Shown: in pieces, positions 1 through 64,000 of the stretch
Position numbering within the stretch: the stretch's first letter is position 1
Layout: every line of letters starts with the position of its first letter
Made by a program: the position numbers and the translations under genes
Source: Hyphomonas polymorpha PS728
GTDB taxonomy: Bacteria; Pseudomonadota; Alphaproteobacteria; Caulobacterales; Hyphomonadaceae
DNA length: 64,000 nucleotides
Reading direction: 5' to 3'
NCBI RefSeq assembly: GCF_000685315.1
Contig: NZ_ARYM01000006.1
Location: 62,001-126,000, forward strand
Notes under the pieces: generated by a model
What the model was told of the DNA's origin: nothing
Databases searched by the model: none
The model's input: only the letters and a program-made list of their open reading frames with translations

Positions 1-42
1 CAGATGAACCAGTGGTGGCTGGATCAGATGACGGGAGTGTAA
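1..42 (+). CDS. 3' end of an unidentified gene (partial)
   Basis: The first 13 codons are open in frame 1 and end at a TAA at 40-42; the visible tail reads QMNQWWLDQMTGV. The rest of the gene lies outside the window, so the product cannot be named. It runs in the same direction as the flavoprotein gene that begins 66 bases later. That this short frame is coding is an inference from its position only. Confidence 0.35.
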   Translation, partial: QMNQWWLDQMTGV

Positions 43-108
43 CGCTCCGGCGGCTTGGCGGAAGGCGCGGCGCACGGCTAGAGAGGACGGGCAACCACGG
101 AGTGCCCC

Positions 109-1245
109 ATGCCACACCTTGCCCGCCGGACTGTTCTTCTGGGTATGGGGGCAAGCGCGCTTGCTGCGTGCGCCAGCCAGCCTGTGACGATGACGGCGCT
201 ACCGCTCGCGCGGCCCTTTCCGAAGGTGCTTTCCCAGCGGGACCGGATTACGCGGACGGTGGTGGGCCTGCGCCCGTTCCGGCCTCAGGGGTTCCGGCTG
301 GAGGCGGAGCGTTTTGGCGACAAGACCGTGATCCACAATTACGGCCATGGCGGCTGCGGCGTGACCCTTTCCTGGGGCACCAGCCAGCGCGCGGCCGTGA
401 TGGCGGGGGAAACCGGGCGGCTGGATGTGGCGATCCTTGGCGGCGGGGTCATGGGGCTGACGAGCGCGCTGATCCTGGCGCGGCGGGGCCACGCCGTGAC
501 GGTGTATGCCGAGCTGATGCATCCGAACACGACCTCAAATATTGCCGGCGCGCTGTGGCTGCCCTCAAGCCTCTATGACCGGGACGTGGCGAGCGAGGAA
601 TTCCTGCGGCTCAACTGGCAGGTGACGCGCGAGGCGCATCGCGGATTTCTGCCTTATGTGAACCGGCCGGGCTATGGCGTCAGCTGGGTGCAGCATTCGG
701 AAGTGTCCAACCGGGTGCGGGATCCGCGCTGGGCGCTGCCGGGCGGGGATGATCTGTATCCGGATCTTGACGTGCGCACCACGGAGACGCGGTTTGGCTT
801 TCCCTATGAGGAACGCTATCATGCGATGATGATCGACCCGGACTATTATCTCGACATGCTGATGAAGGATGCCCAGCTTGCTGGGGCGAAGTTTATTGCG
901 CGGCGGTTTGAAACGCTTGAGGAAGTTCTCGCCCTTCCGCAGCCGGTGGTGGCGAACTGCACGGGGCTGGGCGCCGCGAAACTGTTTGGCGATGAAACGC
1001 TGATGCCGATCCGCGGGCAGCTGTCACATCTGCTGCCGCAGCCGGAGATTGACTATTCCTATACCGCGCCGGGGACGGGCGGCGCGCTCTACATGTTCCC
1101 GCGCAAGACAGGTCTGGTACTTGGCGGCAGCCATGGGCGCGGGGATTTTTCGATGGATGTGAGCGAGGAAGAATTGACCCGCATGATTGATGGCCATGCG
1201 GCGCTGGCCGAGCGGGCGGCGTTTTCGACCTGGGTGCCAAACTAG
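109..1245 (+). CDS. Tat/lipoprotein-signal FAD-dependent oxidoreductase, D-amino-acid oxidase family, circularly permuted
   Basis: 378 residues. The N-terminus has a twin-arginine stretch (RRTVLLG) followed by a lipobox ending LAAC at Cys21, so it is probably exported folded and lipid-anchored. The FAD Rossmann motif ILGGGVMGLTSA lies near residues 109-120, and the D-amino-acid oxidase substrate-domain block with TSNIAGALW follows. The blocks that normally close this family (VGLRPFRP near 52-59, then VIHNYGHGG near 74-82 and TLSWGT) instead sit before the FAD motif, and the protein ends at the segment that should precede them. This is a circular permutation of the family order; I recall similar proteins in other alphaproteobacteria. 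The substrate is unknown, though oxidation of an amine or D-amino acid in the periplasm is plausible. The tatABC genes lie 5 kb downstream. Confidence 0.85.
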   Translation: MPHLARRTVLLGMGASALAACASQPVTMTALPLARPFPKVLSQRDRITRTVVGLRPFRPQGFRLEAERFGDKTVIHNYGHGGCGVTLSWGTSQRAAVMAGETGRLDVAILGGGVMGLTSALILARRGHAVTVYAELMHPNTTSNIAGALWLPSSLYDRDVASEEFLRLNWQVTREAHRGFLPYVNRPGYGVSWVQHSEVSNRVRDPRWALPGGDDLYPDLDVRTTETRFGFPYEERYHAMMIDPDYYLDMLMKDAQLAGAKFIARRFETLEEVLALPQPVVANCTGLGAAKLFGDETLMPIRGQLSHLLPQPEIDYSYTAPGTGGALYMFPRKTGLVLGGSHGRGDFSMDVSEEELTRMIDGHAALAERAAFSTWVPN

Positions 1246-1268
1246 GCCATTTCTGGGCAATTCTGCGG
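1245..1268. repeat. Decamer-phased repeat, degenerate copy 1
   Basis: Directly after the stop codon of the oxidoreductase gene, the blocks GGCCATTTCT, GGGCAATTCT and GCGG follow each other at 10-base intervals. The middle part closely matches the complement of the repeat inside priA (TTCCGGGCAATTCCGG). It is the weakest of four copies in the window; the others are at 17237, 45121 and 56013. Confidence 0.4.
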
Positions 1269-1333
1269 CGGGGGAAACCTGCGGCTTTCTGATGCGTTGG
1301 CAATTTCAAGTGACGCACCAGAGGAGCTAAATC

Positions 1334-1984
1334 ATGCGGAACCCATTGATTGCCCTTATTCCCGCCGCGCTGATTGCAGGCGCTGCTTATGCCCAGACTG
1401 AGCCGGAGGCCACTGATCCTCAGCCGGTTGAGGCGGTTGAAGCAGAAGTTGACGAGCAGGCCGAGGAAGAAGAGGAAGCTCCGCCCCCGCCGGAAGCAGT
1501 AGTTGTTGAAGCGCAGGGAAGCTGGGACCGCGCCACCACCTCAGGCCGCGATACCGTGACCTATACGTCTACGGACGGTGAGGAACTCTTCTCGGCGACG
1601 TGCATGACGGCCGATACCGAAATGGGTGACCGGATTCTGCAGATCAAGGCAGTTTCCGCTGAGGACACGGTGGGCGCCATCGACATGTTCACTTCGGCCG
1701 GCAATGCCCGCCTTCCCGCTGCGCCCGGCATGACGCCCGATACGGCTGAGGGCCTTACGGAAGCGGTGAGCCACCCGGCCTATGTGCTGGCCTCCGGCGC
1801 CGGGGAAATCAAGGTTACGTCTGGCGCGCGGGGTATCGTATTCGAGACCGACCCGATGCTGAAAAGTGTGATCCGCGATTGCTACCCTGACTTTGCGGCG
1901 GGCTTTGCCGCTGCTCCGGAGACGGAGGAAGAGGCAGAAGATGCGCCCGGTGAGCCAACTGAAGAGGCCGAGCCCAACAGCTAA
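1334..1984 (+). CDS. Secreted acidic protein of unknown function
   Basis: 216 residues. The first 20 residues form a Sec-type signal peptide with a likely cut after AAYA. A very acidic, proline-rich linker follows (residues about 25-55, with runs of Glu and PPPP), then a compact domain of about 130 residues with two cysteines (CMTAD near 90 and RDCYPD near 178), and a second Glu-rich tail. The two cysteines could form a disulfide in the periplasm. A ribosome-binding site GAGGAG lies just before the ATG. I do not recognise the family. The acidic ends suggest an extended, charged periplasmic or outer-surface protein. Confidence 0.7.
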   Translation: MRNPLIALIPAALIAGAAYAQTEPEATDPQPVEAVEAEVDEQAEEEEEAPPPPEAVVVEAQGSWDRATTSGRDTVTYTSTDGEELFSATCMTADTEMGDRILQIKAVSAEDTVGAIDMFTSAGNARLPAAPGMTPDTAEGLTEAVSHPAYVLASGAGEIKVTSGARGIVFETDPMLKSVIRDCYPDFAAGFAAAPETEEEAEDAPGEPTEEAEPNS

Positions 1985-2007
1985 GCCTGCGACAATCCGC
2001 AAATATT

Positions 2008-2038
2008 ACGGCCGTCTGGGATCAGGCGGCCGTTTCTA
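2008..2038. terminator. Hairpin between convergent genes
   Basis: ACGGCCG (2008-2014) pairs perfectly with CGGCCGT (2027-2033); after a one-base mismatch, CTG and CAG extend the stem around a GGAT loop. It lies at the meeting point of the secreted acidic protein gene and the deaminase gene, overlapping the last codons of the latter. The T-run on either side is weak, so termination efficiency is uncertain. Confidence 0.5.
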
Positions 2039-3020
2039 TTGCGGCAAGGTGGCGCTGTTTGTTCGCCTCCGGAAGGAAGCTCGCGGTGAAACTGTTGCGG
2101 GCAAGCTGGATGAGCTGCTGATCCGAGAGGCCAAGCGCGGCGGCAGTCTGCTCATAGTTGCGGCCGATATAGCCGCCGAAATAGGCCGGATCATCCGAAT
2201 TGACGGTGACGAGAAGGCCCGCTTCGAGCTGGGCTTTTACGGGGCTCTGCTTCAGGTCGTCGATCACGCAGAGCGACAGGTTTGACAGGGGGCAATTGGT
2301 CAGCGGGATCTGCATTTCACGGATCATGCTGACGAGTTCGGGGTCTTCCATGCAGCGGTTGCCATGGTCGATGCGGTCCACGCCGATGTCGAGCAGGGCT
2401 TCGCGGACATAGGAGGGCGGGCCTTCTTCGCCGGCATGCATGCAGAGCTTGAAGCCCAGCTCGCGGCAGCGCTGGTAGAGGCGCTCGAACTTCAGCGGCG
2501 GGTGGCCCATTTCCGAGGAATCGAGACCGACGCCGATGAACTTGTCGTGCCAGGGTTCAGATTGAACCAGAAGGTCAAAGCCGTCCTCTTCGGAGAGATG
2601 CCGCAGGAAACTCATGATGAGATAGGAGCTGATGCCGAGTTCCTGCTCGCCCTTTTTGATGGCGGCAAGGATACCATCAGTGACGACGCCAAAGGGCACG
2701 CCGCGCTCGGTATGAGCCTGAGGATCGTAGAACATCTCGACATGGCGCACATTGTCGGCCTCCGCGCGCTGGAGATAGGCCCAGGTCAGGTCGAAGAAGT
2801 CTTCCTCGGTGCGCAGCACCTGCATGCCCTGATAATAGAGGTCGAGGAATTCTTGAAGGTTGGAGAAGTTGTAGGCGGCCCTGGCGTCTTCCAGCGTCTT
2901 GAAGGGCAGGGTGATCCTGTTGCGCTCGGCCAGCGCCATCATCAGTTCGGGCTCGAAGCTGCCTTCGATGTGGAGGTGAAGCTCAGCCTTGGGTAGGCGT
3001 TGGATCAGATCGGTTTGCAT
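2022..3020 (-). CDS. Adenosine/adenine deaminase family protein, probably adenine deaminase
   Basis: 332 residues from the ATG at 3020; an upstream TTG at 3038 is less likely. It belongs to the zinc amidohydrolase fold that deaminates purines. Metal-site motifs are visible: HLHIEG near residue 16, MHAGEEG near 195, the RIDHGNR block near 220 and NSDDPAYFGG near 275. The start of the family block reads HxHIEGSFEPEL, which fits the adenine deaminase subfamily (adenine to hypoxanthine) better than classical adenosine deaminases, where HLDG is usual. This assignment follows from family knowledge and was not tested. The gene ends head to head with the acidic-protein gene, behind a hairpin, and lies downstream of purQ in the same direction, which fits purine salvage. 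Confidence 0.85.
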   Translation of the reverse strand: MQTDLIQRLPKAELHLHIEGSFEPELMMALAERNRITLPFKTLEDARAAYNFSNLQEFLDLYYQGMQVLRTEEDFFDLTWAYLQRAEADNVRHVEMFYDPQAHTERGVPFGVVTDGILAAIKKGEQELGISSYLIMSFLRHLSEEDGFDLLVQSEPWHDKFIGVGLDSSEMGHPPLKFERLYQRCRELGFKLCMHAGEEGPPSYVREALLDIGVDRIDHGNRCMEDPELVSMIREMQIPLTNCPLSNLSLCVIDDLKQSPVKAQLEAGLLVTVNSDDPAYFGGYIGRNYEQTAAALGLSDQQLIQLARNSFTASFLPEANKQRHLAAIETAA

Positions 3021-3068
3021 TCTGCAAGCATGGCACAATGGGTGCGAGTCAGGAAGGCCCGCCGCCGG

Positions 3069-3887
3069 TCAGCATAGCCGTCGAAGCTCTCCAGGCACCG
3101 CATGGGTGTCAAAAAATGCACCGCTGCCCAAGCCTTGCCACGCAATGCGCCCGGATTGAGCCAGTTCCCGCAGCCGCCAGAGCAGGACGTGGTAATCAGC
3201 GATGTGCCAGCCGTCCTTGTTGAACTCGTTCCATATGTTCGCGAAGAGACGCTCAAGCTTCTCCCAGTACATAGGGATATGATTCAATATTGCCGGGTCC
3301 AGCCAGTCTTCCGGACGCTCTGCAAGTCGTCCGGCCTCGAATATCCGTATACAGGCTGTGTCCCTTGCGGACAGCTCGTAGAGGTCCGACAGGTGCCGCG
3401 CGAGCGCCGGGTCCAGTTCACTGGCAAGCGTACCCAGTTCCGGCACCAGCTCCGGCGCGAACCCGCCCGTCCCGGACACATCCGGCGCCTGCCGTGCGGT
3501 GTCGATGAATTGAGCACCTAGAAACTCCGGCCCCGAGTGAAGGAACGCGCTCAAGGAGGACATTTCGCTTATGCGTCGCGCGCAGTACCAGACTGTCGTC
3601 TGTCCGTCCCATTTGTTCGTATATTGCCGGAAAAGCGTCTCGCAGCGCGGTTGTTCGTCGTCAAGTGCAACGAACTCTTCCAATCCCGGCGCATATGTCC
3701 GGCACCATGCCGTTCTTTCTTCCCCCGCATAAAGCAAGGGCAGAGGGCCGGCCTGCGCCATGAGCGGATCGAGGATCAGCAGGTGCTGGAATCGTATGCC
3801 TGAGAGGTCGCCCCAACGCTTCAGCATCCCCGCTGCAGATGGACAAAAGACAACCTGCAACCTCTCCGGGGAGAGGGGGCTGATCAC
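3069..3887 (-). CDS. DUF1835/DUF3658-like protein
   Basis: 272 residues. The start ([13 protein letters not shown]) resembles the opening of DUF1835, and the C-terminal part, rich in Trp and Arg ([21 protein letters not shown]), resembles DUF3658. Those two domains are often found together in uncharacterised bacterial proteins. No catalytic motif is obvious. The GTG start overlaps the purQ stop in a GTGA, so the two are probably translationally coupled. The domain call is from pattern recognition and is moderate. No function is proposed. Confidence 0.7.
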
Positions 3888-4552
3888 GCCGCCGCCATCA
3901 GGCTCTTGAACAGGGCGATGCCGTCGGTGCCGCCTTCATGGTCGCCGATGGCGCGTTCGGGGTGGGGCATCATGCCGAGGATGCGGCCGTTTTCCGAGAG
4001 GATGCCGGCGATGTCTCGCGCAGCGCCGTTGGGATTTTCGCCTGCGGCATAGCGGAAGGCGACCCGGCCTTCGCCTTCCAGGCGGTCCAGCGTCGCGTCA
4101 TCGGCAAAGAAGTTGCCTTCGGCATGGGCGATCGGGATGACGACTTCGCTGCCGCCGATATAGGCGCTGGTGAAGGCGGTGTTGCTGCTCTCGACTTTCA
4201 GTTTCTGCGGGCGGCAGACGAAGTGAAGCGAGGCATTACGCACCAGCGCGCCGGGCAGGAGGCCGGTCTCGGTGAGGATCTGGAAGCCGTTGCAGACGCC
4301 GAGGATGTATCCGCCGCGCTCGGCATGGGCTTTCAGCTGCGAGATGATGGGCGAGTTGCCCGCCATGGCGCCGCAGCGGAGATAGTCGCCGTAGGAGAAG
4401 CCGCCGGGCACCATCACAAGGTCTGTTCCTGCGGGGATCTCCCCATCCTTGTGCCAGACCATGGCCGGGGCTTTGCCGGTCAGCTTGGCCAGCGCAACTT
4501 GCGCGTCACGATCACAGTTCGAGCCGGGAAAGACGATAACAGCGGATTTCAT
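3884..4552 (-). CDS. purQ: Phosphoribosylformylglycinamidine synthase, glutaminase subunit PurQ
   Basis: 222 residues, the usual length. PurQ releases ammonia from glutamine and passes it to PurL in the fourth step of purine synthesis. The class I glutamine amidotransferase triad is visible: nucleophile Cys in GVCNGFQIL (near residue 86) and the C-terminal MPHPERA with the catalytic His. The N-terminal FPGSNCDRD and the oxyanion block [12 protein letters not shown] are also typical. PurS and PurL, its usual partners, are not in the window; upstream lies only a divergent peptide gene. The next gene downstream overlaps it by four bases. Confidence 0.95.
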
Positions 4553-4713
4553 GGGCGCTCTTTAGCAAAGAGTCGGAGCGTTTGGAAACGGGAATGACGC
4601 TGGCCCACGCAGTGAGGCAATAAAGCCACATAAGGCGTTGAAAGGATTGGAAGAGGCTTGCCCGAATGCCGGCTCCGGGCCATCTTCCTTTCACCACACA
4701 CAGGAGAAATCAG

Positions 4714-4866
4714 ATGAAAAAAGTGATGATGGCTCTGATCGCAGTCGTTGCTCTGCCGGCGCTGGCAGCCTGCAACACGATTGAAGGCGTTGGCAAAGAC
4801 GTGAAGGCCGGTGGCCAGGCGGTTGAAGAGACTGCCAAGGAAGTCAAAGAAGAGATCACGAAGTAA
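4714..4866 (+). CDS. Entericidin A/B-family small lipoprotein
   Basis: 50 residues. A lysine start (MKKVMM), a hydrophobic core and the lipobox ALAAC give a lipid-anchored mature peptide of about 30 residues made of alternating Lys/Glu/Val (GVGKDVKAGGQAVEETAK). This pattern is the entericidin signature: small membrane peptides linked to cell lysis or envelope stress. The ATG at 4714 is chosen because AGGAG lies 7-11 bases before it; an in-frame start at 4666 would ruin the signal peptide. It stands alone between divergently and convergently placed genes. Confidence 0.85.
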   Translation: MKKVMMALIAVVALPALAACNTIEGVGKDVKAGGQAVEETAKEVKEEITK

Positions 4867-4910
4867 GATCTTCCGGCAGGCGGCGGGGCGCGATGCCTTG
4901 CCGCCTGTTC

Positions 4911-5252
4911 CTATTTGCCCTGGAAGATGAACCAGGCGCCGAGCGCAATCAGGCCGAACCCGATGGCGTGGTTCCAGCCGAGCGGCTCTTTCAGCACCCA
5001 CACCGAAAATCCGGCGAATACGATCAGGGTGATCACCTCCTGAATCGTTTTTAGTTCCGCCGCCGAATAGACCGAATGCCCCCAGCGGTTGGCCGGCACG
5101 GCGAAGATGTACTCGATCAGCGCAATGCCCCAGCTGGCGAGGATCACCAGCATTAGCGGTACAGTCTTGAATTTGAGGTGACCATACCAGGCCAGGGTCA
5201 TGAAGAGGTTGGAAATCGACAGAAGGACAATCGGCAGGACATGCGGCGGCAT
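4911..5252 (-). CDS. DUF486-family small membrane protein
   Basis: 113 residues with four hydrophobic segments (about 5-25, 31-51, 66-86 and 92-111). The motifs SNLFMTLAWYGHLK and a long SWGIALIEY-PANR stretch match the DUF486 family, distant relatives of drug/metabolite transporter subunits. It probably sits in the inner membrane; no substrate is known. The stop lies 44 bases after the peptide gene's stop, on the other strand. It follows xthA at a 26-base distance and may be cotranscribed with it. Confidence 0.85.
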   Translation of the reverse strand: MPPHVLPIVLLSISNLFMTLAWYGHLKFKTVPLMLVILASWGIALIEYIFAVPANRWGHSVYSAAELKTIQEVITLIVFAGFSVWVLKEPLGWNHAIGFGLIALGAWFIFQGK

Positions 5253-5278
5253 GAGGGGCTCCGGAAAGCGGGCGAGGG

Positions 5279-6055
5279 TCAGTCTTCAAACGTGGCGATC
5301 ACCGGAACATGGTCTGACGGTTTCTCCAGGGCGCGGGCCTTCCGGTAGATTTCGGCGCCTGTGAGACGGTCTGTCATGCGGGGGCAGGCGAGGATGTGGT
5401 CGATCCGGATGCCGTGATCTTTCTGGAACGCGCCGCCCTGATAATCCCAGAAGGTGTATTGGTGGGCGCGGCCATCGCAGGCTTCGAAGGCATCGGTGAG
5501 GCCAAGATGCTTGAGCTGGCGCCAGGCAGCGCGGGTTTCCGGCAGGCCGAGCGCATCGGTGTTCCAGACCGTATCGTCCCAGCAATCTTCCGGGGCGGGA
5601 ATGGCGTTATAGTCCCCGCAGAGCACGAAAGGCTCCTCCGCTTTCAGGAGGCTGCGGGCATGGTCTTCCAGCGCGGCGACCCATTCCAGCTTGTAGTCAT
5701 ATTTCTCGCCGGGCGCAGGGTTGCCATTGGGCAGGTAGAGCCCGCCGACGCGCACGGGCCGCTCTGCCAGGACGGTCGCCTCTATATAACGGGCCTGATC
5801 GTCCTTCAGGGTGGACATCTCGCGGGTGACATCTTGCAGGGGAAATTTCGACAGGATGGCCACGCCATTATAGCTTTTCTGGCCATGGACGGCGCAGTTC
5901 CAGCCCATTTCCTCGATTTCGAGATAGGGGAAGGCGTCCGTTTCGCACTTCAACTCCTGCAGGCAGACCACATCTGCCTTGATATCGTTCAGCACCTGCA
6001 GAACAGTCGGCAGGCGGGCTTTCATCGAATTGACATTCCAGGTCGCTATACGCAT
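5279..6055 (-). CDS. xthA: Exodeoxyribonuclease III
   Basis: 258 residues from the ATG that opens MRIATWNVNS. This is the AP-endonuclease/3'-5' exonuclease of base-excision repair. Family motifs are in order: WNVNS near 5-9, LQELKC with the metal-binding Glu near 35, the central GLYLPNG-NP block near 105, CGDYNAIPAPED near 150 with the catalytic Asp/Asn, and the final SDHVPV with Asp and His. The length is usual for the family. A longer frame starting at 6085 would add residues that do not match the family. Confidence 0.95.
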   Translation of the reverse strand: MRIATWNVNSMKARLPTVLQVLNDIKADVVCLQELKCETDAFPYLEIEEMGWNCAVHGQKSYNGVAILSKFPLQDVTREMSTLKDDQARYIEATVLAERPVRVGGLYLPNGNPAPGEKYDYKLEWVAALEDHARSLLKAEEPFVLCGDYNAIPAPEDCWDDTVWNTDALGLPETRAAWRQLKHLGLTDAFEACDGRAHQYTFWDYQGGAFQKDHGIRIDHILACPRMTDRLTGAEIYRKARALEKPSDHVPVIATFED

Positions 6056-6138
6056 GCGGTAACCTCTTAAGCAGCTTCGCGCCATTGTTCCAGCAGCGGC
6101 CGGGCTCTATACTCGCATAAACCTGAGGAGTCGCGTTC

Positions 6139-6351
6139 ATGGCGCCAAGCTGGATTCAAATTCTGATCGTGGTCGTCATCGCCCTGCTGTTGTTCGGCGG
6201 CCGGGGACGCATTTCATCCATCATGGGCGACATGGCCAAGGGGATCGGCGCCTTCCGCAAGGGCCTCAAGGATGAGGAAGCCAAGCCGGTGACGAAGGAC
6301 GAGATGGTCGACATCACGCCCAAGAAGGACGAGACGAAGACATCGTCCTGA
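6139..6351 (+). CDS. tatA: Sec-independent translocase subunit TatA
   Basis: 70 residues. One N-terminal membrane helix (about 5-20) is followed by the [24 protein letters not shown] amphipathic region and a charged tail, as in TatA, which forms the pore for folded proteins exported with twin-arginine signals. GAGGAG at 6125-6130 gives a good ribosome-binding site. tatB starts 25 bases after its stop. The Phe-Gly hinge typical of the family (LFGG) is present. Confidence 0.95.
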
Positions 6352-6376
6352 TGACGCAAGCGGAGGGCGGATAGCC

Positions 6377-6763
6377 ATGCTGCCCGGCATCGGGTTTTCC
6401 GAATTATTGCTGATTGGCCTTGCGGCCCTGATCATCATTGGTCCCAAGGACCTGCCGATGATGATGCGCAAGCTTGGCCAGATCATGGGCAAGGGCCGGC
6501 GCATGGCGCGCGAGTTCCAGGCGGCGTTTGACGACATCGCCCGCCAGAGCGAGCTGGACGAGCTGAAGAAGGAAATCCAGGAGCTGCGCAAATCCAACAC
6601 GCTGACCTCCGCGCAGGATGACCTGGCCGCCTATGAGGCGGATGTGAACTCCGCCATCATGCGCGAACACCCGGCCGCAGCCCCGCCGCCGCCCGCAGAG
6701 CCGGAGAGCAAGCCGGACGAGCTGCCGGATGCAGCACCGGCCAGCAAGGGCGGCCCCGCATGA
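6377..6763 (+). CDS. tatB: Twin-arginine translocase subunit TatB
   Basis: 128 residues. The membrane start IGFSELLLIGLAALIIIGPKDLP has the conserved Glu and the Gly-Pro hinge of TatB, followed by an amphipathic helix (MMMRKLGQIMGKGRRMAREF), a charged coiled region and a proline/alanine-rich tail. TatB and TatC form the receptor for twin-arginine signals. The stop overlaps the tatC start in an ATGA, so translation is probably coupled. Confidence 0.95.
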   Translation: MLPGIGFSELLLIGLAALIIIGPKDLPMMMRKLGQIMGKGRRMAREFQAAFDDIARQSELDELKKEIQELRKSNTLTSAQDDLAAYEADVNSAIMREHPAAAPPPPAEPESKPDELPDAAPASKGGPA

Positions 6764-7587
6764 GCCAGGCCCCCCCCAAGGACGAGCAACCCGAAATCCT
6801 CGATGATGAGGTGGAATCCAGCCGCGCGCCGCTGCTGGACCATCTGATTGAGCTGCGCGGGCGGCTGATCAAGATGCTGCTGGCGCTGGGGGTGGCGACC
6901 ATTGGCGCCTTCTTCTTTGCCGACCTGATCTACAATTTGCTGGTGGCGCCGTTTGCCTCGGTTGCTGAAGACGTGCGCGGCTCGAAGCTGGAGTTCATTT
7001 TCACCGCGCCGATGGAATTCTTCTTCGCCAAGCTGAAGCTGGCGCTGTTTGCCGGCGTGTTTCTGGCTTTCCCCGCGATCGCCTGGCAGATTTATGCCTT
7101 CGTGGCACCGGGGCTCTACAAGTCCGAGCGCGGGGCGTTCTGGCCATATCTTGTCTTCGCGCCGATCCTCTTCTCGCTGGGCGCGGCGTTTGTGTATTTC
7201 ATCATGCTGCCGATGCTGGCGCGCTTCACTATTTCGATGGAGCAGGTGGACGCCGCGCAGACGACCATCAAGATGATGCCGCGCGTGGGGGATTATCTGT
7301 CTCTCGTGATGGCGCTGATGCTGGCGTTTGGCATTTCGTTCCAGCTGCCGGTGATCCTGACCCTTCTGGGAAAGATTGGCCTTGTATCCTCATCGGGCCT
7401 CGGCAAGGGCCGCAAATACGCCATCGTCGGCATCCTTGCCTTTGCCGCACTGTTCACGCCGCCCGACGCTATTTCACAGCTTCTTCTGGCGGCGCCGGTC
7501 TACCTTCTCTACGAGATTTCCATCTTCTGCGTGCGCATGATCGAGCGGAATGCGGAAAAGGCAGAGGCGGCGGCAGCGGCCGAATGA
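6760..7587 (+). CDS. tatC: Twin-arginine translocase subunit TatC
   Basis: 275 residues with six predicted membrane segments. TatC is the multispanning receptor for Tat signal peptides. The family blocks are present: PLLDHLIELRGRL near the N-terminus, the periplasmic FTAPMEFFFAKLK block, FVAPGLYKSER-G in the first cytoplasmic loop, and late ISQLLLAAPVYLLYE. It completes tatABC. One probable Tat client is the lipoprotein oxidoreductase at 109-1245. Confidence 0.96.
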   Translation: MSQAPPKDEQPEILDDEVESSRAPLLDHLIELRGRLIKMLLALGVATIGAFFFADLIYNLLVAPFASVAEDVRGSKLEFIFTAPMEFFFAKLKLALFAGVFLAFPAIAWQIYAFVAPGLYKSERGAFWPYLVFAPILFSLGAAFVYFIMLPMLARFTISMEQVDAAQTTIKMMPRVGDYLSLVMALMLAFGISFQLPVILTLLGKIGLVSSSGLGKGRKYAIVGILAFAALFTPPDAISQLLLAAPVYLLYEISIFCVRMIERNAEKAEAAAAAE

Positions 7588-7687
7588 TTTTCCCTGCAGC
7601 GGCGGCGTTGCAATTTGCGGTGAGGTGTTGAACCTAGGCGCCGGATAGAAACCCCATCGTCTCCCGAGAAACGAGGAGCCTGCCCGA

Positions 7688-8818
7688 GTGTCGCGCGTTA
7701 AAAGCGTCCTGCTGGTCGATTTCGACAATATATACGGCGCGACCAGTGAAGAGGTTGTCAGCGGACTGTCCAATTGGCTGCTCTGGCTGGAGGATGGCGC
7801 CTTCTCGCCGAAGAATCGCCGCCGCCGGTTCATTGACAAGCGCGTCTACTGGAACCTGCAATTCGACAAGTATCGCCCGGAATTTGAGCGCGCGGGATTC
7901 TCTGCCTACAATTGCCGGGCGCTGGCCAAGCGCAAGATCAGCGCGGGCAAAAGCTCGGCCGACATCGTGCTGACGATGGACGCGATCGAGATTGCGCTGG
8001 TGAATGAGGACGTCGAGGAGTTCGTCATTCTGACGACCGACTCAGACTTTGTGCCGGTGGTGAACCGCGTTCAGGCCGGCGAGCTGCGGGTGGTGGCCTG
8101 CGGCAAGGAAACCGACCCGACCTATGAGCTGTTCAGCCAGTATGCCGACGCCGCGATCCATATCGGCGCGCTGAAGGCAGCGTTCAGCTATGAGCGCGCC
8201 AAGCGCAAATGGTATCGCCTGCGCTCGCCGCCGCCGGAGATTGCGCCGCTGACGCTGGTGAGGGAGCGCCGCTCGCCGCTGATGGGCAGGGTGCGCGCCG
8301 CGCTGGAGACGAGCGAGGCGCCCAAGGACGGGCCGCCGCCAGAGCTGCTGCGCGCCGCGGCGATCATCAAGGAGCTGGGCGAGCGGATGCCGGATCAGCC
8401 GCTGTCGAAATCGCGGATCGTGCGGGCGCTCAGCATCATTCAGGAATTCACGCCCACCTATCAGGCCGGCCTGCGCCCCTGGTTTGGCCACAAGAACTTC
8501 GCCGCGATGATGCGCCGCCTGTCGCAGATACAGCCGGCCATCGAGGTGACCACGCTGGGCAAGAACAAGGTGGAGACTGTGTGGCGCGAGCCTGCAGAAG
8601 CGCCGCCGCCAACACCCAAGACGCCCCCACCGGTGGATGATGAGCCCGAGGCCCGCCTGCTGCCGCGCGAGCGTGAGCGCACGCCGCTGGCGCTGCTGGC
8701 CGAGGCGGCGAAGGATGTGGACCTGCCCGATCCTGTAGAGGATACGGCAGAAGAGGCCCCCGAAGAGGACCCCGAGGACGAAGACGCCGAGGCCGAGGGG
8801 ATGACCAGCCGGGTGTGA
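7688..8818 (+). CDS. NYN-domain (PIN-like) protein with possible C-terminal OST-HTH/LOTUS domain
   Basis: 376 residues, GTG start. Residues about 5-165 form a NYN/LabA-type PIN-like domain with acidic residues at the expected places: LLVDFDNIYG, SADIVLTMDAIE and LTTDSDFVPVV. Such domains cut RNA using metal ions. Residues about 215-300 (LSKSRIVRALS to FGHKNFAAMMRRL to KVETVW) may be an OST-HTH/LOTUS RNA-binding domain; that part is tentative. The last 75 residues are acidic and proline-rich and probably disordered. It sits between tatC and serS. In relatives as I recall them, serS follows tatC closely, so this gene may be an insertion into that block. Role unknown; an RNA-directed nuclease is the likeliest reading. 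Confidence 0.8.
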   Translation: MSRVKSVLLVDFDNIYGATSEEVVSGLSNWLLWLEDGAFSPKNRRRRFIDKRVYWNLQFDKYRPEFERAGFSAYNCRALAKRKISAGKSSADIVLTMDAIEIALVNEDVEEFVILTTDSDFVPVVNRVQAGELRVVACGKETDPTYELFSQYADAAIHIGALKAAFSYERAKRKWYRLRSPPPEIAPLTLVRERRSPLMGRVRAALETSEAPKDGPPPELLRAAAIIKELGERMPDQPLSKSRIVRALSIIQEFTPTYQAGLRPWFGHKNFAAMMRRLSQIQPAIEVTTLGKNKVETVWREPAEAPPPTPKTPPPVDDEPEARLLPRERERTPLALLAEAAKDVDLPDPVEDTAEEAPEEDPEDEDAEAEGMTSRV

Positions 8819-8892
8819 CCTGTGGACAGGAGGGGGCGGCGCGGATTAGAGCCTTCCCATTACCCACTGACCCCAGAGCCTGAGGCTTCCCA

Positions 8893-10437
8893 ATGTTCGA
8901 TATCCGCGCCATCCGCGAAAACCCTGACCTGTTCATCCGTGCCTGGAACCGCCGGAAAGAAGGTCTGGGCTCATCGTCCGTCGCGAAGATCCTGGAGCTG
9001 GACAAGGCCTGGCGCGAGGCGACCACCGCCAAGCAGGACGCCGAAAGCGCCCGCAACGCCAATTCCAAGCTGATTGGCCAGGCGAAAGCCAAGAAGGACG
9101 AGGCAGAGGCCGAGCGCCTGATGGCGCTGGTGGCCGAGGCGAAGACCACTATCGAGCAGGCGAGCGAAGCGGAAGAGACCGCGCGCAAGGCGCTCGACGA
9201 TCTGCTGATGGGCCTGCCGAACCTGCCGCTGGACGAAGTGCCGGAGGGCAGTGATGAGCATGGCAATGTCGAGCAGCATAAATGGGGCACCCCCAAGGGG
9301 ATCAACGCGCCGAAGGACCATGCGGACCTCGGCGAAGCGCTGAAAGGGCAGGGCGGATTTCCGCTGATGGACTTTGAAGCCGCCGCCCGGATGAGCGGCG
9401 CGCGCTTCGTGGCGCTGCGCGGCAAGCTGACCCGGCTAGAGCGGGCGCTCGCCAACTTCATGCTCGACCTTCAGACCACAGAGCATGGGTATGAGGAGGT
9501 TAGCCCTCCGCTGCTGGTGCGGGATCAGGCGCTGTTGGGGACCGGGCAGTTGCCGAAGTTTGAAGAGGATCTATTCCATACCAACATGCAATCTGCAGCT
9601 TTGCGGGATAGCCTTCGCCGCGCCAGCGACGAGTTCATTTCGCTTTCAGAAAAACGAAACAATCTTCTAAAAGCATTCGTAACGGCCGAGGATACTGCGC
9701 GGACCAACGGCACCGACACCAGTTGGACTAAAGGAATATATCAAGAGTTTGCGGAGTCGCTCGAACGCACGGTAGAATCTCATAAATGGTTTCAAACTCA
9801 GTTTGATGGATCACAAAATGTGCGATCGACAGCGCATTACCTTATTCCCACCGCTGAAGTTCCCCTGACCAACCTCGTCCGTGAGCAGATTATAGAATCT
9901 GCGCAACTCCCCCTCCGCTTCACCGCCCACACGCCCTGCTTCCGCTCCGAGGCGGGCAGCGCGGGGCGCGACACGAAGGGCATGATCCGCCAGCACCAGT
10001 TCAACAAGGTGGAGCTGGTTTCCATTGTGGCGAATGAGGAAGAGGGGCTGAAGGAACTCGAACGGATGACGGGGTGTGCCGAGGAAGTGCTCAAACGCCT
10101 GGAGCTGCCCTTCCGCCGCATGCTGCTCTGCACCGGCGACATGGGCGCGGGCGCGCGCAAGACCTATGACCTTGAAGTGTGGCTGCCCTCGCAGAACACC
10201 TATCGCGAGATTTCCTCCTGCTCTTACTGCGGCGACTTCCAGGCCCGCCGCATGGACGCGCGTTATCGCCCCGAGCCCAAGGCGAAACCCGAATATGTCC
10301 ACACGCTGAACGGATCGGGTCTGGCCGTTGGCCGCACGCTGGTGGCGGTGCTGGAGAATTATCAGAACGCGGACGGGTCCATCACGGTGCCCAAAGCGCT
10401 GGTGCCGTATATGGGCGGTGTGACGGAGATCAAATGA
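8893..10437 (+). CDS. serS: Seryl-tRNA synthetase with a large internal insert
   Basis: 514 residues, about 80 more than the usual 425-435. The N-terminal coiled-coil arm (about 30-110) that reads tRNA-Ser is present. The class II catalytic core follows: [12 protein letters not shown] near 217-228, then the block [12 protein letters not shown] near 316-327, motif 2 ([20 protein letters not shown]) and motif 3 ([17 protein letters not shown]). Between FEEDLFHT and the YLIPTAEV block, orthologues have only a few residues, but here there are about 80 extra, with lower GC. All class II motifs are intact, so the enzyme is probably active. The stop overlaps surE in an ATGA. Neighbours surE, pcm and secDF fit the conserved alphaproteobacterial order. 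Confidence 0.95.
9583..9834 (+). other. Low-GC insert of about 84 codons inside serS
   Basis: Codons about 231-314 of serS, between FEEDLFHT and HYLIPTAEV. By hand count, the 60-base lines starting at 9661, 9721 and 9781 hold 33, 27 and 24 G+C, against 44 at 9361 and 38 at 9961. Rare-looking codons such as ATA, CTA and AGT appear. The translated segment is polar and helical in pattern ([32 protein letters not shown]). It keeps the frame. I do not recognise it as an intein or a known domain. Confidence 0.7.
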
Positions 10438-11195
10438 GAATTCTCCTGACCAATGACGACGGCATCAACGCGCCCGGTCTCTCCGTTCTCGAAGAGATTG
10501 CCAAGGAGCTTTCCGACGACATCTGGATTGCTGCGCCAGAGGAAGAACAATCCGGCAAGGGGCGGGCGATTTCGCTGACGCAGCCGGTGCGGGTGCGCAA
10601 GGTGGGGGCGAAGGCCTGGGCGGTTGCGGGATCGCCCTCGGACGCGGTTCTGCTGGCGCTGCGCGACCTGATGCCGGAGATGCCCGACCTTGTGCTCTCC
10701 GGCGTCAATCGCGGGCAGAACATTGCCGAGGATACGAGCTTTTCCGGTACCATCGCGGCGGCGATGTTCGGCATGCAGCTTGGCGTGCCCTCGATTGCGC
10801 TGAGCCAGGCGCAGAACTTCCGCGAGCGCGGCTCCCTCTCCTGGGAGACGGCCAAGGCCTGGGGCGCCAAGGCTATCCGCCCGCTGCTGGAGATGGGTTG
10901 GCCCAATGACGTGGTGATGAATGTGAACTTCCCGGATGTTGAGCCCGGCGATGTGCGCGGCATTCAGATCACGCGGCAGGGCTTCCGCGACGAGGCCATC
11001 ATCCATACCGACCGGCGCGAAGACCTGCGCGGCAACGACTATTACTGGATCGGCTATCGCGGGAAGCTGTCCAAGCCCGACGAAGGCACCGACATCCGCG
11101 CGATCTATGACGGCTTTGTCTCCATCTCGCCGCTGCATGTGGATTTGACGCACGAGCCGTTCCTGAAAACCCTGAAGGAGTCATGGCAGAGCTGA
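10434..11195 (+). CDS. surE: 5'/3'-nucleotidase SurE
   Basis: 253 residues, the normal length. SurE is a metal-dependent phosphatase that removes phosphate from nucleoside monophosphates and is linked to survival in stationary phase. The signature [12 protein letters not shown] opens the protein with the metal-binding Asp pair, SGVNRGQN lies near 85-92, and the [10 protein letters not shown] block follows. The ATG overlaps the serS stop by four bases. The 3' end overlaps pcm by 13 bases. The surE-pcm pair is a classic stress-survival unit. Confidence 0.96.
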
Positions 11196-11842
11196 TCGCC
11201 GACCCCTTCCGCGCTGCGCGGCTTCTCCTGCATCTGCGGCAGGAGGGGGTGACCGATCCTCTGGTGCTGGCGGCGATGGAAACCATCGGCCGGACGGCTT
11301 TTGTCGATGCGCCGGGGCTGGAGGCGCTGGCATTTGAGGACGCGATGCTGCCCATCCCGTGCGGGCAGGTGATGCTGCGCCCTTCTGCGACCGGGCACCT
11401 GCTGCAGGCGCTGGGCCTGAAGCGGGAGAGGGATGCGCGCGTGCTGCTGGTGGGGTTTGGCTCCGGCTATATGGCGGCGCTGCTGGCCCAGCTGGCCGGG
11501 CATGTGTTTGCGGTGGAGCGGTTCGGGCGGCTGGCTGAGGAAGGGCGCGCGCGGATGGCGCGGCTGGGCATCGCGAATGTGTCAATCGCCCATGGCGACG
11601 GCCTCCATGGCTGGGCTGAGCAGGGGCCGTTCGATGCCATCGTGCTGGCGGGGGCGGTTGAGAGCGTTCCCGAAGGCCTGGCCGCGCAGCTCGCTCGCCA
11701 TGGCCGGCTGGTTGTGCCTGTGGCGGCAGGGCCAGCCCAGACCAACCTTGTAAGCGTTACCGCAACGGGCGAGGTAGCCGGGCGCCACCCTCTCTTTCAG
11801 TGGATGCCCCGGCTTCTCGAAGGGCGCGCGCAAGTGCTTTGA
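11183..11842 (+). CDS. pcm: Protein-L-isoaspartate O-methyltransferase
   Basis: 219 residues. Pcm methylates isoaspartyl residues in aged proteins using S-adenosylmethionine, starting their repair. The SAM-binding motif appears as LLVGFGSGYMAALLA near residue 93, and the upstream pattern PCGQVMLRPSATGHLLQAL matches the family's substrate block (usually with a Ser-Gln-Pro form). Its start lies inside the end of surE with AAGGAG five bases ahead. The normal family motif variation at the substrate loop leaves some doubt about exact substrate use. Confidence 0.88.
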   Translation: MAELIADPFRAARLLLHLRQEGVTDPLVLAAMETIGRTAFVDAPGLEALAFEDAMLPIPCGQVMLRPSATGHLLQALGLKRERDARVLLVGFGSGYMAALLAQLAGHVFAVERFGRLAEEGRARMARLGIANVSIAHGDGLHGWAEQGPFDAIVLAGAVESVPEGLAAQLARHGRLVVPVAAGPAQTNLVSVTATGEVAGRHPLFQWMPRLLEGRAQVL

Positions 11843-11946
11843 ATGCAGAGGGAATCGCCTGCAGGGGTAGTTTGCCAAGGCGGGGCTGCCCCGCTATACG
11901 CCTCAGTTCCCTTTTCCCGCCGCAGAACTATCTGGAGAATGCCGAC

Positions 11947-12318
11947 ATGTCCGCCCGCTTCCTGACGCTCGCTTTCATTTCGGCCACGCTGGCTATGCCT
12001 GCGATGGCGCAAGGCGCCCCCGCGTCTCCCGGCGGCGGCCTGATGATGCAGCTGGTGATGTTCCTGCCGCTCATCCTGATCTTCTACTTCCTGCTGATCC
12101 GCCCGCAGCAGCAGCGCGCCAAGAAGCACACCGAAATGGTGAACAATATCAAGCGCGGCGATACCGTGGTCACCTCCGGCGGCCTGATCGGCAAGGTGAA
12201 CAAGGTCAATGAGGGCGAAATTTCGCTCGATCTGGCAGAGAATGTCCGCGTTCGCGTCATCAAGTCGATGGTGATCGAAGTGCGCAACAAGGCCGAGCCG
12301 GTCCCCGCCAACGACTGA
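11947..12318 (+). CDS. yajC: Preprotein translocase accessory subunit YajC
   Basis: 123 residues from the ATG at 11947, which has CTGGAG ahead of it. YajC binds SecDF in the inner membrane. The N-terminus looks like a signal peptide (ending AMAQ near 24), then a membrane segment (LVMFLPLILIFYFLLIRPQ), followed by the family's hydrophilic block (GDTVVTSGGLIGKV). It lies 36 bases before secD in the conserved yajC-secD-secF order. Confidence 0.95.
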   Translation: MSARFLTLAFISATLAMPAMAQGAPASPGGGLMMQLVMFLPLILIFYFLLIRPQQQRAKKHTEMVNNIKRGDTVVTSGGLIGKVNKVNEGEISLDLAENVRVRVIKSMVIEVRNKAEPVPAND

Positions 12319-12354
12319 TCGCCCGGTCTCCTCTCCAAGCAATAGGATAGCGCA

Positions 12355-13962
12355 ATGCTTCAATTCCCGGCGTGGAAAGTTCTGCTGGTATTAGGGGTGC
12401 TGGTCTGGGGTGTGATCATGGCACTTCCGAATGCCGTGAACATGTCGAATGCGCCGGGCTTTCTGCCCAAGAATTCGGTCAATCTTGGCCTCGATCTTCG
12501 CGGCGGCGTGTATCTCGAGATGGAGATCCCCGCGACGGAGGTGATCAGCAGCCGGCTTGAGGTGTTTGCGCGCGATGTGCGCTCGGCCTTTGCGCGGACA
12601 TCGGAGCGCGATCCGATCTTCTTCCAGCCGGAACTGCGTGGCCGCACTATGCTGATCAAGCTCAGCCGGCCCGATGCAGACGGCAATTTTCCGGTAGAGG
12701 ATGCCCTGCGGCGCCTCGACCGGATCAACAGCCCGATTGAAGGCGGTCTCGGCGGCGGGAAGACGTTCGACATCTCCCGGGCAGGGCCGGACAGCATCCT
12801 CGTGGGTGTCTCCTCAGCGTCCGAAACGGCGATGCTGCAGGACGCGCTGAACAAGACCATGACCATCGTGCGCCGCCGGGTAGACCCGGACGGGGTGGCC
12901 GAAATCTCGCTGACGCCCTCGGGCAGCAACCGCATCGTTCTGGAAGCGCCGGGCGAGCCGGACCCGGAACGCCTGAAGGATCTTCTGAGCCGCGACGGCC
13001 GGATGACATTCAACCTGGTCGAATCCAGCCCCGCTGAGATCGCCTCGGCTCAGGCGGGCGTTCTCAAGCCCGGCTTCCGCCTGCTGGAAGGACCGGAGAC
13101 CGGGCCGCTGCTGGTGCGCGAGATCCCTGAAGTCGTCGGCTCGGACATTGCCACGGCCAGCCAGGGCAATGACGAGGCCAACCGCCCGCAGATCAACTTC
13201 CGCCTCAACGCCAATGGTGCGCGCAAGTTCTACGAAACCACGCGGAACAATTCGGGCAAGCTGTTCGCCATCGTGCTTGATGATGTGATCATGTCAGCCC
13301 CGCGTATCAACGAGCCAATTCCCGGCGGCAATGTGCGCATCACCGGCTCTTTCACCATCGAGCAGGCCCAGGATCTCGCCGCAATCATCGCGGCCGGTGA
13401 GATGCCGGCCAAGGTGCAGTTCCTGGATCAACGGGTGGTCTCCTCGACGCTTGGGGAAGACTCCATCGAGTCCGGCTTCCGGGCGGCGATCGTTGGCCTC
13501 GCACTGGTGGCCGTGTTCATGGTGTTGGCCTATGGCCTGCAGGGCATGTTTGCAGTGTTTTCGCTTATGGCGAACGTGATCCTGATCTTCGCGGCGCTGT
13601 CACTGGTTGGCGCCACGCTGACCTTGCCTGGCATCGCCGGTATTATCCTTACCATTGGTATGGCGGTGGATGCGAACGTGCTGGTGTTCGAGCGGATACG
13701 CGAGGAACAGAACAACGGCCGGTCCCTCTGGACATCCGTTCAGGCAGGATATGAGCGCGCGCTGGTCACCATTCTGGACGCCAACGTCACAACGCTGTTT
13801 GCGGCGGTGATCCTCTACACGCTCGGCTCGGGCCCAGTGAAAGGCTTCGCCGTGACGCTGGCCTTCGGCATCGTCACCTCTGTGTTCACCGCTTTCGTGT
13901 TCACGCGGATGCTGACGATCTTCTGGATGAAGACATTCAAGACCAAGAGCTTTGCGGTTTAG
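12355..13962 (+). CDS. secD: Protein translocase subunit SecD
   Basis: 535 residues. SecD uses the proton gradient to pull proteins through the Sec channel from the periplasmic side. One N-terminal membrane helix, a large periplasmic domain starting at LGLDLRGGVYLEME, and five C-terminal helices match the family. The proton-relay block shows as IGMAVDANVLVFERIREE near 440. secF follows 18 bases later, so the two are separate genes here and not fused. Confidence 0.96.
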   Translation: MLQFPAWKVLLVLGVLVWGVIMALPNAVNMSNAPGFLPKNSVNLGLDLRGGVYLEMEIPATEVISSRLEVFARDVRSAFARTSERDPIFFQPELRGRTMLIKLSRPDADGNFPVEDALRRLDRINSPIEGGLGGGKTFDISRAGPDSILVGVSSASETAMLQDALNKTMTIVRRRVDPDGVAEISLTPSGSNRIVLEAPGEPDPERLKDLLSRDGRMTFNLVESSPAEIASAQAGVLKPGFRLLEGPETGPLLVREIPEVVGSDIATASQGNDEANRPQINFRLNANGARKFYETTRNNSGKLFAIVLDDVIMSAPRINEPIPGGNVRITGSFTIEQAQDLAAIIAAGEMPAKVQFLDQRVVSSTLGEDSIESGFRAAIVGLALVAVFMVLAYGLQGMFAVFSLMANVILIFAALSLVGATLTLPGIAGIILTIGMAVDANVLVFERIREEQNNGRSLWTSVQAGYERALVTILDANVTTLFAAVILYTLGSGPVKGFAVTLAFGIVTSVFTAFVFTRMLTIFWMKTFKTKSFAV

Positions 13963-13980
13963 GCGGGTAGGAGCAGACAG

Positions 13981-14967
13981 ATGCTGATCAAATACTGGCC
14001 TAAAGAGACCAAAATTCCCTTCATGCGCTATCGCTATGTCGGCGTGGTGCTGTCGGTTCTGATGATGATTGCCTCGGTCTATCTGGTGATGACTAGAGGG
14101 CTCAACCTCGGCGTCGACTTTGCCGGCGGTTCGGTGATCGAGCTGCGCCAGACAGAGCAGGTGACGGTGCCCGAAGTGCGTAGCCGCATTCAGGGCAGCC
14201 TGACCGTAAACTCGGCGACGAATGCCAATGGAGAACTGGTGGTCATCCGCTTTGGTGACCTCGATCCCTCACTGCTGGGCCCCGAATTCCAGGCGCTGTC
14301 GGATGAGGACAAGGCGGACCGGGCGTCTGCGGCGTCCAACACCTATGTCGTCAACGCGCTCAAGCAGGAATTCAATCTCACCGATGCAGACATCCTGCGC
14401 AATGACTCGGTGGGGCCGAAGGTGTCCGGTGAGCTGTTCCGGGAAGGGATGATTGCGCTCGGTGTGGCGACAATCATGATGTTCCTCTACATCGCCTTCC
14501 GGTACACTTGGTCCTATGCCGTGGGCGGCATTGCCGCGCTGGTTCACGACGCGGTCGGCACCATTGGCCTTTTCTCGCTGCTGCAGCTGGAATTCGACCT
14601 GACGACCATCGCGGCTTTGCTGACGATCATCGGCTATTCAGTGAACGACTCTGTGGTCGTGTTCGACCGGATCCGCGAGATCCGGCGGAAATACAAGCAG
14701 ATGCCGGCGACCGAGGTGATCGACATTGCCACCAACCAGACACTGTCCCGCACATTCCTGACCGGCGGCACGACGATCATTGCCGTTCTGGCGATCGTGA
14801 TTTTCGGCGGCCCGGTGCTGCAGGGGATGAGCGTCGCGATGATCTGGGGTATCGTGATCGGCACCTATTCGTCTATCTACTTTGCTGCCGCAATCGTCCT
14901 GATGCTGGGCGTCGACATCAACCGCAAGCCGGTGGAAGACACGCCCGGCTTTGAGGCAATGCCGTAA
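13981..14967 (+). CDS. secF: Protein translocase subunit SecF
   Basis: 328 residues. The block LGVDFAGGSVIELR near 42-55 and the transmembrane relay SVNDSVVVFDRIREIRRK near 221-238 identify SecF. Six membrane segments are visible. It is the last gene of the tatABC to secF block and ends 26 bases before a strong hairpin terminator. Confidence 0.96.
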   Translation: MLIKYWPKETKIPFMRYRYVGVVLSVLMMIASVYLVMTRGLNLGVDFAGGSVIELRQTEQVTVPEVRSRIQGSLTVNSATNANGELVVIRFGDLDPSLLGPEFQALSDEDKADRASAASNTYVVNALKQEFNLTDADILRNDSVGPKVSGELFREGMIALGVATIMMFLYIAFRYTWSYAVGGIAALVHDAVGTIGLFSLLQLEFDLTTIAALLTIIGYSVNDSVVVFDRIREIRRKYKQMPATEVIDIATNQTLSRTFLTGGTTIIAVLAIVIFGGPVLQGMSVAMIWGIVIGTYSSIYFAAAIVLMLGVDINRKPVEDTPGFEAMP

Positions 14968-14992
14968 CCGGCGGGTATCCAGGACAAAGAAA

Positions 14993-15026
14993 AAGGCCGG
15001 ACCCTTCGCAAGGTCCGGCCTTTTTT
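14993..15026. terminator. Bidirectional rho-independent terminator
   Basis: AAGGCCGGACC (14993-15003) pairs with GGTCCGGCCTT (15012-15022) around an 8-base loop, followed by TTTT on the plus strand and preceded by an A-rich stretch for the minus strand. It serves secF and ychF, which converge here. Confidence 0.92.
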
Positions 15027-15044
15027 ATGGGGCGTGATGGGGTC

Positions 15045-16142
<1,098 letters not shown>

Positions 16143-16292
16143 GGGGCGAATACCTCTAAAATTCCTGAAAGGGCGCCTTAGCCCCTTTCGCTCCTGAAAA
16201 ACAGGCACAAAAATCGCTAGGATGCAGCAGGACTGGTGTTCAGGCGTTCTGCAGCTATCCTTACGATCAGGCCTTATGCGAGGTAGAGTACG

Positions 16293-17228
16293 ATGAGTTA
16301 CGACGTCTTTCTGGTGTCTGCTGTAGCAGACCGGGACATTGCCAAGCTGGTGGTGCGCCGTTTGCGATCTCTGAAGTTCCGCGTGGCGTTCAATCAGAGC
16401 CAGGTGGACGAGACTTTTGACCCCAAGGATGCCCGTGACGCGACCAATTCGCAGTCTGTGCTGGTATTGTGGTCCGAGAATGCCGTGAAAAGCGACTGGG
16501 TGAGGGCAGCTGCGTCTGTGGGCAATTCCCGTCCCGGCACACTTATCCAGGCGGCCATCGACAAGACGATCCCCTATGAGCCGTTCCGGCAGGAGAAGCG
16601 GTACTCCATCGAGGGCATGACGTCCCGCAAGACGCCAGAAGGATTTTTCCAGTTAATTGAGGAACTTGGCCGACGGGATGGGCGTACCGACCTGCGCCAG
16701 TGGCTCAGTTTCGGTGCCAAGGATGATGACAAGCGCGCCGACTGGATTGCAGCCCACCCGGCTGATCCGATTGCCGAAGACGCCCGCAAGAAGCGGGAGA
16801 AGGATCTGGGCATCAAGCCCGCGCCGGCGCGCGACGCTATCGGCGCCGCTGCTCTGGCCGCGGCCTCGCTGAAGACCAATGGCACCAAGGCGCCCGTCAT
16901 GCCGGTGGTGACCGCGCCGGTAGCGAGCGCGCAGCCAAATCCGCTGACCGAACTTGGGGCAGGCTGGGGCGCTGTGGCGGCGGTCTCTGCAGCGATTGTG
17001 GGGATGCTGGTGATGGCCTGGGTATTCCGTTCTGAAAGCTCCCCAGAGATGGCTGCGGCCTCCCACGCCATTGCCAATTCCCGCATGGCGACGGTGACGT
17101 GCCCGGCCGGGACGGTGCCGCGGTCATTGCTTTCGGTGCTCGAAACCGGGCCCATCATTGATGACACGCAGCCGCAGATTATCGACGACACAACCGCGCC
17201 AGAAGAGGGCACAGACACGCCGGAATGA
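16293..17228 (+). CDS. TIR-like membrane protein without the catalytic glutamate
   Basis: 311 residues. Residues 1 to about 130 have the TIR pattern: [16 protein letters not shown] at the start, then [16 protein letters not shown] near 56-71. In NAD-cleaving TIR domains a glutamate follows four residues after this Trp (WVRAE); here it is Ala73 (WVRAAA), so NADase activity is unlikely and a binding or adaptor role is more likely. An Ala/Lys-rich linker follows, then one membrane helix (about 225-245) and an outer domain of about 65 residues ending in acidic repeats ([12 protein letters not shown]). The TIR part should face the cytoplasm. It stands alone between ychF and the ATP-synthase genes, with no effector beside it. 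Homologues with similar makeup occur in alphaproteobacteria, as I recall. Confidence 0.75.
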
Positions 17229-17236
17229 TGACACGC

Positions 17237-17284
17237 GCGGACAGGGCGTGGACAAATCCGGACACTTTCGGACATTTCCGGCCA
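17237..17284. repeat. Decamer-phased GGACA repeat, copy 2
   Basis: GGACA occurs at 17239, 17250, 17260 and 17270, at 11, 10 and 10 base steps, ending in CGGACATTTCCGG. That 13-base core is also found on the complement strand inside priA, and with one change in amgK. It lies just after the TIR-like gene stop and just before its terminator. Confidence 0.75.
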
Positions 17285-17290
17285 GAAAAA

Positions 17291-17320
17291 AAAGCCGCCC
17301 CTGAGGGCGGCTTTCTTTTG
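17291..17320. terminator. Bidirectional terminator between TIR-like gene and F0 operon
   Basis: AAAGCCGCCC (17291-17300) and GGGCGGCTTT (17305-17314) form a perfect 10-pair stem around CTGA, followed by CTTTTGG and preceded by eight A residues. It can end transcripts from both convergent sides. Confidence 0.92.
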
Positions 17321-17340
17321 GCCTTGAGACGCAGAGCAGA

Positions 17341-17913
17341 TCAGCTCAGAGCGCGCTCGATTTCGCGGGCCGCAGCCTCAAACTGGTCGACCGACTTTTC
17401 CTCGGCGAGGATACGGCGGGCAGCAGCAGTGGCGGCGTCAGCGGCAGCGCGGCGAACCTCGCTGGCAGCGTCTGCTTCTGCGCGGGAGATGCGCGCAGCA
17501 GCCTGAGCTTCCCGGCGGGAGATCTTCTCGGCGAGGTCACGGCGGGCCTCCTCGAGCATTTCCTTCGCGTCGCGCTTGGCCTGTTCGATGATGGCCTCGG
17601 CTTCCTTGTCTGCGTCCTGAGCGCGGCGTTCGGCCAGCGCAAGGGCTTCAGCAGCCTGCTCGCGAAGGCTGGCAGCCTGCTCGAGTTCGGTGCGAATGGC
17701 CGCAGCCCGGTTATCCAGCCCACCCAGGACGGCCTTGAAGGCCCCCATGCGGGCTGCGATCAGCAGGAAGGTGACCATGCAGAGGAAGGCAACAAACGTC
17801 ACCGGATCCTTTGCGGCATATGCCAGGCCGCCGACGAAGCCACCTTCGGCAGCGTGCGCGAGCGGCGCAGCAGCGAGGGCAGCGATCAGGAAAGAAGCTG
17901 TCTTCTTCATCAT
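17341..17913 (-). CDS. atpF: ATP synthase F0 subunit b
   Basis: 190 residues: a Met-Lys-Lys start, a hydrophobic N-terminal helix, a second membrane stretch (FVAFLCMVTFLLIAAR near 38-53) and a long charged, Ala/Glu-rich coiled region that dimerises in the stator stalk. It is the second of two b-type genes, the usual situation in alphaproteobacteria with b and b'. Its ATG overlaps the stop of b' by four bases. It is the last gene of the F0 operon. Confidence 0.93.
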   Translation of the reverse strand: MMKKTASFLIAALAAAPLAHAAEGGFVGGLAYAAKDPVTFVAFLCMVTFLLIAARMGAFKAVLGGLDNRAAAIRTELEQAASLREQAAEALALAERRAQDADKEAEAIIEQAKRDAKEMLEEARRDLAEKISRREAQAAARISRAEADAASEVRRAAADAATAAARRILAEEKSVDQFEAAAREIERALS

Positions 17914-18449
17914 GCCTGTTCCAGAGCCGCCGAGACGGCCTTCTTGAGGTCTGCCGGGGAAGCCTTGACGCCAAGACGTGTGATCATGGCGTCTGCGGTG
18001 TCCACGGCGATCTGCTCGACATTCGTCATGGCATCGGCGCGCAGCTTGGAGATGCGGGCGTCAGCGGTTTCGAGCTTCTTGGCGAGATCGGCATCGACCC
18101 GTGCAGTTTCCGAAGCGAGTTCTGCCTCGGTCTTTTCACGGGCCTTTTCAGCCGTTTCGCGGGCCTTGGCGCGGGCCTGCGCCAGGCGCAGTTCCAGAGC
18201 CTTTTGGGCTTCAACGGCCTGATTATTCAGGCGCGCTGCTTCGTCGAGATCGGAAGCGACGCGGTTGGCGCGCTTCTCGATCGTGTCCGACATCTTCGGC
18301 AGGATGAACCGGGACAGGGCGAGATAAAGCGCCGTGAACAGCACCGCCAGCCAGAACAGCTGGGACGGCATGTGCCAGGTTTCGAAGGGCGGGAAGGCCG
18401 CCGCTTCGCCGCCGTGGCCGGCAGTCTCAGCAAGGAAAGCGATCATCAT
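17910..18449 (-). CDS. ATP synthase F0 subunit b'
   Basis: 179 residues. A membrane helix near 32-50 (LFWLAVLFTALYLALSRFILP) carries the block FxxLY--ILPKM typical of b', followed by a long coiled coil. GGAG lies 8 bases before the first of two ATG codons (18449; the second at 18446). It forms the second half of the peripheral stalk dimer. The gap to atpE is 46 bases. Confidence 0.93.
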   Translation of the reverse strand: MMIAFLAETAGHGGEAAAFPPFETWHMPSQLFWLAVLFTALYLALSRFILPKMSDTIEKRANRVASDLDEAARLNNQAVEAQKALELRLAQARAKARETAEKAREKTEAELASETARVDADLAKKLETADARISKLRADAMTNVEQIAVDTADAMITRLGVKASPADLKKAVSAALEQA

Positions 18450-18495
18450 GGCAATATCTCCGTCGCGGTCAGAACCAGCCGAATCCGGCGGATGA

Positions 18496-18732
18496 TTAGG
18501 CGACGAACAGGATCAGGATGGCGATCAGCACCGAGAAAATACCCAGAGCTTCTGCGAGCGCCATACCGATGAAGAGGTTACCGGTCTGCTGCGGAGCAGC
18601 CGACGGGTTGCGCATGGCGGCGTCCAGGAAGCTGGCGAAAATGTTGCCCACGCCGAGTGCCGAACCGATCATGCCGAGCGTAGCAAGGCCAGCGCCGACA
18701 TACTTCAGGCCGTCTGTGATGTTACCTTCCAT
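18496..18732 (-). CDS. atpE: ATP synthase F0 subunit c
   Basis: 78 residues in two membrane helices joined by the polar loop with RNPSAAPQQ. The ion-carrying acid is Glu61 in MALAEALGIF, without a sodium-binding signature that I can identify, so protons are the likely ion. Glycine-rich first helix (VGAGLATLGMIGSALGVG) fits ring packing. Confidence 0.97.
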   Translation of the reverse strand: MEGNITDGLKYVGAGLATLGMIGSALGVGNIFASFLDAAMRNPSAAPQQTGNLFIGMALAEALGIFSVLIAILILFVA

Positions 18733-18850
18733 CAGGTATCTCCTTTGAGGGAAAAGGGGTTAGGGGTATTTTGACGCCCGTGAAGCGTGTTCGCTGAGCG
18801 CCGTCAAGCAGTTTGATGCGGGGTATCGTGACGCACTCCCGCGAGGCCCC

Positions 18851-19621
18851 CTAGTGGGCGTCCGCGTGAAGTGCATCATTGAGATACACGCAGGTAAGAA
18901 TGGCGAAGACATAGGCCTGAAGGCCGGCGACCAGGAACTCCAGCGCGTTGAGCGCAACGCCCATCGCAAAGGCCAGAGCGGCAATCGGAACATACACCGC
19001 GCCGGCGCCGACCAGGGCCACCACGAAGCCGGCAAACAGCTTCAGCATGATGTGGCCAGCCAGCATATTTGCGAAGAGACGCAGGCCAAGGGTGAGCGGG
19101 CGCGCCAGGAAGGAGATGATCTCGATCGGCGTCAGGATGATGTAGATGTACCAGGGGGCGCCCGAAGGGGCGAACAGCTTGAAGAATCCGAGGCCATTCT
19201 TCATCAGGCCCACCACGATGACCATCAGGATAACCGTCAGCGCGAGGGCGCCGGTGACGATGATGTGGCTGGTGGTGGTGAACGCATACGGCACCATGCC
19301 GATCATGTTCGCGAAGAAGATGAAGAAGAACAGTGTGAAGACGAAGGGGAAGAATTTCAGACCTTCTTCACCGGCGGCGCTGCGCACCATGTCTGCGATG
19401 AAGCCATAGCCCATCTCTGCGACCGATTGCAGGCGCGAGGGCACGAGTTCACCCTTGCGGGAAGCCATGCCGAAGAAGGCAATGACCAGCACGACGCCGA
19501 GGAGCATGAAGCCCGAAGCGTTCGTGAACGAGATGTCGATATTCCCCAGGCGCAGATCGAGCCATTTGGTGACTTCGAACTGGTGGATCGGGTCAAGCGC
19601 GATGGCCGGCATCAGGTTCAT
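18851..19621 (-). CDS. atpB: ATP synthase F0 subunit a
   Basis: 256 residues with several membrane helices. It carries the proton half-channels next to the c ring. The essential Arg lies in PLTLGLRLFANMLAGH near 165-180. The start ATG shares four bases with the atpI stop. A 118-base gap with no gene separates it from atpE; such a gap can carry signals for the higher dose of c, though I see none clearly. Confidence 0.97.
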   Translation of the reverse strand: MNLMPAIALDPIHQFEVTKWLDLRLGNIDISFTNASGFMLLGVVLVIAFFGMASRKGELVPSRLQSVAEMGYGFIADMVRSAAGEEGLKFFPFVFTLFFFIFFANMIGMVPYAFTTTSHIIVTGALALTVILMVIVVGLMKNGLGFFKLFAPSGAPWYIYIILTPIEIISFLARPLTLGLRLFANMLAGHIMLKLFAGFVVALVGAGAVYVPIAALAFAMGVALNALEFLVAGLQAYVFAILTCVYLNDALHADAH

Positions 19622-19980
19622 GCGTCTTTCGTTCCGTCGTCGGGGGCCTTGTCCGGCCCCGGTGAAATCTTTTGAGCCCGAGCATTCAGCTCATGATAGG
19701 CCCGGATGACGGCGCGGATGCCGGCTGCGAGACCAAACATGCCCATCACCAGGAGACCCCAGGGGTGGGTGCCGGCGAACTTGTCGATCCAGAAGCCCAG
19801 AAAGCCCCCGACAAAGACACTCGCGACAAATTCGATCCCGAAACGCAGCGCATACGCTCCGGCCGAGACGCTCACATCATCAGATGCCTGTTTTCGCCGT
19901 TTCGCAGCAGCCTTTGCCTCACGTTCTTCCAGCGCCTTTGCGATACGATCGCTCAGATCATCTGGTTGCTCGCTCGACAT
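19618..19980 (-). CDS. atpI: ATP synthase-associated protein AtpI
   Basis: 120 residues from MSSEQPDDLSDRI; upstream codons in frame are unlikely to be used. Two membrane helices (GIEFVASVFVGGFLGFWID and GLLVMGMFGLAAGIRAVIRAY) match the AtpI/AtpZ group that helps assemble the c ring or carries magnesium. It opens the F0 operon with atpB overlapping by four bases. A promoter-like pair lies about 60-90 bases ahead. Confidence 0.9.
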   Translation of the reverse strand: MSSEQPDDLSDRIAKALEEREAKAAAKRRKQASDDVSVSAGAYALRFGIEFVASVFVGGFLGFWIDKFAGTHPWGLLVMGMFGLAAGIRAVIRAYHELNARAQKISPGPDKAPDDGTKDA

Positions 19981-20041
19981 GGGCCTTAGCGCTCCGTGTA
20001 CGCGAATCCGCACCGATGGGTAGCCCCCCGGATTGCGGCGC

Positions 20042-20070
20042 AAACTATGGGCGCCCCCTTGGCAAGTCAA
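20042..20070 (-). promoter_or_regulatory. Candidate sigma-70-type promoter for the F0 operon
   Basis: On the minus strand TTGACT (20065-20070) and TAGTTT (20042-20047) are 17 bases apart, upstream of atpI. The -35 is good and the -10 is weak. The region from 20080 to 20120 is unusually AT-rich for this window and could act as an upstream element. This comes from pattern matching only. Confidence 0.45.
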
Positions 20071-20129
20071 CGGGGAATGGCAAAAGATATTGCTTTGTTT
20101 TTATTTGAAAAAATATCACACATGGTGCG

Positions 20130-23100
20130 CTACTCCGCCGCAACGAGTTCTTCGGCTGCAGCAAGGTCTACAGAGACGAGCTTCGAGACGCCCTTTTCCC
20201 GCATCGTGACGCCGAACAGCCGGTCCATCCGGCTCATGGTGACGGGGTTGTGGGTAATGACCACGAAACGGGTGTCGGTCCGCTGGCGCATTTCGTTGAG
20301 CATGTTGCAGAACCGGTCGACGTTGGCGTCGTCCAGCGGGGCGTCCACCTCGTCCAGCACGCAGATGGGGGCGGGGCGGGAGAGGAACACGGCGAAGATC
20401 AGCGCCGAGGCGGTCAGGGCCTGCTCGCCCCCGGACATCAGATTGAGCGTGCCGAGCTTCTTGCCGGGTGGCTGGGCAAAGATTTCGAGACCGGCATTCA
20501 GCGGATCGTCGGCATCGATCAGGCGGAGTTCGGCATTGCCGCCACCAAAGAGGGCGGTGAACAGGGCCTTGAAATGCTCATTGACGGCTTCGAACGCCTT
20601 CACCAGACGCTCGCGGCCTTCGGCGTTAAGGGCTTCGACGCCCTGGCGCAGCTTGGCGATGGCGCCGGTGAGGTCTTCCTTCTCGGCGAGCTGGACGCCG
20701 AGACGTGATTCGAGCTCCTCGGCTTCTTCCTCGGCATTCATGTTGACGCCGCCGAGCTGGTCGCGCTCGCGGCGGAGGGCGTCTAGGCGTGTTTCTGCCT
20801 CACGGGGCGTGAAGGCGCCCAGCGTGTCAGCATCAAGATTGGCCTCGGCAATCGCCAGCAGGCCTTCGGGTGTGCGCTGGAAGTTGTTGCGGGCGACTTC
20901 AACAGCCTCCGCCAAGCGGATTTCGGCGTTTTCGAGCTTTACCTTCCAGCCGGCGAGTTCCTCGCGCGCCTGGGAAGCGGCGGCGGAGGCGCGGCGGGCG
21001 GCGGTGTCGGCCTCGCGGATGGCCGCTTCCTTCACCGCGAGGGCGTCTGCGGCAGCCTTGCGCTCATTCTCGAAGGTTTCGAGCTCTCGGGAGAGTCCGG
21101 CGATCTCTTCGGTGAGAGCGGCTGGGCGTTCCCGCGCGCTGAGGGCGGCGGCGGCAACATCGGCGCGGCGCTCTGTCAGCCGGGCGAGGCGTTCATCAGC
21201 CGAGGCGAGGCGCGCCGTCCAGCTGTCGAGATCGCGTTGCAAGGCGGCGCGGCGGGCAGCGGCCTGTTCGCGGCCACGGGTGAGGTCGGTCAGGCGGCCA
21301 CGCGATTCGGTTTCGGCGGCGCGGGCGGCGGTCAACTCATTGCGGGCGGCGCTGAGGGCGGCTTCGAGGCTGGCTTCCTCACCGGCGGCGAGCGGGGTGG
21401 CGAAAGACATCGCCTCGGCAATCGCGGCAAGTTCGCTTTCAGCGCGGGCGAGGGCATCATTGCCGGTATCGCGGCGCAGGCTGGCGCGTTCGGCGGCCTG
21501 AACTTTCTCCGCAGCGAAGGCGCGGGCATCGCTCAGCGCTTTCTGGGCGGGGCCGACCAGCTGGCGCACATGGCGGAGGGTCTCCTCAGCCTGCTGGCGG
21601 GCCTTGCGGGCGGTCTCCAGTGTTTCGGTGCAGCGCGTCAGCTCTGCCTGCTGAGGCGCGAGGTCGGCACGGGCCGCTTCAAGGCGGGCCTGCTGCTCCA
21701 GGCGTGCTGCGGCGCTGACGGGGGCTTGTGGCGTGCGCGTGAAACCATCCCAGCGCCAGAGATGGCCCTCGCGGGAGACAAGGCGCTGGCCCGGTTGAAG
21801 CTGACCCATCAGGCGCGGTCCGTCAGCTGCGCTGACGAGGCCGCACTGGGCGAGGCGGGCGGCAAGCTCGCCGGGCGCGTCGACATAGGCGGAGAGGGCT
21901 TCAGCGCCAGCGGGCAGGCTGAGGGCGGCCACATGGGCGCCGCCCCAGTAGAGCGCGGCGGCTTTGTCCGTCGAGGCTGCAATCTCGTCGCCGAGGGCGG
22001 CGGCGACGGCTTTTTCATAGCCATCGCGGGTGCGGATGCGCTCGACTACGGGCGGGGCACTGGTGGCGGCATCGGCGCGGCGGAGCAGCTTTTCGAGGCC
22101 GGCAATCTCCGCTTCGAGGGCGCGGACATTGTGGCTCGCCTGTTCCTGCGGCGGCTGGGCAGCGGCTTCAGAGTCACGGGCGCGCAGGATCTCGGCTTCG
22201 GCGAGTTCCACGGTGCGCTCGGCATCATTCAGCGCGGCTTCGGCTTCGGCCTCGGCATTCTTGGCCTGGCGGACGCGCAGCACGTGGATGGCGGCATCCT
22301 CAAGGCCGGTCATCTCATTCTTCAGGCGCTCCACCTCTGCGGTGAGTTGGGTTTTGCGGCGGGCCTGCTGGGCGGCTGTCTCCTCGGCAGCGCGGCGGCG
22401 GGCGCGCACTTCGGAGAGGCGGGCCTGGGCTTCATCGGCAGCTGATTCGGCAGCCGACAGCCGGGCACGGGCGGCGGCGAGGGCCTGCTGTGCCTCGGTT
22501 TCGAGTGCTTGGTTGGTGGCGTCATCTTCCACCGGAAGGGCGGAAAGTTCGGCGCGGGCGTGGGCGAGGGCGGCGTCGGCCTCGGCGCGGGCGGCGGTTT
22601 CGCGCTCAAGGTCTTCCGCGAGGCGGGCAGCTTCGGCGTCGAGGCGCTGCTCGGCTTCGGCGGCGATGCGGTGTTCAGTTTCGAGTTTTGCGAGCGTGAT
22701 GCGGGTCTGCGAGAGGCGCCCGGCGGCGGCCATCTCCGCTTCCCGCAGCGGGCCGACGCCTTCTCCGGCCTCGATGCGGGCGCGCTCACACAAGGCATCC
22801 TTACGGGAGAGGTCCTCGACCTGGCGCTTGCAGACTTCGAGCTGGGCCCGGCCGGTTTCGGCGGTCTGGCGTGCATCGGCCCAGCGCAGATGGGCGAGCA
22901 GCGCTTCGAGGCCGTGGATTTCTTCCGACAGGCGGCGATAGCGGCGGGCCTTGCCGGCCTGGCGCTTGAGGCTGGTGAGCTGGCGTTCCACCTCGGCGGA
23001 AACTTCGGCGAGGCGCTGGAGGTTGGCCTCGGCTGCGTCCAGCTTCAGTTCGGCTTCGTGGCGGCGGGTGTTGAGGCCTGCGATGCCGGCGGCTTCCTCA

Positions 23101-23591
23101 AGGATGCGGCGGCGGTTCTGGGGCTTTGAGCCGATCAGCTCGGAGATCTGGCCCTGGCGGACGAGCGCGGGTGAGTTGGCCCCGGTTGAGGCGTCCGCGA
23201 AGAGGAGCTGGATGTCCTTGCCGCGTACGGTGCGGCCATTGATCCGGTAGCTGGAACCGGCGCCGCGTTTCAGCTTGCGCTCAATCTCCAGGAGGTCGGC
23301 GCCGTTGAATTCGGGCGGAGCCGTGCGCTTGGAATTATCCAGGACAAGGATGACTTCGGCGGTTTCGCGCGCGGGCCGCGTGGAGGAGCCGGAGAAGATG
23401 AGATCGTCCATCTCGCCGCCGCGCATCGCCTTGGCGGAGTTTGCCCCCATGGCCCAGCGCAGCGCTTCAAGCAGGTTGGACTTGCCGCAGCCATTGGGGC
23501 CGACAATGCCTGTCAGCCCCGGCTCGATCGGGACAGTCTGCGGGTCAACGAACGACTTGAAGCCGGCGATGCGGAGTTCAGTTATCTGCAT
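20130..23591 (-). CDS. smc: Chromosome segregation ATPase SMC
   Basis: 1153 residues, the normal size. The N-terminal Walker A (GIVGPNGCGKSN near 28-39), two long Ala/Glu/Arg-rich coiled coils separated by the hinge (roughly 480-660, with GYEKAVAAALGDEI and AALSLPAGAEAL), and a C-terminal head with the ABC signature LMSGGEQAL and Walker B ICVLDEVDAPLDDAN are all seen. SMC extrudes loops and helps separate sister chromosomes with ScpAB, which are not in the window. The DsbA-like gene ends 15 bases before its start and runs in the same direction, so the two may be cotranscribed. Confidence 0.97.
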   Translation of the reverse strand: MQITELRIAGFKSFVDPQTVPIEPGLTGIVGPNGCGKSNLLEALRWAMGANSAKAMRGGEMDDLIFSGSSTRPARETAEVILVLDNSKRTAPPEFNGADLLEIERKLKRGAGSSYRINGRTVRGKDIQLLFADASTGANSPALVRQGQISELIGSKPQNRRRILEEAAGIAGLNTRRHEAELKLDAAEANLQRLAEVSAEVERQLTSLKRQAGKARRYRRLSEEIHGLEALLAHLRWADARQTAETGRAQLEVCKRQVEDLSRKDALCERARIEAGEGVGPLREAEMAAAGRLSQTRITLAKLETEHRIAAEAEQRLDAEAARLAEDLERETAARAEADAALAHARAELSALPVEDDATNQALETEAQQALAAARARLSAAESAADEAQARLSEVRARRRAAEETAAQQARRKTQLTAEVERLKNEMTGLEDAAIHVLRVRQAKNAEAEAEAALNDAERTVELAEAEILRARDSEAAAQPPQEQASHNVRALEAEIAGLEKLLRRADAATSAPPVVERIRTRDGYEKAVAAALGDEIAASTDKAAALYWGGAHVAALSLPAGAEALSAYVDAPGELAARLAQCGLVSAADGPRLMGQLQPGQRLVSREGHLWRWDGFTRTPQAPVSAAARLEQQARLEAARADLAPQQAELTRCTETLETARKARQQAEETLRHVRQLVGPAQKALSDARAFAAEKVQAAERASLRRDTGNDALARAESELAAIAEAMSFATPLAAGEEASLEAALSAARNELTAARAAETESRGRLTDLTRGREQAAARRAALQRDLDSWTARLASADERLARLTERRADVAAAALSARERPAALTEEIAGLSRELETFENERKAAADALAVKEAAIREADTAARRASAAASQAREELAGWKVKLENAEIRLAEAVEVARNNFQRTPEGLLAIAEANLDADTLGAFTPREAETRLDALRRERDQLGGVNMNAEEEAEELESRLGVQLAEKEDLTGAIAKLRQGVEALNAEGRERLVKAFEAVNEHFKALFTALFGGGNAELRLIDADDPLNAGLEIFAQPPGKKLGTLNLMSGGEQALTASALIFAVFLSRPAPICVLDEVDAPLDDANVDRFCNMLNEMRQRTDTRFVVITHNPVTMSRMDRLFGVTMREKGVSKLVSVDLAAAEELVAAE

Positions 23592-23606
23592 GCCAGGCCC
23601 TCATGG

Positions 23607-24278
23607 CTACTGCGCGCCTTTAGCGGCGAGCTTTGCCTCGATCTGTTTCACGAAGCCCTCAGCCGTCGTGTAGTCGCCCTGGAAATTCTGCTTCACGCCA
23701 TCGATGATGAAGGTTGGCGTGCCTTCGACGCCCCACTTTTCAGACGTGGCATAGACATCTGCGAGCTGTTTGCGGATGTCGCTGTTGGAGAGGCAGGCAT
23801 CGAACGCGGCCTTGTCGGCGATGCCGTGGCGCTGGCCGATGGCGCTGAGCGTGGTTTTCACAACGCCGTTCTGGGCCGCGTAGCGGACGCCGTCCTGATT
23901 CGCGAAGAGATCGTCGAGCACGTCGAAGAACTTGTCCTCACCGGCGCAGCGGGCCATGGCATAGGCGGCCACGTCGATCTCGTTCAGCGGATATTCGCGG
24001 AAAACGAACTTCACCTTGCCGGTGGAGATGAACTTCTCCTCGATGGCCGGCTTCACATTTTCATGGAAGTATTTGCAGGCCGGGCAGGTGGGCGAGGCGT
24101 ATTCGATGATCGTGATCGGAGCATCCACATTGCCCTTCACATGGCCGAGTTCGCCATCTGCATTGACGGCGCTGGCAGCGTTTTCAGCGGAGGATGTGCC
24201 CCCGCCCGCCGCGCCACAGGCAACCAGTGCCAGGGCGGAGAACGCCACTGCTGCAAAACGCCGGGTATTGGTGAGCAT
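23607..24278 (-). CDS. DsbA/thioredoxin-fold periplasmic lipoprotein
   Basis: 223 residues from the ATG at 24278 (GAGG is 9 bases ahead; another ATG lies two codons upstream). The lipobox is ALVACG. A thioredoxin-like domain carries the CxxC site in SPTCPACKYFH near 65-75, and the block VEGTPTFIIDG near 185 has the cis-proline (Thr-Pro). It belongs to the DsbA/BdbD-like group that makes or exchanges disulfide bonds in exported proteins. The long Ser/Ala/Glu linker after the lipobox fits membrane anchoring. It lies between a DUF721 gene and smc, a grouping I recall from Caulobacter relatives. Confidence 0.88.
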   Translation of the reverse strand: MLTNTRRFAAVAFSALALVACGAAGGGTSSAENAASAVNADGELGHVKGNVDAPITIIEYASPTCPACKYFHENVKPAIEEKFISTGKVKFVFREYPLNEIDVAAYAMARCAGEDKFFDVLDDLFANQDGVRYAAQNGVVKTTLSAIGQRHGIADKAAFDACLSNSDIRKQLADVYATSEKWGVEGTPTFIIDGVKQNFQGDYTTAEGFVKQIEAKLAAKGAQ

Positions 24279-24349
24279 GATCATAAGCCTCGCGTTAAGG
24301 AATGAGTCGCGCCGGTTTCAAAAGGGTTAACCGACCGGGGCGATCCTGT

Positions 24350-24886
24350 TTACTCTGTGGCGGATAGCACAGCCTCGCCCAGCGCAACAATTGCCGCGCG
24401 CAGACGCGGATTGTCGATAGGGTCTGCATGGGCGGCGACTTCGGCCTTCTCGGCCGGGGTAAGTGTGCGCGAGCGGCGCCGGAACTCACTGGGGCCTGTG
24501 CGGCGGATCTGGCCGTGCACAAGACGGATGCCGGTAATGTCTCCGCCTGCGGCCACGGAGACGCGCTGGCGGATGATTTCCGACTGATGCTGGATCATCG
24601 GAGCGGCCTGGGGCACCACCATCAGCGTGAGGATACGGCCCTCCTTGGAGGCGGTGATCTTCTCCGGCTGGCACCAGCGCCAGATCTGCTCACCCACGAT
24701 CTGGCGCCAGTTGAGCTGGATCTGCTTAAGGGGCGGAAGCTTGGCCGTACCCGCCTTGCGGCCCACGCGCTCTGCCATCAGCCCCAGCGGCTTCATCGGC
24801 GCACGCACGGGCCGGGCGCGCGAATAACGCAGCTTCACCTGCGCGCGCGCTTCTGCAATGGGATCAAGGCTTATAAACTGAACCAT
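24350..24886 (-). CDS. DUF721 (DciA-like) protein
   Basis: 178 residues from the ATG at 24886; a GTG at 24895 is possible. The central part (LNWRQIVGEQIWRWCQPEKI, then ILTLMVVPQAAPMIQHQSEI near 90-110) has the WxxIVG-..-C.P block and the hydrophobic strand typical of DUF721. DciA, the founding member, loads or aids the DnaB helicase in bacteria lacking DnaC. Whether this alphaproteobacterial member does the same is an inference. It is divergent from mutY with a 45-base gap. Confidence 0.8.
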   Translation of the reverse strand: MVQFISLDPIAEARAQVKLRYSRARPVRAPMKPLGLMAERVGRKAGTAKLPPLKQIQLNWRQIVGEQIWRWCQPEKITASKEGRILTLMVVPQAAPMIQHQSEIIRQRVSVAAGGDITGIRLVHGQIRRTGPSEFRRRSRTLTPAEKAEVAAHADPIDNPRLRAAIVALGEAVLSATE

Positions 24887-24931
24887 GAGCGGCACATTGC
24901 CCGGCTTCGGGTGTGAGGGGAAGTTACACGC

Positions 24932-25975
24932 GTGACCCGGCGATCAGATTTCCGTGAACTGCCTGCCCGGTTGCTTGCCTGGTTTGACCGGCATGCGCGC
25001 GTGCTGCCTTGGCGGGCACCGATTGGCGTGGCGCGCGACCCCTACCGGGTGTGGCTGGCCGAGATCATGCTGCAGCAGACAACCGTGCCCCATGCCGCGC
25101 CCTATTTCCAAGCATTCACGCAGCGCTGGCCGCGCGTGGAAGACCTGGCAGCGGCGCCGGAAGAGGACGTGATGCGCGCCTGGGCCGGGCTTGGCTATTA
25201 TGCCCGCGCCCGCAACCTGCTGAAATGCGCGCGGGAAGTGGCCGCGCGCGGCGGTTTTCCGGGAACATCCGCCGGTCTGCGCGAGCTGCCGGGGATTGGC
25301 CCCTATACCGCTGGCGCCATCGCGGCGATTGCCTTTGGCGAGCGCTCAGCCGCCGTAGACGGCAATGTGGACCGGGTGTTTGCCCGGCTGATGGCGCTGA
25401 AAGGGGAATGGGCCGAGGAGAAGAAGCGCCTCGCGGCAGAAGTGGCCCGGTTGGTTCCCGATGAGCGGCCCGGAGATTTTGCCGAGGCGCTGATGGACCT
25501 TGGCGCGACGATCTGCACGCCGGCGGCGCCCAACTGCATGATCTGTCCCCTGACGGATATGTGCGCGGCCCGGGCGGAGGGGGCGCCGGAGCGCTATCCC
25601 GTGAAACCTCCCAAGGTGGCCAAGCCGGTGCGCTATGGTCATGCCTGGGTATATCGCAGGCGTGGCAAGGTGTGGCTGGTGCGCCGCCCGCCGGAGGGCT
25701 TGCTGGGCGGGATGCTGGCTTTGCCCTCTGCGGTCTGGCAGGAGGGAGAGGCGCCGGAAGCCGTGCCGCCTTCAAAGGCCGACTGGCAGGCGCTGGGCGA
25801 AGTGCGCCACGTGTTCACGCATTTTACCCTGCGTCTCAGCGTCTGGCAGGCGGAGACGCCGCGCAATCCGGCAGGCGAGGGGATGTGGGCTGATCCGGAG
25901 GAAGAAACCGGCCTGCCGACCGTATTCGCCAAGGCGCTGGCGCTGGCAACGGGCGGAAAGGTCAGGCGCCGGTAA
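24932..25975 (+). CDS. mutY: A/G-specific adenine glycosylase MutY
   Basis: 347 residues, GTG start with GAGGGG ahead. MutY removes adenine paired with 8-oxoguanine. Motifs: the early WRAPIGVARDPYRVWLAEIM block, the helix-hairpin-helix LRELPGIGPYTAGAIAAIAF with catalytic Asp shortly after in AVDGNVDRV, and the four cysteines spaced C-x6-C-x2-C-x5-C (about 195-211) that hold a 4Fe-4S cluster. A NUDIX-like C-terminal domain follows (KVWLVRRPPEGLLGGMLALP) that recognises 8-oxoguanine. Its 3' end overlaps the convergent cold-shock gene by 14 bases. Confidence 0.97.
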   Translation: MTRRSDFRELPARLLAWFDRHARVLPWRAPIGVARDPYRVWLAEIMLQQTTVPHAAPYFQAFTQRWPRVEDLAAAPEEDVMRAWAGLGYYARARNLLKCAREVAARGGFPGTSAGLRELPGIGPYTAGAIAAIAFGERSAAVDGNVDRVFARLMALKGEWAEEKKRLAAEVARLVPDERPGDFAEALMDLGATICTPAAPNCMICPLTDMCAARAEGAPERYPVKPPKVAKPVRYGHAWVYRRRGKVWLVRRPPEGLLGGMLALPSAVWQEGEAPEAVPPSKADWQALGEVRHVFTHFTLRLSVWQAETPRNPAGEGMWADPEEETGLPTVFAKALALATGGKVRRR

Positions 25976-26597
25976 AGGCTGCGATCTGCACGAAGCCTGC
26001 GATGTTGATTGCAACGCTCATCCAGAACAATGTGCGGAAGGACAGTTTTTTCGTCTTATGACGGAACAGTTCCTGGGCGATGATGGCGCCGGGCCACCCG
26101 CCGGCGAGCCCGAGCATCAGCAGGATCGTTTCCGAGATGCGCCACTCATTCTGTTCGGCTGCCCGTTTATCCAGGGCATAGCCGATGAAGGTGACCACGC
26201 TGGCAATACCGTAAACGGCAAACCACAGCGGGGATATCTGCGTACTGAGGGCAACAGCCGTGGCAATAAAAAGGAAGGCCGGAATGACCATCAGGCGCGG
26301 TCCGCGGCCAGCTATCTTTTTCCAGAGGGGAACCTTCGGCGGATCGGGGCGCACGGGGCGAATGTCGCTGGCACGCACGCGGCCTTTCTCGTCCGTTGTT
26401 GCAGTATAGGTATAGAGGTGGCCCTCTTCGATGTGACGGTCATCTTTCGCAAAAGCGTGAATATGCGCGAAGGCGTCAGGACCGCCCGCTACGGGGATGA
26501 GGAATCCGAATCCGCGGTCTCCGTTCCAGCGAACAAGCCGGCCCTCCAGGCGGATGGGCTGGCTGTTTCTGGAAGGAGGCTCCGCAGGCTTGGTCAC
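25962..26597 (-). CDS. Cold-shock domain fused to DUF1294 membrane domain
   Basis: 211 residues, GTG start overlapping the prfB stop (GTGA). Residues 15-80 form a cold-shock (OB-fold) domain with the RNP1-like [10 protein letters not shown] motif. After a linker come four hydrophobic segments (about 103-195) with [20 protein letters not shown], the DUF1294 signature. The pairing is a common but uncharacterised architecture: a nucleic-acid-binding domain tethered to the membrane. It converges on mutY with overlapping 3' ends. Confidence 0.9.
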
Positions 26598-27701
26598 GCA
26601 TCCTGATCCTTGTTGACCGACGCGGCGAGCGCGGCAGACAGGAAGCGGTCAATATCCCCATCGAGAACGCCGGACGTATCAGACGTCTCAACTTCCGTGC
26701 GCAGGTCTTTGACCATCTGATAGGGCTGAAGCACATAGGAGCGGATCTGGTGGCCGAAGCCGATCGCGCTCTTGTCTGCATACTGAGCATCGGCGACGGC
26801 TTTGCGTTTCTGCAGTTCTAGCTCGTAGAGCTTCGAGCGCAGCATGCGCCAGGCTTCATCGCGGTTCTGGTGCTGGGAGCGGCCGCTCTGGCACTGGACC
26901 ACGGTGTTGGTGGGAATGTGGGTCAGGCGGACGGCAGAGTCGGTCCGGTTGACGTGCTGACCGCCGGCGCCAGAGGCGCGGTATGTATCTGTACGGACGT
27001 CCGACGGGTTGATCTCGACATCGATCTTGTCGTCGATAACGGGCGATACCGCGACCGAGGAGAAGGAGGTGTGCCGGCGGGCCGAGGAATCGAAGGGCGA
27101 AATGCGCACCAGACGGTGGACGCCCTGTTCGGATTTTAGCCAGCCATAGGCATTCTCGCCCTTGATTTGGAGAGTTGCGGACTTGATGCCGGCCTCTTCT
27201 CCTTCGCGCTCGTCCAGCAGTTCCACCGAATAGCCGCGCTTCTCGGCCCAGCGGACATACATGCGGCGCAGGATGGAGGCCCAGTCCTGGCTTTCTGTAC
27301 CGCCTTCGCCGGCGTTGATCTGCAGGTAGCAGTCATTGCCATCGGCTTCGCCCGAAAGGAGGGCGGCGAGTTCGGCTTCGGCGGCGCGCTCTGCAGAGCG
27401 GCGCAGGGTGGATTCCAGATCGGCCAGCATTCCGGCATCACCCTCGGCGAGTTCCATCAGCTCGGGCGCATCGGCGATGTCTTTTTCCAGCGTCTGGACC
27501 AAGGCGATGCCGTCGGCGAGCTTCTGGCGCTCGCGCATCATGGCCTGGGCTTCCTGCGGATCGTCCCAGAAGTCGGGGCGCTCGGAAAGGGCGGTCAGCT
27601 CATCAAGGCGTTTTGTGGCTGTATCCCAGTCAAAGACGCCTCCGTAGCAAAGTGGCGGACTGGCGAATCTGATCGATCAGCGAACGAATTTCTGCGGACA
27701 T
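26594..27701 (-). CDS. prfB: Peptide chain release factor 2, programmed +1 frameshift
   Basis: The gene starts at ATG 27701, reads 23 codons to CTT at 27633-27635, meets TGA at 27630-27632, and continues in the +1 frame from GAC at 27631 to the stop at 26594. The joined product is 368 residues, the usual RF2 size. The downstream frame has the GGQ loop ([16 protein letters not shown]) that enters the ribosome, plus the tripeptide region around SPFDSS. RF2 stops translation at UGA and UAA. The shift lets RF2 sense its own level. Called as a single frame, it would lack its first about 50 residues. The stop overlaps the next gene by four bases. Confidence 0.95.
27629..27643 (-). promoter_or_regulatory. 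prfB frameshift site
   Basis: On the minus strand, the SD-like GGAGG (27639-27643), three spacer bases CGT, then CTTTGAC (27629-27635). This matches the known Escherichia coli arrangement in which a Shine-Dalgarno-like sequence three bases before CUU-UGA-C drives a +1 slip. Confidence 0.93.
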
Positions 27702-27794
27702 GATGAACCTCGTGTAACCTTTGATGGAAAGAAGCAAGCGTTTGCAGACCCTATAACCGGGCTGCCGCATGGGGTCAAAGCTGCGATTTCTACG

Positions 27795-30395
27795 TCAGAA
27801 GACGTCGCCGAGATCGGCGTCGGCCGTGTCGTCCTCGAGGGGGGAGACCGGGTCTCTCGACGGGCCGCAGGAGCCGGAGATCGACAGGCAATCGTCGGCG
27901 CCGTTGAAGGCTGTCAGGCCTGGCTCGGTGCCGGGGCGGAAGGCTTCGTCGATGACCACTGCCGTGCCGGGCGTTGCCAGGGCGCCGGTGCGCGCATCGA
28001 TCTTCACAAGGCGGACGCCGGGCGGGATACGGAACGGTGTAGGCGGTTCCTTCTCCAGCGCTTTCTCCATGAAATCTGTGAAGATTGGTACGGCGACGGA
28101 GCCACCCGCTTCGCCTTCGCCGAGCGAGCGGTTGTCATCAAAGCCGATGCGGATACCGACAACGAGATCCGGGGAGAAGCCGACGAAAATGGCGTCCCGA
28201 TAGTCATCCGTGGTGCCTGTCTTGCCGGCGAGCGGCTTGCCAACGCGCAGGGCCCGGCGGGCAGTACCGCGCTCAACCACGCCTTCGAGCATATGGGTGA
28301 CCTGGTAGGCCACGATGGGATCGAGCACCTGCTGGCGCGTGTCGGGCAGGGCAGGCGGCTCGCCACCATTCCAGTCGTCCACATTGCAACCTTCGCAGGC
28401 GCGTGTGTCATGCCTGTAGAGGGTGCGGCCATAACGGTCCTGCACACGGTCCAGCAGGGTTGGCGTGACGAGGCGCCCGCCATTGACGAAGGCGGCGTAG
28501 CCCCGTGTCAAATCGAGCATCGTTGTGTCGCCTGCGCCCAGCGACATGGCGGCGTAGGGCGGCAGTTTCTGATAGACGCCGAGGCGTTCGGAAAGGTCGG
28601 ACACGGCGGGCATGCCAATATCCTGCGCAACACGGGCGGTGACCATGTTGAGCGACTTCTCGAGTGCCACGCGCATCGTCACCATGCCGGAGGACTGCCC
28701 GGCGGTGTAGTTCTTCGGGGTCCAGTATTTCTGGGTCGACACATCGAACGAGACGAAAGGTGCGTCCAGCATACGGCTGGCGGGGGTGTAGCCTTTCTCC
28801 AGCGCAGCGGCGTAGACGAAGGGTTTGAAGCTGGAGCCCGGCTGGCGCTTTGCCTGGGTGACGCGGTTGAAGCTGGATTTGAAGAAGGAATAGCCCCCCT
28901 GCATTGCCAGGATGCGGCCCGTATGCGGGTCCAGCGCGACGAGAGAGCCGTCAACTTCGGGTACCTGGCGCAGCGTGGCATTGCCGACGGGCACCATGAC
29001 AGGCTGCGGCGGTGCGGCTTCGTCCGAAGCTTCGCCGCCTTCCCCTTCAGCAGTTTCTTCGGCCACAGCCGTTGCGCCGTCCTTGGACGCTTCGCGCTTG
29101 AATTCCGCGAGGATGACATAGCCTGCCTGAAGGCCAGGTTTGCCCTCCGCGGGTTTATAGGTGGCGGCCCATTTCACTTCTTCGGCGGGCATCTTGATCT
29201 TGGCGCCATCGGTCAACAACAGCTCCGCACCATTGGCCGAAACGGATGTGACCAGCGCAGCTTCCCAGGCGCCGTAGCCGCCGGGCAGTTCGACTTCCTT
29301 GAGCGCCGCTGCGGCGCTTTCATCGACCGGCAGGGTGGCCAGCGGCCCACGCCAGCCATGGCGGCGGTCATAGGCAACCAAGCCGTTCTGAAGCGCCTGC
29401 TGGGCAGCGAGCTGCAGGCGGGTATCGATGGTCGTACGGATCGAAAGGCCGCCCTGCTCCAGCGTATCCTCGCCATAGGTCTTGATCAGTTCACGGCGCA
29501 GTTCCTGAACGAAATAGGTGGCGGCTGCATATTCCGGCCCGCGCAGGCGGCGGGTGGTGGTCAGCGGACGCTCGCGCGCCTCGTTGGCCTCTTCCCGTGT
29601 GATGTAGCCATCCTCGACCATGCGGCCGAGCACATAGTTGCGGCGCTCCAACAGGCGGTCCGGGTTGGTGTAGGGATTCACGGCAGATGGTGCCTTGGCC
29701 AGTGAGGCCAGGATGGCTGCCTCTGAAAGGTCGAGTTCCGGCAGGGACTTGTTGAAGTAGTTCAGCGCGGCAGAGGCGACGCCATAGGACTGACCGCCCA
29801 GATAGATTTCGTTGAGATAGAGTTCGAGGATCTGCTCCTTCGTGAACTCCTTCTCCATGCGCTGGGCGACGATGGCTTCCTTGGCCTTGCGCTCGATATT
29901 CTGGTCGCGCGTCAGCAGCATGTTCTTGGCGACCTGCTGAGTGATGGTCGAGCCACCCTGCATCCCGCCCGAACCGCTGATCTTGTTCTTGGCTGTATTG
30001 ATGCCGCCCCGGGCGATGCCGGCATAGTCGAGGCCATCATGGGTGAAGAAGTTCTTGTCTTCGGCGGCGACGAAAGCCTGGATCACATGCTCGGGAATCG
30101 ATTCGTAGGGCACGAACACACGGTGCTGGCTGGCAAATTCGGCAATCAGCGCGCCATCGCCGCCGTGAACACGCGAGGTAATCGGCGGTTCATATTGCTT
30201 CAGCTTGGCAATCGAGGGCACGTCCCGGCCCAGCGCCGCAAAATACACCCAGACCACAATGATGCCGATAACCCCCAGCACCAGGCCGAGAATGACCAGG
30301 CGGCGGAGCCATTTCCAGAGGCCGGCATATTTGCCGGGTTCGCGGTAAGGATCAGGCTTCCGCGAGGGTTGGAAGGTTGGGGGGGCATCTGTCAT
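27795..30395 (-). CDS. mrcA: Penicillin-binding protein 1A (bifunctional class A PBP)
   Basis: 866 residues from ATG 30395; a TTG two codons upstream is unlikely. A cytoplasmic tail and one membrane helix (about 30-52) precede a GT51 transglycosylase domain with AAEDKNFFTHDGLD and GGSTITQQVAKN, an OB-like inserted domain, and a transpeptidase domain with SxxK (GSSFKPF), SxN (SLNM) and KTGTTDD. It polymerises and crosslinks peptidoglycan. A tail rich in Asp/Glu follows. It lies between the TPR lipoprotein gene and prfB, all running the same way. Confidence 0.96.
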   Translation of the reverse strand: MTDAPPTFQPSRKPDPYREPGKYAGLWKWLRRLVILGLVLGVIGIIVVWVYFAALGRDVPSIAKLKQYEPPITSRVHGGDGALIAEFASQHRVFVPYESIPEHVIQAFVAAEDKNFFTHDGLDYAGIARGGINTAKNKISGSGGMQGGSTITQQVAKNMLLTRDQNIERKAKEAIVAQRMEKEFTKEQILELYLNEIYLGGQSYGVASAALNYFNKSLPELDLSEAAILASLAKAPSAVNPYTNPDRLLERRNYVLGRMVEDGYITREEANEARERPLTTTRRLRGPEYAAATYFVQELRRELIKTYGEDTLEQGGLSIRTTIDTRLQLAAQQALQNGLVAYDRRHGWRGPLATLPVDESAAAALKEVELPGGYGAWEAALVTSVSANGAELLLTDGAKIKMPAEEVKWAATYKPAEGKPGLQAGYVILAEFKREASKDGATAVAEETAEGEGGEASDEAAPPQPVMVPVGNATLRQVPEVDGSLVALDPHTGRILAMQGGYSFFKSSFNRVTQAKRQPGSSFKPFVYAAALEKGYTPASRMLDAPFVSFDVSTQKYWTPKNYTAGQSSGMVTMRVALEKSLNMVTARVAQDIGMPAVSDLSERLGVYQKLPPYAAMSLGAGDTTMLDLTRGYAAFVNGGRLVTPTLLDRVQDRYGRTLYRHDTRACEGCNVDDWNGGEPPALPDTRQQVLDPIVAYQVTHMLEGVVERGTARRALRVGKPLAGKTGTTDDYRDAIFVGFSPDLVVGIRIGFDDNRSLGEGEAGGSVAVPIFTDFMEKALEKEPPTPFRIPPGVRLVKIDARTGALATPGTAVVIDEAFRPGTEPGLTAFNGADDCLSISGSCGPSRDPVSPLEDDTADADLGDVF

Positions 30396-30513
30396 TTGCA
30401 AACCTTGCGGCGAATCGTGGACCTGCGGCCACAGTCTACTCTACGTGCGAGCGAGGTCGCACGCATTTCCGGCTATACTAAGGCGCGCCGGTGGCGGGCA
30501 AAAGGGGCCGGTG

Positions 30514-32418
30514 TCAGATGTCGCGGCGGTTGATCTCGCCATCATCGATGCGGATCTCCGGCAGCGGCTTCTTCTGGGGAGCCGGTGTCGTCAGCCCATC
30601 GGCCAGCTTCTGGGCGATCGCATCCCGCTCGAGCTGGGGCGGATGATTGTCCAGCGCGGCTTGCCAGGCAGCACGCGCCTCATCCTGTTTGCCCTGATGC
30701 CAGTAGATGTCGCCCAGATGGTCTTCGATTTCCCAATGCCGGTGGGGCAAAAGGTCTTCCCGCGAGCCTTCGATCAGGCGTTGGGCCCGGTCGAGGTCGC
30801 CATACTGGTACAGCGCCCAGCCAAACGAATCGGCGATGTAGGGATCGCTGTCGGCCAGCAGCATGGCGCGGGCCAGAACCTTGTAGCCCTCATCCGTACG
30901 GTCTGTCCGTGTGACGAGGAAATAGCCGAGGGAATTCAGCGTGTAAGGATCATTCGGGCGGGCAAGCCGCTCGCTGCGCAGGATCACCAGCGCGTCATTG
31001 ACGCGGCCTTCGCGGCCGAGCAGGTCTGCCAGCGTCATCCGGCGCTCATGCGTATCATCCAGCCGGCGCGCCTCTTCGGCATGGCTGACGGCCTGCGGGA
31101 TTTCCCCGAAATGGTTGTAGAGCGAGCTCGCAAGCCCGTTGGCTGCGGCCAGTTCAGCCGGATTGACCGCCAGCTGCATCAGCTCGGGAAGCAGCTTCAT
31201 CGCTTTCTCGCGGTCGTTCAGCAGGGCACTGAGCTGCAGCGCGCCATAGAGGGTCTGCAGCTTCTGATCGTCATTGGAAAGGCTCAGCGCCTTGGAAATC
31301 GCGGCGCGCGCTTCTGCCTCATGATCAGACATGATCAGCGCTTGGGCCGCCGAGATTTGCAGGGCAGGGGTCGTTTCCGGCGCGGCCAGCGCAACATGGG
31401 CCGCGCCGTCAAACAGGGCCTGCTCATAGAGAGCATCGACCACGCCGCTGCGGACAGCTTCATTGGAAGGGTCAATCACCAGAGTGACCAGATCAAAACC
31501 GGCGCGTTCAGTGTCCAAGCCGCCAAGGTCGCGGCCGGCCAGCGCGGCGGTGATGTAGCGCTGCTGCTGTAGCGCGGTGGCAACATCCGAGAGGGACTGC
31601 GAAAAGCCGGTCACGAAGGTGAGCGGCTGATTGTCGAGGTTCTTGCCGGTTTCCAGGCTTTCTATGGCGGCGGCATAGCTGGTGGCCTGTTCAGGCTGCG
31701 CGGCAGCAAGCTGTTCGTAAACGGCCTTGGCCTCATCAATGCGCCCCAGCCGCTGCAACAGCAGCGCATGGCGCACGACGACCGTGCTGACATGCTGGAA
31801 AACGATGCTGCGCGGATCGAACTCATGCTCGGGGGCTTCGATCCGGGAGGGGGTGAGGGCTTCATAGACGGCGAGGGCTTCGTCTGTGCGCCCGGCTGCT
31901 TCCAGCAGCGCGGCCAGCGACAGGTCTGCCGTGATGCCGGGCATGCTGCCCGCCACATCGCGGTGGCGCTCGATGGCGGCGGCGCCATTGCCCTCCAGCG
32001 CAATCAGCCAGGCATCCAGCCACAGATAAAAGCCGGGCAGGTCCGCCTCGGCTTCCGGATCGCCCGTAATGCCGAGATAGCTTCGGGCGCCGGTAAAGTC
32101 GCCATCTGCGGCGCGGTCCAGCGCGAGATAGGCATTGGCGAAATTGTCCACCTCCCGCTCGTCCTGAGGCATGGCCGCCAGCAGCGTCAGCAGGCCCGCA
32201 GTGTCGCCTGCACCGATCGCGTCTTCAGCGCTGGCATATACAGCGCCCGGGATGGCCGTTGCTTGCGCGGCAGGTGAAAGCCGGGCGGACGCGGACGTGT
32301 CAGCGGCCGCTTCATCCTGCTGCGGTTGCGCCAGTTGCGGGATGGTGGCGCAGGCGGCTGGGGACAGGGCCAGCAGAACGGCAAGGATACCGGCCGGGAC
32401 GCGGGAGGCTTCGAGCAT
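30514..32418 (-). CDS. TPR-repeat lipoprotein
   Basis: 634 residues. The N-terminus has a signal with a lipobox SPAAC. Several tetratricopeptide repeats are visible, most clearly near the C-terminus (PNDPYTLNSLGYFLVT, DPYIADSFGWALYQYGDLDRA and HLGDIYWHQGKQDEARAAW). TPR arrays serve as protein-binding scaffolds. It is probably outer-membrane or inner-membrane anchored in the periplasm. Partner unknown. It lies between ETF-QO and PBP1A, and I recall similar TPR proteins beside ETF-QO in relatives. Confidence 0.88.
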   Translation of the reverse strand: MLEASRVPAGILAVLLALSPAACATIPQLAQPQQDEAAADTSASARLSPAAQATAIPGAVYASAEDAIGAGDTAGLLTLLAAMPQDEREVDNFANAYLALDRAADGDFTGARSYLGITGDPEAEADLPGFYLWLDAWLIALEGNGAAAIERHRDVAGSMPGITADLSLAALLEAAGRTDEALAVYEALTPSRIEAPEHEFDPRSIVFQHVSTVVVRHALLLQRLGRIDEAKAVYEQLAAAQPEQATSYAAAIESLETGKNLDNQPLTFVTGFSQSLSDVATALQQQRYITAALAGRDLGGLDTERAGFDLVTLVIDPSNEAVRSGVVDALYEQALFDGAAHVALAAPETTPALQISAAQALIMSDHEAEARAAISKALSLSNDDQKLQTLYGALQLSALLNDREKAMKLLPELMQLAVNPAELAAANGLASSLYNHFGEIPQAVSHAEEARRLDDTHERRMTLADLLGREGRVNDALVILRSERLARPNDPYTLNSLGYFLVTRTDRTDEGYKVLARAMLLADSDPYIADSFGWALYQYGDLDRAQRLIEGSREDLLPHRHWEIEDHLGDIYWHQGKQDEARAAWQAALDNHPPQLERDAIAQKLADGLTTPAPQKKPLPEIRIDDGEINRRDI

Positions 32419-32553
32419 GGGGATTCGCTCACTCCTGAATGGGAACGCTCAATCAAGCAGTCCCTTGGGGCAAGAGCAAGGCGGGCGCAACTCTAATGAC
32501 GGTAAGGTGACTGCGCCGCCCCGAATGAAGGCGGCGCAGCGGAATTCTTCAGA

Positions 32554-34233
32554 TCAGGTGTTGGAATAGGCGGGGCCACCGCCACCTTCCGGAACCGTCC
32601 AGTTGATGTTCAGGTTGGGATCCTTGATGTCGCAGGTTTTGCAGTGGATGCAGTTCTGCGAGTTGATCTGGAAGCGCATCGCGCCGCCGTCTTCCTTCAC
32701 CCATTCATAAACACCGGCCGGGCAGTAACGCGCCGAAGGGCCTGCATAAACGTCGTATTCGGACGATTTCTGCAGGGCGAGGTCAGCCACTTTCAGGTGA
32801 ACCGGCTGATCTTCCTCATGATAGGTGTTGGTGAAGGACACGTTGGTCAGTTTGTCGAAGCTGAGCACGCCGTCCGGACGCGGATACTCTATCGGCTTGA
32901 AGTTCTTCGCCGGTTTCAGCGAAGCCGCATCGGTCTTGCCGTGGCTGAGCGTGCCGAAGAAGGAGAAGCCGAACAGGCTGTTGACCCACATGTCCAACCC
33001 GCCCATCGGGATGCCGAGCGCGGTGCCGAGTTTCGACCAGAGCGGCTTCACGTTCCGGACGGTCTTGAGCTCCTTGTAAACCGAGGAGCCGGCATAAGCC
33101 TCTTCGTAATTGTCGAGCGTGTCGCCCGCGCGGCCTTCACGGATGGCTTCGAAGGCGGCTTCGGCGCCCATCATGCCGGTGAGGATGGCGTTGTGGCTGC
33201 CCTTGATGCGCGGCACGTTGACGAAACCGGCGCCGCAGCCGATCAGCGCCCCGCCGGGGAAGGCGAGCTTGGGAACCGACTGGAAGCCACCCTCGGTGAT
33301 CGCGCGCGCGCCATAGGCCACGCGCTTGCCGCCTTTGAGGAAGTGCGAGACCGACTCGTGGTGCTTGAAGCGCTGGAACTCGTCATAGGGCGAAATGTAA
33401 GGGTTGGCGTAGTTCAGGTGAACCACGAAGCCGACCGTGATGAACGGCTCGCCATTGTCGCGGAAGTGGTAGAGGAAGCTGCCACCGCCGGTCTTGTTGT
33501 CGAGCGGCCAGCCCATCGTGTGCTGGACATAGCCTTCCTTGAAATTCTCTTCCGGAACAGACCAGACCTCTTTGAGGCCGATGCCGTATTTCTGCGGGTC
33601 GCGGCCTTCATCCAGATTGAACTTCCGGATCAGCTGCTTGGTCAGCGAGCCGCGGGCGCCTTCGGCGAAGAGGACATATTTGCCGAGCAGTTCCATGCCG
33701 GGCTGGTAGTCGTCCTTCGGCTGGCCGTCTGCGCCAATGCCCATGACGCCGGCGACGATGCCTTTGACGGCGCCTTTGTCGTCAAACACGAGCTCGGAGG
33801 CGGCAAAGCCGGGGAATACTTCCACACCCAGCTTTTCAGCCTCTGCGCCGAGCCAGCGGGTGACGTTGGCCAGCGAACCGGTGAAGTTGCCGTGGTTCTT
33901 CATGAAGGGGGGCATCGGCAGCCACGAGATGTCGGCGCTGCCGCTGGGGCCGAGGAAGATGAACTTGTCATCCGTCACTTCGCTTTTCAGCGGGCGGTCA
34001 TCGCGGGTCCGCCAATCGGGAATCAGCTGATCGAGGCCAACCGGGTCCATGACCACGCCCGACAGGATATGCGCGCCGATCTCGCCGCCTTTTTCGATAA
34101 CGACCACGGAAAGGTCTTCACCGGCTTCATTCGCGAGCTGTTTGAACCGGATCGCAGCGGACAGGCCTGCCGGGCCGCCACCAACGATAACCAGGTCGAA
34201 CTCCATCGACTCGCGCTCAGGGGTCTCCGCCAT
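32554..34233 (-). CDS. Electron transfer flavoprotein-ubiquinone oxidoreductase
   Basis: 559 residues from the ATG at 34233 preceded by AAGGAG; the longer frame to 34605 is non-coding for this protein. ETF-QO passes electrons from ETF (fatty-acid and amino-acid oxidation) to the quinone pool at the inner membrane. The FAD motif IVGGGPAGLSAAIRFK lies near 15-30, the mid-protein quinone/membrane region includes GCGAGFVNVPRIKG, and the 4Fe-4S cysteines lie in YCPAGVYEW and NCIHCKTCDIKDP at the C-terminus. It is divergent from the uracil-DNA glycosylase gene. Confidence 0.97.
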   Translation of the reverse strand: MAETPERESMEFDLVIVGGGPAGLSAAIRFKQLANEAGEDLSVVVIEKGGEIGAHILSGVVMDPVGLDQLIPDWRTRDDRPLKSEVTDDKFIFLGPSGSADISWLPMPPFMKNHGNFTGSLANVTRWLGAEAEKLGVEVFPGFAASELVFDDKGAVKGIVAGVMGIGADGQPKDDYQPGMELLGKYVLFAEGARGSLTKQLIRKFNLDEGRDPQKYGIGLKEVWSVPEENFKEGYVQHTMGWPLDNKTGGGSFLYHFRDNGEPFITVGFVVHLNYANPYISPYDEFQRFKHHESVSHFLKGGKRVAYGARAITEGGFQSVPKLAFPGGALIGCGAGFVNVPRIKGSHNAILTGMMGAEAAFEAIREGRAGDTLDNYEEAYAGSSVYKELKTVRNVKPLWSKLGTALGIPMGGLDMWVNSLFGFSFFGTLSHGKTDAASLKPAKNFKPIEYPRPDGVLSFDKLTNVSFTNTYHEEDQPVHLKVADLALQKSSEYDVYAGPSARYCPAGVYEWVKEDGGAMRFQINSQNCIHCKTCDIKDPNLNINWTVPEGGGGPAYSNT

Positions 34234-34321
34234 AAGCTGCTCCTTGTTTGCGCTTTGCGCTTTATATCTGTATCCGGGGTAGCACTTACAGCCTGTTTCC
34301 CGAAGGTCCAGCCTGTCCGCA

Positions 34322-35122
34322 ATGTCATCCCCTGCGTCAAGAGCGCCAATTACTGCACTCACTGAATGGTGGGCCGCAATGGGCGTTGCTGTCGACGAGC
34401 CTTTGGTGGAGGCTCTGCTAGCTGCGGCCCCTGCCGTTGCGGAAACCCCTGCGGCTGTCCAGCAGGCCGAAGTGCCGGTGGTGCGCCGCCGCGGCGCCCG
34501 CAGTGTTACCGACTGGATTCGGGAGGCTGAGCGTCTGGCCGCAGAGTGCGCCACCATCGATGATCTGGCCCGCGCGGTCGGTGATTTTGGCGGCAGCCCG
34601 CTCAAGGCAACCTGCGAGAATACGGTGGTTTATGATGGTACCCCCGGCGCCAGCCTGATGGTGATCGGGGAGGGGCCGGGCGCGGAAGAGGACCGCAGGG
34701 CCAAGCCTTTCGTGGGAAAGGCAGGCCAGCTGCTGGACAAGATGCTGGCCGCGATCGGCCGCCGCCGCACGGAAAATGCGCTGATTTCCAACGTCAATTA
34801 CTGGCGCCCGCCGGGCAACCGGAACCCGGAACTGGATGAACTGGCCGTCTGCCGGCCCTTTGTGGACCGGATGATCGAGATTACCCGCCCGAAGCTGATC
34901 GTTGCCGCAGGCGGCGTTCCCGCCGTCTCCCTGCTGAACAGCCGGGACGGAATCATGAAGCTGCGGGGCAATGAATACACCTACCGTACGCCTGGCGGTT
35001 ACATCGCGGCGCTGATCCCAATGCTGCACCCGGCCTATCTGCTGCGCCGCCCGCAGGACAAGAGCCGCGCCTGGCGCGACCTGCTGTTGATTGAAAAGCG
35101 GCTGCGGGAGCTGGAAGCCTAG
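34322..35122 (+). CDS. Family-4-like uracil-DNA glycosylase lacking Fe-S cysteines
   Basis: 266 residues. It removes uracil from DNA. The family-4 active-site block IGEGPGAEEDRRAKPFVGKAG and the C-terminal HPAYLLR are intact. In Fe-S family-4 enzymes four Cys bind a 4Fe-4S cluster; here the aligned positions read FGGSPL in place of CxxCPL, WRPPGNR in place of CRPPNNR, and only AVC remains. So the cluster is probably absent. A Fe-S-free relative has, as I recall, been described from Bradyrhizobium. An N-terminal extension of about 80 residues is present. Its stop shares a CTAG with the convergent hemerythrin gene. Confidence 0.85.
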   Translation: MSSPASRAPITALTEWWAAMGVAVDEPLVEALLAAAPAVAETPAAVQQAEVPVVRRRGARSVTDWIREAERLAAECATIDDLARAVGDFGGSPLKATCENTVVYDGTPGASLMVIGEGPGAEEDRRAKPFVGKAGQLLDKMLAAIGRRRTENALISNVNYWRPPGNRNPELDELAVCRPFVDRMIEITRPKLIVAAGGVPAVSLLNSRDGIMKLRGNEYTYRTPGGYIAALIPMLHPAYLLRRPQDKSRAWRDLLLIEKRLRELEA

Positions 35123-35595
35123 TCCTCCAGCGCCTCTTCGGCTTTCTTGTCCACCAGCTTGCGTTCCTGCTTTTTCCTCCGGACGAATTCTGCGGCGATC
35201 TCACCGCTCTTGTCGGGGCCGATCACATCCTTTGCCACCGGGAAGATGTCTTCTTCCTCCTCGTCGATATGGTGCTCGTAGCGATCTTTCAGCGTCTTGA
35301 AACGCGTCAGCCAGCCCGGGGAGCTCATATCCATTTCGTTGAGCTCCTGGAGGATCTCGTCCAGCTCGTGATGCTCGGCCACCGAATGGCGGCCTTCGGG
35401 CTGGCCGTCAGATTTGGCGATCAGCCCGCTGTAGAAGCTTACTTCCTCAGCGGCCGCGTGGGCGCCGACGTCGTAATAAAAGGTCTGCCAGAGCGCGCGC
35501 CGCTCTTCCGAATCACCGCTGGTTTCCTCCAGCTGCGCCAGCAGTTTACGATGTTTGTCATGATCAGACTTCAGCTCTTCATAGATCGTCGCCAT
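35119..35595 (-). CDS. Hemerythrin (HHE) domain protein
   Basis: 158 residues. Histidines and carboxylates at the spacing typical of HHE cation-binding domains appear in LKSDHDKHRKLL near 8-19, AHAAAEEVSFY near 46, RHSVAEHHELDE near 70 and RYEHHIDEEEEDIFP near 109. These could hold a di-iron centre that senses or scavenges oxygen or nitric oxide. The C-terminal tail is Lys/Glu-rich. It is convergent with the glycosylase and divergent from the glycosyltransferase gene. Confidence 0.88.
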   Translation of the reverse strand: MATIYEELKSDHDKHRKLLAQLEETSGDSEERRALWQTFYYDVGAHAAAEEVSFYSGLIAKSDGQPEGRHSVAEHHELDEILQELNEMDMSSPGWLTRFKTLKDRYEHHIDEEEEDIFPVAKDVIGPDKSGEIAAEFVRRKKQERKLVDKKAEEALED

Positions 35596-35681
35596 CTGGG
35601 GTCTCCTTGACTAAACTGCCGAATGAACGCCTCAGCTGGCCCTTGCGTTCCGCTCCTTTCAAAATCTCACCGGAAACCCTG

Positions 35682-36329
35682 ATGCCTGCGCCGCTCTCCA
35701 TCATCATTCCGGCTCTGGACGCGGCAGCAGATCTGCCGCTTTGCCTGGAAAGCCTGATGCCCGGCCTCGAAGCAGCGCTGATCCGTGAGGTGATCGTTGT
35801 GGATCAGGGCTCGACTGACGCCACGGTGAAGATCGGCGAGGCCACCGGCGCCCGCGTGATCATCGCAAAAGATCAGCCGATCCGGGCGGGCGTGGCAGAG
35901 GCGCGCGGCGACTGGCTGCTGATCCTGCCGGCCACCGCCGCCCTGTCGCGGGAGTGGACCGAGCGCGCCGGCGACCATATCGACACCCGCCCCGGCAAAG
36001 CGGCCTTCTTTGAACTCCGCTACAGATCAGACGACCGCCGTGCCCGGGCCTTGGAAAAGGACGCTGCCCGCTATTCGGAAAAGCTGGGCCAGCCTTTGCC
36101 GGAGCAGGGGCTGCTGCTCTCCCGAGATTTGTATGAGGAACTATCCGGCGGAAGCGCCGTCGACATCTCCGGCCTTGTCCGCGGGCTGGGCAGGGAACGG
36201 CTCATCCAGCTTAGCGCCCAGGCGCGTGTTTCCGCCGCAGACCTGGAAAAGTCTGGCTGGAAGCGCCCCCGGCCATCGGGCGGTGGTTATTGGCGCACCC
36301 TGTTTGCGGCGAAAGGAAAAGGCCGATGA
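35682..36329 (+). CDS. Small glycosyltransferase family 2 protein
   Basis: 215 residues from MPAPLSIIIPALDAA; a frame opening at 35607 would add poorly matching residues. The GT-A start PLSIIIPALDAAADLPLCLESL and VVDQGSTDATVKI near 45 (the usual form has DDGSTD) place it in family 2. It is shorter than most and lacks a clear DxD after the first motif, so activity is uncertain; it may resemble short GT2-like proteins of alphaproteobacteria. Its stop overlaps the next gene by an ATGA. Confidence 0.78.
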   Translation: MPAPLSIIIPALDAAADLPLCLESLMPGLEAALIREVIVVDQGSTDATVKIGEATGARVIIAKDQPIRAGVAEARGDWLLILPATAALSREWTERAGDHIDTRPGKAAFFELRYRSDDRRARALEKDAARYSEKLGQPLPEQGLLLSRDLYEELSGGSAVDISGLVRGLGRERLIQLSAQARVSAADLEKSGWKRPRPSGGGYWRTLFAAKGKGR

Positions 36330-36628
36330 GCGACCCGGAAAAATCCATCGAGCTGTTTCGTCAGGATGGGGAGGAATTCCGCTCCGTTCGCGCTTCGCTC
36401 CGGAACGGCGAATTCGTGATCGATACGCAGGATATGGGCAAAAGCGTCGAAGAATTCTGGGGCGACAGCGACTATGAGTTCTGGACGATTGTGCCGAAGG
36501 AAGCCTGGGGTCAGCTTCTGATGGCGCTGTCCATCGAATTCCTTGCCAATGATCCCAAGGCCACTGACCGGCTGCGCGACATCTGCCTCACCCATGGCGT
36601 GCCACATAAATGGGATCGCTGGATCTAG
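36326..36628 (+). CDS. Small cytoplasmic protein of unknown function
   Basis: 100 residues, ATG overlapping the glycosyltransferase stop. The sequence is acidic and Trp-rich (VEEFWGDSDYEFWTIVPKEAWG) with no signal or membrane helix and no motif I can assign. Coupled translation suggests it works with the glycosyltransferase. Its stop codon shares a CTAG with the convergent lipoprotein gene. Confidence 0.7.
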   Translation: MSDPEKSIELFRQDGEEFRSVRASLRNGEFVIDTQDMGKSVEEFWGDSDYEFWTIVPKEAWGQLLMALSIEFLANDPKATDRLRDICLTHGVPHKWDRWI

Positions 36629-37170
36629 CGCGCCTCTGCCCACCAGGCATCGCTGGCAAAGTCTTCTGCATGGCGCGTGCGCAGGTATTCGGCGAAGGCA
36701 TCAATATCCGTCACGCGGCAGGAATAGCTGCCTTCTTTCTCCAGGCCATAGCGGATAAGCTGCGAGGAACTCGCCTGGCTACAATCGGGCACGGCAACTT
36801 CATACTCCCGCACGCCAAGATCGATATCCTTGAGCTTGCGGGCCACCACATAGCCCCACGCCTCCTGATCGCCCTCACCGGACAGATCGGCCTCGCCCAG
36901 CCATATCGTCTCACCGCCCGCCTTCATCAGGGGGCGGAAGCGCACGGCAATCGGCTTTTCGTCCGCGCCATCCTCAGGATTGGGCAGGATCAGATAAACA
37001 TCTTCCTGAAGCGTTGTCTGATGGCAGGGTTCACTCGCATCGAGGCAAAAGGTCAAAGGCCCGTCATGGATGTGGACCCCTTCGCCGATCAGCGGCTTGT
37101 CTGAAAGGAAACAGCCCGCGAGCAGCACGGCGGCGCAGCCGGCGGCGAAGACCCTGAATATGCTGAGCAT
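36625..37170 (-). CDS. Lipoprotein of unknown function
   Basis: 181 residues. The signal ends in a clear lipobox (VLLAGCF near residue 20). The mature part has four further cysteines (TFCLDASEPCHQ, PDCSQ and YSCRV), suggesting two disulfides, and no recognisable domain. It probably sits in the periplasm anchored to a membrane. The stop codon shares CTAG with the preceding gene's stop on the other strand. Confidence 0.75.
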   Translation of the reverse strand: MLSIFRVFAAGCAAVLLAGCFLSDKPLIGEGVHIHDGPLTFCLDASEPCHQTTLQEDVYLILPNPEDGADEKPIAVRFRPLMKAGGETIWLGEADLSGEGDQEAWGYVVARKLKDIDLGVREYEVAVPDCSQASSSQLIRYGLEKEGSYSCRVTDIDAFAEYLRTRHAEDFASDAWWAEAR

Positions 37171-37288
37171 GAAAGGCGTGTCCGTGTTTGCAGGCGCAGT
37201 ATCAGCCTCTATTCCGGCAAAACAAAGGCTTCTCCGGATGAGGGGCCTATCTATCCGGCGGCAAATCCCACAGGAAGTGATCTCACAA

Positions 37289-37303
37289 GTTCTTGATTTG
37301 TTC
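37289..37303. promoter_or_regulatory. Candidate LexA (SOS) box, alphaproteobacterial type
   Basis: GTTC-N7-GTTC (GTTC 37289-37292, seven bases, GTTC 37300-37303), followed by TTTTTT. GTTC-N7-GTTC is the known LexA operator of alphaproteobacteria. It ends 25 bases before the ATG of the radical SAM gene. A chance match in 64 kb is possible, so placement is the main support. Confidence 0.55.
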
Positions 37304-37328
37304 TTTTTTCTCTGGCTTTGTGGCCGGT

Positions 37329-38462
37329 ATGCGTACGGGACAGAAACTGAAGAAATCAGGACGGGTCACGCTTCTCGACACACACGGCGTGGCAGAGCGT
37401 TTCGAGCATCGGGGGCGTGGCGCCATCTCGAATCAGACCGGACGGTATGAACGGGAAACGCGCCACGCCTTTGACGATGGCTGGGACACGATAGAGGACG
37501 GGGCAGAGCGGCTGGACACGCAGGTGTTCGACGAGGTGGCCCGCTCCATCATTACCTTCAACAAGTCGCCGGACATTTCGTTTGACCGGACGGTGAACCC
37601 CTATCGGGGCTGCGAGCATGGCTGCATCTATTGCTTTGCGCGGCCCACCCATGCCTGGTCCGGGCTCTCGGCTGGACTGGACTTTGAAAGCAAACTGTTC
37701 CGCAAGACGAATGCGGTGGACCTGCTGGTGCGGGAGCTTTCCCGCCCCGGCTATGTTGTGCGCCCCATTGCGCTGGGCATGAATACCGATGCCTACCAGC
37801 CGATCGAGCGTGAGCAGGGCCTTACCCGGCAGCTTCTGGAGATCCTTTCGGCGCACAATCACCCCGTCAGTCTCCTGACTAAATCGGCCCTGATCCAGCG
37901 CGACATCGATATTCTGGCACCGATGGCGGAGAAGGGGCTGACACGGGTGGGGGTGTCGATCACCACGATGGACCGGAAACTCGCCCGCAAGATGGAGCCG
38001 CGCGCCGCCACGCCGGAGCGACGCCTGGAAACGGTGAAGGCCCTCTCCGAGGCGGGCATTCCGGTGGCTGTGATGACGGCGCCGATCATTCCCGGCCTCA
38101 ATGATCACGAGATCGAAACCCTGATCCAGGCTGCCGCCGATCACGGCGCGCGGGGTGTGGGATATGTCGTGCTGAGGCTGCCTTTCGAGATCAAGGATCT
38201 CTTCCATGAATGGCTGGCCCAGCATGCGCCCGACCGGGCCGCGCGCGTTATCAATACGCTGCGGGAGATGCGCGGTGGCAAGGATTATGACGCCAAATGG
38301 TTCGAGCGCGGCTCGGGGCGTGGCCCGGTGGCAGAATTGATCCGTAACCGGTTTGTCCGCGCTGCGTCCCGGCTGGGGCTCAACCAGCCAAGGCCGCCCT
38401 TGCGAACCGATCTTTTCCGTCCGCCCGGCGCGCCTTCCAGCCAGCTCAGCCTGGATTTCTAG
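37329..38462 (+). CDS. Radical SAM protein, PA0069/spore-photoproduct-lyase-like
   Basis: 377 residues from ATG 37329. A TTG at 37293 would fall within the candidate LexA box, which argues against it. The radical SAM cluster motif is NPYRGCEHGCIYCFARP (C-x3-C-x2-C) near 83-99. The family blocks VSITTMDRKLARKMEPRA and PIIPGLNDHEIE follow. Members resemble spore photoproduct lyase but mostly lack an assigned substrate. With an SOS-type box upstream, a DNA-damage role is plausible but an inference. The stop shares CTAG with the convergent transporter gene. Confidence 0.88.
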   Translation: MRTGQKLKKSGRVTLLDTHGVAERFEHRGRGAISNQTGRYERETRHAFDDGWDTIEDGAERLDTQVFDEVARSIITFNKSPDISFDRTVNPYRGCEHGCIYCFARPTHAWSGLSAGLDFESKLFRKTNAVDLLVRELSRPGYVVRPIALGMNTDAYQPIEREQGLTRQLLEILSAHNHPVSLLTKSALIQRDIDILAPMAEKGLTRVGVSITTMDRKLARKMEPRAATPERRLETVKALSEAGIPVAVMTAPIIPGLNDHEIETLIQAAADHGARGVGYVVLRLPFEIKDLFHEWLAQHAPDRAARVINTLREMRGGKDYDAKWFERGSGRGPVAELIRNRFVRAASRLGLNQPRPPLRTDLFRPPGAPSSQLSLDF

Positions 38463-40093
38463 GTTTCCTCAGGTGGCGCGGTCTCCACCCGGCCGGAAGC
38501 AACCGGCGCCCAGGGGCAGAGGCGCCGCTCCGCCTTGAGCGCGGCTTCCGCCACGCGCCGCATGCGCCGCGCCCGCAGGAGCGCCGCTTCCATCGCATCG
38601 ACACTGATGCGCCCAGCGGCAGCACTGGCCAGAAGGTTTTTCTTGATGCCCTCATACGCTTCATCGACTTCATCCATTTCTGTGTCGAATTCAGTCTTGA
38701 AGGCGTCAGGGTCCCCTGCCGTTGTTTCCAGTGTGGCCAGGACGCCGGCTCTCAGCCGGTCCCAGGCTGGTCCGCTCGTGAGGGCTTCGGGCGGCTGCGC
38801 CCCTTCAGAAATTGCGGCGCCCTCGGCCACGGTTTCCTCGACATGGTGGATGGAGCGGATCAGGTCCGGCAGGGCGGTGACGACATCGGAAGGCAGGGGT
38901 TGGCGGCTGAGATCGGCGATAAAGTCCCGGATGGATTGGCCAAGCGCCAGGATGCCTGCGTCGCCATTTCCGTTGAAGGGTTTTTTCGTTGCCGGAGACA
39001 GGCGGGCTTCGGTACTCGCGAAGGCGAGCGTCATCATCCGCTGGATTTCCAACACCAGGCCGCGCAGAGCGAGTGCGGGCACTGCGGCCAGCGTCGGGTC
39101 GAGATGCGCCGGGCGCCCGATGCTTTCCTCCGGGGCGACATATCGGTGCTGCAACCAATCAACGAGACGCCCGGCGAAGGGCCAGATAAGCACCACGCCC
39201 AGCACGTTCAGCAGGGTGTTGAAGATCGCCAGCGTCAGCGGCTCATCCTTGCTGTCCACCAGAAGAAGATCGGCGAGCCAATGGCTGGCGGCAACCAGGG
39301 GGTAGAGCAGCAGGAAGGCGGCGACGCCAGAATAGATGTTGAACACGATATGAGAGAGGGCAACGCGCTTGGCCGCCGGGGTGGCGCCTGCCGAGGCAAA
39401 GATGGCAGTGGAGGTCGTGCCGATATTGGCGCCGATGATGCCGGCGGCGGCCAGTTCCAGCGGCAACCCGCCCCCGGCTGTGGCCGTCAGGATGATGGCA
39501 ATCGCCGCGCTTGAAGATTGGGCGAGCGCGGCCAGCACCATTCCGAACACAAGAAAAGCGAAAGGTGCAAAAAACCCCGCTTGCGACAGATCAAGCGTCT
39601 CGAACCAGGGCAGCAGCGTCTCGAAGGCGCCTTTCAGAATGCTGATGCCCAGGAAGAAAAGACCAAACCCGGCCAGTGCCTGGCCGGTTCCGGAAACACG
39701 CGGGCGTTTCGTGCCCAGCATCTGCGCCAGCACCCCGAAGCCGATGATCGGCAGGGCAAAGGCGCCGATGTCGAGTTTCAGCCCCACCAGCGCCACCAGC
39801 CAGGCGGTCATCGTGGTGCCGATATTGCCGCCGAAGATCACCCACACGGCATGGCGAAGCGTCAGCAGCCCGGCATTCACGAACCCGATGGTGGCGACGG
39901 TCACCGCGCTGGAAGACTGGACGAGGCCTGTCAGCAGCGCGCCGGAGATGAGACCGCGGGCCGGTGTGCGCGTCCAGTTCCGCAGGATGGCGCGCAGGCC
40001 GTCTCCGGCGGCCAGCTTCAGCCCTTCTGTCAGCATCGACATGCCCAGCAGGAACAGGCCAATTCCGCCAAGCAGTTCCAGCGCCAGCATCAT
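38459..40093 (-). CDS. Na/Pi-cotransporter II-related protein
   Basis: 544 residues from the first ATG of a MetMet pair at 40093. Two repeated halves each carry the QSSSA motif (GLVQSSSAVTVA and LAQSSSAAIAI) and the GANIGTT/GGNIGTT motif, typical of NptA/YjbB-type sodium-phosphate transporters, within about eight to ten membrane segments. The C-terminal about 200 residues are a soluble helical PhoU-like region (VEETVAEGAAISEGAQ) that may control transport. Phosphate export or import is likely but the direction is not shown. Confidence 0.88.
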   Translation of the reverse strand: MMLALELLGGIGLFLLGMSMLTEGLKLAAGDGLRAILRNWTRTPARGLISGALLTGLVQSSSAVTVATIGFVNAGLLTLRHAVWVIFGGNIGTTMTAWLVALVGLKLDIGAFALPIIGFGVLAQMLGTKRPRVSGTGQALAGFGLFFLGISILKGAFETLLPWFETLDLSQAGFFAPFAFLVFGMVLAALAQSSSAAIAIILTATAGGGLPLELAAAGIIGANIGTTSTAIFASAGATPAAKRVALSHIVFNIYSGVAAFLLLYPLVAASHWLADLLLVDSKDEPLTLAIFNTLLNVLGVVLIWPFAGRLVDWLQHRYVAPEESIGRPAHLDPTLAAVPALALRGLVLEIQRMMTLAFASTEARLSPATKKPFNGNGDAGILALGQSIRDFIADLSRQPLPSDVVTALPDLIRSIHHVEETVAEGAAISEGAQPPEALTSGPAWDRLRAGVLATLETTAGDPDAFKTEFDTEMDEVDEAYEGIKKNLLASAAAGRISVDAMEAALLRARRMRRVAEAALKAERRLCPWAPVASGRVETAPPEET

Positions 40094-40152
40094 CGCAAAT
40101 CCACTCCTCGCGCGCCGCCGGTGACACGCTTCTGTAACCACTGACCTAATGA

Positions 40153-41382
<1,230 letters not shown>

Positions 41383-41392
41383 GGCCATCCGT

Positions 41393-42757
41393 TCACGAAT
41401 AGCTTGTCAGGATTTCGTCAATGGCGCGCTCAAGATCCTTGAGTGTCGCCACGTGGCTCATCTGGTTGCAATAGGGCGCATAGCGCGGGATCACACTGTC
41501 GCCCGTGCCCCAGAGGGCGGGGCCTTCCGGGTTCAGCCAGATGGTCTGTTTGGCGCGGCCCGCAAAGCCGCTGAACAGGTCCAGCCGGGGATCACCATAG
41601 TTTGAGCGGCCGTCGCCGAGCACGATGATGGTTGTGCGCCGGTCGATCACGGTTTCATGGTCTGTCTTGAAGTCAGACCAGGCCTGACCATAGCTGGTTG
41701 AGCCGAGGCCGAACTCCCGCAGGATTTTCTTCATCGCGCCGTCAAATTCATTCTCTTCCAGAATGTCGCTGACATCGCCCAGCCGGTAGGAGAACGCATA
41801 AGCGTGCAGGTCCGGGATCACTTCCTTGAGGGAGTAGAGCAGCAGCAGCAGGAAGCGTACATAGGCGGCCACTGATCCGGATACGTCGCAAACGGCAACG
41901 ATCTTTGGGCGGTCTCTTTTCTTCTGCCGCCAGATCACATTGAACGGCACGCCGTCATAGCCGGCATTGGCGCGCATCGTGCGGCGCACGTCCAGAATGC
42001 CGCGAGACGTTTTCTTGCGGCGGCGCGAGTGCTTCACGGCCAACCGCTTGGCAATCTTCGCGATCAGCAGCTTCATCCGTGCCATGTCATGGGCTTCCAG
42101 CGCAGTGAGGCGCTTGGTGGCTGCCACATCATCGCGGAACTTTTCGGTCTCGCCCGCGCCGAACACTTCAAATGCCCGCTCGGCCCGCTCGCGCGCGGCC
42201 ATGGTCAGGGCTCGGCGCGCATCGATCATGCGCTGCGCATCCGCATCAGCCTCTGCGCCAGAGCGTTGCAGCGCGTCCAGCAGACGCGCCTGCAAAGCTT
42301 CTCCGCCCATGGCCTTTACCATCTGCTGGGCGTAGTAGGCCGTCTGCGTGGAAAAGCGGATGTCGTTGAGGCCAGCGGCTTCTGCGGCGCGTTCCACGGC
42401 AGTGGCAAGCGCCTGTTCATTGCCGGGCTGGGTCAGCGCGATCATCTGCTCGGCCGCGTCGGCGGTGTCCTGCCCGCCGCTTTCGCTGTCGCCTGAGCAA
42501 TCGTCGCGGTTTTCCGCCTCGCTCTGCGTGCTGCTACGCTTGTTGCTGGCGGCGAAGTAAAGATCGAACAGCTTGTCGTGTACGTCCTTTTCCGCTTCGG
42601 ATTTTGCCAACACGCAGGCGAGCGAATCCTTCAGCAGGCCCCGGTCGCCATAGCCGATCATCGCCACGGTGCGCGCCGCGTCCAGCGCTTCACCGGTTGA
42701 GACCTTCACATCAGCAGATCTCAGTGCTCGGATGAAATTGGAGATCTGGCGCTCCAT
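41393..42757 (-). CDS. VWA-domain CoxE-like protein
   Basis: 454 residues. The C-terminal half has a von Willebrand A fold with the MIDAS motif DVSGSVAAY near 290 (DxSxS), fitting the CoxE-like family. The N-terminal half is helical and Ala/Glu-rich. With the MoxR ATPase 12 bases upstream it forms the well-known MoxR-VWA pairing, which acts as a chaperone-like machine that matures metal enzymes or other complexes. The client is not evident here. Confidence 0.9.
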   Translation of the reverse strand: MERQISNFIRALRSADVKVSTGEALDAARTVAMIGYGDRGLLKDSLACVLAKSEAEKDVHDKLFDLYFAASNKRSSTQSEAENRDDCSGDSESGGQDTADAAEQMIALTQPGNEQALATAVERAAEAAGLNDIRFSTQTAYYAQQMVKAMGGEALQARLLDALQRSGAEADADAQRMIDARRALTMAARERAERAFEVFGAGETEKFRDDVAATKRLTALEAHDMARMKLLIAKIAKRLAVKHSRRRKKTSRGILDVRRTMRANAGYDGVPFNVIWRQKKRDRPKIVAVCDVSGSVAAYVRFLLLLLYSLKEVIPDLHAYAFSYRLGDVSDILEENEFDGAMKKILREFGLGSTSYGQAWSDFKTDHETVIDRRTTIIVLGDGRSNYGDPRLDLFSGFAGRAKQTIWLNPEGPALWGTGDSVIPRYAPYCNQMSHVATLKDLERAIDEILTSYS

Positions 42758-42769
42758 GCGCGCGCCACC

Positions 42770-43762
42770 TTATCCGAGGTCCGGATAGCCAGAAGCCGTC
42801 CGTCCGCCCGAATCGGTGCCCACCGCCTCGCGCACCATTTTGGGGATCTGCGGAGAGATCGCCGCAATGTCGCTCTCATGCTTGAGCAGCACGTTCAGCG
42901 TATCGCGCACGAATTGTTCGTCCAGGCTGCTGGAATGCAGCAGAAGCAGCGTGCGCGCCCAATCCACCGTCTCGGCAATCGAAGGCCGCTTCTTGATGTC
43001 GGCTTCGCGGACCGACTGAACAAAGCGGACGAGTTGCGAGAGCAGGGTATCGGAAATGCCATCCACCCGCGCGCGCACAATCCTCTGCTCACGGACATGA
43101 TCAGGAAAGCCGATATGCAGGTGCAGGCAGCGCCGCTTTAACGCGTCGCCCAGCTCGCGGACATTATTCGACGTCAGGATCACGATGGGCGGAACCTTGG
43201 CCCGTATCGTGCCAATCTCGGGCACGGACACCTGATAATCCGACAGCACTTCCAGCAGGAAGGCTTCGAACGCCTCATCGGATTTGTCGATTTCGTCGAT
43301 CAGCAGGATTGAGCCCTTGTCCTGCTGCATGGCGTTCAGCAGGGGGCGCGCCTCAAGGAATTGCGGGGAGAAGAACAGGTCTTCAAAGTCGGCCAGCTTG
43401 CCCAGCGATTTGGAGAGATTGTCGGCTTCCCCGATCAGCTCGTTCAGCTTCTCCTTGAGGATCTGCGTGTAGAGCAGCTGCTTGCCGTATTTCCATTCAT
43501 ACAGCGCCTTGCCTTCATCGAGGCCCTCATAGCACTGCAGGCGGATGATCGGCAGGTCGAGCCAGCGGCCAAGCGAAGCGGCAAGGTCCGTCTTGCCAAC
43601 GCCCGCCGGGCCTTCGATCAGGATGGGCTTGCGCAGGCCATGGGCCAGGAAAACAGCCGTGGAAATCTGCGCGGTGGAGATATAGCCCACTTCGCCGAGC
43701 CCTGCGGTAATCGCCTCGATCGAGGTCAGCGGCTCGTAGCCGGAAGTCATGTCTTTTGCCAT
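42770..43762 (-). CDS. MoxR-family AAA+ ATPase
   Basis: 330 residues. Walker A (EGPAGVGKTDLA) lies near 52-63 and Walker B (ILLIDEIDKSDEAFE) near 153-167, and the sensor 1 region PPIVILTSNNVRELGDALKRR near 190-210. The C-terminal helical lid follows. It is first in the two-gene unit with the VWA protein downstream. It probably unfolds or inserts cofactors into a partner; the partner is unknown. Confidence 0.94.
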   Translation of the reverse strand: MAKDMTSGYEPLTSIEAITAGLGEVGYISTAQISTAVFLAHGLRKPILIEGPAGVGKTDLAASLGRWLDLPIIRLQCYEGLDEGKALYEWKYGKQLLYTQILKEKLNELIGEADNLSKSLGKLADFEDLFFSPQFLEARPLLNAMQQDKGSILLIDEIDKSDEAFEAFLLEVLSDYQVSVPEIGTIRAKVPPIVILTSNNVRELGDALKRRCLHLHIGFPDHVREQRIVRARVDGISDTLLSQLVRFVQSVREADIKKRPSIAETVDWARTLLLLHSSSLDEQFVRDTLNVLLKHESDIAAISPQIPKMVREAVGTDSGGRTASGYPDLG

Positions 43763-43826
43763 GCCAAAGGGGTAGGGGGCAGGGCGAAGGCTGGCAAGCG
43801 CTCACGCTAGGGTAAGGCGCCGCCCC

Positions 43827-44618
43827 TCAGCCGAGCAGGGAAGACGCCCACACCCGCAACGGGTTTTCTGGGTCGGACAGCAGCCGCGCGACCATCGCCA
43901 GACAGATGATCACCAGCAGCGGCCGGATCAGGCGCGGGCCAAACCGCATTGCCGCCTTCGAGCCAAGCCACCCGCCCAGCACCTGGCCCGCCGCCATTGT
44001 CAGGCCAAGCGCCCAGAGCACCTGTCCGCCCAGGGCAAACACGGCAACCGAGACGACATTGCTGGCAAGGTTCAGTGCCTTTGTATGTGCCGTTGCCCGC
44101 GTCAGGCCCATCCCCAGCAGCGTCACCAGGCTGAGCGCAAAGAACGAGCCCGTGCCAGGTCCGAAGAAACCGTCATAGAAGCCAATCCCGCCGGCAACGC
44201 TGCTGTAAGCCAGCGGTGTCATCCGGGCGTGCGCATCCTCATCGCTCGCTTTCGGCCCGAACAGGAAATAGAGCGCTATCGCCACAAGCAGGCCCGGCAG
44301 CACCACCATTAGCCAGCTGCTGTCCACCACCATCACGGCAGCCGTGCCGAGCCCCGCGCCGATGAAGGTGGCGATGAGTGGCCAAAGGATCAGGGCAAAG
44401 TTGATCCGCCCGGCTTTCCAATAGCTCCAGGTGGCCATGGCGGTGCCGAAGCTGCTCTGTACCTTGTTGGTCGCCAGCGCCGAGAACGGGTTGATGCCAG
44501 CCGCTAGCAGCGCCGGAAGCGTAATCAGCCCGCCGCCTCCCGCGATGGCGTCGATGAAGCCGGCCGCCACGGCGGCCACCACGAGAAAGGCAATCAGTTC
44601 AGGGGCAAGCTCGATCAT
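43827..44618 (-). CDS. TauE/SafE-family permease
   Basis: 263 residues, about eight membrane helices. The opening AGFIDAIAGGGGLITLPALL and the second-half repeat ASVAGGIGFYDGFFGPGTG are TauE/SafE hallmarks. The family exports sulfite, sulfoacetate or other small acids, but substrate cannot be told from sequence. It is divergent from priA. Confidence 0.93.
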   Translation of the reverse strand: MIELAPELIAFLVVAAVAAGFIDAIAGGGGLITLPALLAAGINPFSALATNKVQSSFGTAMATWSYWKAGRINFALILWPLIATFIGAGLGTAAVMVVDSSWLMVVLPGLLVAIALYFLFGPKASDEDAHARMTPLAYSSVAGGIGFYDGFFGPGTGSFFALSLVTLLGMGLTRATAHTKALNLASNVVSVAVFALGGQVLWALGLTMAAGQVLGGWLGSKAAMRFGPRLIRPLLVIICLAMVARLLSDPENPLRVWASSLLG

Positions 44619-44709
44619 CCGCGCGCCTTAGACTTCCTGCGCCAACTGATCCAGCTTCCCGGTGCGCAGACGGGATGACGCCCCCCGGCCAAAGCGATAA
44701 GCCGAGGGC

Positions 44710-46899
44710 ATGGCCGTTGCCCGAATCCTCTTCACCCTGCCGCTGCCCGAACCGTTCGATTACACGGTGCCGGAAGGGATGGGGCTGGAACCAGGCGCCT
44801 ATGTCGCTGCCCCGGTCGGCCCGTATGACCGGCTGGGCATGGTGGTTGAGGTGCTGGGCGATGAGGTGAGCTCCGGTCGCAAGCTCAAGCCTGTCACGGC
44901 GGTCTATGAGGCGCCGCCCATGGGCGCGCCGATGCGCGAGTTCCTGGCATGGGTCGCCCGCTACACCGTCACCCATCCGGGGCAGGTGCTTGCAATGGCG
45001 CTGCGGGCGCGGGACGGCCTTCTGCCGTCCCCGGTCGAGACCCGCTACCGGCTGACAGGGACTTTGCCCGAGCGGATGACGCCCGCGCGCCAGAAGGTGC
45101 TCGATGTTTACCGGAATTGCCCGGAAATGTCCGGAAACGACCATCTGCTGGCCGCCGCTGACATCGCCGCGGCGGCAAACGTCTCGTCCGGTGTTGTCAA
45201 AGGCATGGTTGAGGCCGGCGCGCTGGAGCCTGTGGAAATCGACAGCGACCCGCCCTTCGCGATCCCCGATCCGGATCTTCCTGGCGCCAGCCTGACGGGC
45301 GAACAGGCCACTGCGGCGGTGGAATTGCGCGCTGCTATCCAACAGGGTGGTTTCTCCGCCTTCCTGCTCGATGGGGTGACGGGATCGGGCAAGACGGAAG
45401 TGTATTTCGAGGCGATTGCCGAAACACTCCGCTCAGATCCTGAAGCGCAGATCCTTGTTTTGTTACCGGAAATTGCGCTGACGCAAGCGATCCTCGCCCG
45501 CTTTCAGGCGCGTTTTGGCGCTGCGCCCGCGCCCTGGCATTCCGGCATGAACCCCAAGGATCGCCGCCGCACCTGGCGTGAGGCTGTCCATGGCCGCGCC
45601 CGCATCGTGATCGGCGCCCGCTCGGCCCTTTTCCTGCCCTACCGCAAGCTGCGCCTCATCATCGTCGATGAGGAGCATGACACCTCCTTCAAACAGGAAG
45701 ACGGCGTTACCTATCATGCCCGCGATCTGGCGGTGATGCGGGCCAAGACGGAAGGCGGGCAGGTGATTCTCGCTTCGGCCACACCTGCCTTGGAAACCGC
45801 TGTAAATGCGGAGGCCGGCCGGTATGTGCGCCTGCGCCTGTCGGCCCGGCCCGGTGCTTCTCGCCTGCCGGATATTGAGCTCGTAGACCTGCGCAAGGCC
45901 CCGCCCGAAAAGGGCAAATGGCTGTCGCCGGTGCTGGAGCGTGCGCTGATCCAGACACTCGCCAATGGCGAGCAATCCCTGCTGTTTCTCAACCGCCGTG
46001 GTTATGCCCCTCTCGTCATCTGCAAAGCCTGCGGGGAAAGGCTGAAAACACCCGGCACCGAAAATTGGCTGACGGAGCACCGCTATTCCGGCCGGCTGGT
46101 TTGCCACGTTACCGGCTATTCCATTCCGAAGCCTGCCAAATGCCCCCATTGCGGCGCAGCTGATTCGCTGATGGGCGTCGGCCCCGGTGTGGAACGGGTC
46201 GCCGAAGAGGTGCGCGTTCTGCTGCCCAACGCCCGGATCGAGATTTTTTCTTCAGATACGGCGCAGGGCGGCGATGCTGTCCGCAGCCTGGTGGAGCGGA
46301 TGGAGCAGGGCGAGATCGATGTGATGATCGGCACCCAGATCGTCGCCAAGGGGCATAACTTCCCGAATCTGACGCTGGTGGGCGTGGTTGACGCCGATAG
46401 CGGCCTCAAGGGCGGCGATCTGCGCGCCGGCGAGCGTACCTATCAGCTACTGAGCCAGGTGGCGGGCCGGGCAGGGCGGGCGGAGCGTCCGGGCCGGGCA
46501 CTGGTGCAGACTTACGCGCCGGATAACCCCGCCATGGAGGCGCTGGCCGCCAATGACCGGGACGGTTTCCTCCAGATCGAACAAGATGTCCGCGCCGAAT
46601 TGGTGCTGCCTCCCTTCGGGCGCCTGGCCGCGATGATCCTGTCTGCGCCGTCGGCAGAACTTGTGGATAAAATCGCCCTCGAAATTGCTGCCGCTGCCCC
46701 CAATGGAGAGGGAATCGAGGTGTTCGGGCCGGCGCCGGCGCCCATCACCGTGCTGCGCGGGCGCCACAGGCGGCGGTTCCTGATCAAAAGCCCCAGAATC
46801 GTGGATCTCTCGGCATATATGACCGCCTGGACAGCGCGCCTGAAACTTCCGGCGCAGGTTCGGATTTCGGTCGATATCGACCCTTATTCTTTTCTCTGA
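44710..46899 (+). CDS. priA: Primosomal replication restart helicase PriA, with altered zinc module
   Basis: 729 residues. PriA reloads the replisome at stalled forks. The Walker A GVTGSGKTEVYFEAI lies near 223-237, the DEAH-type box VDEEHDTSFKQED near 319-331, and the helicase C-terminal block IGTQIVAKGHNFP near 540-552. The zinc module normally has eight Cys for two zinc ions. Here the first pair (CKAC) and last pair (CPHC), which form one site, are present, but at the second site three of four are Thr (LKTPGTENWL, CHVTG). I recall similar sequences in other alphaproteobacteria. A decamer repeat falls in a variable region near residue 138-148. Confidence 0.94.
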   Translation: MAVARILFTLPLPEPFDYTVPEGMGLEPGAYVAAPVGPYDRLGMVVEVLGDEVSSGRKLKPVTAVYEAPPMGAPMREFLAWVARYTVTHPGQVLAMALRARDGLLPSPVETRYRLTGTLPERMTPARQKVLDVYRNCPEMSGNDHLLAAADIAAAANVSSGVVKGMVEAGALEPVEIDSDPPFAIPDPDLPGASLTGEQATAAVELRAAIQQGGFSAFLLDGVTGSGKTEVYFEAIAETLRSDPEAQILVLLPEIALTQAILARFQARFGAAPAPWHSGMNPKDRRRTWREAVHGRARIVIGARSALFLPYRKLRLIIVDEEHDTSFKQEDGVTYHARDLAVMRAKTEGGQVILASATPALETAVNAEAGRYVRLRLSARPGASRLPDIELVDLRKAPPEKGKWLSPVLERALIQTLANGEQSLLFLNRRGYAPLVICKACGERLKTPGTENWLTEHRYSGRLVCHVTGYSIPKPAKCPHCGAADSLMGVGPGVERVAEEVRVLLPNARIEIFSSDTAQGGDAVRSLVERMEQGEIDVMIGTQIVAKGHNFPNLTLVGVVDADSGLKGGDLRAGERTYQLLSQVAGRAGRAERPGRALVQTYAPDNPAMEALAANDRDGFLQIEQDVRAELVLPPFGRLAAMILSAPSAELVDKIALEIAAAAPNGEGIEVFGPAPAPITVLRGRHRRRFLIKSPRIVDLSAYMTAWTARLKLPAQVRISVDIDPYSFL
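45121..45152. repeat. Decamer-phased repeat inside priA, copy 3
   Basis: CCGGAATTGC, CCGGAAATGT and CCGGAAACGA follow directly, a 10-base tandem. The complement reads TTTCCGGACATTTCCGGG, which shares CGGACATTTCCGG with the copy after the TIR-like gene. It keeps the priA reading frame, within a region that is poorly conserved in the family. Confidence 0.72.
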
Positions 46900-47092
46900 A
46901 GCGCCTTTCCCTGCGGGAGCTCCGGTTTGCGGCCATTTCGCCGCATGACGGGTCAGCGGCGGGGCTGTTGTCAGCGCTAATTTCTAATGATAAGCGCCGC
47001 ACAACCTTGGGGGGGTGCCTGTTTCGCGAGCGCCGCCCGCCTGACTTTTATTAGGGCATTTCCGCCCCCTAACTGAGACGGATTTCAAGACC

Positions 47093-47653
47093 TTGCCTGC
47101 CTCAAACGTGATCCAGACAAGCGAAACGGCCCAGCGCTACGCTCGCGCGCTCTTTGACCTGGCGCAGGAGAAGGGCGACCTGGCCTCCGTCCACAAGGAT
47201 TTCCGGGCTTTTGCCGCGCTCATCAAATCCTCGGATGATCTGCGCAAGCTGCTCGATTCCCCCGCTTTTGGCCGCGACGTGAAAGTGTCTGCGCTGGCAG
47301 AAATCGCCAAAAAAGCTGGCTATTCGGCTCTCTTCGGCAAGTTCCTCGGCACGATGGCCGCCAATGGCCGCGCCGGGGACATTCTGGGCGCCGAATTCGC
47401 CTTTGACCAATTCTATGCGAAACAGCGCGGCGTTCAGCGCGCGATTGTTCGCACCGCACAACAAATGACCGGCGCTGAAAAGTCCCGGATCGAATCGCTG
47501 CTTGCCAAGATGGTTGGCGGCGAAGTTGAACTCACAAGCGAAGTGGATGCTTCGCTGATTGGTGGTATCCAGCTCCGCCTGGGCTCTAAGCTCGTGGACG
47601 CCAGCGTCGCCAAGAAACTTGAACGCATGAACACCGTGATGAAGGGAGCATAA
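47093..47653 (+). CDS. atpH: ATP synthase F1 subunit delta
   Basis: 186 residues. The opening [15 protein letters not shown] and the C-terminal GGVEL-type block ([24 protein letters not shown]) are those of the delta subunit, which links F1 to the b stalk. The start is a TTG at 47093 without a strong ribosome-binding site, so a GTG at 47108 is possible. It opens the F1 operon, ahead of which lies a 193-base gap with no gene. Confidence 0.95.
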
Positions 47654-47661
47654 GAAGCTCG

Positions 47662-49197
47662 ATGGACATTTCACCTGCAGAAATTTCGGGCATCCTGAAG
47701 TCTCAGATCGAGAATTTCGGCGTCGAAGCTGAAGTCTCGGACGTTGGCCAGGTGCTTTCCGTCGGTGACGGTATCGCCCGTATCTATGGTCTCGACAGCG
47801 TGCAGGCCGGCGAACTCGTCGAGTTCGATGGCGGCATCAAGGGCATGGCCCTGAACCTCGAGAAAGATAACGTCGGCGTCGTGATCTTCGGCGAAGACCG
47901 CAACATTAAAGAGGGCGACACCGTCAAGCGGACGTCCGAGATCGTGGCTGCCCCCGTTGGCAAAGGCCTCCTTGGCCGCGTCGTGAACGCGCTGGGTGAG
48001 CCGATCGACGGCAAAGGCCCCCTGAAAGACGTTGCCAGCCGCGCCCGCGTGGACGTGAAGGCGCCGGGCATCATCCCGCGTAAATCGGTTCACGAGCCGA
48101 TGATGACGGGTATCAAGGCGATCGACGGCATGATCCCGGTTGGCCGTGGCCAGCGCGAGCTGATCATCGGTGACCGTCAGACCGGCAAGACCGCGATCTG
48201 CATCGACACCATCCTGAACCAGAAACCGACGAACGACGCGGCGAAATCCGACAAGGACAAGCTGTTCTGCGTCTACGTGGCTATCGGTCAGAAGCGTTCG
48301 ACCGTTGCGCAGGTTGTGAAGGCGCTCGAAGAGCGCGGCGCGCTCGACTACACGATCGTTGTTTCGGCAACGGCTTCGGAAGCTGCTCCGCTTCAGTACC
48401 TCGCGCCGTTCACCGGCTGCGCCATGGGTGAGTGGTTCCGCGATAACGGCATGCACGCCCTGATCATCTATGATGACCTTTCCAAGCAGGCTGTTGCTTA
48501 TCGTCAGATGTCGCTGCTGCTGCGCCGCCCGCCAGGCCGCGAAGCCTATCCGGGCGACGTGTTCTACCTCCACTCGCGCCTGCTCGAGCGCGCTGCGAAG
48601 CTGAACGACGACAATGGCAATGGCTCGCTGACGGCTCTGCCGGTCATTGAGACCCAGGCGAACGACGTGTCGGCCTACATCCCGACCAACGTGATCTCGA
48701 TCACCGATGGTCAGATATTCCTCGAAACCGACCTCTTCAACTCGGGTATCCGCCCGGCCGTGAACGTCGGTCTGTCGGTGTCCCGCGTGGGTTCGGCCGC
48801 TCAGACGAAGGCGATGAAGAAAGTTGCCGGCTCGATGAAGGGTGAACTCGCCCAGTATCGCGAGATGGCTGCCTTCGCGAAGTTCGGTTCGGACCTTGAT
48901 GCTGCGACCCAGCGCCTGCTGAACCGCGGTGCCCGCCTGACGGAACTCCTGAAACAGCCGCAATACTCGCCGCTGCTGATGGAAGAGCAGGTCGTCATCA
49001 TCTACGCCGGTACGCGCGGCTATCTCGACAAGGTCGATCTGAAAGATGTGACCCGCTACGAGAGAGAACTGCTCGTCCACATGCGCGGCGCGAAGAAAGA
49101 CCTTCTCGCCAAGCTTCGTGAGAAGAAAGAACTCACCAGCGAGATCGAAGACGAGATCAAGAAAGCGCTGGACGATTTCACTTCGAAATTCGCCTGA
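47662..49197 (+). CDS. atpA: ATP synthase F1 subunit alpha
   Basis: 511 residues, the standard length. The P-loop is in [14 protein letters not shown] near 170, and [16 protein letters not shown] near 234. Alpha binds nucleotide without turning it over and supplies the arginine finger. It lies 8 bases after atpH. Confidence 0.98.
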
Positions 49198-49232
49198 TCT
49201 GTTGAGTGGACCAAGGACGGTAAAGGCCTGAC

Positions 49233-50111
49233 ATGCCCAGCTTGAAGGACCTTAAGAACCGGATCGGAAGCGTGAAATCCACGCAGAAGATCACGAAGGC
49301 GATGCAGCTGGTGGCTGCCGCCAAGCTGAAGCGCGCGCAGGACGCCGCGGCGGCGGCGCGGCCCTATGCTGAGCGTCTGGCCGCGGTTCTCGCAAACCTC
49401 GCCGCAACGACTGGCCAGGGTGGCCCGAAACTGCTGACCGGTAACGGAAACGACCAGACCCATCTGATCGTGGTCATGACGGCGGAACGCGGCCTCGCTG
49501 GCGGCTTCAACGCCTATGTGGCCAAGCTTGCCCGCCAGAAGATCCAGCAGCTTCAATCCGAAGGGAAGACCGTCAAGGTTCTGACCATCGGCAAGAAGGG
49601 CCGCGAAGTTCTGGCGCGTGAGTACGCTGCTCAGTTTGCCGGACACATCAGTCTCGCGGACGTGAAGAGCAACAACTTCACCGATGCGGCGCTGTCGGTC
49701 GGCCAGAGGCTCACCAAGGGCTTCGAGAATGGCGAGTTTGACGTTGCCACGTTGATCTATTCGCAGTTCAAGAACGTGCTCTCGCAGGTTCCGACGGCTC
49801 AGCAGCTGATCCCGGCAACAGCGCCTGCAGGCGCACCGGCGATCGATCTGGGCGGGGCGCAGTACATCTACGAGCCGTCCGAGGAAGCCATCCTCGAAAC
49901 GCTTCTGCCGCGCTACATCAACACCCAGATCCTGTCCGCCATGCTGGAAAGCTCGGCGGGCGAGCAGGCGAGCCGCATGACCGCAATGGACAACGCGACC
50001 CGCAATGCCAAGGACCTGATCAAGGCGCTGAACCTGAAATACAACCGGGCACGCCAGGCACAGATTACCAAGGAGCTGATCGAGATCATCTCCGGGGCCG
50101 AAGCCCTCTAG
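49233..50111 (+). CDS. atpG: ATP synthase F1 subunit gamma
   Basis: 292 residues. The central rotor shaft: an N-terminal long helix with IGSVKSTQKITKAMQLVAA near 12-30 and a C-terminal helix with SRMTAMDNATRNAKDLI near 247-263, flanking a Rossmann-like middle. Gap to atpA is 35 bases. Confidence 0.98.
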   Translation: MPSLKDLKNRIGSVKSTQKITKAMQLVAAAKLKRAQDAAAAARPYAERLAAVLANLAATTGQGGPKLLTGNGNDQTHLIVVMTAERGLAGGFNAYVAKLARQKIQQLQSEGKTVKVLTIGKKGREVLAREYAAQFAGHISLADVKSNNFTDAALSVGQRLTKGFENGEFDVATLIYSQFKNVLSQVPTAQQLIPATAPAGAPAIDLGGAQYIYEPSEEAILETLLPRYINTQILSAMLESSAGEQASRMTAMDNATRNAKDLIKALNLKYNRARQAQITKELIEIISGAEAL

Positions 50112-51584
<1,473 letters not shown>

Positions 51585-51595
51585 GGAATTAGTTG

Positions 51596-52003
51596 ATGGC
51601 TGACAAGCTGCACTTCTCGCTCGTGTCGCCTGCCCGGGAGCTGTTCTCGGGCGAGGTCGATCATGTGATCGCTCCGGGCACGGAAGGCGAGTTCGGCGTG
51701 CTGGTGAACCATGCGCCGTTCATGACGACGCTCAAGAACGGCGTTGTGCGCGTTCTGGAAGGCGATGTCGTGCGATATCGCTTTTATGTGCGCGGCGGTT
51801 TTGCTGACGTGACTCCCGCCGGCCTCACGATCCTTGCTGAAGAAGCTCGCAATCTTTCCGATGCGAATGCGCAGGAAATCGATGTCGAGATCGAAGCGGC
51901 GAAGATCAAGCTGCTTGAACTGGACGCCGGTGACAGCAAGCGCGCAGTCTACGAGCATCAGATTTCGTATCTGGAAGGCCTGCGCAGCGCGCTCGCCAAC
52001 TGA
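51596..52003 (+). CDS. atpC: ATP synthase F1 subunit epsilon
   Basis: 135 residues from ATG 51596 (a TTG precedes it directly and is not needed). The beta-sandwich start KLHFSLVSPARELFSGEVD and the GEFGVLVNHAP block identify epsilon, which couples rotation and inhibits hydrolysis. A hairpin terminator follows 18 bases after the stop. Confidence 0.97.
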   Translation: MADKLHFSLVSPARELFSGEVDHVIAPGTEGEFGVLVNHAPFMTTLKNGVVRVLEGDVVRYRFYVRGGFADVTPAGLTILAEEARNLSDANAQEIDVEIEAAKIKLLELDAGDSKRAVYEHQISYLEGLRSALAN

Positions 52004-52021
52004 TAGGGATACTGATCAAAT

Positions 52022-52055
52022 AAAAAACCCCGGCTGACTGGCCGGGGTTTTTTTG
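52022..52055 (+). terminator. Rho-independent terminator of the F1 operon
   Basis: ACCCCGGC (52027-52034) pairs with GCCGGGGT (52041-52048) around TGACTG, extended by A-T pairs, with a run of seven or more T afterwards and six A ahead. It may also end the thioesterase transcript on the other strand. Confidence 0.93.
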
Positions 52056-52073
52056 TTTGCGTAGAAGGTCTGC

Positions 52074-52859
52074 TTATACAAACACGGCAATGGTCTGACG
52101 GCCCACCATGATAGGCTGGCGTTGCTTGTTCCAGAGCAGCATTTCCTGGCTGGAATATCCGTTGCGCGCCGTCTGGGCGACATGCCGGGCGAGGAACCAG
52201 CGATCCTGTGTCTCGATGTCCTCTGTGAGGAATTCCGCCATCCATGTCATTGAGCTGATGCGGCCCGGTTCACGGAACATTGCCATGGCGGCGGGAGGGG
52301 GCGCATCGGCCAAGGCCAGCAGAGAGGTCGCGTCCATTGGCGTGGCCGGGTCCTTGTGGCGCATCCAGATCGAAACGTCTGCCTTGTCCGCGCCGGATAT
52401 AGGCGGGGTGCCTCCGGCGATCAGCATGTCGAAATTCTGGGCGAAGGCGGGCCCCTGATGGTTCCGGAAATAGGGGGGGACATCTTCCGGGGCCGGCAAT
52501 TCGGGCGCAGGCAGATCAACCAGATCAATTGAGGACTGGCGGGGGGCGCCGAATGTCATGATGGCTTCGGCCAGCACGCCGTCTGCACCTGTCATCCGTA
52601 CGGAAACAAAGACCGTGTTCTTTCCCTGCCGCAGCACTTCGGCCTTGCAGGTGACCTCACCATTCACAGGGCCGACAAAGGCTATCTGAGCGGCGCGGGC
52701 GGGCAGGCCGGGCGCAAGGGACCGTGCGGCCTCCAGGCAGAGTGCGGCGGTGAGCCCGCCATAGGCGGTGCGGCCCTGCATCCATGTCTCGGGAATATTG
52801 GTGCGGTGCGTGCCGTCGGCTGTTCTGGAGATCGAGGACAGCAACTCAGTGTAGTTCAT
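52074..52859 (-). CDS. Acyl-CoA thioesterase family protein
   Basis: 261 residues from MNYTELLSSISR; a longer frame to 52937 is less likely. Double hotdog type: the first half has WMQGRTAYGGLTAALCLEAA and the second WMAEFLTEDIETQDRWFLARHVAQ with matching aromatic-Asp patterns. Such enzymes hydrolyse acyl-CoA to free acid. It runs in the same direction as the ferredoxin gene 132 bases away but may have its own promoter. Confidence 0.88.
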   Translation of the reverse strand: MNYTELLSSISRTADGTHRTNIPETWMQGRTAYGGLTAALCLEAARSLAPGLPARAAQIAFVGPVNGEVTCKAEVLRQGKNTVFVSVRMTGADGVLAEAIMTFGAPRQSSIDLVDLPAPELPAPEDVPPYFRNHQGPAFAQNFDMLIAGGTPPISGADKADVSIWMRHKDPATPMDATSLLALADAPPPAAMAMFREPGRISSMTWMAEFLTEDIETQDRWFLARHVAQTARNGYSSQEMLLWNKQRQPIMVGRQTIAVFV

Positions 52860-52991
52860 CGGTCTGCTCCTGGGAGGGTGGACAGGTGACACGCCAGCAT
52901 AGTTCCGAAAAAGAACCAACCCGTCACGTTGCGTCACATGAAAACGCCCCGGCTGGCGGGCCGGGGCGTGAAAGCAATTCCGGGGGCTGGC

Positions 52992-53312
52992 TTAGTGCTG
53001 GCTTTCCGGGGTGGAAACGCGAAGGCCGTCGAGGGAGTCGGTTACCTTGATCTGGCAGGAGAGGCGCGAGTTCGGCTTCACGTTCTCTGCAAAGTCCAGC
53101 ATCGACTTTTCCATCTCTTCCTGAACCCCGGTTTTCTCCAGGAAGGCCTCGTCGACATAGACATGGCAGGTGGCGCAGGCGCAGGCCCCGCCGCAATCAG
53201 CGTCAATTCCCGGAATGGAATTTTTGATCGCCGCTTCCATTACAGATTCGCCGTTCTTCGCTTCCACCGTGCGTTCGGTGCCGTCATGCGAAATATAGGT
53301 GATCTTTGCCAT
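52992..53312 (-). CDS. 2Fe-2S ferredoxin (adrenodoxin type)
   Basis: 106 residues. Cluster ligands are spaced C-x5-C-x2-C in [18 protein letters not shown] near 38-55, with the fourth in LSCQI near 86; one extra Cys lies among them. The motif matches the isc/P450-type ferredoxins. It lies 17 bases after its likely reductase and passes electrons to an unknown acceptor such as a P450 or Rieske oxygenase; none is in the window. Confidence 0.94.
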
Positions 53313-53329
53313 GTGGGTTTCCGTCTCCT

Positions 53330-54574
53330 TCAGGCCGCTGCAGTTGCGGCGATGTCTTTCATCGGGATTGATGTGTCGCTGAGTATTTCAGGTGCAATCT
53401 TTGCGCCTGCCATGATGAGTTTCTTCGAGGCCAGGAATTCGGGGGCACTGTTGACCGCGTCAACGGCAATCAGCGTACCCTGACGCAGATAGAAGGCGGC
53501 AAACTTCCGGGCCTTCGGATCGCCGCGCAGGACGATGGTGTCATAATCCGTGCTGAGGCCGGCGATCTGGAGTTTGAGATCATATTGGTCCGACCAGAAC
53601 CAGGGGCAGTCTTCGGCTGGTCGGGGAAGGCCAAGGATGGCGGCGGCCACCAGCTTGCCCTGTTCGATCGCGTTATGAACGCTCTCAAGGCGGCCTGTGC
53701 GGCCGTAATGCACCAGCGGGCGGCTGGCGCAGTCACCGGCCGCGAAGACGCGCGGGTCTGAGGTGCGCCCGTCCCGGTCTGTCAGGATACCGTTGGCGCA
53801 GGCGATGCCGGCGTCTTTTGCCAGTTCCTCATTGGGCAGGATGCCAATGCCGACGAGGACAATGTCCGCCGGCAGACGGGTGCCATCGGCCAGCACGGCA
53901 GCGCTGACAGCGCCATCGGCGCCATCGAGATGCGAAAGGGCCGTATTCGTCAGGATCTTCACGCCTTTGGCAGTGTGCTCATGGGCGTAGAAATCGCTCA
54001 TCACCGGGCTGGTGACGCGGGCAAGCACGCGGGGCGCCATTTCCAGAACAGTCACCTCAAGGCCCATGGTGCAGGCCACAGCCGCGGCCTCCAGGCCGAT
54101 ATAGCCCGCGCCGATGATCACCATGCGGCGCCCGGAAACCATCTGCGGGCGGATGCGCTCGACGTCAGACAGGGTGCGCAAGTCATGGACGCCCGCGAGA
54201 TCGGCGCCCTGGCAGGGCAGCTTGCGCGGGCGGGAACCGGTGGCGAGGATCAGGGCGTCATAGTCCAGCACACCGCCATGTTCGATGTGCAGCTGGCGGG
54301 CGGCGCGGTCGATCCGCGTCGCATGGGCGCCGAGAATGACCTCGATATTATTGTCCTGATACCAGGCGGCGGGTTTGAAATAGAGCCGCTCCTCATCCAT
54401 CTCGCCCTTCATATAGGCCTTGGAGAGCGGCGGGCGCTGATAGGGCAGCGCGGTTTCTTCCCCGACAATCGTGAGCGCGCCCGCATAACCGCCCTGGCGC
54501 AGGGACTGCACAGCCTGCGCAGCCGCCTGTCCGGCGCCGGCAATCACAATCTTATCTGCGCCCGAAAGGTCCAC
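53330..54574 (-). CDS. FAD-dependent ferredoxin reductase
   Basis: 414 residues, GTG start. Two Rossmann motifs: [18 protein letters not shown] near 10-27 for FAD and [17 protein letters not shown] near 152-168 for NAD(P)H, and the block [15 protein letters not shown] near 44-58 that is typical of putidaredoxin-type reductases. It reduces the ferredoxin encoded downstream. A near-palindrome lies 22 bases upstream of the start. Confidence 0.95.
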
Positions 54575-54595
54575 GACGCCCCCTGTTTCCTATAA

Positions 54596-54609
54596 TGACG
54601 CTAGCGTCA
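54596..54609. promoter_or_regulatory. Perfect 14-base palindrome, candidate operator
   Basis: TGACGCTAGCGTCA is its own complement. It lies between divergent genes (ferredoxin reductase and tsaE), directly next to TATAAT-like bases. A dimeric regulator could bind here and control the reductase-ferredoxin unit; no regulator gene is adjacent. Confidence 0.55.
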
Positions 54610-54621
54610 ACTTTTGCTCGG

Positions 54622-54659
54622 TTGTAAGCACTTGTAACGCAGCGTGCAAGCACTGCAAG
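54622..54659. repeat. Phased short repeats ahead of tsaE
   Basis: TTGTAA at 54622 and 54632, then TGCAAG at 54645 and 54654, forming two related units of about 16 bases (TTGTAAGCACTTGTAA and TGCAAGCACTGCAAG) about 23 bases apart. They may bind a regulator; no factor is known. Confidence 0.45.
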
Positions 54660-54729
54660 CCGGGTCACTCCGTCACACAATCTGGTTAAACCGAGGTTGC
54701 GTAGCGGCAGCGCAAGACTAAGAGAGAGC

Positions 54730-55185
54730 ATGGCGACAACTTTCGATCTTGCGGATGAGGCGGCGACGCTGGCGCTGGGGGGGGCACTGGCCAAGATCCT
54801 GCGCGCAGGCGATTTCGTAGCCCTGCATGGCGACCTCGGCGCGGGCAAGACGACCCTGACGCGCGGGCTGATCCAGGCCCTGCTGGGGGAGGGGGAAGAG
54901 GTGCCGAGCCCTACTTACACACTGGTCCAGGTTTATGAGGGGCCAGACTTTCCGCTCTGGCATTTCGACCTCTACCGGCTGGATGATCCAGACGGGGTAG
55001 AGGAGCTGGGTTGGGATGATACGGTCGAGGGGGCGGCTCTGGTGGAATGGCCGGAGCGGGCCGGACGGCACTTGCCGAAGCAGCGTCTGGACGTGTTGCT
55101 TGAAATTCAGGGCGATCAGCGCCGGGTGAGGCTGGAACCGAGGGGCGAAGGCTGGCAGGAACGGCTGCATGGATTCAGCCTCTGA
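54730..55185 (+). CDS. tsaE: tRNA threonylcarbamoyladenosine synthesis ATPase TsaE
   Basis: 151 residues. P-loop GDLGAGKTTLTRGLI near 36-50, PSPTYTLVQVYEG near 62-74 and the WHFDLYRLDDP block near 79-89 identify TsaE, which powers the TsaBD complex in the t6A modification of tRNA. The start ATG at 54730 fits the family. The 3' end overlaps the kinase gene by 17 bases. tsaE next to amgK is a grouping I recall from Caulobacter and pseudomonads. Confidence 0.96.
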   Translation: MATTFDLADEAATLALGGALAKILRAGDFVALHGDLGAGKTTLTRGLIQALLGEGEEVPSPTYTLVQVYEGPDFPLWHFDLYRLDDPDGVEELGWDDTVEGAALVEWPERAGRHLPKQRLDVLLEIQGDQRRVRLEPRGEGWQERLHGFSL

Positions 55186-56269
55186 CTCGCGCACGCATGA
55201 GATTGACCGGTTCCTCGCCAACGTGGGCGATGGATGGGACCGGGCAAATCGCAAATCCCTTGGCCAGGATGCTTCGACCCGCCGCTATATCCGCCTCCTC
55301 AGAGAAGATGGCGCCAGCGCCCTGCTGATGGACGCGCCGAGGGTTGAGGATGATCCCTGCCCGCCGGAGGCTGACCGGGCATTGCGCGAGAAAATGGGCT
55401 GGAACGCGATGACGCGGTTGGCGGCCTCGCGTGTCGAGGCGTTCGCGCTGATTGCCGGGCATCTGCGCAGCCTGGGGCTGGAAGCGCCGGAGGTATATGC
55501 GTTCGATCCGGCGCAAGGCTTTGCGCTGATCGAGGATTTTGGCGAGGGGCGCGAGTTTGCCCGGATGATTGAGCGGGGCGAGGCGGACGAGCAGACGCTT
55601 TACCGCGCGGCCGCAGAGACGCTGGCACTTCTCCACGCGGCGCCGGTGCCGCAGCGGCTTGAAAAGGATGGGATTGTCTGGCCGATCCTGGACTTCGACG
55701 CGGTCGCGCTGGGGGCCAATGCCGATCTTTATGCTGACTGGTTGCCGCTGGAAGCGGGCGGAACCAAGCTGACAGGCGCAGCGCGGGCGCGCTGGGAGGC
55801 CGAGCGGAACGCGCTGATCGGAAAAGCCATGTCTTTTCCGAGGGCTTTCACGCTGCGGGACTATCATGCGGAAAATCTGCTGTGGTTGGCGGGTGGCCGG
55901 GTGGGTCTTCTGGACTTTCAGGACGCGGTGCGCGGCTGGGACGCCTGGGACATGGCAATGCTGACCCAGGACGCGCGCAGAGCCGTCTCAGCGGCGGCAG
56001 CGGAAGACGCCATCCGGACATTTCTGGACAAAACCGGACAGGACCGGACGGATTTTGAGGAGCGGTTGGCCGTAATCGGCGCCCTCAATGCCTTGCGGAT
56101 TGCGGGTGTCTTCTCCCGCCTGCAGCATCGGGACAAGAAGCCCCGTTATGGAGAGTTCCAGCCCCGGCAGCTTTCCATCCTCGCCCGTAATCTGGCCCAC
56201 CCTTCGCTGGCAGGCATGCGGGCGTTCGTCATGGAGCAGACCCCCTTCGTATTTGAGGCCAAGGCATGA
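55169..56269 (+). CDS. amgK: Anomeric N-acetylmuramate/N-acetylglucosamine kinase AmgK
   Basis: 366 residues. An aminoglycoside-phosphotransferase-like fold: an N-terminal nucleotide-binding region, LRDYHAENLLWL near 230-241 with the catalytic Asp, then LLDFQDAVRGWDAWDMAML near 248-266. AmgK phosphorylates MurNAc at the anomeric carbon so that MurU can make UDP-MurNAc; the pair gives a recycling route that bypasses fosfomycin-sensitive MurA. It overlaps tsaE and murU. A decamer repeat (56013-56052) lies in its 3' half. Confidence 0.92.
   Translation: MDSASDSRTHEIDRFLANVGDGWDRANRKSLGQDASTRRYIRLLREDGASALLMDAPRVEDDPCPPEADRALREKMGWNAMTRLAASRVEAFALIAGHLRSLGLEAPEVYAFDPAQGFALIEDFGEGREFARMIERGEADEQTLYRAAAETLALLHAAPVPQRLEKDGIVWPILDFDAVALGANADLYADWLPLEAGGTKLTGAARARWEAERNALIGKAMSFPRAFTLRDYHAENLLWLAGGRVGLLDFQDAVRGWDAWDMAMLTQDARRAVSAAAAEDAIRTFLDKTGQDRTDFEERLAVIGALNALRIAGVFSRLQHRDKKPRYGEFQPRQLSILARNLAHPSLAGMRAFVMEQTPFVFEAKA
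56013..56052. repeat. Decamer-phased GGACA repeat inside amgK, copy 4
   Basis: GGACA at 56016, 56026 and 56036 and GGACG at 56046, all exactly 10 bases apart. The start CCGGACATTTCTGG differs by one base from the core CCGGACATTTCCGG on the complement strand of priA. It codes for part of AmgK near residues 282-295 in frame. Confidence 0.72.
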
Positions 56270-56991
56270 GCGTTCCGGTTCCGCATACGGCGATGGTGCT
56301 TGCCGCCGGTCTGGGCACGCGCATGCGGCCGCTGACCAATGACTGCCCCAAGCCGCTGATCCCGGTGCGCGGGCGCAAGTTGATTGACCGGGTGATCGGC
56401 CCGCTGAAGACGGCAGGCGTGAAGCGCCTGGTGGTGAATGTGCATTACCTGCCGGAGCAGATTGAGGCGTATCTGGAAACGCTGACGGATTTCGAGGTGA
56501 TCGTGTCCGACGAGCGCGGCGAGGTGCTGGAGACTGGCGGGGGCCTGGCCAAGGCGCGGCCGCTGCTGGGCGAGGAGCCGGTGTTTGTGCTGAATACCGA
56601 TGCCTTCTGGTTTCCCGAGACGGCTGATCCGCTGCTGGCGCTGGCGCAGGCCTTTGACCCGGCGCAGGAGGATGAGCGCCTTCTGGTGGCCGATACAGGG
56701 CGGGCGCTGGGCTTTGATGGGCCGGGCGACTTCTTCATGGACGCCGAAGGCCGCCTGACACGGCGTGGCCAAGCGGCGAGGGCGCCCTGGGCCTATGCGG
56801 GCGTGCGGATCATGAAGCCGCAGGTTTATGACGGGCAGCCGGTGGAGCGGTTTTCGGCGCTGCGCATCTGGGATGGCCTGATCCCCCAGGGGCGCTTGCG
56901 GGGCCTGGCGCTTGATTCCTTCTGGCTTCATGTGGGCGACCCGCAGGCGCTGAAAGACGCCGAGATGTGGGTGGCCTGTCATGGCGGCTGA
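56266..56991 (+). CDS. murU: N-acetylmuramate-1-phosphate uridylyltransferase MurU
   Basis: 241 residues. The nucleotidyltransferase signature LAAGLGTRMRPLTNDCPKPL lies near 9-28, and the active-site DxD-like NTDAFWF near 114. It makes UDP-MurNAc from MurNAc-1-phosphate. The start overlaps the kinase stop by ATGA, and the stop overlaps addB by 11 bases. Other sugar-1-phosphate nucleotidyltransferases look alike, but the pair with AmgK supports this call. Confidence 0.92.
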   Translation: MSVPVPHTAMVLAAGLGTRMRPLTNDCPKPLIPVRGRKLIDRVIGPLKTAGVKRLVVNVHYLPEQIEAYLETLTDFEVIVSDERGEVLETGGGLAKARPLLGEEPVFVLNTDAFWFPETADPLLALAQAFDPAQEDERLLVADTGRALGFDGPGDFFMDAEGRLTRRGQAARAPWAYAGVRIMKPQVYDGQPVERFSALRIWDGLIPQGRLRGLALDSFWLHVGDPQALKDAEMWVACHGG

Positions 56992-59900
56992 CGCGCTGTT
57001 CGGCCCGGATGCCCCGCGCATCCGGACGATTGCGTCGGGCACGGCCTTTGTGAAGGAACTTGCGCGCGCGCTGGCCTCGGAGACATCGCTGGCGACCCGG
57101 CCCGAGGCGCTGGCCGATGCCATCATCTATGTGCCCAACCGCCGGTCTGCCCGCGCATTGTCGCTGGCGCTCTATGATGCGGCGGGGGAACAGACCATTC
57201 TGCCGCCGGACATCCGGGCATTGGGTGATCTGGACAGCGGAGAGCCACCGCCGATTGCCGAACAGGCCCTTTCCGGCGCCGTGCCCCCGCTTTCGGGCGC
57301 GCGGCAACTGGGCGTTCTGGCGACGCTGGTGCGCTATTATTATCAGAGCGCCATGGGCATTGACCTGCCGCCGGCCTCTACCCTTTCGGCAGCGCGGGAG
57401 CTGGGCCGTCTGCTGGAGCAGGCAGCAATGAGCGAGGACGCCGACTGGAGCCGGCTGGAGACGCTGAGCCTGGGCGACCTTGCCGCGCATTGGTCGCGTT
57501 CGGCGGATTTCCTGAAGATCGTCACCAAGCTCTGGCCGGAATGGCTGGCGGAAAACCGGGCATCTGATCCTTACAAAGAGCGGTTACGCGCGGCGCGGGC
57601 GCTGGCTGCCCATTGGCAGAAATCGCCACCTGCCGGACCTGTGATCATTGCCGGCTCCACTGGGGCAACGCCGCCGGGACGCATCCTGATGCGGGCAGTT
57701 CTGGAATTACCCATGGGCCTGATTGTGTTGCCAGGGCTCGATACGGCGCTGAACGAGCGGCAGTGGGACGCGGTGATCAGCGCGCCGGGCCACCCGCAGA
57801 ACACGCTGATACGTACCCTGAAGGCGCTGGGCAGGCTGCCGGAGAGTGTGGCGCCGTGGCCGGGGATCTCTGCCGATGCACCTGCGCGGGCGCGGGTGCG
57901 CCTGATCCATGAAGCGCTGGCGCCCGCCGAAGAGACCGCAGACTGGCGCGCGACGCTGGAAGAACTGGCCCTCGCGGGCGGGCAACCGATTGAGGAATTT
58001 GTACGCGATGGCCTGAAGGGCCTCAGCGTGGCGGAAACACCGAACGAGGCGGCGGAAGCAGAAGCCGCCGCGCTGCTGATGCGGGAGACGCTGGAGCGGC
58101 CTGGGGAGACGGCGGCGCTGGTGACGCCTGACGCAGGCCTTGCGCGGCGAGTTTCCGCGCTGCTCGGCCGGTGGGGCATACATGTGCCGCCTTCGGCGCC
58201 TGTGCCCCTGGGGCGGACGCTGGCGGGAAGCCTGATCGGGCTTTGCGCGCGCTGGGCGGCCGACCCCGGCGAACCAGCTGTCTTGGCAGCTGTGCTGAAG
58301 CATCCTTTTGTTCGTGGAAAGATGGATTCAGGAAAGCTGGACCTTTATTTCCTGAGGGGGCCGCGCCGCTGGAAAAGCCTGGATGATCTCGCCCACAGCA
58401 TCGACATTCGCGACAAGCTGGAGCAGCATTCGCCTTTCCAGCGGGAAGACCAGGATGAGGCAATTCTTCTGGTGCGCCGCCTTGCCGGGATCATGGAAGA
58501 GACGGGATCGGACTTTTCCAGTCTGGAGGCAGTGACGGCGGAGGAGGCCGCAAGGCGCGTGGCCGATCTGTCCGGCGCGATCAGCCAAACGCCGATGCCC
58601 TGGGCAGGCGAGGACGGCGCAGGGGCCTCAAATCTATTGCAGCGACTGGCCGAACTCGGACCGTTCCTGGGGGAGATGAACCCGGAAGCCTTTGCCGATC
58701 TGGTGGATGCGGAATCCTCCACGCTGCCCGTGCAGACGGGTGAGCCGGAGCATCCGCGGCTCTCTATCTGGGGCCCGCTGGAGGCACGTCTTCAGTCTGC
58801 GGACAGGTTGATCCTTGCGGGCCTCAACGAAGATGTGTGGCCCGAGAAGCCGCCCGCCGATGCCTTCCTGCCGCGCCGGTTTCGCGCGCCTCTGGGGCTG
58901 AATGATCCGGAAGAGCGGATGGGCCTTTCGGCGCACGACTTTGCGCAACTGGCGGCGGCGCCGCATGTGGTAATGCTGTATGCCGCGCGGCGGGATGACA
59001 GCCCGGCGGTGGCGTCCCGCTGGGTATGGCGGTTGCGGACATTGGCGGAGGGCGCGTTCGGGGAGCGGACGGCGAAGCTGCTCAAGGGCGAAACACGCCA
59101 TCTTCTGGATTGGGTGAACGCCCTTCAGACACGCGGATTAGGCAGCCTGCCGGCAGATTTCAGTGCCGAGCCAAAGCCGAAGAAGCGCGCGCCGGAGGAC
59201 TGGCCCCGCCGGCTTTCTGTAACGCGGGTCGACCGGTTGCAGCGTGACCCCTATTCGATCTGGGCGGAGTCCGTTCTGGGGCTTCGCCAGGTGGATGTGC
59301 TGGGCGCGCCGCTGGCAAGCAATCTGCGCGGAACGGCAATCCATGCGGCCTTGGATGCGTTTGAGGCAGATGGCGTTGCGAAGGATGCCGAAACGCTGCT
59401 GACGCTGATCCGCGAGGAGCTTGCGCGGACCGGGGAGCCGGAATCCGCTTGGGCGGGGCGTCTGGCCATCTGGCAGGATGTGGCCGGCTGGTATCTGGAC
59501 TGGCGCCGGGAGCGGGACGTTTCAGGCGGAATTCTACGCGAGGTGCGCGGGGAATATCGCAGCGATATTGCCGGGCATCCTTTCGAGCTTTCGGCGACGG
59601 CAGACCGGATCGAGCGGACGGCGACGGGCGCTCTGGTGATTGTGGACTTCAAGACGGGTCTGCCGCCTACGGACAAGGCCATTGATGCGGGTTATGATCA
59701 GCAGATGCCGTTGCAGGCGATCATTGCGGCCAAAGGCGGGTTTCAGAATGTCCGGGCTGCGCCGGTCGAAGCGCTGGAATATGTGTCTATCCGGGGGCGA
59801 CCCGAGGCGCGGCGGATTGGCGAGAGCAAGAGCAGCCCGAAGTCTCTGGCAGAGCTGATCGCGGCGGCGGAGGACGGGTATGTGCGCCTGATCGCGGCGT

Positions 59901-60034
59901 ACCGTGATCCAGCGGCAGTGTATGCGTCTGCGCCGCGGGTGCAGTTCGTGAAGTATGACTACGGATATAATCTGCTGGCGCGGCGGGCAGAATGGAACCG
60001 GGATACACCGGGCGGGGATGGCGGCGATGAGTGA
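56981..60034 (+). CDS. addB: Double-strand break repair protein AddB
   Basis: 1017 residues. The N-terminal inactivated helicase domain with YVPNRRSARALS near 50, no complete Walker A, and a C-terminal RecB-like nuclease with LVIVDFKTGLPP near 885-896 (Asp and Lys). AddB with AddA forms the alphaproteobacterial equivalent of RecBCD. Iron-sulfur cysteines seen in some AddB proteins are not apparent. The addA start lies within its last codons. Confidence 0.95.
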   Translation: MAADALFGPDAPRIRTIASGTAFVKELARALASETSLATRPEALADAIIYVPNRRSARALSLALYDAAGEQTILPPDIRALGDLDSGEPPPIAEQALSGAVPPLSGARQLGVLATLVRYYYQSAMGIDLPPASTLSAARELGRLLEQAAMSEDADWSRLETLSLGDLAAHWSRSADFLKIVTKLWPEWLAENRASDPYKERLRAARALAAHWQKSPPAGPVIIAGSTGATPPGRILMRAVLELPMGLIVLPGLDTALNERQWDAVISAPGHPQNTLIRTLKALGRLPESVAPWPGISADAPARARVRLIHEALAPAEETADWRATLEELALAGGQPIEEFVRDGLKGLSVAETPNEAAEAEAAALLMRETLERPGETAALVTPDAGLARRVSALLGRWGIHVPPSAPVPLGRTLAGSLIGLCARWAADPGEPAVLAAVLKHPFVRGKMDSGKLDLYFLRGPRRWKSLDDLAHSIDIRDKLEQHSPFQREDQDEAILLVRRLAGIMEETGSDFSSLEAVTAEEAARRVADLSGAISQTPMPWAGEDGAGASNLLQRLAELGPFLGEMNPEAFADLVDAESSTLPVQTGEPEHPRLSIWGPLEARLQSADRLILAGLNEDVWPEKPPADAFLPRRFRAPLGLNDPEERMGLSAHDFAQLAAAPHVVMLYAARRDDSPAVASRWVWRLRTLAEGAFGERTAKLLKGETRHLLDWVNALQTRGLGSLPADFSAEPKPKKRAPEDWPRRLSVTRVDRLQRDPYSIWAESVLGLRQVDVLGAPLASNLRGTAIHAALDAFEADGVAKDAETLLTLIREELARTGEPESAWAGRLAIWQDVAGWYLDWRRERDVSGGILREVRGEYRSDIAGHPFELSATADRIERTATGALVIVDFKTGLPPTDKAIDAGYDQQMPLQAIIAAKGGFQNVRAAPVEALEYVSIRGRPEARRIGESKSSPKSLAELIAAAEDGYVRLIAAYRDPAAVYASAPRVQFVKYDYGYNLLARRAEWNRDTPGGDGGDE

Positions 60035-63000
60035 ACACGCCCGGCATCAGGAAGCATTTGAAGCGGCGGTGAAGGCGCAGGCCGATGCGGCAAAGCCCAC
60101 CGTTTCGGCCTTTGCCACAGCGAATGCAGGCAGCGGCAAGACCAAGGTTCTGATCGACCGGGTGGCGCGCCTGCTGCTGCGGCGTGAGGATGGGCGGCCG
60201 GGGGCGGAGCCGGATTCGATCCTCTGTATCACCTACACCCGCGCGGCAGCGAACGAGATGCTGACGCGGCTTTTCCGTACGCTGGGCGATTGGGCGGTGA
60301 AGGAGGATGACAGCCTCCGAGAGACCCTCGCCAAGCTGGAGGGGCGGACGGCGGAGAGCTATTCGAGGGACGATCTGCGCGATGCGCGGCGGCTGTTTGC
60401 GCGCGCGCTGGAAACGCCGGGCGGCTTGCGGATCGAGACGATCCATGCGTTCTGCGCGCGTATCCTGCGGCGGTTTCCGCTCGAGGCGGGGGTGGTGCCA
60501 GGCTTTACGGAGATGGAAGACCGGGACGCGCGGGCGCTGTGGCAGGCGGCCAAGGAGCGCGCGATCCTTGAGGCGGCCAGCGCGGCGCCGGAGGATCTGG
60601 CGCTGATCACGCGGGAAGCCATGAATGAGGGGGCCTCAAGCGCGCTCGACGCGCTGAAAGGTTCAGGCGCGGCCGTGATGCGGTTCGCCGAGCGGCATGA
60701 TTTCGTCATTGAGCACATGATGGAAGCCTTGCGGGGCGATCTGGGCGCGTCTCGCGAGACGCCGGAGGAAATCCTGGCGGCAGCGATGGGCGATGCCTTG
60801 CCGAGGGAAGTGATCCGCGAGGCGTTGCGCGCGCTGCTCTCGGGCACAACGACGGATCAGAAGCGGGCCGAAGCGCTGGAGCAGACGCTGGCGGCGGAAA
60901 CGCCCGGGGCAGTTTGGGCGGCGTATGCGCCCTTTTTCCTCACGGAGAAGGGCGAGTTCCGGGCGCAGAACCCCTACACCAAGAAGACCGGCGAGCTTTG
61001 CCCGCTGCTTCAGGAATATTTTCAGGTCAAGGATGGCGAAGGCCGGGAAACGGCGCGGGTGCGGGCGCTGGTGGAGACATTGCAGCGGGCGCGGGCGTTT
61101 GCGCGCACGGCAGCATTGATCCGCATCGGCCTGCCGGCGCTGGAGGCCTACCGGGACGAGAAAGCGCGCCGCGGGGCGCTGGACTTTGACGACCTGATCC
61201 AGAAGACGCGGGAACTGCTGGAAGCCGAAGGGATGGCGAGCTGGGTGCTCTACAAGCTGGATGGCAGTATCTCGCATGTGCTGCTGGACGAGGCGCAGGA
61301 TACGAGCCCCGAGCAGTGGGATTTAATCCGGGCGCTGACGAACGAATTTGGCGCTGGGGAAGGCCGTGACTATTCGCAAGACCCGCGCACAATGTTCATT
61401 GTGGGGGACGAGAAGCAGTCGATCTATTCATTCCAGGGCGCAGAGCCGGAGCGGCTGCTGAAGGAAACGCGGCGGCTGACCGAGCGGATGCCGGGCGCTA
61501 CCGGCGTGGAAATGCTGATGTCATTCCGCTCAGCGCCCGAAGTGCTGACATTTGTGGATACAGTGTGGAATCGGTCGCCGCCGATTGATGTGGGGATTGG
61601 CGGTGCTCCGCCGCAGACTGCCAACGATATTCAGCATACGGCGCGGCGTTGGGATCAGCATGGCGCGGTGGAAATCTGGCCGATTGAACCGAAGGTGCCA
61701 GATGATGAAACCGATGCGTGGGAGCGTCCGGTGGACGTGGTGCGGGCGACCTCGCCCAAGGCAAAGCTGGCGGCAGGTGTAGCGCGGGCCGTGCGGCAGA
61801 TGATCGATCGGGGCGAAACGATCTGGGAGGGCAAGGCCGAGCGGGCGATGCGGCCGGAAGACGTGCTGATCCTGGTGAGCAAGCGGCAAGGCGGCCTGTT
61901 TGACTCGCTGATTACAGCGCTGAAGGCAGAAGGGTTGCCAGTCGCGGGCGCTGACCGGCTGATCCTGACGGATTTCATCGGGGTGCAGGACTGTCTGAAC
62001 CTGATGCGGTTTGCGACGCTGGACCTGCGCGATCTGACGTTGGCGGAAATTTTGCGGGGACCGTTCTGCGGACTGGTGGATGACGATCAATACCTGTTCC
62101 CGCTCGCCTCGCGCCGGGCGAAGGGGGAAACGCTCTGGTCCCGTGTGAAGGCGAGCGATGACCCGGATGTTCAGCGGGCGGCACGTTTTCTTCAGGGATT
62201 GTTCGACCGCGCGCACCTGCCGCCTTACGAGTTCCTGAGCCATGTGCTCGACAGGGTGGGGGAAGGCGGGCTGACAGGATGGGAACTGCTGAATGCGCGC
62301 CTCGGCACGCCGGCGCGTGATCCCATCGAGGCGCTTCTGTCTCGCGCCCTTGGCCATGACAGCACGGGGCCATCCTCGCTGCAGTCTTTCGTGGCAGCGA
62401 TGGAGGCCGAGGCGGTCGAGATCAAGCGCGACCTGGCAGAAGCCGGGCGCGAAGTGCGTGTGATGACAGTGCATGGCGCCAAGGGGCTTCAGGCGCCGGT
62501 GGTGATCCTGCCGGATACGACGTCCAAGCCAAAGACGAGCGCGCCTGCCGTGCTGGCGAGTGCCAATGCGGTGGTGTGGTCTCCGCGCAAGGATACGGAT
62601 GCGGAAGCGTCGAAACGAGCGCGCGCCATTGCAGAAACCAAAGCGCGGGAGGAACACCGGCGCCTGCTATATGTCGCGCTGACACGGGCGCAGGACCGGC
62701 TGATCATTGCTGGCCACTGGCAGGGGCAGGCAGGCGAAGGGAAGACCGGCTACGAAAAGGATTCCTGGTATGCCCTCTGCGACATGGCGATGGCCGCGCT
62801 GGCACCGGAAGACTTCGAGCTGGGGCTGCGCTTTGGCAAGGTTTCCGTTGCGGGCGCCGGAGGAGCGTCGGCCAACGAGACCCCTTCGGGCGGGCTGCCG
62901 GGCTGGGCGTTGACGCCGCCGCAGGCTGATCCGGTGGTGCGGAAACTGTCTGCGCCGACGAGCCTGCTCGGCCCCAAGACGCGGATTGTGGCACCGTTCG

Positions 63001-63536
63001 ATGCGGCGCGGGAGGAGCGCCTGAAGCGCGGGCGTGCCATCCATGCCTTGCTGCAATACCTACCGGAATTGCCCGAGGAGAAACAGGAAGCGGCAGCGGA
63101 TGCCTACCTTTCCCGCGATGGGGAGCTGACGGCGGCGCAGCGGGCGGAGATGAAGGCGGCGGCTCTCGGCGTGATGCGTGATCCTGCGCTTGGCGCGATC
63201 TTTCAGCCTGGTGGGCGGGCTGAGGCGGCGATTATCGGGCGGTCACCGGAGCTGCCGGAGGGCACGGTGATCAACGGCCGGGTGGACCGGCTGGTGGTGA
63301 CCCCGGCGCAGGTGCTGGTGATTGACTTCAAGACCGACCAGCCCGCACCGGACAGGCCCGAAGACGTGGCCGATACCTATGTGGCGCAGATGGCGGCCTA
63401 TTGGGCGGTGCTGAAGACCGCCTTTCCGGACCGGGAAGTCGTGGCCGCGCTCTGCTGGACGGATGGGCCGCGCCTGATGCGCCTGCCGGAAGCGCAGCTT
63501 TTAGCAGTTCTCACAAGTGCGCGTGGCATGGTTTGA
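60027..63536 (+). CDS. addA: Double-strand break repair helicase AddA
   Basis: 1169 residues from ATG 60027; an ATG at 60018 is also possible and the start is not decided by the sequence. Walker A is ATANAGSGKTKVLIDR near 28-43, the UvrD-type DEAQD block HVLLDEAQDTSPEQWD near 416-431, and VMTVHGAKGLQAPVV near 811-825. A C-terminal nuclease domain ends with VLVIDFKTDQPAP. It unwinds and resects broken ends so RecA can load. The gene ends 65 bases before trxA. Confidence 0.96.
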   Translation: MSEHARHQEAFEAAVKAQADAAKPTVSAFATANAGSGKTKVLIDRVARLLLRREDGRPGAEPDSILCITYTRAAANEMLTRLFRTLGDWAVKEDDSLRETLAKLEGRTAESYSRDDLRDARRLFARALETPGGLRIETIHAFCARILRRFPLEAGVVPGFTEMEDRDARALWQAAKERAILEAASAAPEDLALITREAMNEGASSALDALKGSGAAVMRFAERHDFVIEHMMEALRGDLGASRETPEEILAAAMGDALPREVIREALRALLSGTTTDQKRAEALEQTLAAETPGAVWAAYAPFFLTEKGEFRAQNPYTKKTGELCPLLQEYFQVKDGEGRETARVRALVETLQRARAFARTAALIRIGLPALEAYRDEKARRGALDFDDLIQKTRELLEAEGMASWVLYKLDGSISHVLLDEAQDTSPEQWDLIRALTNEFGAGEGRDYSQDPRTMFIVGDEKQSIYSFQGAEPERLLKETRRLTERMPGATGVEMLMSFRSAPEVLTFVDTVWNRSPPIDVGIGGAPPQTANDIQHTARRWDQHGAVEIWPIEPKVPDDETDAWERPVDVVRATSPKAKLAAGVARAVRQMIDRGETIWEGKAERAMRPEDVLILVSKRQGGLFDSLITALKAEGLPVAGADRLILTDFIGVQDCLNLMRFATLDLRDLTLAEILRGPFCGLVDDDQYLFPLASRRAKGETLWSRVKASDDPDVQRAARFLQGLFDRAHLPPYEFLSHVLDRVGEGGLTGWELLNARLGTPARDPIEALLSRALGHDSTGPSSLQSFVAAMEAEAVEIKRDLAEAGREVRVMTVHGAKGLQAPVVILPDTTSKPKTSAPAVLASANAVVWSPRKDTDAEASKRARAIAETKAREEHRRLLYVALTRAQDRLIIAGHWQGQAGEGKTGYEKDSWYALCDMAMAALAPEDFELGLRFGKVSVAGAGGASANETPSGGLPGWALTPPQADPVVRKLSAPTSLLGPKTRIVAPFDAAREERLKRGRAIHALLQYLPELPEEKQEAAADAYLSRDGELTAAQRAEMKAAALGVMRDPALGAIFQPGGRAEAAIIGRSPELPEGTVINGRVDRLVVTPAQVLVIDFKTDQPAPDRPEDVADTYVAQMAAYWAVLKTAFPDREVVAALCWTDGPRLMRLPEAQLLAVLTSARGMV

Positions 63537-63601
63537 CTTGGCCCGAGAGTCCCTATGTATCACACTCAAGAATGAGAATGCCGGCAGAAGGAGCCGCAAC
63601 C

Positions 63602-63922
63602 ATGGCAGCGATCAATGTAAATGAAGACGATTTCGACGGTGTGGTCACCGGTTCGGATACGCCTGTTGTCGTCGATTTCTGGGCCGAATGGTGCGGCCCG
63701 TGCAAGCAGATGTCTCCGCACCTGGAGGCTGTCGCCGAGGAAATGACCGGCAAGGTGAAGATCGTCAAACTGAACGTGGATGACTATCCGCTGGTCGGCG
63801 CCCGTTATGGCGTGCGCGGCCTGCCGACGCTTCTGATGTTCAAGGGTGGCAAAGTGACGGCCACCCGCAATGGCGCGATGAACCGCCAGGCGCTGACCGA
63901 CTGGATCAAGCAGAGCCTTTAG
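63602..63922 (+). CDS. trxA: Thioredoxin
   Basis: 106 residues. The active site DFWAEWCGPCKQMSP lies near 25-39 and the cis-proline is in GVRGLPTLLMFKGG near 69-82. It is a cytoplasmic disulfide reductase. AGAAGGAG precedes the ATG at 63602. The trxA gene following addA is common in alphaproteobacteria. Confidence 0.98.
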   Translation: MAAINVNEDDFDGVVTGSDTPVVVDFWAEWCGPCKQMSPHLEAVAEEMTGKVKIVKLNVDDYPLVGARYGVRGLPTLLMFKGGKVTATRNGAMNRQALTDWIKQSL

Positions 63923-63930
63923 GGCTCTGC
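63910..63930. terminator. Hairpin over the trxA stop
   Basis: GCAGAGCC (63910-63917) pairs perfectly with GGCTCTGC (63923-63930) around a 5-base loop that holds the trxA stop codon. No T-run follows, so it may be a weak terminator or a transcript-protecting hairpin. Confidence 0.45.
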
Positions 63931-63944
63931 CGCGCCCGGCGTTT

Positions 63945-64000
63945 TCAGGCGTTTTCGCTCGTCAGAGAAATGAAGACGTCTTCAAGGTCGGGCGCTTCGG
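63945..64000 (-). CDS. ABC transporter ATP-binding protein, C-terminal end only
   Basis: On the minus strand, 17 codons and a stop are visible, ending in EAPDLEDVFISLTSENA. LEDVF-L-T near the C-terminus is the typical ending of ATPases of ABC-2-type exporters. The rest lies outside the window. It is convergent with trxA. Confidence 0.6.
   Translation of the reverse strand, partial: EAPDLEDVFISLTSENA

Follow-up and report, generated by a model that had tools for sequence, protein, structure and literature searches.

The genome of Hyphomonas polymorpha PS728, a member of a genus of stalked marine bacteria, carries short arrays in which the pentamer GGACA recurs once per turn of the DNA helix, at a density of about one array per 35 kb. 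We propose, at a probability of roughly 0.6, that they are dispersed multivalent binding arrays for a predicted sequence-specific DNA-binding protein with a chromosome-wide role. Most of the doubt attaches to the role.

Three arrays lie in the window, by which we mean the whole 64,000-nucleotide stretch that was analysed, positions 62001-126000 of contig C6. The unit they repeat consists of GGACA and, after it, 5 or 6 spacer bases that are free to vary; it is not the longer word CCGGACATTTCCGG. Array 1 (17229..17284, plus strand) reads TGACA-GGACA-GGACA-GGACA-GGACA-GGCCA in steps of 10, 11, 10, 10, and 10 bases, with exact GGACA starting at 17239, 17250, 17260, and 17270. It begins immediately 3' of the stop codon of a TIR-domain protein gene (16293..17228, plus strand; PF13676 at 27.0 bits against a cut-off of 28, a weak match) and is followed directly by a terminator-like hairpin, judged by eye. 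The convergent gene downstream encodes an ATP synthase subunit B/B' (17341..17913, minus strand; PF00430), and the TIR-domain gene is in this way a neighbor of ATP synthase genes. Array 2 (45118..45142, minus strand) runs antisense inside priA (44710..46899, plus strand; PF17764, PF18074, PF00270). It is worn and shortened from a three-decamer array: on the minus strand it consists of GGTCG, a two-mismatch unit recognized by eye (45142-45138), GGACA (45132-45128), and GGGCA (45122-45118), and its orthologue in one relative, G008, has three clean units. Array 3 (56016..56050, plus strand) lies in the sense orientation inside a phosphotransferase gene (55169..56269, plus strand; PF01636, APH), which we take to be amgK from the original prediction and from gene order. 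Its units follow in 10-base steps, GGACA at 56016, 56026, and 56036, then GGACG at 56046.

The original prediction had named a family of 10-base-phased repeats at four loci. The loci at 17.2 kb, in priA, and in amgK belong to it, while the degenerate form cited at 1245, which reads GGCCA-N5-GGGCA and has no exact GGACA, is only a candidate member. A weaker candidate at 37214-37254 lacks the GGACA unit, steps by 20 bases, and is not a member. The 13-mer CGGACATTTCCGG is, as had been noted, identical at the 17.2 kb and priA loci. Allowing up to two mismatches, it has 15 matches in the window compared with 2.7 expected, a number reached by 0 of 100 shuffles, and genome-wide there are 12 exact copies of it and none of the reversed control word. 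Reading frames stay open across the arrays inside genes, as had also been proposed.

At the scale of the genome, GGACA-N5-GGACA occurs at 201 places in the 4.05 Mb H. polymorpha draft, compared with 7 for the reversed control. Pair counts in this and the other genomes contain about 7 chance pairs, and 200 of the 201 places fall into about 111 clusters. In the relative G016, the triple pattern (with the middle base of the first spacer set to Y) is found 130 times and the quadruple 72 times, each against 0 in the control. Among pentamers with at least 8 occurrences at a 10/11-base step, GGACA/TGTCC has the greatest excess (43 seen, 1.2 expected) in 400 kb of H. polymorpha DNA that make up most of contigs C3 and C8 and were picked knowing that arrays are present there. 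In the C3/C8 DNA and the window, the distances from one GGACA to another peak at 10/11, 20/21, 30/31, and 41 bases, every other distance occurring at most 4 times, and the suspected 10-base helical phasing is borne out.

Array build is loose around this fixed element. In a set of 80 arrays, with one mismatch allowed, units number 2-11 per array, with a mode of 4-5, and the steps comprise 228 of 10 bases and 76 of 11, ties being assigned to 10. The 5-base spacers prefer N-W-T-C-C, and AATCC is commonest (45 of 228), a preference favored by the choice of part of the set with a loose spacer rule, N-W-H-Y-N; the 6-base spacers of the set have no clear preference. GGTCA and TGACA are the main unit variants. 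By eye, flanks and spacers differ between array copies, and what the copies have in common is GGACA, its phase, and the loose spacer preference. Spacer dialects moreover differ between species. A literature search with the 13-mer and six 15-mers returned no paper holding these motif words.

The arrays are placed with little regard for promoters. Gene calls behind this and the neighbor and skew results below come from a home-made codon-usage scorer. We sorted 70 arrays with roughly three or more units, from 1.08 Mb of H. polymorpha DNA that was mostly picked from around arrays. Genes account for 915 kb of that DNA and contain 30 of the arrays; tandem gaps (80 kb) contain 24, convergent gaps (16.6 kb) 9, and divergent gaps (43.4 kb) 6, and 1 array is unassigned. 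Per base, gaps hold 8.5 times as many arrays as genes do; among gaps, the convergent class is the richest and the divergent class the poorest. Of a set of 66 arrays defined at the pair level, 36 are genic, with 23 in the sense and 13 in the antisense orientation, and the 30 intergenic ones cover all four gene arrangements. No gene-function theme was seen by eye among the neighbors of these 66 arrays.

Along the chromosome, the arrays of H. polymorpha are spaced slightly more evenly than random (CV 0.73; null 95% range 0.74-1.14), and the CV in G016, from a partial array list and given here with no null, is 1.01. Neighboring arrays point the same way in 51 of 79 cases in H. polymorpha (39.5 expected, p 0.005) and in 34 of 61 in G016 (p 0.19). 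Mapping around the origin and terminus, which had been proposed, reveals no clear ori-ter design by hand count on the single contig of G016. Of 46 arrays with at least 4 units, 16 lie between 1.3 and 2.4 Mb, 22 in the mid-arms, which total 1.6 Mb, and 8 in the 1.0 Mb around the origin. The KOPS-type word GGGNAGGG is strongly strand-sorted on this contig, C1, and flips at about 1.67-1.85 Mb, the likely terminus, near which arrays are sparse. The interval 1.40-1.87 Mb, which spans the flip, holds 1 array compared with about 6 by mean density, and other gaps of about 300 kb exist.

Orientation has a further correlate. Around 52 of 66 arrays in H. polymorpha, 19 of 24 in G008, 12 of 16 in G023, and 9 of 12 in G016, the strand with GGACA is also the G-rich one, and the skew is carried by third codon positions. 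The KOPS-type word is sorted by contig, and by hand count 28 of the 66 arrays agree with it, a lean toward the opposite strand. Counted around the H. polymorpha arrays, the word occurs 67 times on the same strand and 136 times on the opposite strand; around the longer arrays of four species the corresponding ratios are 30:79, 34:49, 18:29, and 10:13. A strand polarity read from GC skew looked directional and was set aside: the array-free relative G014 has the same skew profile at its mraZ-region site and near the position of array 3, though not downstream of array 1. Given that the profile is shared with G014, most of the skew seems to predate the arrays. Most simply, arrays would arise more readily on whichever strand is already richer in G than in C. 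We estimate that a skew of 0.1, a G/C ratio of about 1.2, would translate into an approximately 2.4-fold orientation preference over 4-5 units. As a separate observation, GC skew at third codon positions swings by as much as about 0.4 over distances of tens of kb, independent of gene strand and of KOPS orientation, and the swing is largely common to the array-free relative (66 arrays, with the window and the mraZ region in relatives).

Arrays in number are restricted to a small group of species. Our survey covered 101 genomes from the genus, its family, and its order, including that of H. polymorpha itself, and a large excess of pairs exists only in H. polymorpha, or G000 (201), and in G008 (281), G016 (285), and G023 (309). 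The excess is small in G031 (34 compared with 7 in the control) and G040 (36 compared with 3), and G030 has 7 pairs compared with 1. The remaining surveyed genomes have 0-12 pairs, close to their controls. Within the 42 genomes of the genus, of which only six are single contigs (G016, G019, G020, G036, G040, and G041), the excess is confined to one clade of seven species, four with high counts and three with worn arrays: G030 (in priA only), G031, and G040. In a PriA tree of 29 genus members, the seven species form one clade with support 100/98. Within it, G030, G031, and G040 fall on three different branches, which calls for three changes on the tree as a whole and for two when only well-supported branches are counted. 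PriA of G030 is 95% identical to that of H. polymorpha.

Comparison of orthologous sites reveals how arrays arise and wear. In priA, the seven clade species carry a 30-nt in-frame insert of three decamers, of which 21 nt remain in H. polymorpha. The insert is absent from the other 23 of the 30 PriA orthologues compared (39 genomes had a match), G035 being kept in this 30-row comparison and omitted from the tree. The TGTCC period in priA is clear in G008, G016, and G023, worn in H. polymorpha, and decayed in G030, G031, and G040. The amgK array aligns gaplessly to the array-free G014 and G021, and the protein remains similar; we therefore infer that this array was made by substitutions. Thus, the proposed check of orthologues had two outcomes: the priA segment is a clade-limited insert, and the amgK segment is a set of point substitutions and not an insert.

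Positions are partly stable. All three window arrays occur at the same places and in the same orientations in G008, G016, and G023, where the window region has a nucleotide identity of 83-91% among the compared species, and no other pair-bearing arrays were found in those orthologous 60-kb stretches. The orthologues of array 1 have other spacers in G008, G016, and G023; the array is worn in G031 and gone in G040, and G030 is not covered there. H. polymorpha, G008, G016, and G023 have a fourth site in common, with differing unit numbers, which lies between an AbrB-type gene and the conserved gene upstream of it; in G040 its array is worn. G014 and G021 also have AbrB-type genes; no array precedes them, and their upstream neighbor is a different one. 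In the mraZ region, G016 and G023 have two arrays in common. A relic of the first persists in G040. The DNA of G014 extends over the second site alone and is array-free there, and that of G021 extends over neither. Two further pair-level arrays of G016 in this region are missing from G023. More broadly, among the loci listed, H. polymorpha has its own array at the orthologous site of 12 of 14 testable G008 arrays and of 4 of 8 testable G023 arrays. Thus, with half of the testable G023 sites lacking an H. polymorpha array, positions turn over. The tilS arrays, for their part, seem to lie at different places in the two species compared. Whole units are also gained or lost between orthologous arrays, as in priA and at the fourth site.

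Letter by letter, the parts of an array change at different rates. GGACA units are 97% identical between H. polymorpha and G008 and 93% identical between H. polymorpha and G023, flanks are 87% and 78% identical, and spacers 83% and 45%. These sets comprise 17 arrays for G008 and 7 for G023, with gapped letters set aside (36 and 16 in units, 23 and 14 in spacers). By this alignment measure, which uses units defined in one species and is somewhat biased in the units' favor, units are kept better than their surroundings, and in the more distant pair spacers are kept much worse.

Because GGACA is kept once per helix turn while spacers are free and no rule of frame or strand applies, we infer that the arrays are read by an oligomeric protein. 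The notion is that the predicted protein would dock one subunit per GGACA, head to tail, on one face of the helix. Docking of this kind would explain why steps are of 10 or 11 bases, why spacers are free, and why arrays differ in unit number. The job would be chromosome-wide, most likely organizing or marking the chromosome and not controlling individual genes; a structural or uptake role is put forward solely because other roles are excluded. Ordinary selection could maintain the arrays, as could a drive of the kind that biased DNA uptake would exert. That three species closely related to array-bearing ones have worn arrays suggests that the reader is dispensable, and species that lose it would let their arrays decay. 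The original prediction, which offered binding-site arrays for a DNA-packing or segregation protein, holds in outline (helix phasing, placement indifferent to promoters, GGACA kept while spacers change); its binder and its packing or segregation role stay putative.

Two families were considered as the binder. MraZ was rejected: each of ten genomes has one mraZ gene, its presence does not track the arrays, the protein is near-identical in array-bearing H. polymorpha and array-poor G030, and the mraZ boxes are normal GCCCA. An AbrB/MazE-family protein encoded beside an array at C13:76720 was rejected as well, since like proteins are found not only in G008, G016, and G023 but in G030, where arrays are few, and in G014, which has none. 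Among these families, MraZ and AbrB/MazE-type, none matches the presence of arrays. Given that the arrays are worn in G030, which is close to array-bearing H. polymorpha, the responsible gene should be findable by gene content.

Other explanations share parts of this evidence. The arrays could be a DNA-uptake or transfer signal, such that a receptor or packaging protein prefers phased GGACA and arrays spread through biased uptake and recombination, a form of drive. Creation of arrays by substitution inside a gene (amgK), the preference for convergent gaps, neighbors with no theme of function by eye, worn arrays on three branches, and species-specific spacer dialects are all consistent with it. 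We nonetheless judge it unlikely: one array per 35 kb is far sparser than known uptake sequences, which occur about once per kb; positions are largely shared in the window region at 83-91% identity, though in only 4 of 8 cases in the other G023 test; and a literature search found no paper pairing Hyphomonas with natural transformation. Alternatively, the arrays could be the operators of a regulon, with an OmpR/PhoB-like or MraZ-like transcription factor binding tandem boxes. OmpR/PhoB-type regulators bind direct repeats spaced about 11 bases apart, and the MraZ boxes of the same genomes are built alike, with three GCCCA separated by 5-base spacers upstream of mraZ. Such a regulon is improbable, however, when 30 of 70 arrays lie inside genes, when divergent gaps, which hold promoters, are poorest and convergent gaps richest, so that sites are not concentrated upstream of start codons, and when array orientation relative to neighbors is mixed. 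A single mraZ gene in each of ten genomes, and a MraZ near-identical between H. polymorpha and array-poor G030, argue further against a MraZ-like regulator.

Scattered copies of a small mobile or insertion-made repeat, whether RPE/MITE-like or the product of repeat-adding polymerases, could instead be decaying in place, as the original prediction had allowed. The 30-nt priA insert of three decamers is the case in its favor, together with the gain or loss of whole units between orthologues. However, no shared flanks or ends were seen by eye, flanks and spacers differ between copies, sites are common to several species, and the amgK array came without an indel. Moreover, GGACA is kept better than the flanks while spacers have changed more than the flanks, a pattern that decay cannot give, and we hold this account to be quite improbable. 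The least probable of the alternatives, and one to which we give very little weight, is a strand-directed Chi- or KOPS-like site read by a moving enzyme. It would fit the G-rich GGACA strand around 52 of 66 arrays, repeated in three relatives, and the more frequent KOPS-type words on the opposite strand. Yet the lean per array is weak (28 of 66 in agreement with the KOPS-type word, by hand count), the array-free G014 has the same asymmetry at its covered mraZ-region array site, such that the skew is older there, and local base skew alone would by our estimate suffice for the lean in orientation. Overall, the findings fit binding arrays that selection or drive maintains better than they fit a mobile repeat or a promoter regulon.

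A more ambitious form of the binding-array reading is possible, if doubtful: the approximately 110 GGACA arrays per chromosome, one per 35 kb, may constitute an undescribed chromosome-marking system read by a putative non-essential oligomeric protein. The worn arrays on three branches of the seven-species clade suggest that its reader has been lost more than once. If true, the arrays would label the cell's own DNA to be taken up, protected, or folded. That five letters in every helix turn are constrained across the genome, even in the middle of a gene such as priA, implies a strong predicted DNA-reading activity in bacteria already used for cell biology.

Arrays of similar appearance occur outside the order. 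In 12 genomes of Chloroflexota, Planctomycetes, and Verrucomicrobia, preselected for holding the triple pattern, there are 15-92 pairs compared with 2-13 in the control (for example, 50 vs 5, 88 vs 4, 59 vs 2, and 92 vs 13); they are Chloroflexota MAGs (L104, L110, L184, L167, L203), Dehalococcoidia (L130, L137, L156), Verrucomicrobia (L136, L107), and Phycisphaerae (L127, L201). Eight Polyangium and archaeal genomes, preselected in the same way, have 4-23 pairs compared with 0-5. Spacers in the 12 genomes are in part AATCT/AATCC-like. In Chloroflexota, several copies share a 3' flank of about CGCACGATCC-CAG, and at one Verrucomicrobia locus the arrays form inverted arms. Because the genomes were preselected and because of these shared flanks and inverted arms, we claim likeness and not kinship. 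An Rfam search of eight of the loci gave no match. Were the chromosome-marking reading true, like spacers in other phyla would mean that the system recurs across phyla. On the viral side, 75 contigs hold the triple pattern, with one match each except for L288, an IMG/VR contig with three triple-GGACA matches at 2766-3035; tandem decamers made by slippage probably raise the baseline of viral contigs.

Several known systems resemble the GGACA arrays in part. Like the DUS of Neisseria and the USS of Haemophilus, the arrays are dispersed short words in and between genes, with species dialects and possible drive. Unlike them, the arrays are helix-phased and tandem, tens of times sparser, and without a known link to competence. 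The matS/MatP, NBS/Noc, and SBS/SlmA systems likewise have tens to about a hundred chromosome-wide sites, both genic and intergenic, but each of their sites is a single palindrome, and their map is biased to the ori or the ter, whereas GGACA forms direct-repeat arrays with no clear ori-ter map. ParR/parC and RepA iterons are similar in that oligomers read direct repeats phased at about 11 bases, but they are confined to one locus per replicon, in contrast to the approximately 110 dispersed GGACA arrays. FtsK KOPS and Chi have a leading-strand bias, which the arrays fail to display, with 28 of 66 agreeing and a lean to the opposite strand. Finally, the nearest relative in build, by resemblance only, is the MraZ operator, which in these bacteria takes the form GCCCA-N5-GCCCA-N5-GCCCA upstream of mraZ and is conserved in the nine genus genomes viewed (among L342-L351). 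Both are direct repeats of a 5-base box and a 5-base spacer with a 10-base step; the MraZ box is GCCCA and not GGACA, and it marks a single regulatory site where GGACA marks about 110 dispersed arrays.
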